Virus record (IMG/VR): IMGVR_UViG_3300044608_002225
Coordinates: 1 to 42,409 of that record
Source of the DNA: a virus
Reading direction: 5' to 3' (one strand)
DNA length: 42,409 bases
In this document: piece by piece, positions 1 to 42,409 of the stretch
Layout of the letters: the number at the start of each line of letters is the position of its first letter
How positions within the stretch are numbered: the stretch's first letter is position 1
Program-made: the position numbers and the translations under genes
The notes under the pieces: generated by a model
What the model saw: only the letters and a program-made list of their open reading frames with translations
Told to the model about the DNA's origin: nothing
The model's database searches: none

Positions 1-193
1 GGCCGCAGGCTGGCCCGATCGCGACGGTGCCCTGCTCGCGCAGGTACTTCGCGTCGATGAGCGGCTGCATGAGCCCGTACATGGCGGAGACGGTGATGCC
101 GAGCTTCGGCGCGATCTCGGAGACCGGTGCGCCGGGGTTCTCCGCGAACGCGCGGAGCGCCTGCATCTGGCGGCGTGTGATCGGCGGGGTCAC
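1..193 (-). CDS. Winged-helix/HTH protein, 3' end cut by window edge
   Basis: Sixty-four residues are visible from a GTG start at 193. The stretch S-E-I-A-P-K-L-G-I-T-V-S-A-M-Y-G-L followed by I-D-A-K-Y-L is a typical helix-turn-helix plus winged segment of MarR/Rrf2-like size, so a small DNA-binding protein is likely. The GTG overlaps the TGA of the upstream gene (GTGA), which is the same coupling used across this operon and the reason for choosing this start. The C-terminus lies outside the window, so ligand or effector parts cannot be judged. Confidence 0.6.
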   Translation of the reverse strand, partial: MTPPITRRQMQALRAFAENPGAPVSEIAPKLGITVSAMYGLMQPLIDAKYLREQGTVAIGPACG

Positions 194-546
194 TTGCGGC
201 CCTCGCGAAGCATGCACCACACGACGGCACTCGACTGCTCCGGCGGGATCGCGACGCCGTCGATCTCGCGTCGCACCAGGGCGACCCACGGACCCCGGCA
301 GTCGAGTCGCGAGAACCGGTCGATGGCGGAATAGATTGTCGAGTGATAGAGCCGACCGAACGCCGCGGAAATCTCGGGAAGGCTCGGGCTCACCGTCGGG
401 ATCTCGCGGCACGCGAACGCGACCGCCTCGCGGTAACGGCTCGTATCCCGGTCCCTGTCGCGGCTGCGAATGGCGTCCATCGCCTCGCGCCCAAGCAGCG
501 TCTCGCACGCGTCCAACACATTCTGCATCGTCGTTGCCCTCTGCAT
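190..546 (-). CDS. Stand-alone DnaA domain IV-like DNA-binding protein
   Basis: This is a 118-residue protein. Residues about 38-78 match the pattern of the DnaA C-terminal DNA-binding domain: a helix with R-E-A-V-A-F-A-C-R-E, then S-L-P-E-I-S-A-A-F-G-R, then Y-H-S-T-I-Y-S-A-I. The H-S-T of the DnaA signature is intact. There is no Walker A motif and no room for an AAA+ domain. The family binds DnaA boxes, so a phage origin-binding or regulatory role is inferred. The open frame extends upstream, but the extra part is arginine-rich antisense-like sequence over the preceding gene; ATG 546 starts 9 nt after that gene ends. A 14-bp dyad lies 14-34 nt upstream. Confidence 0.65.
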   Translation of the reverse strand: MQRATTMQNVLDACETLLGREAMDAIRSRDRDRDTSRYREAVAFACREIPTVSPSLPEISAAFGRLYHSTIYSAIDRFSRLDCRGPWVALVRREIDGVAIPPEQSSAVVWCMLREGRK

Positions 547-554
547 GTCGTCCC

Positions 555-860
555 CTATTGTTCCAGATTTGGAATAGTTGTCAACCCGTCCGCGGCGACA
601 ATGAGCAGGCAGAATGCGCCGGCCCATTCGCTTCGCTTTCTCGGCGGCTCGCCCCGCAGCCATCCGCGGTTCCGCAGGGCGATGACGGCGTTCGCCGCCC
701 GCTCGACGGTCCACGACGCGACCTCGGCGATCGCGGCGGACTCCGCCGCGTCCCGCTCGGACTTCCACCGGCAGAACCGGCGGTGTCGAGCCTCCATCTG
801 CCTGCGGACGGCCTTCGCTCGTCGGATCTCGGCCATGTACTCACGCTCCTCGTCGGTCAT
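555..860 (-). CDS. Hypothetical small helical protein
   Basis: A 101-residue protein rich in Lys, Arg, Glu and Ala, starting MTDEEREYMAEIRR and mostly helical by composition. A region around W50-W68 (T-V-E-R-A-A-N-A-V-I-A-L-R-N-R-G-W) could be a small helical DNA-binding fold, but I recognise no family. The start follows an AAGGAAG ribosome-binding site. It sits between the 69-residue ORF and the DnaA-like gene in the same operon. Its last codons (IPNLEQ) carry the dyad that may act as operator for the next gene. Confidence 0.6.
   Translation of the reverse strand: MTDEEREYMAEIRRAKAVRRQMEARHRRFCRWKSERDAAESAAIAEVASWTVERAANAVIALRNRGWLRGEPPRKRSEWAGAFCLLIVAADGLTTIPNLEQ
560..580 (+). promoter_or_regulatory. 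Operator-like dyad, copy 1
   Basis: The core TTCCAGATTTGGAA is an inverted repeat (TTCCA, 4 nt, TGGAA) followed by TAGTTG. The 21-base block matches 19 of 21 bases of an opposite-strand copy at 7613-7633. Here it overlaps the 3' end of the preceding gene and ends 14 nt upstream of the ATG of the DnaA-like gene. Both copies lie at gene starts, which favours an operator. Confidence 0.5.
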
Positions 861-866
861 GCCGAC

Positions 867-1076
867 TCACTTCCTTGCCGCGGCTCTCGCCTCCGCGACC
901 GTCACCAGGTGATCCGGTCGGACCCAATGAATCAGGCTCGCATCCGTCGGCTGTCCGTTCGGCCCGACGGTCTCGATCGCGATCGGTGCGCCCGGATGCC
1001 CTCGGTCGATGTCAGTGACGCGGCCTCGCAGGAACACGACATCGCCGATGCGGATGCGGTCGGGGTCGCCGCTCAA
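867..1076 (-). CDS. Small beta-rich hypothetical protein (TTG start)
   Basis: A 69-residue protein beginning with TTG in a TTGA overlap with the upstream stop. It is rich in Gly, Val and Ile (R-I-G-D-V-V-F-L-R-G-R-V, then I-A-I-E-T-V-G-P), like an SH3/Tudor-type small barrel, and ends in a short charged helix. I recognise no family. The same frame stays open far upstream, but only this part has a normal composition. TTG is chosen because it couples exactly to the previous stop. Confidence 0.6.
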   Translation of the reverse strand: MSGDPDRIRIGDVVFLRGRVTDIDRGHPGAPIAIETVGPNGQPTDASLIHWVRPDHLVTVAEARAAARK

Positions 1077-1474
1077 TCCTCGATCCCCATCCGCTCGCGC
1101 CACTCGCGGGCCATGCCCTCGGCCTTCACGCACGCCTCGGACAGGCTCGCCATCACGCCGGAGGGCAGGTCCGTCTCCTGATTCGCGATGATCTCGTTGA
1201 CCACGCCGCAGAGTTCGAGCGTGCTTTCGGCGAGACCAGACGCGACGGCGTTGCGGTTCACGCGACCGTCGCGACGGACGGGCAGCGGCACCTCCAGCTT
1301 CTTTGCGATCCGCTCGATCGCGTCGAACCCGACGGCGACATTGGTCGCGACGAGCGCGTTGTGCTCCCACTCGCGTCGGGTGTGCGCGACGGTCGGATTC
1401 AGGTTGCGCACCCAGTTCGAAACCTCGATGATGTCCTCCGTGCTCATCGCACGCCTTGCAGTCGCCTGTGTCAT
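1073..1474 (-). CDS. Hypothetical protein
   Basis: A 133-residue protein starting at ATG 1474 (MTQATARRAMSTEDI), with an AAGGG ribosome-binding site about 9 nt upstream. It is helical, with T-R-R-E-W-E-H-N-A-L, a middle I-A-K-K-L-E-V-P-L-P segment, and an acidic-basic C-terminus E-W-R-E-R-M-G-I-E-D. No enzyme motif is visible. A longer open frame upstream is not credible because it crosses the tRNA-like sequence. It is followed by the 69-residue gene at a TTGA overlap. Confidence 0.6.
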   Translation of the reverse strand: MTQATARRAMSTEDIIEVSNWVRNLNPTVAHTRREWEHNALVATNVAVGFDAIERIAKKLEVPLPVRRDGRVNRNAVASGLAESTLELCGVVNEIIANQETDLPSGVMASLSEACVKAEGMAREWRERMGIED

Positions 1475-1507
1475 GTCGAACCCTTCTGCGGCCGTGCCGC
1501 TGTTGAA

Positions 1508-1588
1508 TGGGCCATCCGGGATTCGCACCCGGCGCAAAGCCGACGAGTCTCGTTCTCGCCGTTCGCCGGTTCGCCCGGCCGCAGGCCC
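1508..1588 (-). ncRNA. tRNA-like element (degenerate tRNA, possibly Ser-CGA)
   Basis: On the minus strand a perfect T-arm is visible (CCGGG, loop TGCGAAT, CCCGG). It is followed by ATGGCCC and A, whose last five bases pair with GGGCC at the 5' end. A D-like hairpin (GCCG/CGGC) and an anticodon-like stem (GCGAG/CTCGT, one G-T pair) with loop AACGAGA lie between; the central triplet would be CGA. Faults: two mismatches in the acceptor stem, no U at position 33, G instead of T at position 55, a 5-nt linker after the D arm, and no encoded CCA. It lies in a 266-nt gap between genes. It may be a decayed tRNA or a chance fold. Confidence 0.25.
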
Positions 1589-1740
1589 CAAGTGCCGGTC
1601 TTTCCCGGCTGTCATCGCCTTCGCGGTTCGGCCCTGCTGGCGATCGCAGGTTCGGAGGTCGGCGGGTGCTTCCCACCGGGGGTTGCCTATGAACAGAGCC
1701 CCATTCCTGACGGGCACTCGCGACTTGCCCGCTTGCGTTA

Positions 1741-3390
1741 CTAGCCCAAGCGGACGGCCTGCGCCTCGTTGATCGCAGCCATCGCTCCGCGGAAGTCGAG
1801 CCCGCTGGACTCCCAGTCGATGCCAAGGCTCTTCAGCTTCCACTTCTGGCCGGGCGTCGGCTGCTTCGTCAGCTTGTCGAGCAGTTGCTTCGCGTGGTGG
1901 AAGTTGAGGTCGCCCGGAACCGGACAGCCGTACTTCTTCAGCAGGTTCTTCTGCGGGTCGCTCACCGGCTTGCCCTTGAACCAGCCCGGAACGCGGGTCG
2001 GCTCGAGCCCGGTGAAACGGAACGGATCGACATCGCGCTCGACATACTGAGCCTTCGCCGCCATGCGGACCTTCTCGAGCCGCTTGCGTTCGGCCTTCTC
2101 CTTTGCCCTTGCCTCGGCCTCGTCCATCGCGGCCAGCACATCGAACTCCGGCTGGTCGCCCTTCGATTCCTTTGGCCTCGCGGCGTTGCGTGCCGATTCA
2201 CCGACGCGACCGCCGAGCACATCCGCCGCGTAGACCAACTGGTGCCGACCGCTGTTGCCGACGAAGTCGAGCACGAGGACGCTGCGCTTCTCGCTCGCCG
2301 CGATCGCCGACCGCCTCGTGTCGTCCGTTTCGCAGGCGTCAATCACGCCCGGAATCGGGCGGGTGCCGCGGCCGATGCACTGGCTGTACAGGGACCGGCT
2401 CTTGGTCGGTCGCATCATCGCGATGCACTGCACGCCCTTGCCGTCGGTCGCCGGGTCGTCCCAGCCCTCCGTCGCGATGCCGACATTCACGAGGTAGCGG
2501 ATCTCGCCGGCGCCGAACCGACGGAACACCGCGGCCCGCTCGTCGCCCGGAGTGTCGCCCGTCACCATCGCTGCGGTGCCCGGATGCCTCGCGTTGATGT
2601 TGTCGCGGACCAGCGTCGCGTGCTTCACATTCACGGCGAAGATCAGCGTCCGCAGGTCGCGGGTAATCTCCAGCATCGGTCCGACCATCTCCCACACGAC
2701 CCGCTCGCGTTCGACGACATCGGAGAGTTCGCCCTGGTTCAGGTCACCGGCCAGCGTGTGAACCTTCGACAGGTCCAGCGAACTGCAGCGGATGAACTTC
2801 TGGCGGATCGGCACGAGCCAGCCCTGCCGGATCGCGTCGACCACATGCATCTCGTAGGCGACCGACTCGAAAATCTGGCCGAGGGCGAGTTCGTCCTGCC
2901 GGTCAGGCGTCGCCGTCACGCCGAGGAACCGGCAATCGTCATTCGCGCCCGCCAGCAGGTCGATGACGCCTCGGTAGCTTCTCGCGACCGCGTGGTGCGC
3001 CTCGTCGACGACGACGAATCCGATCGGCCGTTCGCCGGCGAGAAGCCTGCGGGTCCGGCGGCACCCGTTCATCGAAAGGGTCTGGATGGACGCGCACACA
3101 ACCGGTGCACGCGCCCACCCAAACCCCGCGCGTGAGTCCGCCATTTCGATGTCGACGCCTAGCCCGGCCTGCCGCTCGATCCGCTTTGCCGCCTGGTGGA
3201 TGAGTTCCTCGCGGTGAGCGATCACGAGCGTCGAAGTCCCCGGGATCTCGTGCCTGCGGGCGATGGCTCCCGCGAACACCGTCGTCTTGCCGGTTCCCGT
3301 CGGCATGACGACCAGCGTCGATCGCTTCTCCTCGAGCTCGGCGTCGATCCGCGCGAGGCACTCGGATTGGTACGGCCGCAGGCGGATCAC
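1741..3390 (-). CDS. SF2 DEAD/DEAH-box helicase
   Basis: A 549-residue protein with the complete superfamily 2 set: Walker A P-T-G-T-G-K-T (30-36), motif Ia A-H-R-E-E-L (58-63), DEAH (129-132), motif III T-A-T-P (159-162), motif V near I-A-T-E-G-W-D-D-P (305-313) and motif VI Q-C-I-G-R-G-T-R (337-344). The C-terminal third has a charged linker (about 415-445) and a small domain ending near W-K-L-K-S-L-G-I-D-W. Such helicases remodel DNA or RNA in phage replication modules, often near an annealase. The GTG start (3390) overlaps the dNMP kinase stop (GTGA). The substrate cannot be read from sequence. Confidence 0.9.
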   Translation of the reverse strand: MIRLRPYQSECLARIDAELEEKRSTLVVMPTGTGKTTVFAGAIARRHEIPGTSTLVIAHREELIHQAAKRIERQAGLGVDIEMADSRAGFGWARAPVVCASIQTLSMNGCRRTRRLLAGERPIGFVVVDEAHHAVARSYRGVIDLLAGANDDCRFLGVTATPDRQDELALGQIFESVAYEMHVVDAIRQGWLVPIRQKFIRCSSLDLSKVHTLAGDLNQGELSDVVERERVVWEMVGPMLEITRDLRTLIFAVNVKHATLVRDNINARHPGTAAMVTGDTPGDERAAVFRRFGAGEIRYLVNVGIATEGWDDPATDGKGVQCIAMMRPTKSRSLYSQCIGRGTRPIPGVIDACETDDTRRSAIAASEKRSVLVLDFVGNSGRHQLVYAADVLGGRVGESARNAARPKESKGDQPEFDVLAAMDEAEARAKEKAERKRLEKVRMAAKAQYVERDVDPFRFTGLEPTRVPGWFKGKPVSDPQKNLLKKYGCPVPGDLNFHHAKQLLDKLTKQPTPGQKWKLKSLGIDWESSGLDFRGAMAAINEAQAVRLG

Positions 3391-3899
3391 GGCTTCGACC
3401 TCCTGACGGTCTCCGCGAACCCGACGACGGTCGAGGCCCGGTCCTCGAGGTCGGCGACGGTCGCGACATTGCGGGTCGTCATGTCCGCCTCGACGGCCTG
3501 CGTCTCGCTCGCGTGCCCGTTGCCGCAGTAGCCCGGCCGATCGACCCGCACGATGATTCCGCCGAGCGAGCGGATGGCCGCAGCCTCGTTCGCGAAGCGG
3601 ACATCGTCGGCGACGACGATCATCGGCCAGCCTTCCGAGTCGGAGAGCGACGACAGCCAGTGCCGCACCCAGATGTCATCGCCGAGACAGTCGCGACCGC
3701 ACTCGGTTCCGATGAGCTGCAGCAGCCGACGGCCCTTGTCGTCCTTCTGGCCGTTCCAGCCCATCATGCGGGCGATCTCCTTCACCTTCTCGGCGAACGG
3801 ACGCACCTCGACCTCGGGGTAGTTCCGTTCGATCGCGTTCGCGAGCGTCGTCTTGCCCGCTCCCATGTTGCCGGTGATGCCGATGAAGAGCCGGTTCAC
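3387..3899 (-). CDS. Deoxynucleoside monophosphate kinase-like NTPase
   Basis: A 170-residue protein from GTG 3899, which overlaps the preceding stop (GTGA). It has a P-loop G-N-M-G-A-G-K-T (10-17), a V-A-D-D-V-R-F strand end near 100, and an H-A-S-E motif near 130, the pattern of phage dNMP kinases related to T4 gp1. These phosphorylate dNMPs to feed dNTP synthesis. Its neighbours (helicase downstream, ParB-like protein upstream) fit a DNA-metabolism operon. An AAA-type NTPase of another function is the main alternative. Confidence 0.75.
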   Translation of the reverse strand: MNRLFIGITGNMGAGKTTLANAIERNYPEVEVRPFAEKVKEIARMMGWNGQKDDKGRRLLQLIGTECGRDCLGDDIWVRHWLSSLSDSEGWPMIVVADDVRFANEAAAIRSLGGIIVRVDRPGYCGNGHASETQAVEADMTTRNVATVADLEDRASTVVGFAETVRRSKP

Positions 3900-4633
3900 A
3901 GTTCCACCGCCTTCGCGGCGTCGCGGCGCGACAGTTGGCCGAACTCGACCTTGACGATCCAGCCCCGCCCCTTGCAGCGGTCGCAGCCCTTGCCGTCGCA
4001 GAACGGGCACGACGCGTGCGGCTGCGCCTCCTTCAGAACATCGACGATCGAGTCGATCTGAAGCTCAAACCCGTTGGTCAGGTGCGGGATATGGTCCTCC
4101 GCTCGCAGGCACTTCGCCTCGTTCTTCAGGCACCGCGCGAGCCTGCGGATCTCGTCGAACCGCTGCATGGCCTCGCGTGCCCGGTCGAGCCGGGTGTCCC
4201 GCTCGTCGGCCTCCGGTTCGGCGTCGTCAAGCTCCTGTGCCGCCTCGCGGATCGCCGCCGCGGTCACCTTGGGCTTGCCGTCGCGCCCAACGGGTGCGGA
4301 CTCCTGCGCCTTCTGGAGCACTTCGGCCCGCCGCTCGGGCTCCACCATCTTCAGTTCGCGAAGCTGGCTTTCGCTAATATCCCCAATTGGGGATATTACG
4401 GAAACCTCCTTGGCGACCTCTGCCGCGTCCATCAGGCGGTATGCCTGCGACTTGCCTATTCCGAACTCATGTTCGATGTAGGTGTAGAAGGAGCCCTCCT
4501 TCTCCCGGTGCAGCTTCTCGTTCCGGATCGTCCACAGGGCCTCACCGACCTCGATGAAGGTCTTCTTGCCGTCGTGAACGACCTGTTCAAGCTCGGCGAG
4601 TCGCTTCGACTCGCTTCGTGTCAGTGCGGTCAT
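3896..4633 (-). CDS. ParB/Kor-like HTH protein with C-terminal zinc motif
   Basis: A 245-residue protein. The N-terminal half has the arrangement G-E-A-L-W-T-I-R-N-E-K-L-H-R, Y-I-E-H-E-F-G-I-G-K-S-Q-A-Y-R-L, then S-E-S-Q-L-R-E-L and V-T-A-A-A-I-R-E-A, known from ParB/KorB-like DNA-binding regulators of phages and plasmids. A coiled region follows (about 140-185). The C-terminus carries C-x2-C-x-G-x-G-C-x2-C-x-G-x-G (Cys209, 212, 217, 220), like one DnaJ zinc unit. A 24-bp perfect palindrome inside the gene encodes I-S-P-I-G-D-I-S (about residues 80-87) and recurs in non-coding DNA at 32770. A partition or regulatory role at that palindrome is inferred. No ParA-like ATPase is visible. Confidence 0.7.
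   Translation of the reverse strand: MTALTRSESKRLAELEQVVHDGKKTFIEVGEALWTIRNEKLHREKEGSFYTYIEHEFGIGKSQAYRLMDAAEVAKEVSVISPIGDISESQLRELKMVEPERRAEVLQKAQESAPVGRDGKPKVTAAAIREAAQELDDAEPEADERDTRLDRAREAMQRFDEIRRLARCLKNEAKCLRAEDHIPHLTNGFELQIDSIVDVLKEAQPHASCPFCDGKGCDRCKGRGWIVKVEFGQLSRRDAAKAVEL
4375..4398. repeat. 24-bp perfect palindrome, copy 1 (inside ParB-like gene)
   Basis: The half-site TAATATCCCCAA is followed directly by its exact reverse complement. The same 24 bases occur at 32770-32793. It is AT-rich at its ends in otherwise GC-rich coding DNA. The position within a ParB-like gene recalls parS sites inside spo0J/parB genes; that comparison is established knowledge, the function here is inference. 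Confidence 0.85.
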
Positions 4634-4649
4634 GTCACACCTCCGGCGG

Positions 4650-5348
4650 TCACTTCTGCTTGGAAGCCCGCTTCTTCATGGTTTCGATCCATGTCCACGC
4701 CAATGCCGCCTTGGACCGCGGCCACTGCGCGATGTTCGCGGGCAGGGCCGGGTTCTTCGAGACGGCGGTCGCGATGAGGATGTCGGTCTTCAGCCCCGCA
4801 GCCTCGACGGCCACGCGGATCTTCTCGGCCTCCTCGTCGCCGATCGGCGGTTCCTTCGACTCGCGCTCCCGGCGCTCCTCTTCCTTCATCGCGCTGATCT
4901 CGTTCTCGTCGAGTCGAGCGACGAGGAGCAGACCGACGATGAAGTAGCCGAGCGCGGAGGTCATGCAGCCGAGCACGGCCTTGTCGAGCCCCTTGCCGCC
5001 TCCGTCGATCGCAGGGAGGTCGATCGTGTAGTCGCGGTGCTCGGTCGTCCCGATCGCGGACACCCGGAAGGATGTCGTGACCTTGCACCAGGCACGGGGT
5101 TCGTTGCCCTGCCTCGTCGGCGGCAGGTCGGGCAGTCGCTCGCCCATGACGGCGCCGGTTCGGCTCACGGACAGACCGGCCTCGTGCAGGGCCTTGCGGC
5201 ACTCCTTGACGATGTCCTCGGTGCTCGCGTAGTTGTACTTGGGACCGCGGTCGGCCTCGACGCGCGAGTCGGTCGCGACGGCCGCGATCGCCTTCTGTGC
5301 GTCGATGATCCGCTCGTCGATCGACTTGTGGGCGTTGGAGTTGGTCAC
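4650..5348 (-). CDS. ERF-family single-strand annealing protein
   Basis: A 232-residue protein from GTG 5348, overlapping the nuclease stop (GTGA). It shows the ERF pattern: D-E-R-I-I-D-A-Q-K-A, then Y-N-Y-A-S-T-E-D-I-V-K-E-C-R-K-A-L (39-54), a central beta region, and the hydrophobic T-S-A-L-G-Y-F-I-V-G-L-L-L helix near 130-142. The C-terminal tail is charged, with a W-P-R-S-K-A-A-L-A-W segment. ERF proteins anneal complementary single strands. The PD-(D/E)XK nuclease immediately upstream is the natural exonuclease partner, giving a RecE/RecT-type two-gene system. Confidence 0.85.
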   Translation of the reverse strand: MTNSNAHKSIDERIIDAQKAIAAVATDSRVEADRGPKYNYASTEDIVKECRKALHEAGLSVSRTGAVMGERLPDLPPTRQGNEPRAWCKVTTSFRVSAIGTTEHRDYTIDLPAIDGGGKGLDKAVLGCMTSALGYFIVGLLLVARLDENEISAMKEEERRERESKEPPIGDEEAEKIRVAVEAAGLKTDILIATAVSKNPALPANIAQWPRSKAALAWTWIETMKKRASKQK

Positions 5349-6310
5349 CAGCCACCCCCTTCGAGCTCGAGCGTGCCGCGACGCTGCGCGAGCGTCTGCT
5401 TGCGTGCCCAGTGCGGCAGCGAAACCGTGATGCACTCGTCGTCGTAGGCGGGCCACTCGCCGCTCTCGACGCACTGGTGCCACAGCCGGAGAAGCTCCTC
5501 GACCTGCGTGTCGGCGATGCCGAGATCGTCCATGTCGAGCCGGTACAGACCGACGGCGTACGGAGGCTCCTTCTCGACGCAGACCCACACGAAATCCTGC
5601 ACATCGAGACCGAGCCGGTTCGCTCCCTTCAGGTAGAGCGCGGCCTGCCGGTGATAGCCGTAGTTGACGACGCTGGTCCGCCAGTCCCAGTAGTTGGCGC
5701 TCTGCGTGGTCTTCAGGTCGACCATCGCACCGAAGCTCGTCGCGATGCCGTCGGCGCGGAACTTCGCCCGCAGTCCGATGTCGTCGAACGGGGTGAACAC
5801 GCCCGACACCTCTCGTTCGTCCTTCGTCGCCATCAGGTGCGCGTAAGCGCCCGGATGGTCGATGAGAGACGCGGCCATCGCCCGGACGGCGTCGGCCTCC
5901 GCCGTGGTGATGCACTCCTTGCCCTCGGCCCGGATCGCCTCGGCCCAGTCGCGGAACTTGTCGGTGTCCGAGCCGAACGGCTTGCCGGTCTTCGGGTTGA
6001 TCGGTCCGCCCCACGCGAAGCCCTCGCGAAAGGCGTCCTCGCCCTCCAGAACGAGCAGGTGAAGCGCCGTCCCGATCCGCAGCGAAGCGGAGTCGAGCGG
6101 CTCACTCATCCGGCGTTGAGCGTGCGCCGGAGAGCGTCGCCACATCTCGTTCAGGAGGGTGGAGGACGGGAGGGGCCAGCCGTGATAGGTCGAAGCGGGA
6201 ACGCCGCGATGGATGCCGTCGGGCGGGATGTCAGAGACGGCGAGACGGCGATCGGAGATGTCGATCACCTCCGGCTCGCGGACGACGATGTCGGTCGATG
6301 CGTCGCTCAT
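5345..6310 (-). CDS. PD-(D/E)XK exonuclease (RecE/YqaJ-like)
   Basis: A 321-residue protein. Core motifs are G-T-A-L-H (80-84), K-F-R-A-D-G (183-188), M-V-D-L-K-T-T (196-202) with the catalytic D-x-K, and a downstream Y-H-R-Q-A-A-L-Y segment, the order found in exodeoxyribonuclease VIII-like phage nucleases. It should resect dsDNA ends to make single strands for the adjacent ERF protein. ATG 6310 overlaps the preceding stop (ATGA). Confidence 0.85.
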   Translation of the reverse strand: MSDASTDIVVREPEVIDISDRRLAVSDIPPDGIHRGVPASTYHGWPLPSSTLLNEMWRRSPAHAQRRMSEPLDSASLRIGTALHLLVLEGEDAFREGFAWGGPINPKTGKPFGSDTDKFRDWAEAIRAEGKECITTAEADAVRAMAASLIDHPGAYAHLMATKDEREVSGVFTPFDDIGLRAKFRADGIATSFGAMVDLKTTQSANYWDWRTSVVNYGYHRQAALYLKGANRLGLDVQDFVWVCVEKEPPYAVGLYRLDMDDLGIADTQVEELLRLWHQCVESGEWPAYDDECITVSLPHWARKQTLAQRRGTLELEGGGW

Positions 6311-6429
6311 CGGCCCTGCCCCCCTCGGAAGGTGCCCTGACGGGAACCGGCCTCAGCGGCGAACAGACCGAGAGCGGACGCGGCCATGACCGCGACGAAC
6401 CCGACGATGATGATTGCGATCCAATCCAC
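6307..6429 (-). CDS. Small single-pass membrane protein
   Basis: Forty residues from GTG 6429: M-D-W, then I-A-I-I-I-V-G-F-V-A-V-M-A-A-S-A-L-G-L-F, one clear transmembrane segment, and a basic Gly/Arg tail. The stop overlaps the ATG of the nuclease (ATGA). An AAGGAG ribosome-binding site lies 9 nt upstream, and that site is the loop of an 8-bp hairpin whose stem reaches into the start codon. It is the first gene of the recombination operon. Function unknown. Confidence 0.6.
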   Translation of the reverse strand: MDWIAIIIVGFVAVMAASALGLFAAEAGSRQGTFRGGQGR

Positions 6430-6452
6430 GGACGCGTCTCCTTGGCGTCCGT
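6428..6452 (-). promoter_or_regulatory. Hairpin presenting the ribosome-binding site of the 40-residue gene
   Basis: On the minus strand ACGGACGC, a 9-nt loop CAAGGAGAC and GCGTCCGT form a perfect 8-bp stem. The loop carries the Shine-Dalgarno AAGGAG and the 3' arm includes the first two bases of the GTG start. This could tune translation or start-site access; no T-run follows, so it is not a standard terminator. Confidence 0.45.
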
Positions 6453-6465
6453 CCCCTGAATGGCC

Positions 6466-6490
6466 GGGGGTTCAAATCCCCACGGCTCCA
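6466..6490 (+). other. attP-like tRNA/tmRNA 3'-end segment
   Basis: The plus strand has a T-arm (GGGGG, loop TTCAAAT, CCCC), then A, CGGCTCC and A: the 3' end of a tRNA or tmRNA including the 3' acceptor strand and discriminator base. There is no matching 5' half upstream, where a phage gene begins instead. It lies about 170 bp from the 3' end of the integrase. Tyrosine integrases commonly recombine into tRNA/ssrA 3' ends, and the phage carries the copied end. The CGGCTCCA ending is common in ssrA, but the host gene cannot be fixed from this. Confidence 0.65.
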
Positions 6491-6514
6491 CTCAGACAAG
6501 ACGGACGCATGCGA

Positions 6515-6579
6515 ACTGCCCGAACCTGACCCGGAGAAGACCATTTGCCGACGGACCTACGGAATCAGGCCCGGGCAGT
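6515..6579. repeat. Inverted repeat between att site and integrase
   Basis: ACTGCCCGAACCTGA (6515-6529) has an inverted partner at 6565-6579 that reads ACTGCCCGGGCCTGA on the other strand; 13 of 15 bases agree. Position between the att-like segment and int suggests integrase or excisionase binding. Confidence 0.45.
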
Positions 6580-6610
6580 GCGCACGCTTAACTTTTGGCG
6601 ATCGTGGTCA

Positions 6611-6661
6611 TGTCTCTCGATCCGTTCGGCAGCGGTCTTATCGGCGAGACCGTGTCTCTCG
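6611..6661 (+). repeat. Direct repeat TGTCTCTCG, candidate integrase arm sites
   Basis: TGTCTCTCG occurs at 6611-6619 and 6653-6661. The spacing of 42 bp is about four helical turns, both just outside the integrase stop codon. Short phased direct repeats at this place are typical of arm-type sites. Confidence 0.35.
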
Positions 6662-7615
6662 TCAATACTCTTTCCGAACATTTTTCGGATTGTGGATAAT
6701 CGGTGGAAGCAGTTCGCTCGCCTCTCGCATCTCCTCGATGCGGACGAAGTCGTAGTGCTTCTGCGTGGTCTTCGGGTCGCGGTGCCGTGCGATCATCTGC
6801 ATCGCCCGGACGGTCGCTCCCCGGCTCGCCCGTTCGGTGATTGACATCTTGCGGAACCGGTGCCACTCGCCCGGCTTGTCGGCGAGCCCGGCCCGCTCCA
6901 TGTCACGCACGAGGCTGTGATGGCTCGGGACCGACGGGAACACCATGTCGCCCGATGACCACTGCGACCACGATCGCAGCAGTCGCACCGTCTCGCGGTC
7001 GAGCGGGACGACATGCTGGAGCCCGCCCTTCGCCTGCGTCACGACCATGATCGCCGCAGGCAGGTCGATGTCCGCCCACCGCTGGACGCGTGCCTCCGTG
7101 TGTCGCAGCCCGGTCCTCGCCAGGAACGCGTAGAAGTTCGATCGCAGCGGGCCGAACCGTGCGGCCCTTCCGTCGGTCGCCTCGACCTCTGCGGTGCTCC
7201 TGACGAGCCGCCTGACCTCGTCCAGCGTGAAGGGATCGCATCCCCGGGTGAACGGCACGCGCGGCAGCTTCAGACCGCGAAGCGGATTCGACGCAAGCCG
7301 CTCGACGGACACCAGCCAGTCGGCGAACGCCCTCAGCGCCGCGGCGTCGTTGAGTTGCGTTTTCCGCCCCGTCCCCTTGGCGGACCGGTCGGCGAGGAAA
7401 CGCATCACAGCGATCGGGCGGAGATCCTCGACCGTCGTCGCGCCGGAATGCTCGATGAACCACGCGATGACCCGCTCGACGCGGCGACAGTGATCCCGCG
7501 CGTATCCGAGCCGGTCTCGGATATCGCTCAGGTGCTCCGCGGCATCGCGGATGATGCCACCGCCGCTGTTCGTGAGTCTGACCATCGCAGGTAGGGCACT
7601 CGCCCAAGCCTGCAA
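6662..7615 (-). CDS. int: Tyrosine recombinase (phage integrase)
   Basis: 317 residues from TTG 7615 (307 from ATG 7585; the start is uncertain because neither has a strong ribosome-binding site). Numbered from the TTG, the catalytic set is complete: Arg171 in T-G-L-R-H-T-E-A-R, Lys196 in the beta-hairpin, H252-x-x-R255, His278 and Tyr288 in H-Y-D. The N-terminal half is an SAM-like core-binding domain. It should recombine attP at 6466 with a host tRNA/ssrA end. It lies last in the late-direction gene run, next to an HTH gene that may be its directionality factor. A dyad operator overlaps the TTG. Confidence 0.9.
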   Translation of the reverse strand: MQAWASALPAMVRLTNSGGGIIRDAAEHLSDIRDRLGYARDHCRRVERVIAWFIEHSGATTVEDLRPIAVMRFLADRSAKGTGRKTQLNDAAALRAFADWLVSVERLASNPLRGLKLPRVPFTRGCDPFTLDEVRRLVRSTAEVEATDGRAARFGPLRSNFYAFLARTGLRHTEARVQRWADIDLPAAIMVVTQAKGGLQHVVPLDRETVRLLRSWSQWSSGDMVFPSVPSHHSLVRDMERAGLADKPGEWHRFRKMSITERASRGATVRAMQMIARHRDPKTTQKHYDFVRIEEMREASELLPPIIHNPKNVRKEY

Positions 7616-7633
7616 CTATTCCAGATATGGAAC
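7613..7633 (-). promoter_or_regulatory. Operator-like dyad, copy 2 (at integrase start)
   Basis: On the minus strand the core is TTCCATATCTGGAA followed by TAGTTG, matching 19 of 21 bases of the copy at 560-580. It covers the possible TTG start of int and lies 28-48 nt upstream of the ATG alternative, where a repressor would block int expression. Confidence 0.5.
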
Positions 7634-7647
7634 CAGCGACAAACGGT

Positions 7648-7842
7648 CTACTTCGCCCTTTTGCCGAAGTTCGGATTACCGGTCGGTCCGGGCTTGAGCC
7701 GGACGACATCGCCGCGGCTGAACACACGGGCGCTGCCCACGAACTTCCCGACGCCCCGCCGCTTGGCGATCGCGTTGACTCGCCGCTGGGTGATGCCGAG
7801 CATCTCAGCCATCTCCCGCGAACTGTAGAGCGTCTCGGCCAT
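7648..7842 (-). CDS. Small HTH protein, candidate excisionase (Xis)
   Basis: 64 residues. Y-S-S-R-E-M-A-E-M-L-G-I-T-Q-R-R-V-N-A-I-A-K-R-R-G is a MerR/AlpA-type helix-turn-helix, followed by a short wing (F-S-R-G-D-V-V-R-L-K) and a basic tail. Proteins of this size next to int are often excisionases or integrase regulators; that role is inferred from position. ATG 7842 begins 4 nt after the previous stop. Confidence 0.6.
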   Translation of the reverse strand: MAETLYSSREMAEMLGITQRRVNAIAKRRGVGKFVGSARVFSRGDVVRLKPGPTGNPNFGKRAK

Positions 7843-7846
7843 CGCC

Positions 7847-8419
7847 CTATTGTGCCCGATTCGGTCGCGGTTGCAACGGGACAATGCGAGGCTTCAGCCA
7901 TCGCGAGCACTCGGCAAGTGCAGCGGACGCGATTCCGCGCGCCTGAACGCTGATTCCGGCGATCGCGCGACGCCAAGAGCCCCACGATCCAGTGGACTCC
8001 CCCCATTTTCCGAGCGGGCACGCGACCGCTGGCATCGTCAGCTTCACATCGAGCGTCGCACGCTGCCGAGTGCCGCAACCGCACGAGTTGCACCAGCCGA
8101 GCGATTGGCCGGACGGATCAGGCATCCGCTTCGGGCAGTCGTGACACTGGCGGACACGCTCGTGCAGAACGGGCAGCGACACCGGGCCCTGACGCATCAG
8201 TGACGCCTCGGCACGAGCCCAATCAATGGCGCTCGCCTTCTTCGCGACCTCCTGCGACTCGCGACGCATGTCGACGAGCTCGCCCGTGCGGATGTCCACT
8301 TGCGTGTGGCATTCCGCGTCCGAAACCCGCTCCCATCGCGGCAGCGGCTTCTCGTCGCGCCAGACCATGCGCACGGTCTGGCCTTCCTTGTTCGTCCGCT
8401 GGTAGATCCCGCAGGTCAT
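7847..8419 (-). CDS. Cys-containing hypothetical protein
   Basis: 190 residues from ATG 8419, which overlaps the stop of the Cys-rich gene (ATGA). A central cluster C-H-D-C-P-K-R, W-C-N-S-C-G-C-G-T and A-C-P-L-G-K-W looks like a zinc or disulfide knot; the N-terminal part is charged and helical. I recognise no named family. Coupling to the Cys-rich gene suggests they work together, perhaps in the virion or at lysis. Confidence 0.6.
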   Translation of the reverse strand: MTCGIYQRTNKEGQTVRMVWRDEKPLPRWERVSDAECHTQVDIRTGELVDMRRESQEVAKKASAIDWARAEASLMRQGPVSLPVLHERVRQCHDCPKRMPDPSGQSLGWCNSCGCGTRQRATLDVKLTMPAVACPLGKWGESTGSWGSWRRAIAGISVQARGIASAALAECSRWLKPRIVPLQPRPNRAQ

Positions 8420-9564
8420 GGCACGCACTCTCCGCGCGGGACATCGCCCGCCGCTGGCGTAAGGGGGCAGTCCGGAAGGTCCGGTCCGGGGTCGGCCGGG
8501 TCGCTTCGCTTGCGGGCACGGCATCCGTACGCCGGCGAATCGTCCCACACGCAGTCGAAGTCCTGCTTCCGCTCGAGCGTGATGACGCTGATCCCGTCGA
8601 ACTCGCACACATAGTCCTCGACGCAGCAGTCGGTGGACTGATTCACCACGCGATAGCGATAGCAACACTTGACCAGCCCGTCGCAGTCGGTCAGGTAGAA
8701 GGTACTCGTAGGAACGCAGCCCGGAATGAACGGGCTCAGGACGACGCAATCGGCGTTCGTCGTCGGGTATCCGTTGATGTCGTACTCGACGGTGCACGGG
8801 AAAATGCAGACGCCCGGGTCTTCGCCCTCGCACGGTTCCGACGAGCACTCGCACGGATTCTGCCATCCGAGCCCCGCCTGGTTCGTGCAGGTGCACGCCG
8901 TCGAGCCGATGCAGTTGATGCAGGGTCCGTTGTCGACATCGCCCGGGCAGGTGCCTGCGCATGTCCATTCCCAACCGGGCGCCGTCGCCGCGGGCAGGTA
9001 GAACGGACTGCCGAGCGCATCGACGAACCGGCACGGCTCGACGCTGTCCGGCCGCCAGTCGCTCGGCGTCGCGCACACATCCTCGATGACCCGGCAGCCC
9101 GCGCAGACCCATCGGATCTCCAGCGGGTAGTTGCACGCGGTCGGCGTGCCTGGCGGGAAGTTGCTGTTCCCGTTCAGCGTGAACTGGTAGTAGGGATGGC
9201 AGTAGCAGAACCCGTCGTCGGGGTTCGTGCGGTAGACGACGAGCCCGTCGCACGGCGTCGCGGTGCACTCGTACTCGACCCACAGGTCGGGCTGGTCGCT
9301 GCACTCGATCGTGTAGCAGCACCGCTTCGGATAGGTGATCTCGGGCGGGCACGAAGCCCCGTCGCACGATGCGGTGAACGGAGCGCCGGAGCAGGCCATC
9401 GCGTTCGAGAACATCGCGACCTTATCGAACGCCGGACGCGGGAAGGTCAGCCGCAGGACATCGCCCAGCCGATAGCAGCAGCCACCGGCATCGCCCTGCG
9501 GACCCTTCCAGCACTGGCAGCACGGCTCGCCGCCGGCGCAGCAGCATTGCGTATGGGCTGGCAT
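8416..9564 (-). CDS. Extremely cysteine-rich protein, probable virion or surface component
   Basis: 382 residues, of which I count about 46 cysteines (12%). They come in pairs and short clusters throughout (QCCCAGG, PCCQC, GGCCY, CTCTN, KCCYRY, DCCVED), alternating with aromatic, Thr/Asn/Pro-rich beta-like segments. There is no signal peptide. Such a content suggests disulfide knots formed after release, or many metal sites. Its start is coupled to the 60-residue gene upstream and its end to the Cys-containing 190-residue gene. The family is not recognised; a tail-tip or receptor-binding role is only a guess. Confidence 0.65.
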   Translation of the reverse strand: MPAHTQCCCAGGEPCCQCWKGPQGDAGGCCYRLGDVLRLTFPRPAFDKVAMFSNAMACSGAPFTASCDGASCPPEITYPKRCCYTIECSDQPDLWVEYECTATPCDGLVVYRTNPDDGFCYCHPYYQFTLNGNSNFPPGTPTACNYPLEIRWVCAGCRVIEDVCATPSDWRPDSVEPCRFVDALGSPFYLPAATAPGWEWTCAGTCPGDVDNGPCINCIGSTACTCTNQAGLGWQNPCECSSEPCEGEDPGVCIFPCTVEYDINGYPTTNADCVVLSPFIPGCVPTSTFYLTDCDGLVKCCYRYRVVNQSTDCCVEDYVCEFDGISVITLERKQDFDCVWDDSPAYGCRARKRSDPADPGPDLPDCPLTPAAGDVPRGECVP

Positions 9565-9746
9565 CAGTCGCCGTTGCCGGAAGTGACGCCCTTCACATAG
9601 GCGTCGAACTTGCCGCGGCTGATCTCCTCGATCGCCTTCTTCTGCGCAAGCTGATCGGGCGTCAGGTCAGACTCCTTGAACGACGCGATCACCTTGGCGA
9701 TTCCGTTGAGTGCGGCGAATGCTGCCGCGATCGTGACAGGGTCCAT
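9564..9746 (-). CDS. Small hypothetical protein
   Basis: 60 residues: a hydrophobic N-terminal helix (I-A-A-A-F-A-A-L-N-G-I-A-K-V-I-A-S-F) then a charged helix with K-K-A-I-E-E-I-S-R-G-K-F. Overlaps both neighbours by one base (TGATG). Probably part of the lysis-associated group by position; no family recognised. Confidence 0.6.
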   Translation of the reverse strand: MDPVTIAAAFAALNGIAKVIASFKESDLTPDQLAQKKAIEEISRGKFDAYVKGVTSGNGD

Positions 9747-10075
9747 CACTTCACCCCTTTCGGCTTGCCGTAAAGCTCGGCGATCGAGGTCAGCCCGGCC
9801 TCGGCGATCGCCATGTACTCGTCGAATGTCTTTCCGCCGTCCGGAAGCTGCGTGTAGGCGACATCGAGGGCCCCGCGCGTGGCGAGGTCGACCCGGTGGA
9901 TCTCGACGAGGTCGTCGGTCGTGATCGCGCCGCCCTGGTGCAGCTTCATCGACACCTCGCGGGCGGTCTGTGCGGCCGTGGTCGCCGCGTCCCATCGCTG
10001 CGTCGGCGTCGTCCCGCAGCCGATCATGCCCACGATGAGGGCAAGCATGCTCAGTACCATCGTCACTCGCTTCAT
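9746..10075 (-). CDS. Lipoprotein, candidate o-spanin-like
   Basis: 109 residues with a lipoprotein signal: basic MKR, hydrophobic core, and lipobox M-I-G-C with Cys20. The mature part is helical (Q-R-W-D-A-A-T-T-A-A-Q-T-A-R-E-V). It follows, in order, a TM-plus-coiled-coil protein and a two-TM protein, all joined by ATGA overlaps, an order resembling spanin/holin cassettes. The lysis role rests on this context, not on homology I can verify. Confidence 0.6.
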   Translation of the reverse strand: MKRVTMVLSMLALIVGMIGCGTTPTQRWDAATTAAQTAREVSMKLHQGGAITTDDLVEIHRVDLATRGALDVAYTQLPDGGKTFDEYMAIAEAGLTSIAELYGKPKGVK

Positions 10076-10317
10076 TGCTTCGTCTCCTTTGCTCCGACAT
10101 CCTCGGAGGTCTTGTCCCCATCCTTCGCGAAGAGCCCGCCGACCGCGAGCCCGAGTCCGACGGTCGCGAACATCCACTGGGTCTCGGTCGGCTCGGTGCC
10201 GTGCCAAAGCGGCTTGCCGACTGCGAGCAGCACGAGCGCGGCGCCGAAGACGGCACCGCTGAAGGTCGTCCGCTTTGATCGCATCGAAACGATGAGGGAT
10301 TGCATGGCGGATCTCAT
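10072..10317 (-). CDS. Two-TM small membrane protein, candidate holin
   Basis: 81 residues with two hydrophobic segments (about 20-36 and 48-64) joined by a short polar turn, and a charged C-terminal tail ending K-E-T-K-Q. Length and topology suit a class II holin. ATG 10317 overlaps the upstream stop, and its stop overlaps the lipoprotein ATG. No endolysin is seen beside it, which weakens the call. Confidence 0.5.
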   Translation of the reverse strand: MRSAMQSLIVSMRSKRTTFSGAVFGAALVLLAVGKPLWHGTEPTETQWMFATVGLGLAVGGLFAKDGDKTSEDVGAKETKQ

Positions 10318-10658
10318 GGCTGCGCGGCTCCCTTCTCGATGCGGTCGATCCGTTCGGCGACCCACTTCAGCCGCTCGTCGGACCGGATTTGCTGTTCGCG
10401 GAGGTCGGTGAGTTGCGACTTCAGCGAGATCGTCGATGCGTCGAAGCTCGCCCGCATGTCGTCGATCGACTTCGTCAGCTTCTCGTTGGTCTCGATCGCC
10501 GAGGTGATCTTGGTGTACAGGACGCCAGCGGTCACGCTTGCCCCGATCACGACGCCGCACATGCCGAGCGCGACCATGACCGGCACCCGCCAGGTGGTGA
10601 TGTCTCTCGAGGCGGGGGTCACCGCTTTTCTCCTTCGTCGTTTGAGCTTCGTCGGCAC
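10314..10658 (-). CDS. Membrane-anchored coiled-coil protein (i-spanin/XhlA-like)
   Basis: 114 residues: basic N-terminus, one TM segment (about 24-47), then a long heptad-like helix (about 50-108) with L-T-K-S-I-D-D-M-R-A-S-F and L-R-E-Q-Q-I-R-S-D-E-R-L. This shape is shared by Rz-type inner-membrane spanins and XhlA-like proteins. The start is a GTG at 10658. It heads the small-membrane-protein cluster. Confidence 0.55.
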   Translation of the reverse strand: MPTKLKRRRRKAVTPASRDITTWRVPVMVALGMCGVVIGASVTAGVLYTKITSAIETNEKLTKSIDDMRASFDASTISLKSQLTDLREQQIRSDERLKWVAERIDRIEKGAAQP

Positions 10659-10694
10659 GGGCTATTCATGGCATGAAATCCTCATCCGTGAGCG

Positions 10695-11267
10695 TCATTC
10701 CGGCCACTCGGCGAGAAACAGTGCAAGGTCATCGGCACCGACTGCGCCGCTCGCGTCGAGGTCCGGGGCCAGCGACGCCGAGCCCCACGAGCCGAGCAGG
10801 ATTCCGAGATCGGACTGGCCCACCGATCCGTCGCCGTCGAGGTCCGCCGGGTCGCACGGAGCCACCTTCGCCGTCCATGTCGCGACATCGCCTGCGGCCA
10901 CGCTGAACGCGAACGCGTCGCGGATCGGAGCGTCGGGCCTCTTGGAGTCGAACCGCTGGCCCAGCACCTCTCCGGCTGGCTTCGACACCACGCGGCCCTG
11001 CGATTCGCCCAACGCCGTCACGAGCCTGCACGGACTGCGGAACGCCTTCTGCCCGGCGAGGAGCAGCGAGAGCGTCCCGGTCAGCGTCGTGCCGCTCGTG
11101 TTCTCGATGCGGACCGTCCACACGCCGAGATCGGGATCGGCGACGACGCCGAGCCGCATCTGCGACGAGTTGATCTCCGTCGCCCACCCCGAGACGGGAA
11201 TCGCCGCATTGGTCTGCCAGCCGCCGCTCTTCGCCGCGTAGCCGACGATCATCGCGTTCTGGCTCAT
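10695..11267 (-). CDS. Tail-associated protein with C-terminal dockerin-like repeat pair
   Basis: 190 residues. The N-terminal part (to about 135) is beta-rich, with G-Y-A-A-K-S-G-G-W, V-W-T-V-R-I-E-N-T-S-G-T and A-G-Q-K-A-F. The C-terminus has two calcium-loop helices: D-L-D-G-D-G-S-V-G-Q-S-D-L-G-I-L-L and D-L-D-A-S-G-A-V-G-A-D-D-L-A-L-F-L, the dockerin type I pattern common on exported planctomycete proteins. It follows the SGNH tail gene with ATGA overlap. It may attach to the fibre or capture a host cohesin-like surface protein. The host clue is strong; the mechanism is inferred. Confidence 0.7.
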   Translation of the reverse strand: MSQNAMIVGYAAKSGGWQTNAAIPVSGWATEINSSQMRLGVVADPDLGVWTVRIENTSGTTLTGTLSLLLAGQKAFRSPCRLVTALGESQGRVVSKPAGEVLGQRFDSKRPDAPIRDAFAFSVAAGDVATWTAKVAPCDPADLDGDGSVGQSDLGILLGSWGSASLAPDLDASGAVGADDLALFLAEWPE

Positions 11268-13813
11268 CCGCCACCCCCGAATCCGGAGCGACCGCCCGAC
11301 GCCTGCACCGTGCCGTCGTTGGCGTTCACCCCGTAGGTGTTCTCACTGGCCTCGGCCGCGAAGTGCGCGGCGGCCATGTAGTCGAGCGCCGTCGCGGAGT
11401 CCGGGTGCAGCCCGTCGCCCGCCATCGTGATCGAGCCCGCAGGCATGAACGCGGGAGGGCGAAGCATCGCGACATTGGTGTCCGACGCCACCTCCGACCG
11501 CACGCGGTGCTCGAGGTTCTGCCACACCTGGCCCATCGTGACGCGGCGGAACCGGGCGTCCCAGCCGTTCAGGACGACACCGGCATTCTGGCCGTTGATG
11601 CCCTCCAGCAGGATGATCCGGCCCGAGCGGGCGATGAACCAATCGACGAGCAGCTTCTTGTTGTCGGACAGCGTCTTCGCCTGCGAGACCGCCGATGTGT
11701 AGGTCGTCGTGTTCGTCGTGTCGTTGACATCGAAGCACATGCAGACCGCCTTCGGATTCGGCATCAGCAGGCAGTTCGGCAGGATGTTCGTCAGGAGTTC
11801 CGTGAGCCGACCGCCGCTCCGCGCGAGGTTGACGAGCGGATGGATGCGGTCGAAGAAGTTGTCCTGAAGCGGATGCCCGAACCGGTAGTGCGGTGCGATC
11901 GCCTCGGAGTCGTAGCGGTTCGGCATGTGCTGCGCGAGCCGGTTCGCGAGGCAGTGGATCTCGGGCGCTCCGAGGTTCACCGATCCGTCGGCCGTCGCGC
12001 TCGGGATCGCCTCGACGACGACGATCGTCGTGTCGGTCGCGGACGCCACCGTGTACCAGCCGTTATTCCCGGTCGCGCCGGAGATGAGCACCGAATCGCC
12101 CGGAACCGGACGACGGGTGCGGCTCGCGCCGGACTGCATCGTGGCGACGGTGAAGGTCTTCGTGCCCTGGTTGACGCCGGAGATCGCGAAGGTGTTCGCG
12201 GCCGACGCGGCGGAGGTGAAGCTGTCGCCCACCGTGACGGTGTACTCGGCGTGCACCGAGACAGAGCCCGCCCGCACGCACATGGCGTTGATGTTGCGGC
12301 CGGACACCTGCGGCTTCCCGATCGCCGTGTTCGCGACATAGGTGTTCGCGGAGGTGTAGACGCGGCAGAGCGTCGTGTCGGCGAGGCTGTCCGTCGTCTG
12401 GTTGACGAGCGTCACCCGCGTCTCTCCGGCCTTGATCGAAAGGACGATCTGCCACCGCTTCTTCTCGGGCAGCGCCGTCCGGCCCGTCAGCGTCGAGACT
12501 CCGTTGATCGAGAAGGAGCCCGTGCCGCTGTCGTCGAAAACGACCTCGGCGATGTTCGCGGAGTCGGCCGCGTTGCGGATGCGATAGGCCGCGCGACCGC
12601 CGTTCGGGAAGACGGTGTTCAGCGAGATGTGAACCCAGCCGCCAGTTCCGAACGGGTTCGCCGTCACGCCGTCCCACACCGGCGGAAGCTCGATCATCTG
12701 CTCCTCGTTGGCGTCGCCCGCCAGCGGAAGCTCCATGATGCCGGGGAACACGCCACCGGCGTTGATCGTGCGGCCGAAGGTCGGAGCGGTCGGCGTGCCG
12801 GTCACCGTCGTGATCGTGACGGGATAGACCGGGGCGAGCATCGGCCAGAGCCGACGAAGGTCGAGCCCGAGCGCGGTGTTCCGCTGCCAGCAGTCGATGA
12901 GCGCGTTCGGCAGGTCCGCTTCCGGAACCGCCTGAATCTTGAGCGGGGCACACCAGCGGAACTGCACGCCGGTGCGAGCGGTCGTCCAGCCGGAGAGGAG
13001 CGACGCCCAATGCTGGAGCCGCCAGTTGGTCGTGATCCAGAGATTGACTCCGGTCGCCCGCGAGATGAGCGTCTTCCCGAGATACCAGCGGATCTCGCCG
13101 TCGTTCGATCCGCTCGTCGTCGAGCGGCGAATCCAGACCTGCAGCGGATACCATTCGTTGAACGGGATGTGGCCGTACGGCGCGCCCTGATTCGACGCAA
13201 GCCAGTCCTCGCTCTGCGAGACATAGCCGCCGTTCGCGATGAGGTTGCCGGGCCGGAATCCGCCGGAGTTCGTCGGATTGATGCGAAGCTGGCCGAACGG
13301 CGAGCCCACAGCGTTCACGACCTCGTGAATCGACTGCATGCCCGGCGCGTTCGCCGGCGTGATCGTGGGCTCGGCCGTGTGCTGAATCGTCGAAGGGTCG
13401 GTGTAGATTTGGAAGCCGACGGTGAAGAGGTAACCGCCCTCAAAGTCGATCTCGGCCTGACCTGCTCCGTCGGTCAGCACGCTGTTGAGCGTGTCGGCCT
13501 CGCTGTCCGAGATCATCGAGAAGCGTCGGCTCGTCACCGCCTGTGGGCACTCGACGAAGCCCGGACCGGTCGCCCAGTGCGGCTTCGCGTCGGCGCCCGT
13601 GCCCCACGGCTTGAATGTGCCGCGGTCCGATGCCGTCGTGATGTTGACCGCCGAGACGCCGCCGCCGTCCGTGCCGACGAAGAGGATGCCGGAGTTGGCG
13701 AAGCTCGGGTTGCCACTGGTCGGCCATGTCACATTGCGGCCGGTGCCGACATTGACCATGCCCGCCTCGCCGCCCGCCGTGCCCGTCACGATGAACTTGT
13801 CGGTGATAGCCAT
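11264..13813 (-). CDS. Tail fibre/receptor-binding protein with SGNH esterase-like domain
   Basis: 849 residues. Residues 1-515 are beta-rich, with aromatic lectin-like stretches (Y-P-L-Q-V-W-I-R-R, W-R-L-Q-H-W-A). The C-terminal part carries SGNH blocks: G-D-S (529-531), S-G-G near 666-668, V-N-D (696-698) and D-G-L-H (800-803). About 80 residues of a Thr/Gly/Val-rich beta domain (about 538-612) are inserted just after the catalytic Ser block. SGNH enzymes remove ester or acetyl groups from glycans, suiting a depolymerase or deacetylase that opens the host surface. It ends in a Gly-rich tail. Neighbours are other fibre genes. Confidence 0.75.
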   Translation of the reverse strand: MAITDKFIVTGTAGGEAGMVNVGTGRNVTWPTSGNPSFANSGILFVGTDGGGVSAVNITTASDRGTFKPWGTGADAKPHWATGPGFVECPQAVTSRRFSMISDSEADTLNSVLTDGAGQAEIDFEGGYLFTVGFQIYTDPSTIQHTAEPTITPANAPGMQSIHEVVNAVGSPFGQLRINPTNSGGFRPGNLIANGGYVSQSEDWLASNQGAPYGHIPFNEWYPLQVWIRRSTTSGSNDGEIRWYLGKTLISRATGVNLWITTNWRLQHWASLLSGWTTARTGVQFRWCAPLKIQAVPEADLPNALIDCWQRNTALGLDLRRLWPMLAPVYPVTITTVTGTPTAPTFGRTINAGGVFPGIMELPLAGDANEEQMIELPPVWDGVTANPFGTGGWVHISLNTVFPNGGRAAYRIRNAADSANIAEVVFDDSGTGSFSINGVSTLTGRTALPEKKRWQIVLSIKAGETRVTLVNQTTDSLADTTLCRVYTSANTYVANTAIGKPQVSGRNINAMCVRAGSVSVHAEYTVTVGDSFTSAASAANTFAISGVNQGTKTFTVATMQSGASRTRRPVPGDSVLISGATGNNGWYTVASATDTTIVVVEAIPSATADGSVNLGAPEIHCLANRLAQHMPNRYDSEAIAPHYRFGHPLQDNFFDRIHPLVNLARSGGRLTELLTNILPNCLLMPNPKAVCMCFDVNDTTNTTTYTSAVSQAKTLSDNKKLLVDWFIARSGRIILLEGINGQNAGVVLNGWDARFRRVTMGQVWQNLEHRVRSEVASDTNVAMLRPPAFMPAGSITMAGDGLHPDSATALDYMAAAHFAAEASENTYGVNANDGTVQASGGRSGFGGGG

Positions 13814-14370
13814 CAGCGAGCCTCCACTTCGAGCACCAGGTAGACCTCGGCGAGGTTCGACACCGTTTCGATCTCGGGCACGAACTTGTCACCGGCCGCG
13901 AAGGTCGTCGTCCAGCCGGTCAGCGTGGACGAACTTGCCTCAAGCGCCGACGAGAGCGACGGCTTCGCGCTCGCGGTGATCGTGTCCGCCGCGACGGGCA
14001 GTCCACCGCCGCTCGACTTCTTCCACACATCAAGCTGAACCGATCCGTTCACCTGTCCGGTGATCGGGACGCCAATCACTCGCCAGCCGGTGATGACTCC
14101 GGCGAACGGCGCGACGAACGCGGCGCCGCGGACTCCGGCGGCGCTGGCCTGCAGCGATGCGGTCGGCGAGTTCGACACGGCGGAAAGCTGGATCGTCCGC
14201 TTCGTCGAGATGCCGTTGAGCGTCGCGAACGGCGTGGAGCCGTCGCCGACCTTCAGCGTCCGCTCGTCGGTGATGAAGCCCGCCTGCCCGCTGTCGAGCG
14301 TCGGGTTCGCGGATGTCCAGTTCGCCCTGGTGTCCCGCTTGATCCTGATCTTTGCGTTCGTCGTTGCCAT
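13813..14370 (-). CDS. Tail protein with Mtd-type N-terminal domain
   Basis: 185 residues. Residues 7-50 (I-R-I-K-R-D-T-R-A-N-W-T-S-A-N-P, then G-Q-A-G-F-I-T-D-E, L-K-V-G-D-G-S-T-P-F) match the N-terminal domain of the major tropism determinant and similar fibre proteins, which trimerises and docks fibres. The rest is a beta domain (G-W-R-V-I-G-V-P-I-T-G, V-Q-L-D-V-W-K-K). No variable C-type lectin domain follows. Overlaps the SGNH gene by one base. Confidence 0.75.
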   Translation of the reverse strand: MATTNAKIRIKRDTRANWTSANPTLDSGQAGFITDERTLKVGDGSTPFATLNGISTKRTIQLSAVSNSPTASLQASAAGVRGAAFVAPFAGVITGWRVIGVPITGQVNGSVQLDVWKKSSGGGLPVAADTITASAKPSLSSALEASSSTLTGWTTTFAAGDKFVPEIETVSNLAEVYLVLEVEAR

Positions 14371-14373
14371 GTG

Positions 14374-15291
14374 TCACCAGCAGATGATGAGTCCGTATCC
14401 GGGACCGCCGTTGCCACCACGCCCGAAGGTGACTCCGCCGCCACCTCCTCCGCCGCCCGATCCGATTCCGCCGTCCGAACCAGCGCCGCCGACAGTTCCG
14501 GCCGCACCGCCCGTGCCGCCGCCGACGCCGCCGTAACTCATGAACGGAGGAACCAGCAGCGGCACTCCGTTGCCGTTGCCGGGGTTGCCGCCAGCCGTGC
14601 CGCCCGCAACCGTCGGGAAAATCCCCGCGCCGGTCTGAGCGCCTCCGGCGAACTCGGTGTTTGCGGCCGGGGTAGTGCCACCGCCGGCGCCGCCGCTCAA
14701 CCGGTGCGAAGTCAGCAGTGTGTTCGCCGCGCCGGCACCGCCGCCGACGACGCCGCCGATCGCGCCGATCTTTCCGCTCTGGAACTTCGTGATGCCGAAG
14801 TTGGCCCAAAGGTTCTGCACATCGGTCGAGATGGTTCCGGCCGCACCTGCACCGGCAGAGCCCGCAGCGGAGCCGCCCGTTCCGCCGCGCGCCGACACCG
14901 CGCCGGATTGCAGCACGATGTTCGCCGCAGTCAGGTTGGGTGCGATCGAGCAGTACGCGAGGAATCCGTTCGACCCGTTCGCGCCGCTTGTGGTCCCGCC
15001 AGTTCCGCCGACCGGGATCATGAAGTACAGCGTGTCCGGCAGGAACTCCAGCGGCATCAGGGCAGCCGCCCATCCGCTCGACCCGCCGCCGCCGCCGCCG
15101 CCGCGAACCGTTCCGATCGCACCGGTGAACCCAGCGCCGCCACCGCCGCCGGAGCCGACGACGATGATGTAGGCCATCGACTTCCCGCGCGGCTTCCGCC
15201 ACATGGAAAACTGCGTCGTGCCAGTGCTCAACGCGAAGAACTCCTGCCGGTCACAGCCGACCGAGGGATGGCCTGACTGGTCGCCGTACAT
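14374..15291 (-). CDS. Glycine-rich tail adhesin-like protein
   Basis: 305 residues from ATG 15291. After an N-terminal 35-residue segment comes M-A-Y-I-I-V-V-G-S-G-G-G-G-G-A, then repeated poly-Gly runs separated by short Thr/Ala/Asn stretches to the end (G-Y-G-L-I-I-C-W). Gly-rich motifs like these form polyglycine-helix sandwiches in T-even gp38 adhesins and in many fibre tips. It sits among fibre genes and overlaps the preceding stop (TGATG). Confidence 0.75.
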   Translation of the reverse strand: MYGDQSGHPSVGCDRQEFFALSTGTTQFSMWRKPRGKSMAYIIVVGSGGGGGAGFTGAIGTVRGGGGGGGSSGWAAALMPLEFLPDTLYFMIPVGGTGGTTSGANGSNGFLAYCSIAPNLTAANIVLQSGAVSARGGTGGSAAGSAGAGAAGTISTDVQNLWANFGITKFQSGKIGAIGGVVGGGAGAANTLLTSHRLSGGAGGGTTPAANTEFAGGAQTGAGIFPTVAGGTAGGNPGNGNGVPLLVPPFMSYGGVGGGTGGAAGTVGGAGSDGGIGSGGGGGGGGVTFGRGGNGGPGYGLIICW

Positions 15292-15749
15292 CAGTAGCGT
15301 CCCCCGAATGCGTTGCAGGACCACGATGTGTTCGCGGCGGCCGCGTGATGCATCGACCACAGGACCGTTTCGCCGGGCTCGAGACTGACCCCCATCGGGA
15401 TCTCGATCGGATTCACGGCCACGGTCGTCTGGTTGGCCGTCGTCGCAGGGCAGGCGACCTCCGCAAAGAGGAATGTGTTGCCCCGCGTCGTCGCGCCGCT
15501 CGAAACCGTCGAGATGTAGACGCGTAGAACGGTCGCGGTCGTAGCGGTCGCGGGGACCGAAGCGCACGGCATGTATCGCAATCGCTCAACGCGACTGCCC
15601 TCGGTCGCGTCGGCGGTGAACGCGACGACCATGTCGGTCCCGATCGTTCCCGTACCGTCGCTGTCGGCGTTCGCGGTGAGCGATGATGTCCAGATGGAAC
15701 CCTGGCACTGCGGCGTTCGGGTGTAGATTGGTGCGGTGTTCGCTGGCAT
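15291..15749 (-). CDS. Small virion/tail-associated protein
   Basis: 152 residues, beta-rich, Thr/Ala-rich (T-T-A-T-V-L-R-V-Y-I-S-T-V, I-P-M-G-V-S-L-E-P-G-E-T-V-L-W-S). The C-terminal segment E-P-G-E-T-V-x-W resembles small jelly-roll decoration or fibre-tip domains, but no family is certain. It lies between the long fibre and the Gly-rich adhesin, overlapping the latter by one base. Confidence 0.65.
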   Translation of the reverse strand: MPANTAPIYTRTPQCQGSIWTSSLTANADSDGTGTIGTDMVVAFTADATEGSRVERLRYMPCASVPATATTATVLRVYISTVSSGATTRGNTFLFAEVACPATTANQTTVAVNPIEIPMGVSLEPGETVLWSMHHAAAANTSWSCNAFGGRY

Positions 15750-15750
15750 G

Positions 15751-16914
15751 TCAGATGTTCCCGTTTGCGATGGCGACAGCGAGGCCCGTCGAAAGGCCCG
15801 AAGCGGCCGCCCATGTCTGATCCCCGCGAAGGAAAGTCGTCGCGTTCGCCGTGCCGGAGCCGAGTCGCGCCGTCGCGACCGTTCCGCTCGTGATGTCCGC
15901 AGCCGCGTGCGTGTGGATGGATGCCGCGTATCGGCTGTCTGCGTCCGCACGGGTCGGAACGCTCGTCGATGCGGCGACGCCGAGCGCCCGCTTCGTGAAG
16001 GTGTCCGTGCCCGTCTGCTCCACGAGCCCCGCAGTGCCGTCGAGAGCCGCGAGTGCCGTCAGCGTCGCGTCAGCCGACTGGAACGCCGTCGACGCCTGCG
16101 TGGCCGCCGTGCCGAGACCCAGCGTCGTTCGCTGTGCCGATGCGTCCGCGTCGTCGAGAATAGCCTTCCCCGCCGCGGTAATGTCGCCGCCGAGCTTCGA
16201 AGTACCCACCGCGTTCGCGTTGATCGTCCAGGTCGGACCGATCACCGAAATCGTGATGTCGCCCTTGTTCCCGTCCGCCACGATCGACTCGACGCTGTCT
16301 AGCCGCGAGTCGAGCTCGCCGTAGATGCTGTCCGCGTAGCCCTTCGCCGCGAACTGCGTCGGCACGCGAGAGGACGAAGCGGCCGTCATCGCCGCATCGT
16401 TGTCTGACGCCAGAGCCGCCGCGGTGCCCGCGTCCGTGATCTGCGAAAGCGTGTGCGTGTGACTCGTCGCCGCCGCCCCCACGGATGCGGCCGTCAGGCT
16501 CACATCGCCGGTCTGGCCGTTCACCGAGGTCACCGCGCCGCCGCCCTCTCCGGCAGCGGTTCCGTCGTCGATCTCGTCGGTGAAGTCGTCGGCGGCCGTG
16601 CCGTCGGTGTACTCGTCCGCGAAGTCGTCGGCGGCCGTGCCGTCGTCGATGTCGGTGATCTCGGCCGATCCGACGAACGGCTCCCAAGTCACGGGATCGT
16701 CATCGGTGAGCGTGTAGTAGGTCGCGTCCGCCGTGACATAGCACAGCATCCCCACCTGCAACCGGCTGGCCGGGATCGCGTCTCGCGCGGCGATGCTCGC
16801 CACCGAATGGCACCCGCCGCGGCCGTAGTTGGCGAAGTGCGACGGATAGCTGTCCGTCGGGGCAAGGGGTCCGATCGGAGCGTCGACTCGGGTGACCGGC
16901 TCGGTCCACGACAT
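15751..16914 (-). CDS. Tail fibre protein, first gene of third late block
   Basis: 387 residues from ATG 16914 (a GTG at 16938 is possible; no strong ribosome-binding site at either). Residues 1-95 form a compact domain; three 13-residue acidic repeats (D-G-T-A-A-D-D-F type) follow. Then comes a fibre shaft typical of phages: V-N-G-Q-T-G-D-V-S-L-T, S-H-T-H-T-L-S-Q-I-T, Y-A-A-S-I-H-T-H-A-A-A-D-I. The tandem GTGAGGCC element ends 96 nt upstream of ATG 16914, matching the distances at the other two late blocks, which supports this start. Confidence 0.8.
   Translation of the reverse strand: MSWTEPVTRVDAPIGPLAPTDSYPSHFANYGRGGCHSVASIAARDAIPASRLQVGMLCYVTADATYYTLTDDDPVTWEPFVGSAEITDIDDGTAADDFADEYTDGTAADDFTDEIDDGTAAGEGGGAVTSVNGQTGDVSLTAASVGAAATSHTHTLSQITDAGTAAALASDNDAAMTAASSSRVPTQFAAKGYADSIYGELDSRLDSVESIVADGNKGDITISVIGPTWTINANAVGTSKLGGDITAAGKAILDDADASAQRTTLGLGTAATQASTAFQSADATLTALAALDGTAGLVEQTGTDTFTKRALGVAASTSVPTRADADSRYAASIHTHAAADITSGTVATARLGSGTANATTFLRGDQTWAAASGLSTGLAVAIANGNI
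16546..16644 (-). repeat. 39-bp in-frame tandem repeat in tail fibre gene
   Basis: The D-G-T codons recur at 16644, 16605 and 16566, exactly 39 bp apart, and 25 bases at 16582-16606 and 16621-16645 are identical. The third copy is degenerate. The repeat encodes D-G-T-A-A-D-D-F plus five acidic residues, so copy number changes would stay in frame. Confidence 0.75.
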
Positions 16915-17009
16915 GCACCGCAATCGTGGCGAAGTCACGGACAGAATCGGCGGGAAGGACCGGGTAACTGGCCCGGATTGGCCCCGGACCGCCCTTCCGC
17001 AGCCGATTT

Positions 17010-17028
17010 GGCCTCACTCTGGCCTCAC
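17010..17028 (-). promoter_or_regulatory. Tandem GTGAGGCC late element, copy 1
   Basis: The plus strand reads GGCCTCACTCTGGCCTCAC, i.e. two GTGAGGCC units 11 bp apart on the minus strand. The same 19-mer occurs at 32735-32753 and a two-base variant at 27837-27855. It ends 96 nt before ATG 16914 and also lies 36 nt upstream of the plus-strand moron. I see no convincing -10/-35 after it, so it may bind an activator or an unusual polymerase factor. Confidence 0.6.
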
Positions 17029-17063
17029 GGGCGGAATCGGGTTACCTTTTGGGTGGAGGCCCC

Positions 17064-17375
17064 ATGCGAAACACCCTGCACTCACCACCGCCGCCGCGCC
17101 CGATGCGGGTCGCCACCGACGAGCGACGCCCGCTCACCTTTGCCGAGACGCTGCCGGGCGGACTGCTTCTCACGATCGCCTTCCTGCTGTTCTGCCTTGG
17201 CGCTGGCGGGTTCGGCATCTCGGCCTTCGTCCGCATCCGGAATGGAGGGACGCTGATCGGCGACATCGCACAAAGGTCCGGCGTCTTCGGAGGCGAGATG
17301 CTGGTCTACGGATTCGTGCTTCTCTGCTCGATGACCTTCTCCGCGCTCGGGCTCTACATGCTCCGTCGGCGGTGA
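17064..17375 (+). CDS. Two-TM membrane protein on the opposite strand (moron)
   Basis: 103 residues with a good ribosome-binding site (GGAGG, 5 nt before ATG 17064). The N-terminus is Pro-rich (H-S-P-P-P-P-R-P), followed by TM segments at about 32-56 and 77-99 and an R-R-R end. It is the only plus-strand gene within some 30 kb of minus-strand structural genes, placed exactly between two tail blocks, with its stop 3 nt from the facing gene's stop. Such insertions are usually morons expressed in the lysogen (superinfection exclusion, envelope change). Function not recognised. Confidence 0.75.
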   Translation: MRNTLHSPPPPRPMRVATDERRPLTFAETLPGGLLLTIAFLLFCLGAGGFGISAFVRIRNGGTLIGDIAQRSGVFGGEMLVYGFVLLCSMTFSALGLYMLRRR

Positions 17376-17378
17376 GCG

Positions 17379-19262
17379 TCACTCCTCGCACGGGCCGTCG
17401 ATGCCGTTCGGGATCGAGAACATCGCCACCGGAAGCTCCGACAGCGTCCGATCCTCGACGATGAAAGCGACCGTCTCCTGCTCGGTGAAGTTGTTGTCGC
17501 GGTCGCGTCCGATCGGAAGCGGAAGCATGCCCGGCGCGGTGACCAGCGGCAGCTTGTAGCTCGGGCCCGCAAAGGTCGCCGTGTTGTGGTTCTCGACCGT
17601 GTTGAACGCGTCGATCGTCGCCCACTCGCTCCACCCGTCAGCCTCCGCCGAATCCCGCTGGAGGATCACCGCCGAGTATCGCCAGCGGTTCACGCTGATC
17701 GTCGCCGCGACGCTCTTGATGCGGATCACCACCGGCACATGGCCGACGACATTCCCGATCACGCACAGCCGACCGTCGGGCCCACGGAACGCCGTGCAGC
17801 CACCGACGCCCCTGATCGGGTTCGGCTCCGACATCGCACGGTAGCCGAACAGGTCGCTGTCCCTGCTGCCCTCGATGTGCGTCACCACCGGCATCGGGTC
17901 GGACGAGTCGCGAAGCTCGTAGGTCCAGACCTGTCCGCCTGTCCAGACGCTCGCGGCGATCGGCGGAATCCAGCCGCGGAACCACGCGTCAGCCGCACCG
18001 CACTCGAAGCGGGCGAAGTAGCAGATGCCGACCTGCTCCGCACGGCTCGTCATCTCTGACGAGGAGACGATGTCGCCGGATGTCGCCGCGCCCGATCGCT
18101 TCGTCGTCAGCGGATAGTCGTCGATGATGTGGAACAGCTTCGGGCTCTTGTTGTCCGGCGGAGTCGAGAACGGTCGGCCCGTCGCCGTGTCCCATGTCGG
18201 CACCGTCGCAACCTTGCCGTCGAGGACCGACTGCGAGTCGGCCGACGAGAACACCCCGCTCTCGGCGTTGTCGGCGAGCGAGAACGGGAAGTAGACGCGG
18301 ACCTTGTCGGGGCAGTCGCGGCGAAGGATGTCCCGGTTCGCCTTCGCGTATCGCTTCGCGCCGGTCGTCCAGCCGCTCACGAGCGTGGTGTCGACGACGG
18401 TCTCGATGCCGCCCGCGATGAGTTCGGTCCCGAAGGTCGAGAGGAACGACACGCCGCGAGCCTCGCCCGAGCCTACCTGGTGGATCGCGATGTCGTAGGT
18501 CTTGCCGCTCGTCGTGCTCGGCACGAACGCGAGCACGCAGCCCGCCTTCGCCAATGCCGAGTCGATGAGCCCCGGCGCCGAGTCAGCGGAATGGAAGTCG
18601 ACGCCCGGACGGCTGGTGTCGGTCAGCGGATAGCCCGTGTCGGTTCCCACCACCGTCGAGATGTAGTTGTCGGTCGATAGCTGCAGCGCCGGAAGCCCGT
18701 TCGACGCGTCACCGGCGAGAACCCGCTCAACGATCTGCTTCGGCGTCCACGGCGTTCCCGAGTTCAGCGTCCGCGAGACATACCGGCCGCGCGAGGTGCT
18801 GCGGATGTTGTAGCCGTGCCCGCGGTCGATCGCGTCGACGGCCGTCGCTCCGCGTGCCCGCACCTGACGCCAGAGCCACCGGCGACAGTGAAGCTCGACG
18901 AGAAAAAGGGCCTTGCTCGCGTCCGTCGCGACCAGCGGGATCGCACGGCCGAACACCATCTGCGGGAATGTCAGCGGACCATAGAGGAGGTCGACATACA
19001 GCTTCGGGCCAAGCGAGACATCGCCGTTGTAGGCGATCGCCGCGAGGGTATCGACATCGTCGGAGTGCATCAGGAGCGTGCAGGTCGCGAACCGGCTCGC
19101 GCCGAACACCGGCCAGACCATCCGGTTCACCACCGTCGGGTCGAGCCCCTGGGCCTGCATCAGCTCGTCGGTCTCCTCCGTGCGTGACAGGCAGCGGGCG
19201 AAGGCGTCCGCCGGACCCTCGCCGCTCGCCTTGCCGCGGATCTTGATCGTGATGAAGCTCAT
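17379..19262 (-). CDS. Large tail/baseplate-like structural protein
   Basis: 627 residues, mixed alpha/beta, with no enzyme motif. The N-terminal domain has W-P-V-F-G-A-S-R-F-A-T-C-T-L-L and L-Y-V-D-L-L-Y-G-P-L-T-F; the middle has G-Y-N-I-R-S-T-S-R-G-R-Y, typical of phage tail hubs that process along the distal tail. It is coupled by ATGA to the 672-residue gene and lies just before the fibre block, the usual place of hub and minor tail proteins. The exact family is not recognised. Confidence 0.65.
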   Translation of the reverse strand: MSFITIKIRGKASGEGPADAFARCLSRTEETDELMQAQGLDPTVVNRMVWPVFGASRFATCTLLMHSDDVDTLAAIAYNGDVSLGPKLYVDLLYGPLTFPQMVFGRAIPLVATDASKALFLVELHCRRWLWRQVRARGATAVDAIDRGHGYNIRSTSRGRYVSRTLNSGTPWTPKQIVERVLAGDASNGLPALQLSTDNYISTVVGTDTGYPLTDTSRPGVDFHSADSAPGLIDSALAKAGCVLAFVPSTTSGKTYDIAIHQVGSGEARGVSFLSTFGTELIAGGIETVVDTTLVSGWTTGAKRYAKANRDILRRDCPDKVRVYFPFSLADNAESGVFSSADSQSVLDGKVATVPTWDTATGRPFSTPPDNKSPKLFHIIDDYPLTTKRSGAATSGDIVSSSEMTSRAEQVGICYFARFECGAADAWFRGWIPPIAASVWTGGQVWTYELRDSSDPMPVVTHIEGSRDSDLFGYRAMSEPNPIRGVGGCTAFRGPDGRLCVIGNVVGHVPVVIRIKSVAATISVNRWRYSAVILQRDSAEADGWSEWATIDAFNTVENHNTATFAGPSYKLPLVTAPGMLPLPIGRDRDNNFTEQETVAFIVEDRTLSELPVAMFSIPNGIDGPCEE

Positions 19263-21277
19263 GTCGCGACATACCCCGCGGGTTCGCCGAGCGTGGTCTC
19301 GAACTTCTCGTCGCCGACCGTGTTCGGATTGCCGAACGCGTCGAGGTCACGGGTCGGAAGGTACGGCAGCTTCATCGTGCCGACATTTGCGAGGACCGTC
19401 GAACGGCCCGGCCACGACTGGCGGTAGGTGTTGCTTCCGCTCGCCTTGTTGAAGTAGGTGTTCGCGTCCGCGCCGCCCGGATCGGCGATCGTGAACACGC
19501 GCGAGAATATCGCGGCCATCATCCGGTTGTTGTTCGCGTCCGCGACGCCGCCGTGCACCGGGAAGTCCTCGGAGAGAACCACCGCGTTCGCCGGCATGGG
19601 CAACAGCGACCGCTCCGGGGCCGCGTTCATCCGGACCGCCTCGAGCTCCTGCATGACCACCGTCCGCGGCTTGCGGATCTGGAACGGGACATCCGCCGCG
19701 GTGAGATCCTGCGAGGGCATCACGCACATGTGCGTCTCGACCGCGTGCCGCTCCATCGAACGGACCGACAGGTAGGGGTTCGCCGGGCCGGACGCGAGCA
19801 CCGACGAGTCCTTGCGGCTCTTCGAGTTGTCCTTGCCGAGATGCACCCGCTGCGAGTCCGCCGCGGTGTTGATGACCGCGTTGAAGAACGCCACCGGGAA
19901 CTCGTAGACCACCGACTCCTTTTCGGATGCCTGCAGCACCACGGTCGTGTTCCATGTCTTCTGAAGCTCGGTCAGTTCGGGGTCGTACCAGCTTGGCGTG
20001 ACCCGGTACACGCCGAAGTTGCCGAAGGCGTCCGGGTAGGTCGTCGGGGCGAACTCGAAGGCGATCGCGGTCCCGCCGCTCGGCGCGAGGGCCAGCGTGC
20101 TCAGGATGTTCACGAGAAGCCCGCCGCTCCTGAACGGCGTGCCCTGCGGCACGGTCGCACCGCCGCCGAAGCTGGCGGACATGATCGAGTTGCCGATTGC
20201 CTCAACCTCGAACTGGATGATGTTCGAGTTCAGCATGTCGATCTCGCGGACGACGATCCGGCGGATGACATCGGGCTCGTAGGTCACGCCGTTGACGGTC
20301 TGCTTCGAGAAGAAGATGCGGTTCTGAGACAGGCGGATCGCGACGACGAGGAGATCGGCGGGCGATGCGTTCGGTCCGCCCTCCAGGGTCGCGGAGAACC
20401 GCTTGATGCCCATCGCGCTACTCTCGCCGCCGAGGATCGACCGGTCATACTCGAAGTTGACATCGCCGCGCCGGACCGGTGCGGGCATGCCTCGCGCGTA
20501 TTCCTTGTCGACGATCGTGAAGATCATCCGCGTCCGCGTCTCGTCGGTCGCCCACTCCTGCGACTCGCGGCGGAAGCCCGGCAGCAGGTTGCCCGCGACC
20601 AGGCGACGGTACTCCTCGGGGAAGGCGTTCGACGGCGTGCCGCTCGGCGGCTTCGGGTAGTCCGGCACCTTGTCGGCCGACGCGGCCAGCGACGAGTAGC
20701 CGTAGGCGGGCGCCGTCGCCACAGAGCCGGTCGCGGGTCGGGTCGGGTAGCTTGGCGGATCGAGCACCGATCCGGAACTCTTCTGCAGCACGATGTAGCC
20801 GGTCTTCGTCAGGGTCGTGCTGCCGATCGTGTCGACCGTGAACCGGGCCTGCATGACGAACTCGCGGACGAGCGACAGCGTCGCACCGGTCGCGTAGGTC
20901 CGGTGCCACTCGAAAGCCCACTGCACGAGCGCGGTGCCCGTGCCGATGATCTCGGTGATGCGAACGCTCGGGATCGGGCCGGTGCGGTCGTCGCCCTCGA
21001 TGTCGACGATGTCGTGGTGCGTCGCGCCGTTCTGCTCGGTGATCCGGACGCGGAGCGCGAGCCCGTTCTTCGACAGCAGGTTCGACACCGTCGCGATGCG
21101 GGTCTCGAGCGGAATGCCGGGCGCGGCGGCGATGATCGCCTCGCCCTCGATGATGTGCTTCGTGATGCCGCGCGACGGCTTCTCGGCGGTCGCGTCGGTC
21201 AGGTGCTCGAAGCGACCGATGCGGACCTGCTCGAAGCTCGCGAACCCGCCGTAGGTGAGGGTGACCGTACTGCTCAT
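19259..21277 (-). CDS. Large tail structural protein
   Basis: 672 residues, starting M-S-S-T-V-T-L-T-Y-G-G-F-A-S-F. It is beta-rich, with two repeated-looking blocks around A-L-V-Q-W-A-F-E-W-H-R and I-I-Q-F-E-V-E-A-I-G, suggesting two tail-tube-like folds such as distal-tail or minor tail proteins have. No catalytic motif. It overlaps both neighbours by ATGA and follows the short tape-measure candidate, so a distal tail role is likely. Confidence 0.6.
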   Translation of the reverse strand: MSSTVTLTYGGFASFEQVRIGRFEHLTDATAEKPSRGITKHIIEGEAIIAAAPGIPLETRIATVSNLLSKNGLALRVRITEQNGATHHDIVDIEGDDRTGPIPSVRITEIIGTGTALVQWAFEWHRTYATGATLSLVREFVMQARFTVDTIGSTTLTKTGYIVLQKSSGSVLDPPSYPTRPATGSVATAPAYGYSSLAASADKVPDYPKPPSGTPSNAFPEEYRRLVAGNLLPGFRRESQEWATDETRTRMIFTIVDKEYARGMPAPVRRGDVNFEYDRSILGGESSAMGIKRFSATLEGGPNASPADLLVVAIRLSQNRIFFSKQTVNGVTYEPDVIRRIVVREIDMLNSNIIQFEVEAIGNSIMSASFGGGATVPQGTPFRSGGLLVNILSTLALAPSGGTAIAFEFAPTTYPDAFGNFGVYRVTPSWYDPELTELQKTWNTTVVLQASEKESVVYEFPVAFFNAVINTAADSQRVHLGKDNSKSRKDSSVLASGPANPYLSVRSMERHAVETHMCVMPSQDLTAADVPFQIRKPRTVVMQELEAVRMNAAPERSLLPMPANAVVLSEDFPVHGGVADANNNRMMAAIFSRVFTIADPGGADANTYFNKASGSNTYRQSWPGRSTVLANVGTMKLPYLPTRDLDAFGNPNTVGDEKFETTLGEPAGYVAT

Positions 21278-22233
21278 CGGATGATCCCCCGTTCCCAGCC
21301 GTTCGGACCCCAGCGGACGCGCGTCGGACGGTCACGGCCGCCCGTCCGGATCGGACGCTCCTGCATGCGGAGAAGGTCGCCGACCATCGTGTTCAGTTCG
21401 TTCATCGCGACGCCGTTCGCGCCCATTGCGGGCCCGCTGGTCATGCGCGATCCGAGTAGCCACATGGCGTAGCCGAACGGGCTCGTCATGAACCCTGCCC
21501 CGGCGACCGAAGCGAGTCCCAACGCGGCCATCTCTCCCGCCATCCGAACCGGGCCCATCGCCTGATCGAACTGCATCGCGACGCTCGATCGCATCTTCGC
21601 GGCGGTCACGACCATCGGGCTGTTCGCGATCTCGTAGGACTTCATCCAGCGGTTGACCTCGACCTGCGACTGCAGGCCAGCGACCTGCGGGCTGAACCGC
21701 GAGAGCCGCTGCATGGACGCATCGCCCATCGAGTTCGCCAGCTTGATGAGCCCGTAGCCGACCAACGCCGGACCGATCACCGCGCCGGCGGCACCGAGTC
21801 CGAGCGGAATCCGCATCCCCCCGATGCCGGGCATCGCTGGCATGTTCAGCATCGGGCCGAAGCGGTCGGTCATCGTCCGCGGAGCACCCGAAGCCCGCAC
21901 GCCGACCGGCACGGGCACCGGGCGCGGCGGAGCACGAGTCGGGACCGGCGGAGGCGGAACGCGGAACAGCCGGTCGAGATCGTCCGTCAGGTCGCCACGA
22001 CGGCGAGCGGAGGCCACGGCAGGCACCACCGCGTTACGGCCGCCCATGCGGGCAAGCAGCTCGGCGATCGTCCGCGTCGTGACGAGAAGGCCGTTCACGC
22101 CGGTCGCGATCGACTCCAGCGTGGTCGCCATGCCGCTCAGAAGCGGACGGATGTCCGGCATCGTCACCGGACCGGCCGACTCGCCATCGGACGGAAGATT
22201 GATCGTGACCGCAGCCACCGGAGACTCAGCCAT
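21274..22233 (-). CDS. Tape-measure-like tail protein (short)
   Basis: 319 residues. An N-terminal helical part (L-L-S-G-M-A-T-T-L-E-S-I-A-T-G-V-N-G-L-L) is followed by a Pro/Val linker (about 92-112). Two Gly/Ala/Met-rich hydrophobic regions (about 130-170 and 230-275) resemble the membrane-active segments of tape-measure proteins. It lies two genes after the frameshifted chaperones, close to the usual tape-measure slot, and is the only candidate. At this length the tail would be short. It could instead be a minor tail protein. Confidence 0.45.
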   Translation of the reverse strand: MAESPVAAVTINLPSDGESAGPVTMPDIRPLLSGMATTLESIATGVNGLLVTTRTIAELLARMGGRNAVVPAVASARRRGDLTDDLDRLFRVPPPPVPTRAPPRPVPVPVGVRASGAPRTMTDRFGPMLNMPAMPGIGGMRIPLGLGAAGAVIGPALVGYGLIKLANSMGDASMQRLSRFSPQVAGLQSQVEVNRWMKSYEIANSPMVVTAAKMRSSVAMQFDQAMGPVRMAGEMAALGLASVAGAGFMTSPFGYAMWLLGSRMTSGPAMGANGVAMNELNTMVGDLLRMQERPIRTGGRDRPTRVRWGPNGWERGIIR

Positions 22234-22234
22234 C

Positions 22235-23014
22235 TCAGACCTCCCTCACGCGGTAGACAGCGGACAGCGCCGCACTCGGGTACGGGCTTCGCCAGCGGCG
22301 GTAGACGATGCCGCCGATCGTCACCGTCCCGCACGCCGGACCGCTCGGAGGCTCGTTCGTGTTCGAATACCAGTCGAGCGCGCGGCCGCCCTCGCCCCAA
22401 AAGCCCAGCGGTCCGCCGGTCACCGGCTGGAGGCACCAGACATACTGGTCGGCACCCGAGGTTCGATCGACCGAGACCGACTGATCGAGGTTCGCGACCG
22501 TCGCTCCGACCAGCGTCGTCGGAGCGGTCGCAGACCACACGAGCCGAAGCTGGTAGGGGCTGCCCCACTCGTACTCGCACTCGTAGATGTCCGTCACCCG
22601 AACCGCACCGTCGCCGCCAGGTGCGACCACCGGAGCGCCGACCGACACGAGCCGCAGCGGCACCTCGAGCAACGCATCGAGATAGCTGCCCTGCAACGCG
22701 ACGCGCGAGACATCCACCCGCGACAGCACCGAGCCGCCCTCACGCGTGAACGCGATCGACTGCTCGACGCTCGGATCGAGAGCCTGCCGCACCCATGTCG
22801 TGACCTCGACCCGCTCGCGGACGAGGCCGGAGTTCTGCCGAGGGACGCGGAACGGACCGCCGGATGCCCTGACCTGCACGAAGAAGTCGGAGCCGGGCTC
22901 GAGACGCGGGAAGTCCGTCAGCGAAACGCGATTCGAAGCGACGCCGATCGCGGACAGGCCGGCGCCGACCTTCGCGACGATCGTTCGATAGATGTCGTCG
23001 GGAGTCGCTACCAC
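22235..23014 (-). CDS. Minor tail protein, beta-rich
   Basis: 259 residues from GTG 23014, overlapping the preceding ORF by 7 nt. The N-terminal third resembles tail-terminator-like folds (I-Y-R-T-I-V-A-K-V, V-E-V-T-T-W-V-R-Q-A-L-D, L-L-E-V-P-L-R-L-V). The C-terminal half has aromatic beta segments (W-G-S-P-Y-Q-L-R-L-V-W, Y-R-R-W-R-S-P). The tail-terminator suggestion is inference. Confidence 0.55.
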   Translation of the reverse strand: MVATPDDIYRTIVAKVGAGLSAIGVASNRVSLTDFPRLEPGSDFFVQVRASGGPFRVPRQNSGLVRERVEVTTWVRQALDPSVEQSIAFTREGGSVLSRVDVSRVALQGSYLDALLEVPLRLVSVGAPVVAPGGDGAVRVTDIYECEYEWGSPYQLRLVWSATAPTTLVGATVANLDQSVSVDRTSGADQYVWCLQPVTGGPLGFWGEGGRALDWYSNTNEPPSGPACGTVTIGGIVYRRWRSPYPSAALSAVYRVREV

Positions 23015-23250
23015 CGTCGGGCCCCTCCCTCGCGCCGGATCTCGGCCTTCGCCGCCTCGATGCGGATCGCGGCGACCTTCGCCGGATCGCCGCCCGCGTC
23101 CTCGTACAGCTTGGCGATCAGCTTGCCGTCCGACGACGCGCCGGCGGCCGCCGTCATGGCGAGCGTCTTCTGAGCCATTGACCGGCCGAGATTCATCATC
23201 AGACCTATCGCCTCCTCGGGCTCACAGGCCGACGGCGGGAACCCGTACAC
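23008..23250 (-). CDS. Tail assembly chaperone, second ORF (frameshift product T)
   Basis: An 80-codon frame (as an independent ORF it would need GTG 23250). It is helical, with E-E-A-I-G-L-M-M-N-L-G, K-L-I-A-K-L-Y-E-D-A-G-G-D and a basic C-terminus. A -1 shift on the GGGAAAA heptamer at 23280-23286 joins residue 86 of the upstream ORF to ten extra residues and then this frame, giving a 176-residue fusion. This matches the G/GT tail-assembly-chaperone arrangement between major tail and tape-measure genes in siphoviruses. Confidence 0.75.
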   Translation of the reverse strand: MYGFPPSACEPEEAIGLMMNLGRSMAQKTLAMTAAAGASSDGKLIAKLYEDAGGDPAKVAAIRIEAAKAEIRREGGARRW

Positions 23251-23286
23251 GGTCGCGAACTCCGCCGACGGCCTCAGCCTTTTCCC
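23227..23286 (-). promoter_or_regulatory. Programmed -1 frameshift signal: slippery heptamer plus stem-loop
   Basis: On the minus strand the zero-frame codons CTG GGA AAA GGC TGA contain G-GGA-AAA in the exact X-XXY-YYZ phase (23280-23286). After a 6-nt spacer comes the 12-base arm GGCCGTCGGCGG (23262-23273), a 23-nt loop, and CCGCCGTCGGCC (23227-23238): 11 pairs and one T-T mismatch. Slip site, spacer and stem all fit bacterial -1 frameshifting, and the -1 frame leads into the next ORF without a stop. Confidence 0.85.
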
Positions 23287-23537
23287 AGCGACTCCATGTA
23301 GGCGATGACGCGACGGCCGATCGAATACGCCTCGTTGTCGGTGAGAGCGGGAACGCCCGCACCGAGCGCCGCACGGGTCATCGACACGATCTCGGCGACC
23401 GGGATCGCCTCGCCCTCGGACCGGTTCAGCTTGCCAAGTTCGGCCATCATCTGGAAGCAGTCCACGCGGACGGCGACGCCCTCGCGGACCTCGACCTCCA
23501 CCGCGTAACGGTCACTCATCAGGCTCAGTCGCTCCAT
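23274..23537 (-). CDS. Tail assembly chaperone, first ORF (product G)
   Basis: 87 residues: a short beta N-terminus (Y-A-V-E-V-E-V-R-E-G-V-A-V-R-V) followed by helices (I-P-V-A-E-I-V-S-M-T-R-A-A-L-G, Y-S-I-G-R-R-V-I-A-Y-M-E-S-L). It sits between the major tail protein candidate and the tape-measure region. Its end carries the GGGAAAA slip site three codons before the stop. The unshifted product would be the abundant chaperone; the shifted one the G-T fusion that contacts the tape measure. Confidence 0.75.
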   Translation of the reverse strand: MERLSLMSDRYAVEVEVREGVAVRVDCFQMMAELGKLNRSEGEAIPVAEIVSMTRAALGAGVPALTDNEAYSIGRRVIAYMESLGKG

Positions 23538-23547
23538 CGAATCGCTC

Positions 23548-24078
23548 CTATGTGTTCACCGTCGGCGTGTAGAAGCGGCCCGTCACCGGATCGGGCAGCA
23601 CCTCGAACACGACCACCAGACGCTTCATCGTCGAGCCGATCTCGGGCGTGCGGTGCCCGACGATCCGCACATACTTCATCTCGTAGCTCTTCTCTCCGAC
23701 CTTGGTCGTCAGCACCTTCAGCGTGAATACGCTCGAGTTCGCCGCTCGGTCGCCGACCATCAGGCGGCCCACCTCGGCGAAGAAGCCTTCGTTGCTGCCG
23801 TCCGTCGTGCCGCGTCGCGTGCGGCCGAGGATCTGTGCCCACACCGCCTCGTCCCAGTACTCGAAGGTCGCGGAGACCTCCGCGGCCGATCCGGTCAGGA
23901 CGCTCTCGGCGGTCATGTCGCCGAGATCGTTGCGGGTGAAGTTGCGGTTCAGCTCCTCGACATTCATCGCCACGAGATCGTCGTTGCTCGTGATGCCGAG
24001 CGTGACGAGATCGCCGGACGCGGGGTTCAGCCGCACCTGCACCGTCGTCGGGCCCGCACAATGCCAAGCGATCGCCAT
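23548..24078 (-). CDS. Major tail (tube) protein candidate
   Basis: 176 residues, beta-rich (T-V-Q-V-R-L-N-P, A-E-V-S-A-T-F-E-Y-W-D-E-A-V-W-A, M-K-Y-V-R-I-V-G-H, R-L-V-V-V-F-E-V-L-P), the general build of tube proteins. Position is the main argument: it lies after the gpG/gp36-type connector genes and directly before the frameshifted chaperone pair, where the major tail protein belongs. No direct family match is claimed. Confidence 0.65.
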   Translation of the reverse strand: MAIAWHCAGPTTVQVRLNPASGDLVTLGITSNDDLVAMNVEELNRNFTRNDLGDMTAESVLTGSAAEVSATFEYWDEAVWAQILGRTRRGTTDGSNEGFFAEVGRLMVGDRAANSSVFTLKVLTTKVGEKSYEMKYVRIVGHRTPEIGSTMKRLVVVFEVLPDPVTGRFYTPTVNT

Positions 24079-24079
24079 C

Positions 24080-24583
24080 TCAGCCTCCTCTGTCCGCGTT
24101 GCGGACCACCGCCTCCATGCGGCTCGCGTTGACCGTCAGGAACGGACGCGGCGGAACATCGACGCCACCGCGAGCCACCACCTTGTCGCCGAACGGAATC
24201 CCCGAGAAGTCGCCTTCCCTCGCCCGACGACGCTGGTCGGCGAGCCTCGGGATCACCACCACGCCGGACTCCGTGAAGCCGCGATGCTGCCGCAACGCGT
24301 AGTCCTGCCCCCACACGAACCCGATCACCGACGAGCCGAGCACCTCGACCTCACCGACCCGGAGCGACTCGCGCATCGCCCCGCTGTCGCGAAGCTGCGG
24401 GCCGCCGGACCGGTCCGACTGCAGGCCCGTCGGGAACACCGCACGGTCATGCCACGGCGACGGGAACGGCGTTCCGTCCGCGTCCGAGGCGCGGTCGATG
24501 TTCTCGCGGAACTGCTCGACCATCACGGGCAGGACCGCATTCGCGATGCGGACCGCCCTTTCGATCTGACGCGTCCTGCTCAA
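24080..24583 (-). CDS. Mu gpG-like virion morphogenesis / tail completion protein
   Basis: 167 residues from TTG 24583 in a TTGA overlap with the gp36-like gene. It has the family layout: N-terminal helix with I-E-R-A-V-R-I-A-N-A-V, R-D-S-G-A-M-R-E-S-L (68-77), V-I-G-F-V-W-G-Q-D-Y-A-L-R-Q-H-R-G, and the late P-P-R-P-F-L motif. Mu gpG-type proteins complete the head-tail joint. The neighbours (gp36-like and major tail) agree. Confidence 0.75.
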   Translation of the reverse strand: MSRTRQIERAVRIANAVLPVMVEQFRENIDRASDADGTPFPSPWHDRAVFPTGLQSDRSGGPQLRDSGAMRESLRVGEVEVLGSSVIGFVWGQDYALRQHRGFTESGVVVIPRLADQRRRAREGDFSGIPFGDKVVARGGVDVPPRPFLTVNASRMEAVVRNADRGG

Positions 24584-25086
24584 TACGCCACCGTCCTTCG
24601 CGGGGGAAAGAACGGCTGGTCGGACGCCATGCCGAGACTGCCACGCTGCGACGAGGACACGATGCCGATCGTCGCCTGTGCGGCGTCCGCCTTCGTGCCC
24701 GCGATGTCCGTGCTGCCCGTGAAGATCACCTTGCCGTCGCGGAGGGCCGCGAGGGTGTCGTTCGCCCTCGCAAGCTGCATCCGCATCGCCTCGGGAACCT
24801 CACGCATGCGGCGGGCGAGAAGGATCGCCACCGCGATGTCGCAGACGAGACCCACGAGCGTCTTGTCACCGGCCGCCTGAAGCGAGTCGAGATCCGCCGA
24901 CGAGTACTGCCCGCCGCGAAGCGCGTAGGTCCGCACCTCGTAGCTGGCACGCTCCAACGCGCCGGCGAGAATCGCGTTCGCGTCGCTCACCGTCCCATCC
25001 GCGTCCGTGTCGCTGCCGAGACGCGCGAGCATCCGGGAGTCGGCGTACTTGGCGAGGTCGGTAACGGTCGCGTACGGGATCGGCAT
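24580..25086 (-). CDS. Mu gp36-like (DUF1320) head-tail connector
   Basis: 168 residues from ATG 25086 with a strong GGAGGAAT ribosome-binding site. M-P-I-P-Y-A-T-V-T-D-L-A-K-Y, A-N-A-I-L-A-G-A-L-E-R-A-S-Y-E-V-R-T-Y-A-L-R and C-D-I-A-V-A-I-L-L-A-R-R follow the gp36/DUF1320 connector pattern. It lies directly after the major capsid gene, separated by a strong hairpin. Confidence 0.8.
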   Translation of the reverse strand: MPIPYATVTDLAKYADSRMLARLGSDTDADGTVSDANAILAGALERASYEVRTYALRGGQYSSADLDSLQAAGDKTLVGLVCDIAVAILLARRMREVPEAMRMQLARANDTLAALRDGKVIFTGSTDIAGTKADAAQATIGIVSSSQRGSLGMASDQPFFPPRRTVAY

Positions 25087-25099
25087 GATTCCTCCGTGC

Positions 25100-25140
25100 C
25101 TCCGGCGGACGGATCGAGGAGCACGACCCGTCCGCCGGAG
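25100..25140 (-). terminator. 13-bp stem-loop after the major capsid gene
   Basis: CTCCGGCGGACGG (25100-25112) pairs perfectly with 25128-25140 across a 15-nt loop. It lies 20 nt past the capsid stop and before the GGAGGAAT site of the next gene. No T-run follows on the minus strand, so it is probably a leaky terminator or an mRNA-stabilising or processing hairpin that keeps capsid mRNA high. Confidence 0.6.
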
Positions 25141-25160
25141 ATCACAAGGGGGAGAGAGAA

Positions 25161-26213
25161 TCAGGTGAAGCAGGTCTGGAGGAGAACCGCCGACGCCGGA
25201 GCGGTGACCTGCGGATCGCTGTTGTCGGTCACGCCACCGCGGAGCCGACGGTTGATCTGCTGGTCCTCGCCGCCGCCGAAGGTCTCGATCGTCATGTCCT
25301 CGTAGGCGAAGATCGAGCACGCCGAGAAGGTCGGAACGCCCTCGACGCCGATCAGGCCGCCCGGGCGACCGAGGAACATCACGACATTGTCCGGACAGAC
25401 ATAGGTCTTCGTCTGCGTCGAAGCGCCGCGGCGGGTCGTGACCCGAACCGCGTCCTCGACGACGACATCGCCGAGACCGAACATGTTGCCGGGCAGGTTC
25501 CAGGTCGAGAACTCGCGGGAGCCCTTGAGGAACTCCATCGCGGCGGGGTAGTTCTTGACATAGTTCCGGATCTCGGGCTGCTGGCTGATCGTCTTCGCCG
25601 TGTTCGGGTTGACGACCATCACGACCGACTCGGGACCGACGACGCCTGCGGTGTTCAGTTGGATTCGCTGGATCGCAGCCTGAATGCCTTCCTGAATGTT
25701 GGCGTTGTCGGCTCCGGAGTTCCACGGCTTCGCGCCGCCGACGAGTGCGTTCGTGTTCGCGAAGAGGTTCTCACCGGAGGTGTAGTTGCCGGTCGCCTGA
25801 AGCTGCGTCCAGGTGCGGAGAGTCCGGCGGGTCATCGCCTTCGTCGCTGCGATCCGGGCGTGCATGGCGACGACATCGAACTTCGCGCTGTCCTGCGTCT
25901 CGTTCGGAACATGGAACGAGTCGCTGAACCGCTTGCACGCGAACTGCGGGGTAAGGTCGACATCGACCGGATCGCCCGTCGGGCGGTCCTGACCGATCGG
26001 CCAGACGCCATCCTGCTCGGTCACGATGCGAACGGCGTTGTTCGGATCGACGCGCATGTAGTAACCGGCAAGCTGCGTCACGGGGATGAGCTGCGTGTAC
26101 CGGTTCAGCTTGAAGAACTTGGGGGACCGAGTGAACTCGATCTGGAGCGATCCGGTAGCGGCCGGATCGAATGCGGGGGTGAAGGTGTTCATCCCTGCGC
26201 CAACTGCGGGCAT
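25161..26213 (-). CDS. Major capsid protein
   Basis: 350 residues. The order protease/scaffold, decoration protein, then this gene is that of Mu-like heads, and its length fits an HK97-fold capsid protein. Visible features are a spine-like helix (D-V-V-A-M-H-A-R-I-A-A-T-K-A-M-T-R-R-T-L-R-T-W), N-P-N-T-A-K-T-I-S near 205, and a C-terminal beta region with F-A-Y-E-D-M-T-I-E-T-F-G. A downstream 13-bp hairpin suits high expression. Confidence 0.8.
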   Translation of the reverse strand: MPAVGAGMNTFTPAFDPAATGSLQIEFTRSPKFFKLNRYTQLIPVTQLAGYYMRVDPNNAVRIVTEQDGVWPIGQDRPTGDPVDVDLTPQFACKRFSDSFHVPNETQDSAKFDVVAMHARIAATKAMTRRTLRTWTQLQATGNYTSGENLFANTNALVGGAKPWNSGADNANIQEGIQAAIQRIQLNTAGVVGPESVVMVVNPNTAKTISQQPEIRNYVKNYPAAMEFLKGSREFSTWNLPGNMFGLGDVVVEDAVRVTTRRGASTQTKTYVCPDNVVMFLGRPGGLIGVEGVPTFSACSIFAYEDMTIETFGGGEDQQINRRLRGGVTDNSDPQVTAPASAVLLQTCFT

Positions 26214-26246
26214 GTGAGCCTCACTTTCTTTCGGAAGGGGAAGGGA

Positions 26247-26654
26247 TTACGACAGCTTCACGCGGAAGCCACGGTTCCAGATGCACTTGATCTTCGCGCC
26301 GGCGCCGGCCGCGCTCTCGAGTGCGGTGAAGGGGAACATCGCGGTGCCCGACGAGGTCGCCGCGGTGATGACCCGGCCGTTGGAGTCGACTTCGAGGTTC
26401 GCGCCGCGGGTGATCGCCGCGCCGGCCTCGATGAGCAGTTCGGCTCCGGCCTGAAGCGGAAGCGGGTCGCCCGCGATCGCACAGAGGGCCGAGTCGAAGC
26501 GGCGGGTCGTGTCCTGCGCGACGCCGATCACGATCTCGGTCGCGGCGGTCGCCTGCAGTCCGGTGTTGTCGGCCGAGGTCGACAGCTTGACGACGCGGCA
26601 CGGCGAGATGTCGCCGCCCGCGATGAGGTTGGGAGTGTCAGAGAATGCGCCCAT
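26247..26654 (-). CDS. Head decoration protein (DUF2190-like)
   Basis: 135 residues with a GGAGG ribosome-binding site. It is Ala/Gly/Thr-rich and beta-dominated: I-A-G-G-D-I-S-P-C-R-V-V-K-L-S, I-V-I-G-V-A-Q-D-T-T-R, L-L-I-E-A-G-A-A-I-T-R-G-A-N-L. This matches small capsid-cementing proteins encoded directly before the major capsid gene. Confidence 0.75.
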   Translation of the reverse strand: MGAFSDTPNLIAGGDISPCRVVKLSTSADNTGLQATAATEIVIGVAQDTTRRFDSALCAIAGDPLPLQAGAELLIEAGAAITRGANLEVDSNGRVITAATSSGTAMFPFTALESAAGAGAKIKCIWNRGFRVKLS

Positions 26655-26672
26655 TTCGGTGTCCTCCGGGCA

Positions 26673-27743
26673 TCAGCCCGCGATGTGCTTCTCGACGAGC
26701 TCGCGGTACTTCGCGGCGTCGCCTTCGGCCTGCTTCTGGAACTTCGCCACGGTCTCGGCGTCGAGATCGCGTCGCGATCCGCCGGTCTTCGTGCCGCTGG
26801 TGTTGATGCGACCGGAATCGCCGAGCGGAACCTTGCGGCCCGTCTTGCGAATCCAGGCGACTTCCTTCGCCCGGTCCGACGCGGACATCAGGCGGTCGAA
26901 CATCTCCTGACGGACATCGCCGCCGTACGCGAACCCGTCACGCTCGAGATCGCCAAGCAGCTTCTCGCAGTCGAGACGCTTCGCCTCGGTCTCGATCGCC
27001 TCAAGCCGCTTCTGAAAGTCGGCACGCTCCGCGTTCCATGCGGCCTGCGCCTTCTCGAAGTCGCTGCGGGCGCTCTCGCTCGCCTTCTGGAAGTCGTCGC
27101 GCTGGCGGGTGAGGGCGCCGATCTCGGCGTCCTTCTGCGCGACCACCTTGTCGGTGTCCTCGTCCATGTCGTCGTCCTTTCGTCGCTTGCCCTTCTTCGT
27201 GGGCAGCAGTTCCGGAACCGTCGGCGCGGACGAGAGGTCGAAGTGCACCGCCCCGTCCATCACCAGTTCGAGGGGCTCGCCCTCACGCTCGAAGTGGGTG
27301 TCCTCCAGCGGACGCGCGGGCGTCTCGTTGCCCAGCAGCGACACCTCGCTGAAGTGACCGTCGGGCCAGATTTGGGCCGAGCGGCGACACCACCGATTGC
27401 TCTTGATCCGCGACTCGAAGTCCTCGCGCGACATCTCGACATCGCCGCGGAGATAGCTCGCGTCCGCCGTGTGGTCGGCACGCACCGCGACCACGCGACC
27501 GCAACACTCCGGCCGGGCGTTGTCCTTGCCCGTGTGGCGCTCGATGACCTGCGGGAACTGGCCGATCGCCATCCGGTCGCGGGTCACGCCGACGATCTCG
27601 TCGATCCGCTTCGCGTCGAACTTCTCCAGCTTCGAGCCCGGTCGGTCGAACTTCCGGTGGAAGCCACAGAACAGCCCGAGGTCGCGGATAACGACCCTGT
27701 CGCCGAGGAAATCAACGCGATGAGAACCCTTGAGGGCGTTCAT
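26673..27743 (-). CDS. Capsid protease/scaffold (Mu gpI-like)
   Basis: 356 residues. The N-terminal half (to about 185) is a compact domain with R-V-V-A-V-R-A-D-H-T-A-D-A, E-M-S-R-E-D-F-E-S-R and F-S-E-V-S-L-L-G-N-E, like phage prohead-protease domains. A Lys/Asp-rich hinge follows, then a long coiled coil (about 205-265: K-D-A-E-I-G-A-L-T-R-Q-R-D-D-F-Q-K), the usual scaffold, ending with Y-R-E-L-V-E-K-H-I-A-G. Catalytic residues are not certain. It is the first gene after the second tandem GTGAGGCC element, whose near end is 94 nt from the ATG. Confidence 0.7.
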   Translation of the reverse strand: MNALKGSHRVDFLGDRVVIRDLGLFCGFHRKFDRPGSKLEKFDAKRIDEIVGVTRDRMAIGQFPQVIERHTGKDNARPECCGRVVAVRADHTADASYLRGDVEMSREDFESRIKSNRWCRRSAQIWPDGHFSEVSLLGNETPARPLEDTHFEREGEPLELVMDGAVHFDLSSAPTVPELLPTKKGKRRKDDDMDEDTDKVVAQKDAEIGALTRQRDDFQKASESARSDFEKAQAAWNAERADFQKRLEAIETEAKRLDCEKLLGDLERDGFAYGGDVRQEMFDRLMSASDRAKEVAWIRKTGRKVPLGDSGRINTSGTKTGGSRRDLDAETVAKFQKQAEGDAAKYRELVEKHIAG

Positions 27744-27836
27744 GCCCCGATTTCACACGCACCAACGCGCGAAGCGGAGAACGCGACGCCATCGCGGCCG
27801 CTCTTTGGTCATGACCAGAGCCCGCCGATCGCGTAT

Positions 27837-27855
27837 GGCCTCACCTTGGCCTCAC
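27837..27855 (-). promoter_or_regulatory. Tandem GTGAGGCC late element, copy 2 (variant)
   Basis: Plus strand GGCCTCACCTTGGCCTCAC; only two spacer bases differ from copies 1 and 3, while both 8-mers are intact. It overlaps the end of the MuF-like gene and ends 94 nt before the ATG of the protease/scaffold gene. A 12-base palindrome TGGTCATGACCA lies between (27806-27817). Confidence 0.6.
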
Positions 27856-28697
27856 GAACGACGCCATCCGCGATCGGGAATCAGGCCCGCGTCGATCAGC
27901 AGTTCGCGATCGCCGTTCATCGCCGCGAGAGCGCCGGGCACCGGAACGCCGTTGCGGAACAGGCCGTCCCGCTCGGCTTCCTCCATCGTCACGGGCACCA
28001 GCGTGCAGCGGCAGTGCATCCCGTACGGGGGCAGCAGTCCGCGGCGACGAAACTCACGCATCGGTGCGGTGTAACCGCTGAACTGGAAGTGCCGGTGCGG
28101 CTCCGGATAGCGGCCGTTCGGATTGCCGCGGTTCACCTCGTCGCGGATCGCGACGCTTCGCCACAGCGGCGCGGAGTCGACCACCGCCGGAAGCGATGCG
28201 GTCTCCGCAAGCCCTTCGTGGAACGCCGAGAGCATCGCCTGCGACACCGCACGATCGAACCGCGATCGGATCTGGGCGATCGACTCCGTCGCGGGCTCAT
28301 CCGTGACGCCCGACGCGACCGCGACGCGCACCGCATCCCGAGCCGGCGGCGCGACGGACGCGATCACCTCGTTGACGAGCCTCGTGCCGACATCGACGAC
28401 GCGTGCGGCCTGCGGACCTGCGGCGTCCGCCGCGGCCAGAGCGGGCCGGGCGATCGGTGGAACGCTCGCGGCGGTCTGTCGCACCCACTCGCGGAAGTCA
28501 CCGGACGGGACGGGCAGTCGCTCGCCGGTCAGCGTCCACGCGCGGCGGATGCCGAGCATGAGCGCAAGGCCGATCGCGATCTCGACGAAGCCCTTCAGCT
28601 TGCGTTCGGTCTCCGGTTCGCGGTCGACGAGACGGCCCCGCATCGACCTGATGCGTGCCATCGCCTCCGCCTCGATTCTGTCGAGCCCCGGCGTCAC
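27852..28697 (-). CDS. MuF-like head morphogenesis / minor capsid protein
   Basis: 281 residues from GTG 28697, overlapping the portal stop (GTGA). The C-terminal part holds the MuF/SPP1 gp7 signature: S-A-P-L-W-R-S-V-A-I-R-D-E-V-N-R, then P-P-Y-G-M-H-C-R-C-T-L-V-P-V. The N-terminus has a hydrophobic stretch (I-A-I-G-L-A-L-M-L-G-I). These proteins enter the capsid with the portal. Neighbours confirm the role. Confidence 0.85.
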   Translation of the reverse strand: MTPGLDRIEAEAMARIRSMRGRLVDREPETERKLKGFVEIAIGLALMLGIRRAWTLTGERLPVPSGDFREWVRQTAASVPPIARPALAAADAAGPQAARVVDVGTRLVNEVIASVAPPARDAVRVAVASGVTDEPATESIAQIRSRFDRAVSQAMLSAFHEGLAETASLPAVVDSAPLWRSVAIRDEVNRGNPNGRYPEPHRHFQFSGYTAPMREFRRRGLLPPYGMHCRCTLVPVTMEEAERDGLFRNGVPVPGALAAMNGDRELLIDAGLIPDRGWRRS

Positions 28698-30250
28698 TCA
28701 TCGCCCTCGTCGATCGTCACGAGCGTGTCGAACAGGCCACGGACCGAAGCGCGGTCGAACTCGTCGCGCTCGCCCGGAGTGCGGACGGGATGACCGTTGC
28801 TCGCGCCCTTGTGCCCGGCGTTCGCCGTCACCGCACGACCGCCCATCGGACCGCCACCGGCCGGACCGAAGAACGCGTTGATCGTTTCGAGGCTCAGCGT
28901 CCGCTGGCCCGGTCGCGGCTTCGCGAGTCCGAGCCGCTGGATGACATCGTCCTCGGCGACCTCGGCGCCCATGTCGATCGCGCCCTTCACCGCGTCCATG
29001 AACACGCCGACATCGGGATCGGCGATCGCGTAGCGGAAGGTCGGATAGTGCTCCTGTGGGCCCCAGTTCATGTCGACGAGCGGGACGATCAGTTGACGCT
29101 GGATCGTCTCCTCGAGCCCGCGTGCGACATACCGCTGATGCCGGTTGAAGGTCTTCGCGTGTTGCGTCGAGACGCCGAGCCCCATGCCGCTGCCGCCCTT
29201 CTCGGTCGTCGACGACTGGCCGATGACGAGTTCCTTCAGGTTGACCGACGCCCAGTCGATGAACTCGAGGAACACCTTCGCCTTGCTTGCGGCGGCCTCC
29301 ATGATCTCGATGTCGTAGTCGTCCTTCATCCCGGATGGCTGGCCCGGCTGGCGGGGGATCTTCACCGAGACATCGCCGACCAGGTTCGCGAGAATCTGGT
29401 CCATCGCCGACTCGGCCTCCTTGTTGCCCGCGGGGTAGTAGCCCTTGCGGATGCCGGTCGCGTACCGCTCGAGATAGGTCGACCAGTTCTGCAGGCCGGT
29501 CTGCTTCATGAGCCAGACATACCAGCAGACATCGCGGAGCCCGCGGCCGAGGAACGCGTAACCGGCCTCGTCGACCGAGTCGAAGTCGCCGCCGCGCCGC
29601 TGGAATGTGTGGATGATGACGCACGCACGCTCTTCCGGCGTCAGCGGATGCACGCGCGAGTCGAAACCGATCTTGGTCTCGGCGTCCGGATGCTCCTGAA
29701 CGAACTGGTTCCCGACGCGGAGTCCGATCTCGCCGTCCATCGTCACGGACAGCGTGTCCGGATGGATCGGGAGCCAGCCGCCGCCGGTGATCTGTCCGCG
29801 ACGGTTGCGGGTCCAGAGGATGTTCACCGCGCTCGGCCCGTACCACACCGCCTCGAGCAGCGCGCCGCACATGTCGCTGAACTGCGGGATCTCCTCGATG
29901 AGGTCGCGGACGCCGTCGGCGATCCGCTCGCTCGCACGGCCGCGGGCGAGCTCGATGTGCCAGTCGTTGCCGACGATCGAGGTCTTCAGGTTCTGGATCG
30001 GACCCTCGATGTCGGGGTCGTTCCGCATCTGCCGGTGCAGTGCCGGGTCGCGTCGCTTCGCGAGGCTCGGGTTCCGCAGGATGCGCGAGATCGTCGTGTA
30101 GTAGGCCCGCTGAAGCTGCGTCGGCATCGCGATCGGCATCTGCCGCAGCAGCGCGTTCGCCGCCTCGACATGCTCGGGCGGGATGCCCTCGGCCGGATCG
30201 CCGGGCGGCAGCAGGATGTCGGTCACGGTGTCGATGGTCGCGTCAGCCAT
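28694..30250 (-). CDS. Portal protein (Mu gp29-like, DUF935)
   Basis: 518 residues. Typical features: R-M-R-N-D-P-D-I-E-G-P-I-Q-N-L-K-T-S-I-V in the N-terminal crown, W-Y-V-W-L-M-K-Q-T-G-L-Q-N-W-S-T-Y-L-E-R-Y near 245-265, and the stem-forming K-V-F-L-E-F-I-D-W-A-S-V-N-L-K-E-L-V-I-G-Q region. It overlaps the terminase end by 8 nt. The portal forms the dodecameric DNA channel in the head vertex. Confidence 0.9.
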   Translation of the reverse strand: MADATIDTVTDILLPPGDPAEGIPPEHVEAANALLRQMPIAMPTQLQRAYYTTISRILRNPSLAKRRDPALHRQMRNDPDIEGPIQNLKTSIVGNDWHIELARGRASERIADGVRDLIEEIPQFSDMCGALLEAVWYGPSAVNILWTRNRRGQITGGGWLPIHPDTLSVTMDGEIGLRVGNQFVQEHPDAETKIGFDSRVHPLTPEERACVIIHTFQRRGGDFDSVDEAGYAFLGRGLRDVCWYVWLMKQTGLQNWSTYLERYATGIRKGYYPAGNKEAESAMDQILANLVGDVSVKIPRQPGQPSGMKDDYDIEIMEAAASKAKVFLEFIDWASVNLKELVIGQSSTTEKGGSGMGLGVSTQHAKTFNRHQRYVARGLEETIQRQLIVPLVDMNWGPQEHYPTFRYAIADPDVGVFMDAVKGAIDMGAEVAEDDVIQRLGLAKPRPGQRTLSLETINAFFGPAGGGPMGGRAVTANAGHKGASNGHPVRTPGERDEFDRASVRGLFDTLVTIDEGDE

Positions 30251-31706
30251 ACTTCAGCCTCCAGAGCCTGCCCTTGCCGCTCGAAACGGTCGTCGGCCTG
30301 TGGTCGGCACCATAGCCTCCGCGGCCGACCGACGACATGAATGTCACCGCCGCGTCGACGCAATCGTCGTGCTCGCTCGCGGGGAATGTCGACAGCTCAT
30401 CGTAGAGCGGACGAAGCTCCTCGATCGGCTCACGCAAGTCCCGGTCGGACCGCATGCGGAGCCTGCCCTGCTCGACGAAGGTCTGCTGCTCCGTCGCCCG
30501 GGTCATCTTGTCGGCGCTCCGCTCGACCATGTGCCAGCGGATGCTCGGGTACTCCGTCTGCATCTGCTGCACGAGCCCACGCTGCGGACCGCTCGCCTCG
30601 CAGAAGACATCGCGGATGCCCATCGACATGCACAGCGACGCCGCCTGCCGCTTGAACTCGGGGAAGCTCTCGCGGACGCGGAGCATCCGCTCCACCCACG
30701 CGTCGCCCTGCATCGACCTCCGGCCCGCGATGAGCACCGAGTAGTCCGGGTTCGGCTTGTCGGATGACTTCTTGTTGAACGCGAAGTCGATCGAACCGAC
30801 CGGCGTGCCCGTCGACCTGACATGGTCGGGCATCTCCCACCAGAAGCCCTGATCGAGCCACGACGAACGGAACACGATCTGGTCCGTCGACACCGGCACA
30901 AGCTCGTAGGCCCTCGCGTACGCGAACGCCCCGAACTCCTCGCGGATCTCCCGCATCGCCTCGACCGACCACCGCTCGGGCCACGGGCTGACGAAGTCGA
31001 CCACCGGCCGACGGAACAGGCTGCCGCGCTCGCCGTGATACCGGCGCCAGTCCGCGGTGATGTCCGCGACATGGTACGGCGTGCCGATTCGCCATGTCCG
31101 CGGCGGGTTTTCGAGGTTCGTCCGGTCGCGGGTCGGAAGCCAGTTGTTCTTGACGAAGTCCTTCACCTGCTCGCGCGAGGACGGCTGCATGATCGCGTTC
31201 CGCATGTCGCAGATGTCGTCGAACACGAGGAGGTCCGACCGGCCGCCGGCGCGACCGAGCACCGGAACGGCCTCGATCGTCGGGTCGCGCAGGCTCGCGT
31301 TCGGCCTCTGCACCGTCAGTGCGGTGTTGCCCCAGTTGTCCTTGTCCCGGCGGATCTCCGGGAACACCATCTGGAACTCGTCGCCCTCCATGATCCGCTT
31401 CACCATCGTGACGGTCTTGCCCGCCTCGGCCTCGTTGCTGCCGACATACTTGATCCGGATGTTCGGATTCGATCCGATCTCCCACGCGAGCCGAAGGCCG
31501 AGCGTCGCCGTCTTCGAGTGACCACGCGGCAACTCGACATAGCTGTTCGCCCCTTCCGGCGAACTCCAGAACGCCTGAAGGTCCTCCTGTAGCTGGCCGT
31601 TCTCGACATTGCCGACGAACTGCTGGAAGAACGACGGCACGCGGCGGCACGCGATCAGGAACTCTTCCGGCGACAGCGACTCCTCGGCGTGCACGGCTTC
31701 GGTCAC
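30243..31706 (-). CDS. terL: Terminase large subunit
   Basis: 487 residues from GTG 31706, overlapping the beta-helix stop (GTGA). ATPase: P-loop variant P-R-G-H-S-K-T (60-66) and Walker B L-L-V-F-D-D-I (159-165). RNase H-like nuclease: D307 in S-I-D-F-A-F, and the late E-H-D-D-C-V-D-A. It cuts and pumps DNA into the prohead through the portal encoded next. No small terminase is evident upstream, where a beta-helix gene stands instead. Confidence 0.92.
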   Translation of the reverse strand: MTEAVHAEESLSPEEFLIACRRVPSFFQQFVGNVENGQLQEDLQAFWSSPEGANSYVELPRGHSKTATLGLRLAWEIGSNPNIRIKYVGSNEAEAGKTVTMVKRIMEGDEFQMVFPEIRRDKDNWGNTALTVQRPNASLRDPTIEAVPVLGRAGGRSDLLVFDDICDMRNAIMQPSSREQVKDFVKNNWLPTRDRTNLENPPRTWRIGTPYHVADITADWRRYHGERGSLFRRPVVDFVSPWPERWSVEAMREIREEFGAFAYARAYELVPVSTDQIVFRSSWLDQGFWWEMPDHVRSTGTPVGSIDFAFNKKSSDKPNPDYSVLIAGRRSMQGDAWVERMLRVRESFPEFKRQAASLCMSMGIRDVFCEASGPQRGLVQQMQTEYPSIRWHMVERSADKMTRATEQQTFVEQGRLRMRSDRDLREPIEELRPLYDELSTFPASEHDDCVDAAVTFMSSVGRGGYGADHRPTTVSSGKGRLWRLKYG

Positions 31707-32641
31707 TGGCCGACCTCCACCCTCGCGTTCGGCGGCACATACACGCCCGGGCCCGTGATCGAGCCGACCGTCACGCCCCGCCACTCGCAGCGGTCGAGCA
31801 GCTCACGCGTCGCCGGATCGCTCGCGTAGATCCCCTTCCGGAACTCGCAGTCGACGAACACGCCCCGGTCAAGCCTCCGCATCCCAAGGTGCAGCGGCTG
31901 CCCGAACCGCACCCCACGCCACGAGAGATCCGAACACCCGACCGTGATCCGGCTCGCCCACACCTGACCGGCCGGGCGGTCCGCAAAGTCGCAGCCCTCG
32001 ACCGCCGCAGACATCACGCCCGGACTCGACGCCGAACCGAGCACCGTCCAATGCAGGTACTGAGCCGAACACGGACGCTCGCCCACCCGCAAGCCCCGCA
32101 ACTCCACCCGGTACTCGCCCATCCCAGCCGTCCACTCCGGCCGGAACACCTGGTGCACATCCGGATGCGAACCCCCACCGCCCGGCACCTCGCCGACCGT
32201 GCAGCCCTCCACCAGCCGACACCCGCTCAGCACATCCGATCGGATGTCCTCGAAGCCGCTCCCCCTCACCTCGTCAGCGTTCACCGGACCGTTCAGCGTC
32301 CCCGTCCAGCGGCAATCACTCACCTCCGCCAGCCTGCAGGTCGTGAACACATCCGCCACGCTCGACGACGAGCCCGGACCCCTCACCCAGCACCTTCGAA
32401 GCCGCACCACCGTCTTCCGCGACACGAACCCCACGAACCACGATCCGCTACCCACCTCCAGCGTGCAGTCCTCGAGCGTCAATCCCCCCAACGCCACCCG
32501 GTGATCGACCGACGAATACACCACCGCCCGACGCATGTCGCGGCCGACAATCGTCAGGTTATCCCCAGCCACGCTGCCGCTGTCACGCCAGCAATCGCGC
32601 AGCGTCGTCTGCCCGTCGACGAAGATCGTCCGGTCCGCCAT
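31703..32641 (-). CDS. Right-handed beta-helix protein (tailspike-like fold)
   Basis: 312 residues from ATG 32641 (upstream open frame rejected by composition). It shows repeating rungs of short strands with regular Cys/Val/Asp turns: L-T-I-V-G-R-D-M-R-R-A-V-V-Y, L-T-L-E-D-C-T-L-E-V, V-V-R-L-R-R-C-W-V-R-G, A-E-V-S-D-C-R-W-T-G, G-V-F-V-D-C-E-F-R-K-G. This is the pattern of pectate-lyase-type parallel beta-helices of tailspikes. It is the first gene of the packaging block, an odd site for a fibre gene. No catalytic triad is apparent. Confidence 0.65.
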   Translation of the reverse strand: MADRTIFVDGQTTLRDCWRDSGSVAGDNLTIVGRDMRRAVVYSSVDHRVALGGLTLEDCTLEVGSGSWFVGFVSRKTVVRLRRCWVRGPGSSSSVADVFTTCRLAEVSDCRWTGTLNGPVNADEVRGSGFEDIRSDVLSGCRLVEGCTVGEVPGGGGSHPDVHQVFRPEWTAGMGEYRVELRGLRVGERPCSAQYLHWTVLGSASSPGVMSAAVEGCDFADRPAGQVWASRITVGCSDLSWRGVRFGQPLHLGMRRLDRGVFVDCEFRKGIYASDPATRELLDRCEWRGVTVGSITGPGVYVPPNARVEVGQ

Positions 32642-32734
32642 GCGGACATCTTCCCGACGGAATCCGAACTTCACCCCGCAGACACGCGAAAACGCCCGCG
32701 GAAACGCCCATCCACCCACCACGCGGCACCCGTC

Positions 32735-32753
32735 GGCCTCACTCTGGCCTCAC
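32735..32753 (-). promoter_or_regulatory. Tandem GTGAGGCC late element, copy 3
   Basis: Identical to the 19-mer at 17010-17028. It ends 94 nt before ATG 32641, the same distance as copy 2. It lies 16 nt from the 24-bp palindrome, so the late block and the gene-free region share one control segment. Confidence 0.6.
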
Positions 32754-32769
32754 TGTCGTGCCATTTCAA

Positions 32770-32793
32770 TAATATCCCCAATTGGGGATATTA
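32770..32793. repeat. 24-bp perfect palindrome, copy 2 (non-coding)
   Basis: Half-site TAATATCCCCAA followed by its reverse complement, identical to 4375-4398 inside the ParB-like gene. It stands between the late element (32735-32753, minus) and a plus-strand promoter (-35 at 32814), a place where a bound dimer could control both directions. Confidence 0.85.
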
Positions 32794-32813
32794 GCGTTAC
32801 CGCAGCCGGACCC

Positions 32814-32841
32814 TTGAAACTCGCGACACGGTCGCTACGAT
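32814..32841 (+). promoter_or_regulatory. Sigma70-type promoter into the gene-free region
   Basis: TTGAAA, a 16-nt spacer, then TACGAT. It points rightward into the 870-nt stretch with no credible gene and lies 20 nt downstream of the palindrome. If active it would make a non-coding transcript, antisense to the flanking minus-strand genes. Confidence 0.4.
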
Positions 32842-33625
32842 GCCCGCAACAGACATCGTCGGATCGCCACTGTCGAAGGCCCGCCCCACAAGGGCACCAA
32901 CGGCGGAATCGCTCCGGCCACAGGTCGCGGAAAACGCGATAGCCCGGTTGAGGCCGGCACGGGATGGAGCCCCTACCCACAACCGGGGCATCTCAGGATC
33001 AACCAACGATCCAGAGTCGCAAACCCCGCAGCACCCCGCGAGACGATGCCCCCATTACGGCAACTTCGCAGGAAGCGTCGCATGCAACGGCCCTAACGAG
33101 TAAAGGCCAGACCAGCGGGATTGCGGCAACACGCCCTACGCGACCCGCCTGGGCGGCACGGTCAGATACCGTGGGGGGAGCCCAAGTCACCACCCGCCGA
33201 TGCGAGACGGCATGAAAGGACGCAATGACTTGGGGTTCGGGTGCGCGCAGCACACCCCGGGATCGAAAACAACTCACGGCGCGGGGAGAGGGGTTAGAGC
33301 CTACCCCCTGCCTCGATTCTCGGCATCCCCGAAGGGGGGGTCACCATCCCCACCGACACGGAACCCCACTGGCGCTAGCGCCAACGCGTCAACGATGGAC
33401 CGATCGTTGCCACCCTGCACCCTAACACGCACACCGCAGGGGAACTGCCAGGGGAACCCACGCCGACCGCTCAGCGTTAGCCCCTCCGCTTGCCTTGCTG
33501 TCCCTGCACCGGCTACGCCTGTCGACGCTCGCAGGTGCCGCCTTGCGGTGGAGCCGTGATCCGCGGTGGGGTGACCCTGCACGGTGGTACGGCTGTTCGG
33601 GTTGAGTGTGGCTTGCCGGTGGTGC
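32842..33625. other. Gene-free, inverted-repeat-rich region
   Basis: No open frame here has convincing composition or a ribosome-binding site. Seen instead: CCCGGTTG paired with CAACCGGG (32943-32987), GGATC/GATCC (32996-33012), CCCAAGTCA with TGACTTGGG (33181-33189 and 33226-33234), a 14-base palindrome TGGCGCTAGCGCCA (33370-33383) and a direct repeat CAGGGGAAC (33437, 33449). It could be an origin, a packaging site near the terminase block, or a structured RNA from the promoter at 32814. I cannot choose between these. Confidence 0.5.
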
Positions 33626-33988
33626 TCAGGACTGCCGGTTGGTGTGGTCTTGCTGCTCAACGGACCGGACGATGTCGTCGGTGACCTCGAGTTGTATGGG
33701 TTCCCCGGTTCGGGTGAGGTCATGGGTGACGGGTTGACGAGCGGTGAGGAGTGCGACGCGTCGCTCGAGCCGTTGGACGGCTGCTTGGGCTTCCGGGAGG
33801 TCGGGATATGCGGCGAGTGCGAGGCGAGCGAGCCGGAGGTCTTCGGTTGCCTGGTGGAGTCTCGCTTGGGCTGTCGCTTGCCTGACGGCGTCGAGCAGTT
33901 GCGGGTCCGCAGGTCTTGGTTCTTCGCGATCGTCGAAGATGACCGTCCGGGGCTTGGCTCCCTTGGGATCGTTGGGCGCCTCGCTCAT
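33626..33988 (-). CDS. Hypothetical helical protein
   Basis: 120 residues from ATG 33988, overlapping the stop of the HTH gene (ATGA). Disordered N-terminus (S-E-A-P-N-D-P-K-G-A-K-P-R), then a long amphipathic helix region (L-L-D-A-V-R-Q-A-T-A-Q-A-R-L-H-Q, L-E-R-R-V-A-L-L-T-A-R-Q). Family not recognised. Co-transcription with a helix-turn-helix protein suggests a regulatory pair facing the plus-strand operon. Confidence 0.6.
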   Translation of the reverse strand: MSEAPNDPKGAKPRTVIFDDREEPRPADPQLLDAVRQATAQARLHQATEDLRLARLALAAYPDLPEAQAAVQRLERRVALLTARQPVTHDLTRTGEPIQLEVTDDIVRSVEQQDHTNRQS

Positions 33989-34194
33989 CGCTTGGCTCCC
34001 TTCTTGGCGTTGGCTGGCGGCCTTCCGACGGTCGGTCGGTTCCTGAACCGCGGCAGGTCTTTGGCGTGGTAGAGCCGAGCGGGTCCGATGAGCATGGCGG
34101 GCTTGATGCCGAGCGCTTTGGCGGTTCGCCAGACGGTTTGGCGGGTGCATCCGAGCGCTTGTGCGAGTTGGTCTGTGGTCAGGTACTGGTCCAT
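33985..34194 (-). CDS. Small HTH DNA-binding protein
   Basis: 69 residues: L-T-T-D-Q-L-A-Q-A-L-G-C-T-R-Q-T-V-W-R-T-A-K-A-L-G-I is a clear helix-turn-helix of MerR/AlpA/excisionase type, with a wing (L-I-G-P-A-R-L-Y-H-A-K-D-L-P-R-F) and basic tail. It is transcribed away from the plus-strand operon, and the 129-nt space between them holds the operon's promoter, so it is a good candidate regulator of that promoter. It resembles the 7648-7842 protein in size and fold. Confidence 0.7.
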   Translation of the reverse strand: MDQYLTTDQLAQALGCTRQTVWRTAKALGIKPAMLIGPARLYHAKDLPRFRNRPTVGRPPANAKKGAKR

Positions 34195-34257
34195 GCCCGA
34201 GAGCGTAACCGGCGACGCCAGCGTTGCAAGTTTCTCGAAGAATCTTTTACGCTTGGG

Positions 34258-34286
34258 TTGCACAATGCCGATGTGCGGGGTAGACT
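34258..34286 (+). promoter_or_regulatory. Sigma70-type promoter of the plus-strand operon
   Basis: TTGCAC, a 17-nt spacer, and TAGACT, 37 nt before the ATG at 34324, whose leader carries AAGGAG. This is the best sigma70-like promoter I can see in the window. It lies between divergent genes. On the other strand TTGCAA, 16 nt, TACGCT would start a nearly leaderless message for the HTH gene. Confidence 0.6.
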
Positions 34287-34308
34287 GGTGGAGTCCAGCC
34301 GACGGACA

Positions 34309-34618
34309 CCAAGGAGACGACCCATGCAGACGCTCATCACCCGCGACGAAACGATCTCGAACCCCTACGCGACGACCCGCTACATCGAAGCGACCTGCGG
34401 CCGCATCGAAGCCATCGTGTCGATTTCGGACCTGTGTGGCGTGCGGGTTTGCTGCAAGAACGCCTCGGCAAGCCTGACCCGCTTCATGGGTGGCCGAACC
34501 TTCCGCACGGTCGACGACGCGATCGCGGGCTACAAGTCCGCCGAGATGCGGTCGATCCTGAGCTACGCCAAGTCCCGCATCGCCTGACCCATCCCCAAGG
34601 AGACGACCCATGCAGACC
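34309..34618 (+). repeat. Repeated translation leader A (34309-34331 and 34596-34618)
   Basis: Twenty-three identical bases, from CCAAGGAGACGACCC through ATG and the first five bases of the CDS, precede both of the first two ORFs of the operon. The proteins share only the first three residues (MQT). It suggests a duplicated leader or cassette unit. Confidence 0.75.
34324..34587 (+). CDS. Hypothetical protein, first gene of plus operon
   Basis: 87 residues from ATG 34324 with AAGGAG upstream. Y-A-T-T-R-Y-I-E-A-T-C-G-R-I-E-A-I-V-S, V-R-V-C-C-K-N-A-S and F-R-T-V-D-D-A-I-A-G-Y-K-S-A-E-M; alpha/beta, no known family. Starts the operon controlled by the promoter at 34258. Role unknown. Confidence 0.65.
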   Translation: MQTLITRDETISNPYATTRYIEATCGRIEAIVSISDLCGVRVCCKNASASLTRFMGGRTFRTVDDAIAGYKSAEMRSILSYAKSRIA

Positions 34619-34852
34619 ATCGCCATCAAGAACACCCGCACCGACGCCATCGAAGAGATTGAGCAGCTTGGTCTCACCCGCAAGGACTGGGGCTTTAGCT
34701 TCTTCGTCAACAGCGAAACCGAGGCGTTCAAGGCGGCCTACGCGTACCGCCATTCCCCGAACGGTGTCCGCGTCGAGTTCGCCAAGGGCGCAGGCCGCTG
34801 GATGGTGACGGTTTTCAATGATCGGGCAGGCTGTGCAGGCATCGAGTCGTGA
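34610..34852 (+). CDS. Hypothetical small protein, second gene of plus operon
   Basis: 80 residues; leader identical to that of the first gene. Contains D-A-I-E-E-I-E-Q-L-G-L-T, W-G-F-S-F-F-V-N-S-E-T-E-A-F-K-A-A-Y-A-Y and G-R-W-M-V-T-V-F-N, an alpha/beta layout. No motif recognised. Confidence 0.65.
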   Translation: MQTIAIKNTRTDAIEEIEQLGLTRKDWGFSFFVNSETEAFKAAYAYRHSPNGVRVEFAKGAGRWMVTVFNDRAGCAGIES

Positions 34853-34874
34853 CCCACCGCAACAGGAGCACCCA

Positions 34875-35129
34875 ATGACCACCGCAACCGACATCCGATC
34901 CAAGGTCCACGCCCTCCAGGACCGCTTCGCCGAGCTTTGCCGCCAGCACTGCGGCGTCTCCGTCGAGGTCACCCACCGCTCGGGCCCTGAGTTCACGATT
35001 TCCGGCGTCGATGCCGATGTCCGCGTCGTCGTCGCCTTCCTGACCGAGTCGGGCAAGTGGCGCCTGGACTCGGTCGCCGTGGATGACGAGTTGGCCGAGA
35101 CCTACGCGTACCTGACGATCACCGCCTGA
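34875..35129 (+). CDS. Hypothetical small protein, third gene of plus operon
   Basis: 84 residues from ATG 34875, AGGAG leader. Helix I-R-S-K-V-H-A-L-Q-D-R-F-A-E-L-C, then strands V-S-V-E-V-T-H-R, F-T-I-S-G-V-D-A-D-V-R-V-V-V-A-F-L and W-R-L-D-S-V-A-V. A small alpha/beta fold; family unknown. Confidence 0.65.
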   Translation: MTTATDIRSKVHALQDRFAELCRQHCGVSVEVTHRSGPEFTISGVDADVRVVVAFLTESGKWRLDSVAVDDELAETYAYLTITA

Positions 35130-35522
35130 CCACCACCCAACGACAAGGAGCAAGCCATGCCGAACGAAACGCCTGACCAAGAGATCGCACGCGAAGCCGC
35201 CTCCAACGCCAAGGCCGCTTGGTTCGACGCCACCGAGGCCGCGATCGAGAACGCCGCAAAGGCGAACGGCTGGTCGATGATCCGCCGCTCCGCGTCCCAC
35301 GGCGGCTCCGACTACTACGAGCTTTCCCGCGAGTCCGAGGACGGCGAGACGCTGGAGGAGTTCACGCTTCGCATCAGCGATCACCCGTCGCTCTACTGCC
35401 GCGAGACCTACTCCGTCGCGATGCAGTCCGGCGGCGACGACCACCGCATCGAGACCGTGCTGGCCCGCCTCGCTCAGCCTCGTATCGCCTGACCATCACC
35501 CACCGACAAGGAGCAAGCCATG
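35123..35522 (+). repeat. Repeated intergenic linker B (35123-35159 and 35486-35522)
   Basis: Thirty-seven-base blocks, from the last codons and stop of one ORF through CAAGGAGCAAGCC to the ATG of the next, agree at all but two positions. They flank the fourth ORF on both sides, as if it were inserted between copies of a linker. Related shorter linkers surround the other ORFs. Confidence 0.7.
35157..35492 (+). CDS. Hypothetical protein, fourth gene of plus operon
   Basis: 111 residues. Helical N-terminus (E-I-A-R-E-A-A-S-N-A-K-A-A-W-F-D-A-T-E-A), then beta-rich D-Y-Y-E-L-S-R, F-T-L-R-I-S-D-H and R-I-E-T-V-L-A-R-L. No family recognised. It is bracketed by almost identical 37-nt linkers. Confidence 0.65.
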   Translation: MPNETPDQEIAREAASNAKAAWFDATEAAIENAAKANGWSMIRRSASHGGSDYYELSRESEDGETLEEFTLRISDHPSLYCRETYSVAMQSGGDDHRIETVLARLAQPRIA

Positions 35523-35819
35523 ACCACGACCACCGCACAAGCCAAACTCACCACTCTCCGCGCCGCTTATGACGCGGCGTACGCCAAGTACGAAGCAGCC
35601 GCAATCCTCCTCCGAGATACTCCGAAGGACTCCCCCGAGTACTTGGCTGCCTGCGACCGCTATTGGGCAGCGGCCGAAGCTTTTGAACGGGCAGAGAATC
35701 GCCTTGCGGCCGCCGAGGAGGCTGCCGAGCGCGGTCCCAGTCCTGTCGAGATCTTCTGGGAGGCGATGCGGCTTGAGTTGGCCCAACGCTTCTCAGAGGC
35801 TACCGAAGCGAACGCCTGA
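35520..35819 (+). CDS. Coiled-coil hypothetical protein, fifth gene of plus operon
   Basis: 99 residues, almost wholly helical: A-K-L-T-T-L-R-A-A-Y-D-A-A-Y-A-K-Y-E-A-A-A, Y-L-A-A-C-D-R-Y-W-A-A-A-E-A-F and A-A-A-E-E-A-A. Ala/Glu-rich heptads suggest a coiled-coil hairpin. Upstream of the serine recombinase; role unknown. Confidence 0.65.
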   Translation: MTTTTAQAKLTTLRAAYDAAYAKYEAAAILLRDTPKDSPEYLAACDRYWAAAEAFERAENRLAAAEEAAERGPSPVEIFWEAMRLELAQRFSEATEANA

Positions 35820-35857
35820 AACCCACCCGCCGCGCCGACCGGCAAGGATAAGACCCA

Positions 35858-36583
35858 ATGAACGCAACCGCCTACCTTCGCGTCTCGACCGACGAGCAAG
35901 CCTCATCCGGCCTCGGGCTCGACGCCCAGCGTGCAGCCATCGAAGACGCCGCACGCCGTCAGGGCCTCACCGTGACCGCGTGGCACACCGACGCGGGCCT
36001 CAGCGGCTCGCTGCCGCCCGAGGAACGCCCCGGCCTCACAGCGTCCCTAGGCTCGCTTGCGAAGGGCTCCGTGCTTCTCGTCGCCAAGCGTGACCGGCTC
36101 GCACGCGATGTCCTCGTGATGTGCCTCTTGGAGCGTGACCTCGCACGCCGCGGTTGCCGCATCGTGTCGGCCGCGGGCGAGGGCACCGAAACGGAAGGGC
36201 CAGCCGGATTCCTCCAGCGGACGATGCTCGACGGGATCGCTCAGTACGAACGCCTCCTGATCGCGTCGAGGACGAAGTCAGCCCTCGGTGCGAAGCGCCA
36301 CGCCGGCGAGAAGACCGGCGGCCATGTTCCGTACGGGTATCGTATCGCAGGTCACCGCATCCGCGGCGGGAAGTCCGTTCCGGTTCTCGAAACCGACCCT
36401 GCCGAGCAATCCGTGATCGAGCGAATCTGCCGCCTCTGGCGTGCCGGTCACACGGTCCGCTGGATCGCCCGCGAACTCGACGCCGCCGGTGTCGCGAGCC
36501 GGAGCGGCAAGCCTTGGGCGCACCAGCTCGTCGCGAAGATCGTGCGGCGTGCGAACCTCCCCGCAGCGGTCGCGGCCGCTTGA
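35858..36583 (+). CDS. Serine recombinase (resolvase/invertase family)
   Basis: 241 residues. Resolvase domain: Y-L-R-V-S-T-D-E-Q with catalytic Ser10 and Arg8, D-R-L-A-R at 79-83, and M-L-D-G-I-A-Q-Y-E-R-L-L-I near 130. A recombinase domain follows (H-A-G-E-K-T-G-G-H-V-P-Y-G-Y, E-R-I-C-R-L-W-R-A-G-H-T, I-A-R-E-L-D-A-A-G-V). It is shorter than large serine integrases. Because a tyrosine integrase with its att site is present, this enzyme may resolve multimers, invert a segment, or have arrived with the cassette. It ends the plus operon before a strong terminator. Confidence 0.9.
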   Translation: MNATAYLRVSTDEQASSGLGLDAQRAAIEDAARRQGLTVTAWHTDAGLSGSLPPEERPGLTASLGSLAKGSVLLVAKRDRLARDVLVMCLLERDLARRGCRIVSAAGEGTETEGPAGFLQRTMLDGIAQYERLLIASRTKSALGAKRHAGEKTGGHVPYGYRIAGHRIRGGKSVPVLETDPAEQSVIERICRLWRAGHTVRWIARELDAAGVASRSGKPWAHQLVAKIVRRANLPAAVAAA

Positions 36584-36618
36584 CAGTCCCATTTTGGGAA
36601 ACGCATATGGAGTGCCTG

Positions 36619-36650
36619 GCGGCCCTGCGGTCTGACGACTGCGGGGCCGC
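36619..36650. terminator. Bidirectional terminator-like hairpin between convergent genes
   Basis: GCGGCCCTGCGGTC, loop TGAC, GACTGCGGGGCCGC: 14 pairs including two G-T. It lies between the recombinase stop (36583) and the stop of the facing minus-strand gene (36654). T-runs are weak, but the stem and place fit termination in both directions. Confidence 0.7.
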
Positions 36651-36653
36651 TTG

Positions 36654-36980
36654 TCACTCGACGGGGATCTTCGCTCGGCACTGAGGGCAGTAGCAGACCC
36701 GTCGCGCCCGGCCCGTTGCCGAGACTCGACGCGAGGGTGTCCGGATCTCCTGCCGTCCGACCGCGGTCGCACGGTAGACCCACGGCGAGCCCGGTATGGG
36801 CTCGAGATAGCCGCCGTTGACGAGCCAGACGACATGATGCCGGACGGACTCCTTCGTGATCCGTAGCCGCCCTGCGATGACCGTCTGGCGAAGGGGAATC
36901 CGTGCCGCGTGCTCGACATAGTGCCGGAGGATGCGACGACCCATGATCGTGATCTCGCCCGATACGCGATGCGATGCCAT
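36654..36980 (-). CDS. Winged-helix protein with C-terminal Cys pair
   Basis: 108 residues. The HTH core is L-R-Q-T-V-I-A-G-R-L-R-I-T-K-E-S-V-R-H-H-V-V-W-L-V-N-G-G-Y-L, then a wing (W-V-Y-R-A-T-A-V-G-R-Q-E-I). The end has C-Y-C-P-Q-C, possibly a zinc knuckle. Its ATG overlaps the LexA-like stop (ATGA), so the two DNA-binding proteins are made together. Likely an early regulator. Confidence 0.65.
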   Translation of the reverse strand: MASHRVSGEITIMGRRILRHYVEHAARIPLRQTVIAGRLRITKESVRHHVVWLVNGGYLEPIPGSPWVYRATAVGRQEIRTPSRRVSATGRARRVCYCPQCRAKIPVE

Positions 36981-37222
36981 CAGGCGGCCCCCTCTTGGAC
37001 TGCGACGCCGTCGGCGACCGACAGCGACCGGGCGGCGTGCTGTCGGGACTGGAGGAGAGCTCCCTTCGCGAGACAGGCACGGATGCGGCCGTGGACGCTG
37101 GCCTTGTTGATGCCGAGCGATCCGGCCAGCTCCTCGAGCGTCGGGCTGTAACCGTGCCTGGTGCGGTGCTCGGCGATGAGGCGGCAGACCTCCAGTTGCC
37201 GCGGCGTCAGGTCACACGGCAT
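36980..37222 (-). CDS. LexA-type DNA-binding domain without the protease domain
   Basis: 80 residues. L-T-P-R-Q-L-E-V (5-12), G-Y-S-P-T-L-E-E-L (24-32), G-I-N-K-A-S-V-H-G-R-I (37-47), K-G-A-L-L and R-S-L-S-V at the end follow the LexA N-terminal winged helix line by line. Full LexA is about 200 residues; the self-cleaving C-terminal domain and dimer interface are absent and no continuing frame holds them. It could compete with host LexA or act as a non-inducible repressor. Overlaps the upstream gene by 11 nt. Confidence 0.8.
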   Translation of the reverse strand: MPCDLTPRQLEVCRLIAEHRTRHGYSPTLEELAGSLGINKASVHGRIRACLAKGALLQSRQHAARSLSVADGVAVQEGAA

Positions 37223-37733
37223 CGGGGTTGCCCTCCGTGGCCTTGGCGACGATGTCGTCGAGCGGACCGGCCGCCGGCGCCGATGCCTGCTGCTCGCGGG
37301 CGGCGAGATTCTGCACCCGCTTGGCGTCGCGCCGGCCTGACGCGATTCGGTCGATCTTCGCGAGGAGTTCCGGGGTCGGGTTCGCGATGATGCTGGTCGG
37401 CCGCCCCTCGTCGAGCCGGTTCGCGGTGTCGATCATCGCGACCGTCTTGCGGTTCTCCTGCTGGACGACGCCAAGGAGCTTGCCGTAGGCGATTACATAC
37501 TTGTCGTCGCCCCGCTTCTCGGCCTTCTCGAGCCGACCGACGATCGTCTCGACGAACCGCTGCACATAGCTGGCGGGGAACTGGTGGAGGACGATCCGGC
37601 GATCGCGGAGCGCCTTCAGCACGATGTTCAGGTGCTTGTTCGTCTCGTGCCGGTTCTCGACCTCGTCCGGGATGTCCAGTGCGGTCGGAGTCTCCTCGGA
37701 CTCGTCGACGGCGCGCGTGCTCTCGCCTTCCAT
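37212..37733 (-). CDS. Hypothetical helical protein
   Basis: 173 residues from ATG 37733 (GGAG upstream; a GTG at 37745 is possible). Acidic N-terminus, then helices (E-T-N-K-H-L-N-I-V-L-K-A-L-R-D-R-R-I-V, V-Q-R-F-V-E-T-I-V-G-R-L-E-K-A-E) and a C-terminal A-A-R-E-Q-Q-A-S-A-P-A-A-G linker. No family recognised; a small-terminase-like role is possible only by size and helical content. It lies between RusA and the LexA-like gene. Confidence 0.6.
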   Translation of the reverse strand: MEGESTRAVDESEETPTALDIPDEVENRHETNKHLNIVLKALRDRRIVLHQFPASYVQRFVETIVGRLEKAEKRGDDKYVIAYGKLLGVVQQENRKTVAMIDTANRLDEGRPTSIIANPTPELLAKIDRIASGRRDAKRVQNLAAREQQASAPAAGPLDDIVAKATEGNPDAV

Positions 37734-37768
37734 GCGGGGCTCCACTCACGCGCCAAGTTTCGGAGATG

Positions 37769-38161
37769 TTAGCCTTTCGGACGGTCTCCGACAATGATCT
37801 CGACTTCGACGCGCGGGTTCTCGCGGTCCCGCTGGAATGTCGGCTTCAGGTGCGTGATGTCGCGGTCGTTTCCGACGATGCCAGCGTCCTGCAGGGCGTC
37901 GAACCCTGGCTTGAACCACGCGATCGAGTTGTCGTCGTCTGGCTTGACGATGCGACGCAGGTAGAAGTGCAGCCGCACGGCGACGCTTGCGGCGGCCTCG
38001 TCCGGTCGGTGCTCAAGAGCCCGAATCCACACCGAGCCCCGGAACTTCTTGACGGCCCGGGCCTTCGCGAAATGATGCGGCCGCTCGTTGGGGTGCAGTG
38101 CCCTTGGCGGCAGCGGGACCGCGAACCGTATGGTGTCAGAACGGGATGTCGCCATCGTCAT
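37769..38161 (-). CDS. rusA: RusA-like Holliday junction resolvase
   Basis: 130 residues. The RusA signature is clear: K-P-D-D-D-N (73-78), a Lys at 84, F-D-A-L-Q-D-A-G-I-V-G-N-D (87-99) and D-I-T-H-L-K-P-T-F. RusA nucleases cut Holliday junctions during phage recombination and replication. AAGGA precedes ATG 38161; the start lies inside the end of ssb (26-nt overlap), so the two are coupled. Confidence 0.9.
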   Translation of the reverse strand: MTMATSRSDTIRFAVPLPPRALHPNERPHHFAKARAVKKFRGSVWIRALEHRPDEAAASVAVRLHFYLRRIVKPDDDNSIAWFKPGFDALQDAGIVGNDRDITHLKPTFQRDRENPRVEVEIIVGDRPKG

Positions 38162-38552
38162 CGTTCCTTGCGGGTGCCTTCGCGGCGGGCTCGCGCTTGG
38201 CGGGCGCGGCGCCCGGATCGTCGCTCTTGCCGGAGTCGAGCGGCATGATGCGATCGGCGACGATCTTGATCTTCGACCGCTTGCCGCCCTCCTTGTCGGT
38301 CCATGACTCCTGCCGCAGCGTGCCGTCGGCGAGAACGAGCCGACCCTTGCCGAGATACTTCACCATGAACTCGGCGGTCTTCCCCCACGCCTCGCATTCG
38401 AAGAAGTCCGCGACATCGGCGGGCTGTCCGTTGGAGTCCTTCCCCTTCCGGTTGACGGCGAGTCCGAACTTCGCGACGACGGAGTCTCCGGCGTGCTTGC
38501 TTTCGATGTCACGGGTGATGCGACCGACGATGTAGGCTCTTGCGATTGACAT
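38136..38552 (-). CDS. ssb: Single-stranded DNA-binding protein
   Basis: 138 residues. OB-fold pattern I-V-G-R-I-T-R-D-I-E, F-G-L-A-V-N-R-K, A-D-F-F-E-C-E-A-W-G-K-T-A-E-F-M-V-K-Y-L-G-K-G, then a Pro/Ala linker and acidic tip D-D-D-G-D-I-P-F, which binds SSB partner proteins. It protects ssDNA for the ERF/nuclease system and replication. GGAG precedes the ATG. The 57 nt upstream hold no clear promoter. Confidence 0.93.
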   Translation of the reverse strand: MSIARAYIVGRITRDIESKHAGDSVVAKFGLAVNRKGKDSNGQPADVADFFECEAWGKTAEFMVKYLGKGRLVLADGTLRQESWTDKEGGKRSKIKIVADRIMPLDSGKSDDPGAAPAKREPAAKAPARNDDDGDIPF

Positions 38553-38609
38553 TGTGTCTCCAGTGTGAACGCGAACGATAACGCTAGCGGGCGATCGGCG
38601 ATTCTCTCG

Positions 38610-38942
38610 TCATTCGATCCCCCGTGCCCATTTCCATGCGGCATAGCACGACAGCAGCGAAGGTTCCCGACCATCGGGGAAAGTCTTGCTCTTGCCGTCG
38701 GGGTTGAACGACTCCCACCTGGTTCCGGGTCGGTCAATCTCCGCGTCGATCACCATCGCGGAGATGAGAATGTGACTGGCGATGTCGTCGGGGATCGGTT
38801 GCAGCACATACGACGACGATCCGTCGGCCTCTCGGCACGGGACTCGGGAGCACAGCCGGTCGTTTAGGAACATCATGCTCCCCGGCAACGCGGCTGGCGC
38901 GTGTTCTTTGATTTTCTTCGCGATGCGGGCAAGCGTCGTCAT
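38610..38942 (-). CDS. Hypothetical protein, paralogue of its upstream neighbour
   Basis: 110 residues from ATG 38942 (ATGA overlap). It begins T-L-A-R-I-A-K-K-I-K-E-H-A-P-A-A-L-P-G and ends L-L-S-C-Y-A-A-W-K-W-A-R-G-I-E, closely like the next gene upstream (T-L-T-E-I-A-A-E-I-R-K-H-A-P-G-A-M, L-L-S-L-Y-A-A-W-R-W-A-R-G-I-Q). A middle D-D-I-A-S-H-I-L-I-S-A-M-V is shared in form. A tandem duplicate of unknown function. Confidence 0.7.
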   Translation of the reverse strand: MTTLARIAKKIKEHAPAALPGSMMFLNDRLCSRVPCREADGSSSYVLQPIPDDIASHILISAMVIDAEIDRPGTRWESFNPDGKSKTFPDGREPSLLSCYAAWKWARGIE

Positions 38943-39277
38943 TGAATCCCCCTCGCCCACCGCCAAGCCGCGTACAGGCTCAGCAGCGGGTCGTTGCCGT
39001 GGTCGGAGTCGAGAAAGTGCTCAGCGGTAACGCTCTCAGGCTCTTCGATCTGTGCGGTCCACCCGTGCGGCTCTTCGAAACGGGAGATACCACCGCCCAT
39101 CACCATCGCGAACCCGAGCACATGGCGGGCGATGTCACCATGAAGATACACCCCAAAGGAATGTAGTGTTGGTATTCCGTAGTGATCCTCGATGGTCAGA
39201 CCGGGGGTCATCGCCCCCGGCGCGTGCTTGCGGATCTCGGCGGCGATCTCGGTCAGGGTTGGGGTTGGGTCAGGCAT
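38939..39277 (-). CDS. Hypothetical protein, paralogue of its downstream neighbour
   Basis: 112 residues from ATG 39277. N-terminal helix L-T-E-I-A-A-E-I-R-K-H-A-P-G-A-M-T-P-G-L, middle G-D-I-A-R-H-V-L-G-F-A-M-V and the conserved end L-Y-A-A-W-R-W-A-R-G-I-Q match the adjacent gene. It overlaps neighbours on both sides. The conserved ends and divergent middle suggest an old duplication with new specificity. Confidence 0.7.
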   Translation of the reverse strand: MPDPTPTLTEIAAEIRKHAPGAMTPGLTIEDHYGIPTLHSFGVYLHGDIARHVLGFAMVMGGGISRFEEPHGWTAQIEEPESVTAEHFLDSDHGNDPLLSLYAAWRWARGIQ

Positions 39278-39497
39278 CGGTGCTCCATGGAGCGGGGAGA
39301 CGCATCGAGAAGATGCGGGCTTCGGCGAAAGGGCTGAAGCTGGATAGCTGTCTGACGACATCATCTTTGGTTGGACCGCTCGGGCCGAGGAACCACGCCG
39401 ACGCCTTGCTGCCGCGATAGAAGGCGTAGAACACGGTCTGCTCGGCCTTGTGCTCGGTCGGGGGCGTGAAGTCGTCGGTGATCTTGGGTTCAGGCAT
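39270..39497 (-). CDS. Small hypothetical protein
   Basis: 75 residues: Q-T-V-F-Y-A-F-Y-R-G-S-K-A-S-A-W-F-L-G-P and D-D-V-V-R-Q-L-S-S-F-S-P. Aromatic-rich alpha/beta. Overlaps the next gene by 8 nt. Family unknown. Confidence 0.6.
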   Translation of the reverse strand: MPEPKITDDFTPPTEHKAEQTVFYAFYRGSKASAWFLGPSGPTKDDVVRQLSSFSPFAEARIFSMRLPAPWSTDA

Positions 39498-39738
39498 CGG
39501 TGCTCTCCTCGTCCATCTTGTTGATGCGGGTCCACATCTCGTCGATGAGGCGGTTCTGCTCGGCCACGAGACGGTTGTGTGCGGTTGCGATCATCCACGA
39601 TAGCCCGGTGAGGAACGCGATGATGAGCGCCGCGACGAACGCCAAGACGGGCCGCCCGTCGTCGTATGTGACGGCGACGGTCATGCCGCCCATGCCGCAG
39701 CAGAGCGGGCAGAGAACGGCGTATAGGCGGTCAGTCAT
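39490..39738 (-). CDS. Small membrane protein with C-terminal coiled coil
   Basis: 82 residues. N-terminal L-C-P-L-C-C-G-M-G-G-M (Cys-rich), one TM segment V-L-A-F-V-A-A-L-I-I-A-F-L-T-G-L (about 31-49), then a charged helix (N-R-L-V-A-E-Q-N-R-L-I-D-E-M-W-T-R-I-N-K). Overlaps both neighbours. Function unknown. Confidence 0.65.
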   Translation of the reverse strand: MTDRLYAVLCPLCCGMGGMTVAVTYDDGRPVLAFVAALIIAFLTGLSWMIATAHNRLVAEQNRLIDEMWTRINKMDEESTDA

Positions 39739-39962
39739 TCGCAGGGCTCCCGCACGACATGGACTTCGGCCCGGTAGGTCCCGGTCGGCTTGAAGAAAAA
39801 GAAGTCGACCCTGACCACGCGGTACTTCGTGGCTTTGCTGCTTGGGGTCAGCGTTTCCTCGTACCAGAAGAGAGAGCCGACGGGCGGCACCATCGTCGAG
39901 TAGATGTAGCAGAGGTGATCGCTTTCGCAGAAGACGCTGATCTCGGTTCTGGTGTCAGGCAT
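39735..39962 (-). CDS. Small hypothetical protein
   Basis: 75 residues, beta-rich: V-P-P-V-G-S-L-F-W-Y-E-E-T, K-Y-R-V-V-R-V-D-F-F-F-F-K-P, A-E-V-H-V-V-R-E-P. The P-x-V-G-S-L-x-x-x-E element recurs in the 40584-40805 protein (P-P-E-V-G-S-L-W-E-H-E), so they may be distant paralogues. Confidence 0.6.
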   Translation of the reverse strand: MPDTRTEISVFCESDHLCYIYSTMVPPVGSLFWYEETLTPSSKATKYRVVRVDFFFFKPTGTYRAEVHVVREPCE

Positions 39963-40203
39963 GGGCGATCCTTTCGTACTTGCCGTCGTCTCGCGGGCGG
40001 AGGTGGGTCATCCCCGCTGTCCGCGACGACTCCCACTCGTAGTCGCTGTCGTCCCACTCCTTCGGCAGCCGGAACACGGTGCATGCGGACATGGGCACGC
40101 CGTAGAGGTCGGCGAGTTGCCTTGCACTGACGCGGTGAATCTGGCCGTCGGTGCTGCTCCGGACCTGGCCGGGGTGCAGGCAGTATTTGATTCGGTCACT
40201 CAT
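39955..40203 (-). CDS. Small hypothetical protein
   Basis: 82 residues from ATG 40203. I-K-Y-C-L-H-P-G-Q-V-R, I-H-R-V-S-A-R-Q-L-A-D-L-Y-G-V-P and V-F-R-L-P-K-E-W form a short alpha/beta fold; the helix S-A-R-Q-L-A-D-L-Y-G-V looks HTH-like but is too short to call. Overlaps both neighbours. Confidence 0.6.
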   Translation of the reverse strand: MSDRIKYCLHPGQVRSSTDGQIHRVSARQLADLYGVPMSACTVFRLPKEWDDSDYEWESSRTAGMTHLRPRDDGKYERIAHA

Positions 40204-40396
40204 GCGGTGCCTCCGGCGGTGCGGTAGTGGATCGGTAGCCGTTCTTTCGCCATTCGGGCATCTCGACATCGATGATCGCGTTGAGGCTCACGATGTGCCC
40301 CGCCGCCTCGGCGAGGGTGTCGGCGATCTCCGCGTACTTCGGGTCGCGGGCGAGCGTCCACAACGCTTCGCTGATCTCGTCGTCGGCTTCGCTCAT
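40196..40396 (-). CDS. Small hypothetical protein
   Basis: 66 residues from ATG 40396, acidic and helical (S-E-A-D-D-E-I-S-E-A-L-W-T-L-A-R, I-A-D-T-L-A-E-A-A-G-H-I-V). The start overlaps the upstream stop (ATGA). No family recognised. Confidence 0.6.
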   Translation of the reverse strand: MSEADDEISEALWTLARDPKYAEIADTLAEAAGHIVSLNAIIDVEMPEWRKNGYRSTTAPPEAPHE

Positions 40397-40587
40397 TGGT
40401 TCTCCTCCAAGGCCGCCTGGTACGCCTTGCGCAATGCGTCCCACGGTGGCCCGTACTCTCGGTACTCTCGCTCCTTGCTGATCCCGTCCAACGGGTAGAC
40501 GGTGATCTCAGTCGTGCGATCGTTGAGGTGCAGCGTCCAGCCTCGCCGCAGGCAGTCCGCGATGATCTCCCAAGGTGATTCGCTCAT
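40393..40587 (-). CDS. Small hypothetical protein
   Basis: 64 residues from ATG 40587: S-P-W-E-I-I-A-D-C-L-R-R-G-W-T-L-H-L, I-T-V-Y-P-L-D-G, Y-G-P-P-W-D-A-L-R-K-A-Y-Q-A-A-L. Coupled at both ends by ATGA. Function unknown. Confidence 0.6.
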   Translation of the reverse strand: MSESPWEIIADCLRRGWTLHLNDRTTEITVYPLDGISKEREYREYGPPWDALRKAYQAALEENQ

Positions 40588-40805
40588 GCGATCCTCCGGG
40601 CGTTGGCTGCCCATGCGTGCCAGACGGCGAGCCGCTCGACCAGACCGGCATTACGCATTTCTCCGTCAAGTTCATAGAGAGCGTGAGAACGGACCATTGG
40701 CGTTTCCGATAGCCCGCTGTTCCACACGGCGAGCACAAACCTCCGCTCCCCGCTCTCATGCTCCCACAGGGAGCCGACCTCGGGCGGTGTTGGGGTTTCG
40801 CTCAT
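40584..40805 (-). CDS. Small hypothetical protein
   Basis: 73 residues from ATG 40805: P-P-E-V-G-S-L-W-E-H-E-S-G-E-R-R-F-V-L-A-V-W, then a helix G-L-V-E-R-L-A-V-W-H-A-W-A-A-N-A-R-R-I. It shares the V-G-S-L-x-x-x-E element with 39735-39962. Coupled at both ends. Confidence 0.6.
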   Translation of the reverse strand: MSETPTPPEVGSLWEHESGERRFVLAVWNSGLSETPMVRSHALYELDGEMRNAGLVERLAVWHAWAANARRIA

Positions 40806-40897
40806 CGCTTGCCTCGCTTCCACGCCAACATCCGCAGCGTCGTGAAGGTCAACGCGAAGCCGCACGCGACGCCCAGCATCAGGTCGGTAACGCTCAT
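40802..40897 (-). CDS. 31-residue membrane microprotein
   Basis: ATG 40897 and stop 40802 overlap both neighbouring genes by ATGA. The protein is M-S-V-T-D-L-M-L-G-V-A-C-G-F-A-L-T-F followed by T-T-L-R-M-L-A-W-K-R-G-K-R: one TM segment and a strongly basic end, giving N-out/C-in topology. Double coupling in a compact operon supports it being real despite its size. Confidence 0.55.
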   Translation of the reverse strand: MSVTDLMLGVACGFALTFTTLRMLAWKRGKR

Positions 40898-41127
40898 CGC
40901 TTGCCTCGCAGTCGAATGTAGGTGGTGAGGCGTGCATGTTCGGTGCGGCTCGGGTTTCTCATAGCCGCCATAGCCGCGTCAAGATCGGCTCCGGCGTAGA
41001 TCGTCCAAGTGCCCTCGTACTTGAAGTCCTGCACGCAATACATGGACTCTGGCGGATCAGCCATCTTCGTCGCCGCCTTCCGCTTCGGTGCCGCCTTCCG
41101 CGTGGGCTTCTTCTTAGCCTTGGGCAT
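40894..41127 (-). CDS. Basic-tailed small hypothetical protein
   Basis: 77 residues. The N-terminus is a Lys/Ala/Arg-rich histone-H1-like tail (P-K-A-K-K-K-P-T-R-K-A-A-P-K-R-K), then a domain with Y-C-V-Q-D-F-K-Y-E-G-T-W-T-I-Y-A and D-L-D-A-A-M-A-A-M. The tail may bind nucleic acid. Overlaps both neighbours. Confidence 0.6.
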   Translation of the reverse strand: MPKAKKKPTRKAAPKRKAATKMADPPESMYCVQDFKYEGTWTIYAGADLDAAMAAMRNPSRTEHARLTTYIRLRGKR

Positions 41128-41410
41128 CTCCGCCTCCCTTCGCCTTACGGCGCTGGACCTCGTCGCATATCGCGTCCACCGACGCCTCGACCTGCTGCGG
41201 CGTGTAGTGCCGGTCCGTGGCTCCCTTCGCCTCCTCGGCTTCCATCAGTTCCTCGACGGTGTCGTAAGTGACGGTGTGACCCATGTCGTGCCCCCATCCG
41301 CAGTGAATCCCGTGTAGGGTTTGACCGATCCCGTTGTGCGTCAATGACACATACATCGGCTTTCCGCACTCGGGACAGGCGACATACCCGTCTTTCCCTC
41401 TAGTGGGCAT
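41114..41410 (-). CDS. Zinc-ribbon-like small protein
   Basis: 98 residues from ATG 41410. Y-V-A-C-P-E-C-G-K-P-M-Y and, about 20 residues on, H-G-I-H-C-G-W-G-H-D-M-G-H form a C-x2-C...H/C metal site. An acidic helical part follows (V-E-E-L-M-E-A-E-E-A-K-G) with P-Q-Q-V-E-A-S-V-D-A-I-C-D-E-V. Family not known. Confidence 0.6.
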   Translation of the reverse strand: MPTRGKDGYVACPECGKPMYVSLTHNGIGQTLHGIHCGWGHDMGHTVTYDTVEELMEAEEAKGATDRHYTPQQVEASVDAICDEVQRRKAKGGGDAQG

Positions 41411-41786
41411 CACTCGATCCCTTCGCCGCCTCGGCGGCTGAGCGGGTGGAGTAGCAATCTTCAATCGGGCGACACCTGTAGTCGTACCCGCCGTCGTCGC
41501 GACGGATCGACCACTCGCAGCGCCCTGTGTCCCGCTCGTAGTAGCCCGCGCCGGTCTCGTCTGGATGCCACGCCTCGGCGTCTTCGCTTGGAACAACGAC
41601 CACACCATCCGCCGTGATCGGCAGCGTCCCGAGGATCTTCCGGAACCGCCCGTGCTCGTCCACCATGCCCGCATCGCGTGCGGCCTGGGCGATGGCGAGT
41701 GCTTCCACGATGGCGGGGTCGTCGATCGCGTAACGCTGTGACGGCACGCTGCCGTCGGTCGAGATGTAGATTGTCGGCTCACGCAT
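41400..41786 (-). CDS. Hypothetical protein
   Basis: 128 residues: I-Y-I-S-T-D-G-S-V-P-S-Q-R-Y-A-I-D-D-P, V-E-A-L-A-I-A-Q-A-A-R-D-A-G-M, V-V-V-V-P-S-E-D-A-E-A-W-H-P, and a Tyr/Arg/Cys-rich C-terminus (Y-D-Y-R-C-R-P-I-E-D-C-Y). Soluble alpha/beta; no motif recognised. Confidence 0.6.
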   Translation of the reverse strand: MREPTIYISTDGSVPSQRYAIDDPAIVEALAIAQAARDAGMVDEHGRFRKILGTLPITADGVVVVPSEDAEAWHPDETGAGYYERDTGRCEWSIRRDDGGYDYRCRPIEDCYSTRSAAEAAKGSSDAH

Positions 41787-42039
41787 CGCTCGCTCCTTCC
41801 GCCGTGGGCGGGGTCAGGTCGTTCTGGGCGTCGCACTTGTTCCGTGCGTTGAACCATCGCACGCTCTCGGGCGATGTGATGAGCCCGGCTGGCCTGACGC
41901 TAGCCAACGCCATTTCCCGCAGCCTCCCGATGCGGGCCTCCGCAAACTCGACTGCTGCCATCGCCGTCCTGGCCGCAACGACATTGCCTTCCTTGCACCG
42001 CTGGCGTAGCTCGTGTAGCGGGTCGGTGAACTTGGTCAT
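41779..42039 (-). CDS. Hypothetical coiled-coil protein, paralogue of 42036-42296
   Basis: 86 residues from ATG 42039. A helical part A-E-A-R-I-G-R-L-R-E-M-A-L-A is followed by F-N-A-R-N-K-C-D-A-Q-N-D-L-T-P. The next gene upstream has A-H-A-R-I-G-R-L-Q-R-E-I-L-A and C-D-A-H-N-D-L-N, and the DNA at both 3' ends is nearly the same, so the pair arose by duplication. Confidence 0.6.
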   Translation of the reverse strand: MTKFTDPLHELRQRCKEGNVVAARTAMAAVEFAEARIGRLREMALASVRPAGLITSPESVRWFNARNKCDAQNDLTPPTAEGASDA

Positions 42040-42296
42040 GGGGTGCCGCCTTCCGTGTTCAGGTCGTTGTGGGCGTCGCATACTTGAGCAGCACACCTTG
42101 AGGCTTCGTCGGTGCCTCCCCATCCCAGCATGTATTCCGCCTGACGCCTAGCCAGAATCTCGCGTTGCAACCTCCCGATGCGTGCGTGGGCATCGGCGAG
42201 TTGGGCACGCAGGGCGGCTATCTCGGCTTCGACTTCCCGCCGCGATGCGACATCTGCCGTCGGCTCGAAGCGGTTCGCAGGTTGGTAGTGGATCAC
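42036..42296 (-). CDS. Hypothetical coiled-coil protein, paralogue of 41779-42039
   Basis: 86 residues from GTG 42296, overlapping the upstream TGA (GTGA). A heptad helix (R-E-V-E-A-E-I-A-A-L-R-A-Q-L-A-D-A-H-A-R-I-G-R-L) precedes Y-M-L-G-W-G-G and the shared C-D-A-H-N-D-L end. The frame stays open further upstream but becomes arginine-rich and unlike protein. Confidence 0.6.
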   Translation of the reverse strand: MIHYQPANRFEPTADVASRREVEAEIAALRAQLADAHARIGRLQREILARRQAEYMLGWGGTDEASRCAAQVCDAHNDLNTEGGTP

Positions 42297-42409
42297 TCCG
42301 CACCCCCTCGGGCGTCGTCCGGCACGCTCTCCAGCGTCTCGCGGACGCCCTTGAGGATGTCCCGCTTCCACGCAGGCCACTCGGCGACGATCGCCGACGC
42401 CTCGGACAG
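42293..42409 (-). CDS. Small hypothetical protein, 5' end outside window
   Basis: The last 38 residues are visible: A-S-A-I-V-A-E-W-P-A-W-K-R-D-I-L-K-G-V-R-E-T, then a D-D-A-R-G-G-A-E end. The W-P-x-W-K-R-x-I-L pattern is seen in small phage accessory proteins of unknown role. It is coupled to the next gene by GTGA. Confidence 0.5.
   Translation of the reverse strand: MSEASAIVAEWPAWKRDILKGVRETLESVPDDARGGAE

Follow-up and report, generated by a model that had tools for sequence, protein, structure and literature searches.

The question raised by this locus is whether two short overlapping ORFs, lying beside a candidate major tail gene, are joined by a programmed -1 ribosomal frameshift that supplies a long-tailed phage with its two tail assembly chaperones, or whether the change of frame between them has another origin. 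The window, that is, the whole stretch of DNA analysed, is an entire IMG/VR virus record of 42,409 bases (66.6% G+C) with its structural genes on the minus strand, and ORF1, the heptamer, the hairpin and ORF2 all lie on that strand too (Table 1). From the sequence comparisons described below, we regard the frameshift as very highly probable, and the best reading of the locus is a programmed -1 frameshift of the lambda G/GT type in a protein family that neither Pfam nor PHROGs recognises.

Table 1. Features of the putative frameshift site and of the adjacent tail genes (positions in the window).
Feature	Position	Strand	Basis
Major tail (tube) protein candidate, 176 aa	23548..24078	-	AlphaFold model pLDDT 77; PDB fold matches
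ORF1, 87 aa, short (G-like) tail assembly chaperone candidate	23274..23537	-	Open frame, ATG start
Slippery heptamer G GGA AAA	23280..23286	-	In phase with ORF1
Downstream hairpin	23227..23273	-	Fold energy, codon-resampling control; covarying stems at the corresponding place in relatives
-1-frame extension (T-like), giving a putative 176-aa fusion with ORF1	23008..23280	-	Open to the stop at 23008
259-aa tail gene between the chaperone pair and the tape measure candidate	22235..23014	-	Coding-like ORF
Tape measure protein candidate, 319 aa (inferred)	21274..22233	-	Position and one hydrophobic stretch

An earlier note on this DNA had placed GGGAAAA in exact slip phase near the ORF1 stop, with a -1 frame that enters ORF2 without a stop and predicts products of 87 and 176 residues; reading the minus strand in frame agrees with the first point, and translation gives both lengths. 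The 3' end of ORF1 is CTG GGA AAA GGC TGA, in which GGGAAAA takes the X XXY YYZ phase and is the sole slippery heptamer in phase within ORF1. With a -1 slip at this point the product has 176 aa, versus 87 aa without it. The heptamer is followed by a 6-nt spacer, GGCTGA (23279-23274), whose final three bases are the ORF1 stop itself. Across 12 other structural genes, X XXY YYZ heptamers occur four times in 4284 in-phase codon positions, and GGGAAA followed by A, C or G is absent in phase from these same positions. The codon AAA is also rare in the window, accounting for 1 of the 104 Lys codons counted in 12 structural genes.

Relatives were collected by a capsid-protein search of viral contigs, from which 80 loci were kept out of 113 matches, together with portal and ORF1 searches, making 82 loci in total once the window itself (L002) and a second copy (L001) of the contig represented by L003 had been left out. 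An HMM of the -1-frame (ORF2) domain matches 61 of the 82, and every one of these 61 has an in-phase heptamer at the junction, located 1821-2507 nt past the capsid match. The heptamer is GGGAAAC in 50 loci, GGGAAAA in 10 and AAAAAAC in one. Because L003, which is among them, shares 99.6% identity with the window, the number of separate relatives is no higher than 60; over 160 nt, the distinct sites number 52. Among the 21 loci lacking an ORF2 match, 20 end 2 to 1977 nt past the capsid match, before the site, and the remaining one (L006) has no capsid match. A homologous ORF1 could be aligned in 49 relatives.

The HMM seed starts two codons ahead of the tblastn match, which may favour Gly-Lys at the start, and it leaves the codons and the last heptamer base unfixed, the control for codon choice being Lys codon usage and resampling. 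That last base is C in 51 of the 61 loci, A in 10 and G in none, while AAG makes up 511 of the 517 Lys codons in the relatives' capsid genes and AAA the other 6. The slippery site had seemed to be missing from eight relatives (L012, L080, L041, L043, L045, L016, L066 and L007), a suggestion rejected once direct reading found GGGAAAC or GGGAAAA in each of them. Of 42 distinct stretches upstream of the heptamer, only 14 show an SD-like stimulator, which is therefore not claimed as an element of the site.

These sites bear on two ways in which the frame could change before the ribosome is involved or only on paper. Slippage of RNA polymerase on the A run would find four consecutive A's in GGGAAAA, a short run for such slippage, as are the three of GGGAAAC; three is all that 50 of the 61 sites offer, and a slip by the ribosome accords with both the heptamer phase and the stem downstream, so that we consider polymerase slippage extremely improbable. 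A sequencing or assembly error splitting one gene into two frames might be suspected, the virus contig being the product of assembly; the separate contig L003 is identical over 540 nt at the site, and the heptamer with its frame relation is kept in 61 of 61 loci, so the relatives exclude this explanation, to which we attach a negligible probability.

The pattern of variation also changes frame where a frameshift would predict. Among 31 sequences of group A (defined below by their stem), the most variable codon position before the heptamer is the third position of the 0 frame (0.57 vs 0.41 and 0.31), and after the stem it is the third position of the -1 frame (0.56 vs 0.32 and 0.21). It could be argued that ORF2 is an independent gene with a start of its own, either the GTG at 23250-23248 or an ATG further in, heptamer and stem being incidental; the ORF list does contain an 80-aa frame from this GTG, and a GGAG sits 9 nt ahead of it. 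Against this, no ORF2 start codon common to the relatives was found in the 61 loci, in 16 of which the initial 75 nt of the -1 frame contain no ATG, GTG or TTG; the conserved domain already starts ahead of the GTG at 23250-23248, and the conservation of heptamer and stem would be left unexplained. An independent ORF2 is thus very unlikely, and the programmed -1 frameshift, which the earlier note had called a textbook case, gains the backing of the heptamers in 61 of 61 relatives, the frame switch in codon-position variability and the stem covariation described next.

In the window, the hairpin has its 5' arm at 23273-23262, a loop of 23 nt at 23261-23239 and its 3' arm at 23238-23227, with a stem of 12 positions including one U.U mismatch. 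The spacer, stem and loop that had been described for it (6 nt, 12 bases with one mismatch, and 23 nt) are all borne out on the minus strand. Folding of the site on the minus strand, the check that had been proposed, gave a divided result: the 57-nt stem region stands out, at -30.8 kcal/mol (z -2.74, with 2 of 200 shuffles equally good), whereas a longer 91-nt stretch has an unremarkable fold (z -1.16, 27 of 200 shuffles equally good). When the fusion protein was kept and the codons were redrawn from the phage's own usage, the fold of the window had a z of -2.52 against 2000 resampled sequences, 0.25% of which were as stable. Rfam gave no match in the window.

In the relatives, the stem covaries in two groups. 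For 46 distinct 67-mers, sorting by pairing gave 28 in group A, 13 in group B and five others, three of which (L078, L083 and L036) were returned to group A before counting; L003 and L004 have their 3' arm elsewhere and were excluded from the pair counts. With the caveat that such sorting favours high pairing, the 11-bp stem of group A (31 distinct sequences) is paired in 87.4% of cells and shows changes on both sides at 4 pairs, and in group B (13 sequences) the 9-bp stem is paired throughout (100%), 3 of its pairs having changed on both sides. Slid versions of the stem pair in just 24-55% of cells. The covariation score was reached by none of 500 shuffles in either group; weaker results came from the count of pairs changed on both sides, which was equalled by 71 of 500 shuffles for A and 17 of 500 for B, and from the number of further pair types, equalled by 391 of 500 and 500 of 500, respectively. 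RNAalifold recovers, unaided, the six outer pairs of the group A stem.

In every stem type, 6 or 7 nt separate the heptamer from the start of the 5' arm. The 3' arm is more mobile, lying about 6 nt further out in the window than in group A, and nearer in L004, whose predicted stem differs. The distance between heptamer and stem is thus conserved, whereas the partner arm varies. For the 52 distinct sites, z of the 60 nt past the heptamer averages -1.37 vs local windows, and 23 of 49 distinct sites pass the codon-resampling control at the 5% level, the other 26 not. Judging from the comparison of sequences as a whole, a stem downstream of the heptamer is kept by evolution.

The proteins themselves are poorly covered by reference collections. 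Neither Pfam nor PHROGs has a match for ORF1 of the window or for its extension, and a few of the ORF1 relatives, at most 4 of 50, show weak and scattered matches in PHROGs. The ORF1 model (pLDDT 86) has no significant match in the PDB, and a single one in BFVD, to an unnamed viral protein. Nothing was found by tblastn of the extension domain of L040 and L031 against the phage collection; the capsid query had no relative in the genome contigs or in the phage collection, and the portal query found only distant portals, with <30% identity among the matches listed (20 of 34 records).

The gene just upstream of ORF1 is predicted from its structural model to encode a tail-tube protein: at E 0.001 or better the model matches 26 PDB entries, the majority of them phage tail-tube proteins including lambda gpV, along with some T6SS Hcp and neck chains. 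Among 28 relatives of this protein, nine match a PHROG named as a protein with an Ig domain and one a major tail protein. In L004, two tandem segments (8615-9073 and 9142-9678) both match the major tail protein of the window, and the tail-tube gene is possibly duplicated there. Ahead of the tail-tube candidate we found a neck or tail-completion gene, a major head gene, a Mu-type portal and a terminase.

On the other side of the pair, tblastn matched the 259-aa gene to 14 loci, of which two are duplicates of a single near-identical contig; for the 319-aa gene it gave matches in L001 and L003 alone, the two copies of a near-identical contig. Most of the 16 relatives mapped have a gene of about 310-460 aa near the tape measure place, and in the two checked, L040 and L031, the gene at this place is the one with strongly hydrophobic stretches. 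A tape measure protein of just 319 aa, if the candidate is correct, would predict a short tail. Group B loci, including L031, carry an extra gene of ~423-434 aa right after the pair, ~265-1570 nt past the heptamer, and group A is without it. The siphovirus G/GT gene order first proposed for the window holds in part: the predicted tail-tube gene is directly upstream of the pair, but the pair is separated from the most likely tape measure gene by the 259-aa gene, which makes the order similar to that of lambda rather than identical. The evidence supports a siphovirus-like tail, and no sheath gene was recognised in the window, where no search was aimed at one.

Elsewhere in the genome, a serine recombinase of 241 aa (Resolvase and part of Recombinase; 35858-36583, plus strand) is encoded opposite to the structural genes; it suggests a temperate phage and is perhaps a shortened integrase. 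Genes at 1741-6310 and 38136-38552, both on the minus strand, for a helicase, a deoxynucleoside monophosphate kinase, an Erf-like annealing protein, an exonuclease VIII-like protein and a single-strand binding protein form a recombination and replication module. A tRNA-Pro (anticodon cgg; 31884-31967, minus strand) lies inside a coding-like ORF (31703-32674).

In lambda the heptamer is GGGAAAG, and at sites of the lambda G/GT type a downstream RNA structure is common, although not universal. The sites described here differ from lambda G/GT in their strong covarying hairpin and in a heptamer that ends in A or C, and the window differs further in that no sequence match of its pair to a named chaperone family was detected and that one gene precedes the tape measure candidate. 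The likeness is nonetheless clear in the excerpts of PMC5009743 used here: the lambda G/GT frameshift, spread among long-tailed phages, is likewise a -1 shift near the end of the short ORF, at a G-rich/A-rich heptamer, yielding a short and an extended product from a pair that adjoins the major tail protein gene. For haloarchaeal viruses, the sites listed in the same excerpts are GGGAAAC, AAAAAAC and GGGAAAG. At tail chaperone pairs, the Caulobacter phages phiCbK (AAAAAAC) and Colossus (GGGAAAC) and the haloarchaeal viruses HCTV-1, -2 and -5 have the same heptamers as our loci, a likeness that covers slip sites only (excerpts of PMC3556154 and PMC5009743). Burkholderia phage KL1 also resembles the window: its gp18/gp19 pair has a predicted -1 site, GGGAAAC, just ahead of a TGA stop and followed by what may be a stem-loop, and there too a tail gene separates the pair from the tape measure gene; unlike here, the evidence in the excerpt of PMC3483164 is prediction for single genomes.

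The overlapping ORFs, the in-phase heptamer, the downstream hairpin, which covaries in relatives, and the conserved -1-frame domain are plain from the sequence, and frameshifting itself and the chaperone function are inferred. Ribosomes would meet the hairpin while GGA occupies the P site and AAA the A site, and a minority would slip back one base to GGG AAA, bypassing the TGA to make the 176-aa, GT-like fusion, while most would stop at the TGA and release the 87-aa, G-like protein. By analogy with lambda, the short form may coat the tape measure protein, and the fusion may recruit the tail-tube protein, the product of the gene directly ahead of ORF1.

The mechanism is a known, textbook one; what this locus adds is a chaperone family that the libraries miss, together with strong support from relatives for heptamer and hairpin alike. 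More tentatively, and with rather less than even confidence, we propose that these genes are an unnamed tail-chaperone family of uncultivated phages whose frameshift element may be under joint selection, the heptamer and 5' arm fixed in place, the 3' arm re-invented at different positions per lineage, and the last base only A or C where AAG provides ~99% of Lys codons, so that slipping could be tuned to the A-site tRNA of hosts unlike E. coli. In practical terms, annotators can join ORF1 and ORF2, and the 52 distinct 160-nt sites form a natural data set on hairpin evolution around a fixed slip site. For the phages, the finding indicates that a chaperone frameshift of the lambda type has been kept throughout a group of uncultivated viruses whose tail proteins standard libraries miss.

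Follow-up and report, generated by a model that had tools for sequence, protein, structure and literature searches.

Late gene blocks and the tandem elements that precede them

The window analysed here is the entire 42,409-bp record IMGVR_UViG_3300044608_002225 of IMG/VR, which represents an uncultured bacterial virus. Its late genes lie on the minus strand in three blocks, referred to here as A, B and C (Table 1); block B also holds connector and tail genes. Each of the gaps opening these blocks contains one copy of a tandem element of the form GTGAGGCC-N3-GTGAGGCC. This pattern occurs exactly three times in the window, in all cases on the minus strand, and element 2 overlaps the TGA stop codon (27852-27854) of the preceding head gene. 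Our search recovered the coordinates given in the initial annotation, which had reported a 19-mer present exactly at 17010 and 32735, and with two mismatches at 27837. The 11-bp period of the 8-mers that it had described proved to be a perfect 8-3-8 tandem in all three copies.

Table 1. Features of the phage contig discussed in the text, in order of position
Feature	Position	Strand	Remarks
DnaA C-terminal HTH-only small protein	190-528		Pfam E 5e-8
ParT/ParB-like predicted DNA-binding protein, 245 aa	3896..4633	-	homolog of SCP2.04c (ParT)
Perfect 24-bp palindrome TAATATCCCCAATTGGGGATATTA, second exact copy	4375..4398		inside the ParT-like gene, at the SPIGD codons
Tyrosine recombinase	6662-7585
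Tail fibre-like gene (first of block C)	15751..16914	-	from gene calls
Tandem element 1	17010..17028	-	GTGAGGCC AGA GTGAGGCC; upstream of the fibre block (C)
Major capsid gene (block B)	25161-26213	-	follows scaffold gene
Scaffold gene (block B)	26247-26654	-	follows protease-like gene
Protease-like gene (first of block B)	26673..27743	-	start codon kept in L007
Tandem element 2	27837..27855	-	GTGAGGCC AAG GTGAGGCC; upstream of the protease/scaffold/capsid/tail block (B)
Head gene (block A)	27852-28697	-	follows portal gene
Portal gene (block A)	28694-30250	-	follows TerL gene
TerL gene (block A)	30243-31706	-	follows first gene of block A
First gene of block A	31703..32641	-	beta-helix predicted in the initial annotation; no family match
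Tandem element 3	32735..32753	-	GTGAGGCC AGA GTGAGGCC; upstream of the beta-helix/terminase/portal/head block (A)
Perfect 24-bp palindrome TAATATCCCCAATTGGGGATATTA	32770..32793		16 bp upstream of element 3; putative parS-type site
HTH_17-type protein, 69 aa	33985..34194	-	below Pfam cut-off; upstream of the late region; third candidate binder
Serine recombinase	35858-36583
108-aa protein	36654..36980	-	at the early operon's end; by eye resembles a winged helix; CYCPQC at the C-terminus; second candidate binder
LexA DNA-binding-domain-only protein, 80 aa	36980..37222	-	Pfam LexA_DNA_bind E 1e-9; PDB LexA match; candidate binder

The tandem elements are real and non-random. Dinucleotide-shuffled sequences yielded zero matches to the 19-mer, even when three mismatches were allowed, and in none of 200 order-3 Markov simulations did any 8-3-8 unit recur even twice. 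Among all perfect 8-3-8 tandems in the window, GTGAGGCC is the sole recurring family, and the next-best matches (3-4 mismatches) are at background level. No strong tandem site other than these three was detected in the window, and none near early genes; single GTGAGGCC 8-mers are present elsewhere at 4538, 35963 and 36032, all within coding DNA.

In the initial annotation each copy was said to end 94-96 nt before the first ATG of a block. We counted 95, 93 and 93 nt between elements 1, 2 and 3 and the ATG codons at 16914, 27743 and 32641, respectively. The near-constant gap (93-95 nt) to these codons thus stood, with the third value depending on the choice of start: in the first gene of block A, a GTG at 32674 lies upstream in the same frame and was favoured by a crude gene caller, and the spacing of element 3 is therefore either 93 or 60 nt. 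Among the three start codons only that at 27743 is backed by a relative (L007). Gap positions that precede a co-directional start by 50-150 nt account for ~1.8% of the minus strand, so the probability that all three elements fall in such gaps by chance is ~6e-6.

Flanking sequences and distribution of the element

Comparison of the three flanks revealed agreement limited to the element itself (~20 bp), and no shared -10 sequence at a fixed distance from it. The earlier remark that no usual -10/-35 is evident was borne out: a search around elements 1 and 2 gave no sigma-70-like promoter, none is shared, and the only one in the surroundings of element 3 is on the opposite strand. At elements 1 and 2 a search for terminators between the blocks was also negative, and a sigma-70 promoter or a terminator was rejected as the identity of the element. 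Neither an RNA family match at the elements nor a leader fold common to the three downstream regions was detected, and a shared fold was likewise rejected as the basis of the element. Since the conservation covers only ~20 bp and no RNA structure is shared, a DNA site recognized by a protein is favoured. Elsewhere in the window, a promoter of the early rightward operon (TTGCAC-17-TAGACT) can be read by eye near 34260-34295, the long stretch 33000-33600, which separates the HTH_17 operon from the late block, is devoid of a convincing gene, and the single DnaA box match lies away from the elements.

An exact scan of IMG/VR for the N3 pattern returned 18 stretches, among which only sibling contigs from the same sample were relevant: element 3 is identical in one of them (L005) and element 2 in another (L006). 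SNPs are clustered in both siblings. The region from 32558 to 33271, which includes element 3, is identical between the window and L005 over 714 bp, without a single SNP; because this stretch looks like a recent recombination, which would explain the identity of element 3 equally well, that identity is not taken as a sign of selection. L007 (DNA ~83% identical) is the one close relative that is independent, and at its homologous gap element 2 is not conserved (12/20 positions). Scans with TerL, the protease, a tail protein, the 108-aa protein and the LexA-domain protein led to the siblings and L007 only, and for the last two proteins a sibling contig was the only match.

The capsid gene has 40-50% relatives in many uncultured phage contigs; no phage isolate matching the capsid protein was found, and it had no relatives among the genomes searched. 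In ten capsid-sharing contigs the late genes showed no comparable repeat, nor did the gene calls leave a gap ahead of the homologous protease region. The motif search of the phage and its relatives, proposed in the initial annotation, has thereby been carried out: there are three copies in the window, the siblings keep elements 2 and 3, L007 does not keep element 2 at the homologous gap, and the ten capsid-sharing contigs have no comparable repeat. As element 2 is not kept in L007 and the 40-50% relatives are without it, the element is either lineage-specific or fast-evolving.

Other repeats were observed in the capsid-sharing contigs. In L016, L017, L022, L041, L059, L061 and L065, as well as in further contigs of this kind, TTCTCCCGCCCCGGCGCGAAGGCGAAG is repeated upstream of the capsid gene; it reads FSRPGAKAK, its copies being spaced by multiples of 3 in those checked, and is apparently an array of short related coding units. 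Contigs G012 and G026 carry a repeated upstream GTAGAAATATCTGAAGAAAT with a nearby repeated palindrome, CAGCCGGG(G/T)CGGCTG, in gaps. These two sequences may constitute another control element, shared within this phage group.

When 84,980 genomes were scanned for the exact pattern, 13 scattered matches were obtained, most of them inside genes and none in more than two places per contig (one contig had two). With ~7.5 matches expected by chance (our own estimate, at equal base frequencies), this is about the chance level, and a host regulon sharing the element was rejected.

A palindrome shared by the putative late control region and a ParT-like gene

The 24-bp palindrome near element 3 is present in only two copies in the window, and the gene that holds the second copy encodes a protein similar to SCP2.04c (34% over 116 aa, E 2e-13). 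The latter, ParT of SCP2, is a CTP-independent ParB-like clamp with an 18-bp parS inside its own gene (PMC12260392). The phage protein gave a weak structural match to the DNA-binding domains of Spo0J/ParB/Noc/SopB (none at E below 0.001). Its N-terminus is too short for a ParB CTPase domain, and, as in ParT proteins, a helix-turn-helix middle domain is present without a CTPase domain. As in ParT-parS systems, the inverted repeat lies inside its own coding sequence. With its 18 bp, TGTCTCCAATTGGAGACA is the longest perfect palindrome of SCP2.04c; it encodes SPIGD, and we infer, tightly, that it is the published parS. In both SCP2 ParT and the phage protein the SPIGD palindrome is situated just after the helix-turn-helix region. 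Since the palindrome is duplicated and its intragenic copy occupies the homologous position at the SPIGD codons, the phage probably carries two parS-type sites, and, judging from these sequences, one of them is probably in the late control region.

Analysis of the ParT homologs revealed a 14-24 bp palindrome at the same position in most of the ParA-neighboured ones and in a Euhalothece homolog; those bearing it include homologs from Streptomyces, Actinomadura, Spirosoma and Emticicia, among others. The palindromes often carry the same TCCCCAATTGGGGA core despite differing genome composition. A few homologs (e.g. L138, L142, L146 and L148) are without an intragenic palindrome. On plasmids of Spirosoma (L141) and Emticicia (L151), ParT-like homologs beside ParA have a differing intragenic palindrome, TTGTCGGAAATTTCCGACAA, which encodes LSEISDK at the same position as the SPIGD palindromes and possibly represents a second parS-type specificity in Bacteroidota.

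The phage thus resembles SCP2 in having a homologous protein and an inverted repeat at the same codons within its gene; in contrast to SCP2, it is not a plasmid, no ParA was found among the ORFs tested, and the second copy of the site is placed in the late control region. The neighbours of the ParT-like gene encode a DNMK-like kinase and an ERF protein, not ParA. Because ParA was not detected among the ORFs tested, a regulatory use of ParT/parS in the phage is plausible. No palindrome was found near elements 1 and 2, and the closeness of the palindrome to element 3 could be partly due to chance, as noncoding DNA is limited in the contig.

Candidate regulators and the proposed control of late transcription

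Several small predicted DNA-binding proteins are encoded by the phage, among them the DnaA C-terminal-like one at 190-528. The LexA-domain protein, located at the end of the early operon, is without the LexA C-terminal domain and is attractive as a binder because of the precedent of 11-bp direct repeats: the LexA box of alphaproteobacteria is GTTC-N7-GTTC (PMC3323433), with the same period. The half-site differs, however (GTTC versus GTGAGGCC in the phage); the GTTC/GAAC half-sites of known LexA relatives are absent at all three elements, and the GTTC-N7-GTTC matches in the window lie away from them. The adjacent 108-aa protein had no Pfam match, and its single-sequence structure model was uninformative. 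The Pho box, composed of two 11-bp direct repeats (PMC3978041), and other OmpR/PhoB winged-helix operators likewise present two direct repeats on one helix face, but their sequence is different, the binder is a host response regulator and not a phage protein, and no PhoB-type protein was found among the ORFs searched. The Pho and LexA boxes are thus precedents for the geometry of the element, not for its sequence.

In phage P2, several late operons share one activator site, that of Ogr (PMC3931495). The likeness lies in a short shared site before each of several late operons and in the expectation of a phage regulator; the P2 site is TGT-N12-ACA, whereas in this phage it is a direct tandem repeat. 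The three matches to TGT-N12-ACA in the window are at chance level, with none near the three elements. No Ogr-type zinc finger (CX2CX22CX4C) was detected among the ORFs searched in Pfam, the 108-aa protein having CYCPQC only.

The initial annotation had suggested that the element may be the site of a phage late activator or another unusual promoter class. The placement, orientation, uniqueness and late-block restriction of the elements fit a shared regulator site, whereas a -10 at a fixed distance was not found and element 2 is not kept at the homologous gap of L007. A shared late-regulator site appears to us the best reading of the three elements, with about an even chance of being correct. 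Their sequence, orientation, positions and rarity are observed, while protein binding, activation and the choice of the protein are inferred. The elements would be copies of one asymmetric operator, each bound head-to-tail by one phage-encoded regulator and marking the starts of three late transcription units; the two 8-bp half-sites, 11 bp apart, would offer the same helix face to two subunits. The regulator would most likely be a late activator that is expressed from the early operon and brings the host RNA polymerase to weak promoters lying between element and first gene. The LexA-domain protein, the adjacent 108-aa protein or the HTH_17 protein could be the binder. Element 3 would be the main late start, where the probable parS-type palindrome of the ParT-like protein may add a second layer of control. 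It is conceivable, if on balance unlikely, that a CTP-independent ParT-like clamp, loading at this palindrome and in its own gene, forms the late switch jointly with the direct-repeat binder.

Alternatively, the elements could be operators or stoperator-like sites, asymmetric and in one orientation in the intergenic gaps of one long operon, at which, in the lysogen, a phage repressor keeps transcription from initiating or from extending into the late blocks. Lysogeny is plausible, since the phage encodes two recombinases (tyrosine and serine), and the lack of a detected terminator at elements 1 and 2 suits a single operon. The stoperators of cluster A mycobacteriophages (PMC9283540) are also asymmetric, intergenic and co-oriented with transcription. 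However, they are single 13-mers dispersed genome-wide, more than twenty in L5-type phages and including early promoters, whereas here only three tandem sites are present, all at late blocks and none near early genes. We attach a low probability to repression, and activation by the putative late regulator is more likely.

A lock on late transcription that is released upon induction, with a small KorA-like protein on element 3 and a KorB-like ParT clamp at the palindrome acting together as silencers, has a precedent in RK2, where the KorB clamp is used with KorA as a repressor and the distance between operator and promoter is either 4-10 bp or ranges from 45 bp to over 1 kb (PMC11790492). The distance of 16 bp between palindrome and element, the duplication of the palindrome in the ParT-like gene and the failure to find ParA among the ORFs tested point in this direction; elements 1 and 2, however, have no nearby palindrome, and ParT is CTP-independent and has so far been described for partition, which renders this arrangement quite improbable.

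Even less probable is a function at the RNA level, in which the element, ~95 nt ahead of the start codon, would serve for antitermination or for the control of translation. Such a role would agree with the near-constant spacing to the ATG codons and with the weak ribosome sites of the block-first genes. It would also agree with the 64-nt inverted repeat (AATCGGC...GCCGATT, 16945-17008, w/o a T-tract) immediately downstream of element 1, whose hairpin is strong (z -2.9 for a 70-nt window), and with the GGCC-N7-GGCC within the element, which can form a small hairpin. However, the leaders share no fold, the structure after elements 2 and 3 is unremarkable, the GGCC hairpin is missing from the best fold of element 2, and no U-tract follows the hairpin after element 1. 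The least probable explanation is that the copies are selfish or recombination sequence that was duplicated recently and has no part in regulation, as the absence of the element from relatives and the identity of two of the three copies over 19 bp might suggest, but the flanks are unrelated beyond ~20 bp and all three copies are co-oriented and placed just before late blocks.

As a kind, the putative late-control element is modest in novelty; the ParT/parS association is the more novel and surprising part compared with the late-activator reading. The element provides a concrete candidate for a late-control site, together with a small set of candidate regulators, in a lineage for whose capsid protein no isolate relative was found. 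The palindrome ties the putative late control region to ParT, a family that was described only recently and so far for plasmid partition (PMC12260392). With the conserved intragenic palindrome at the SPIGD codons as a simple sequence signature, sites of this type could be sought in further plasmids and phages.
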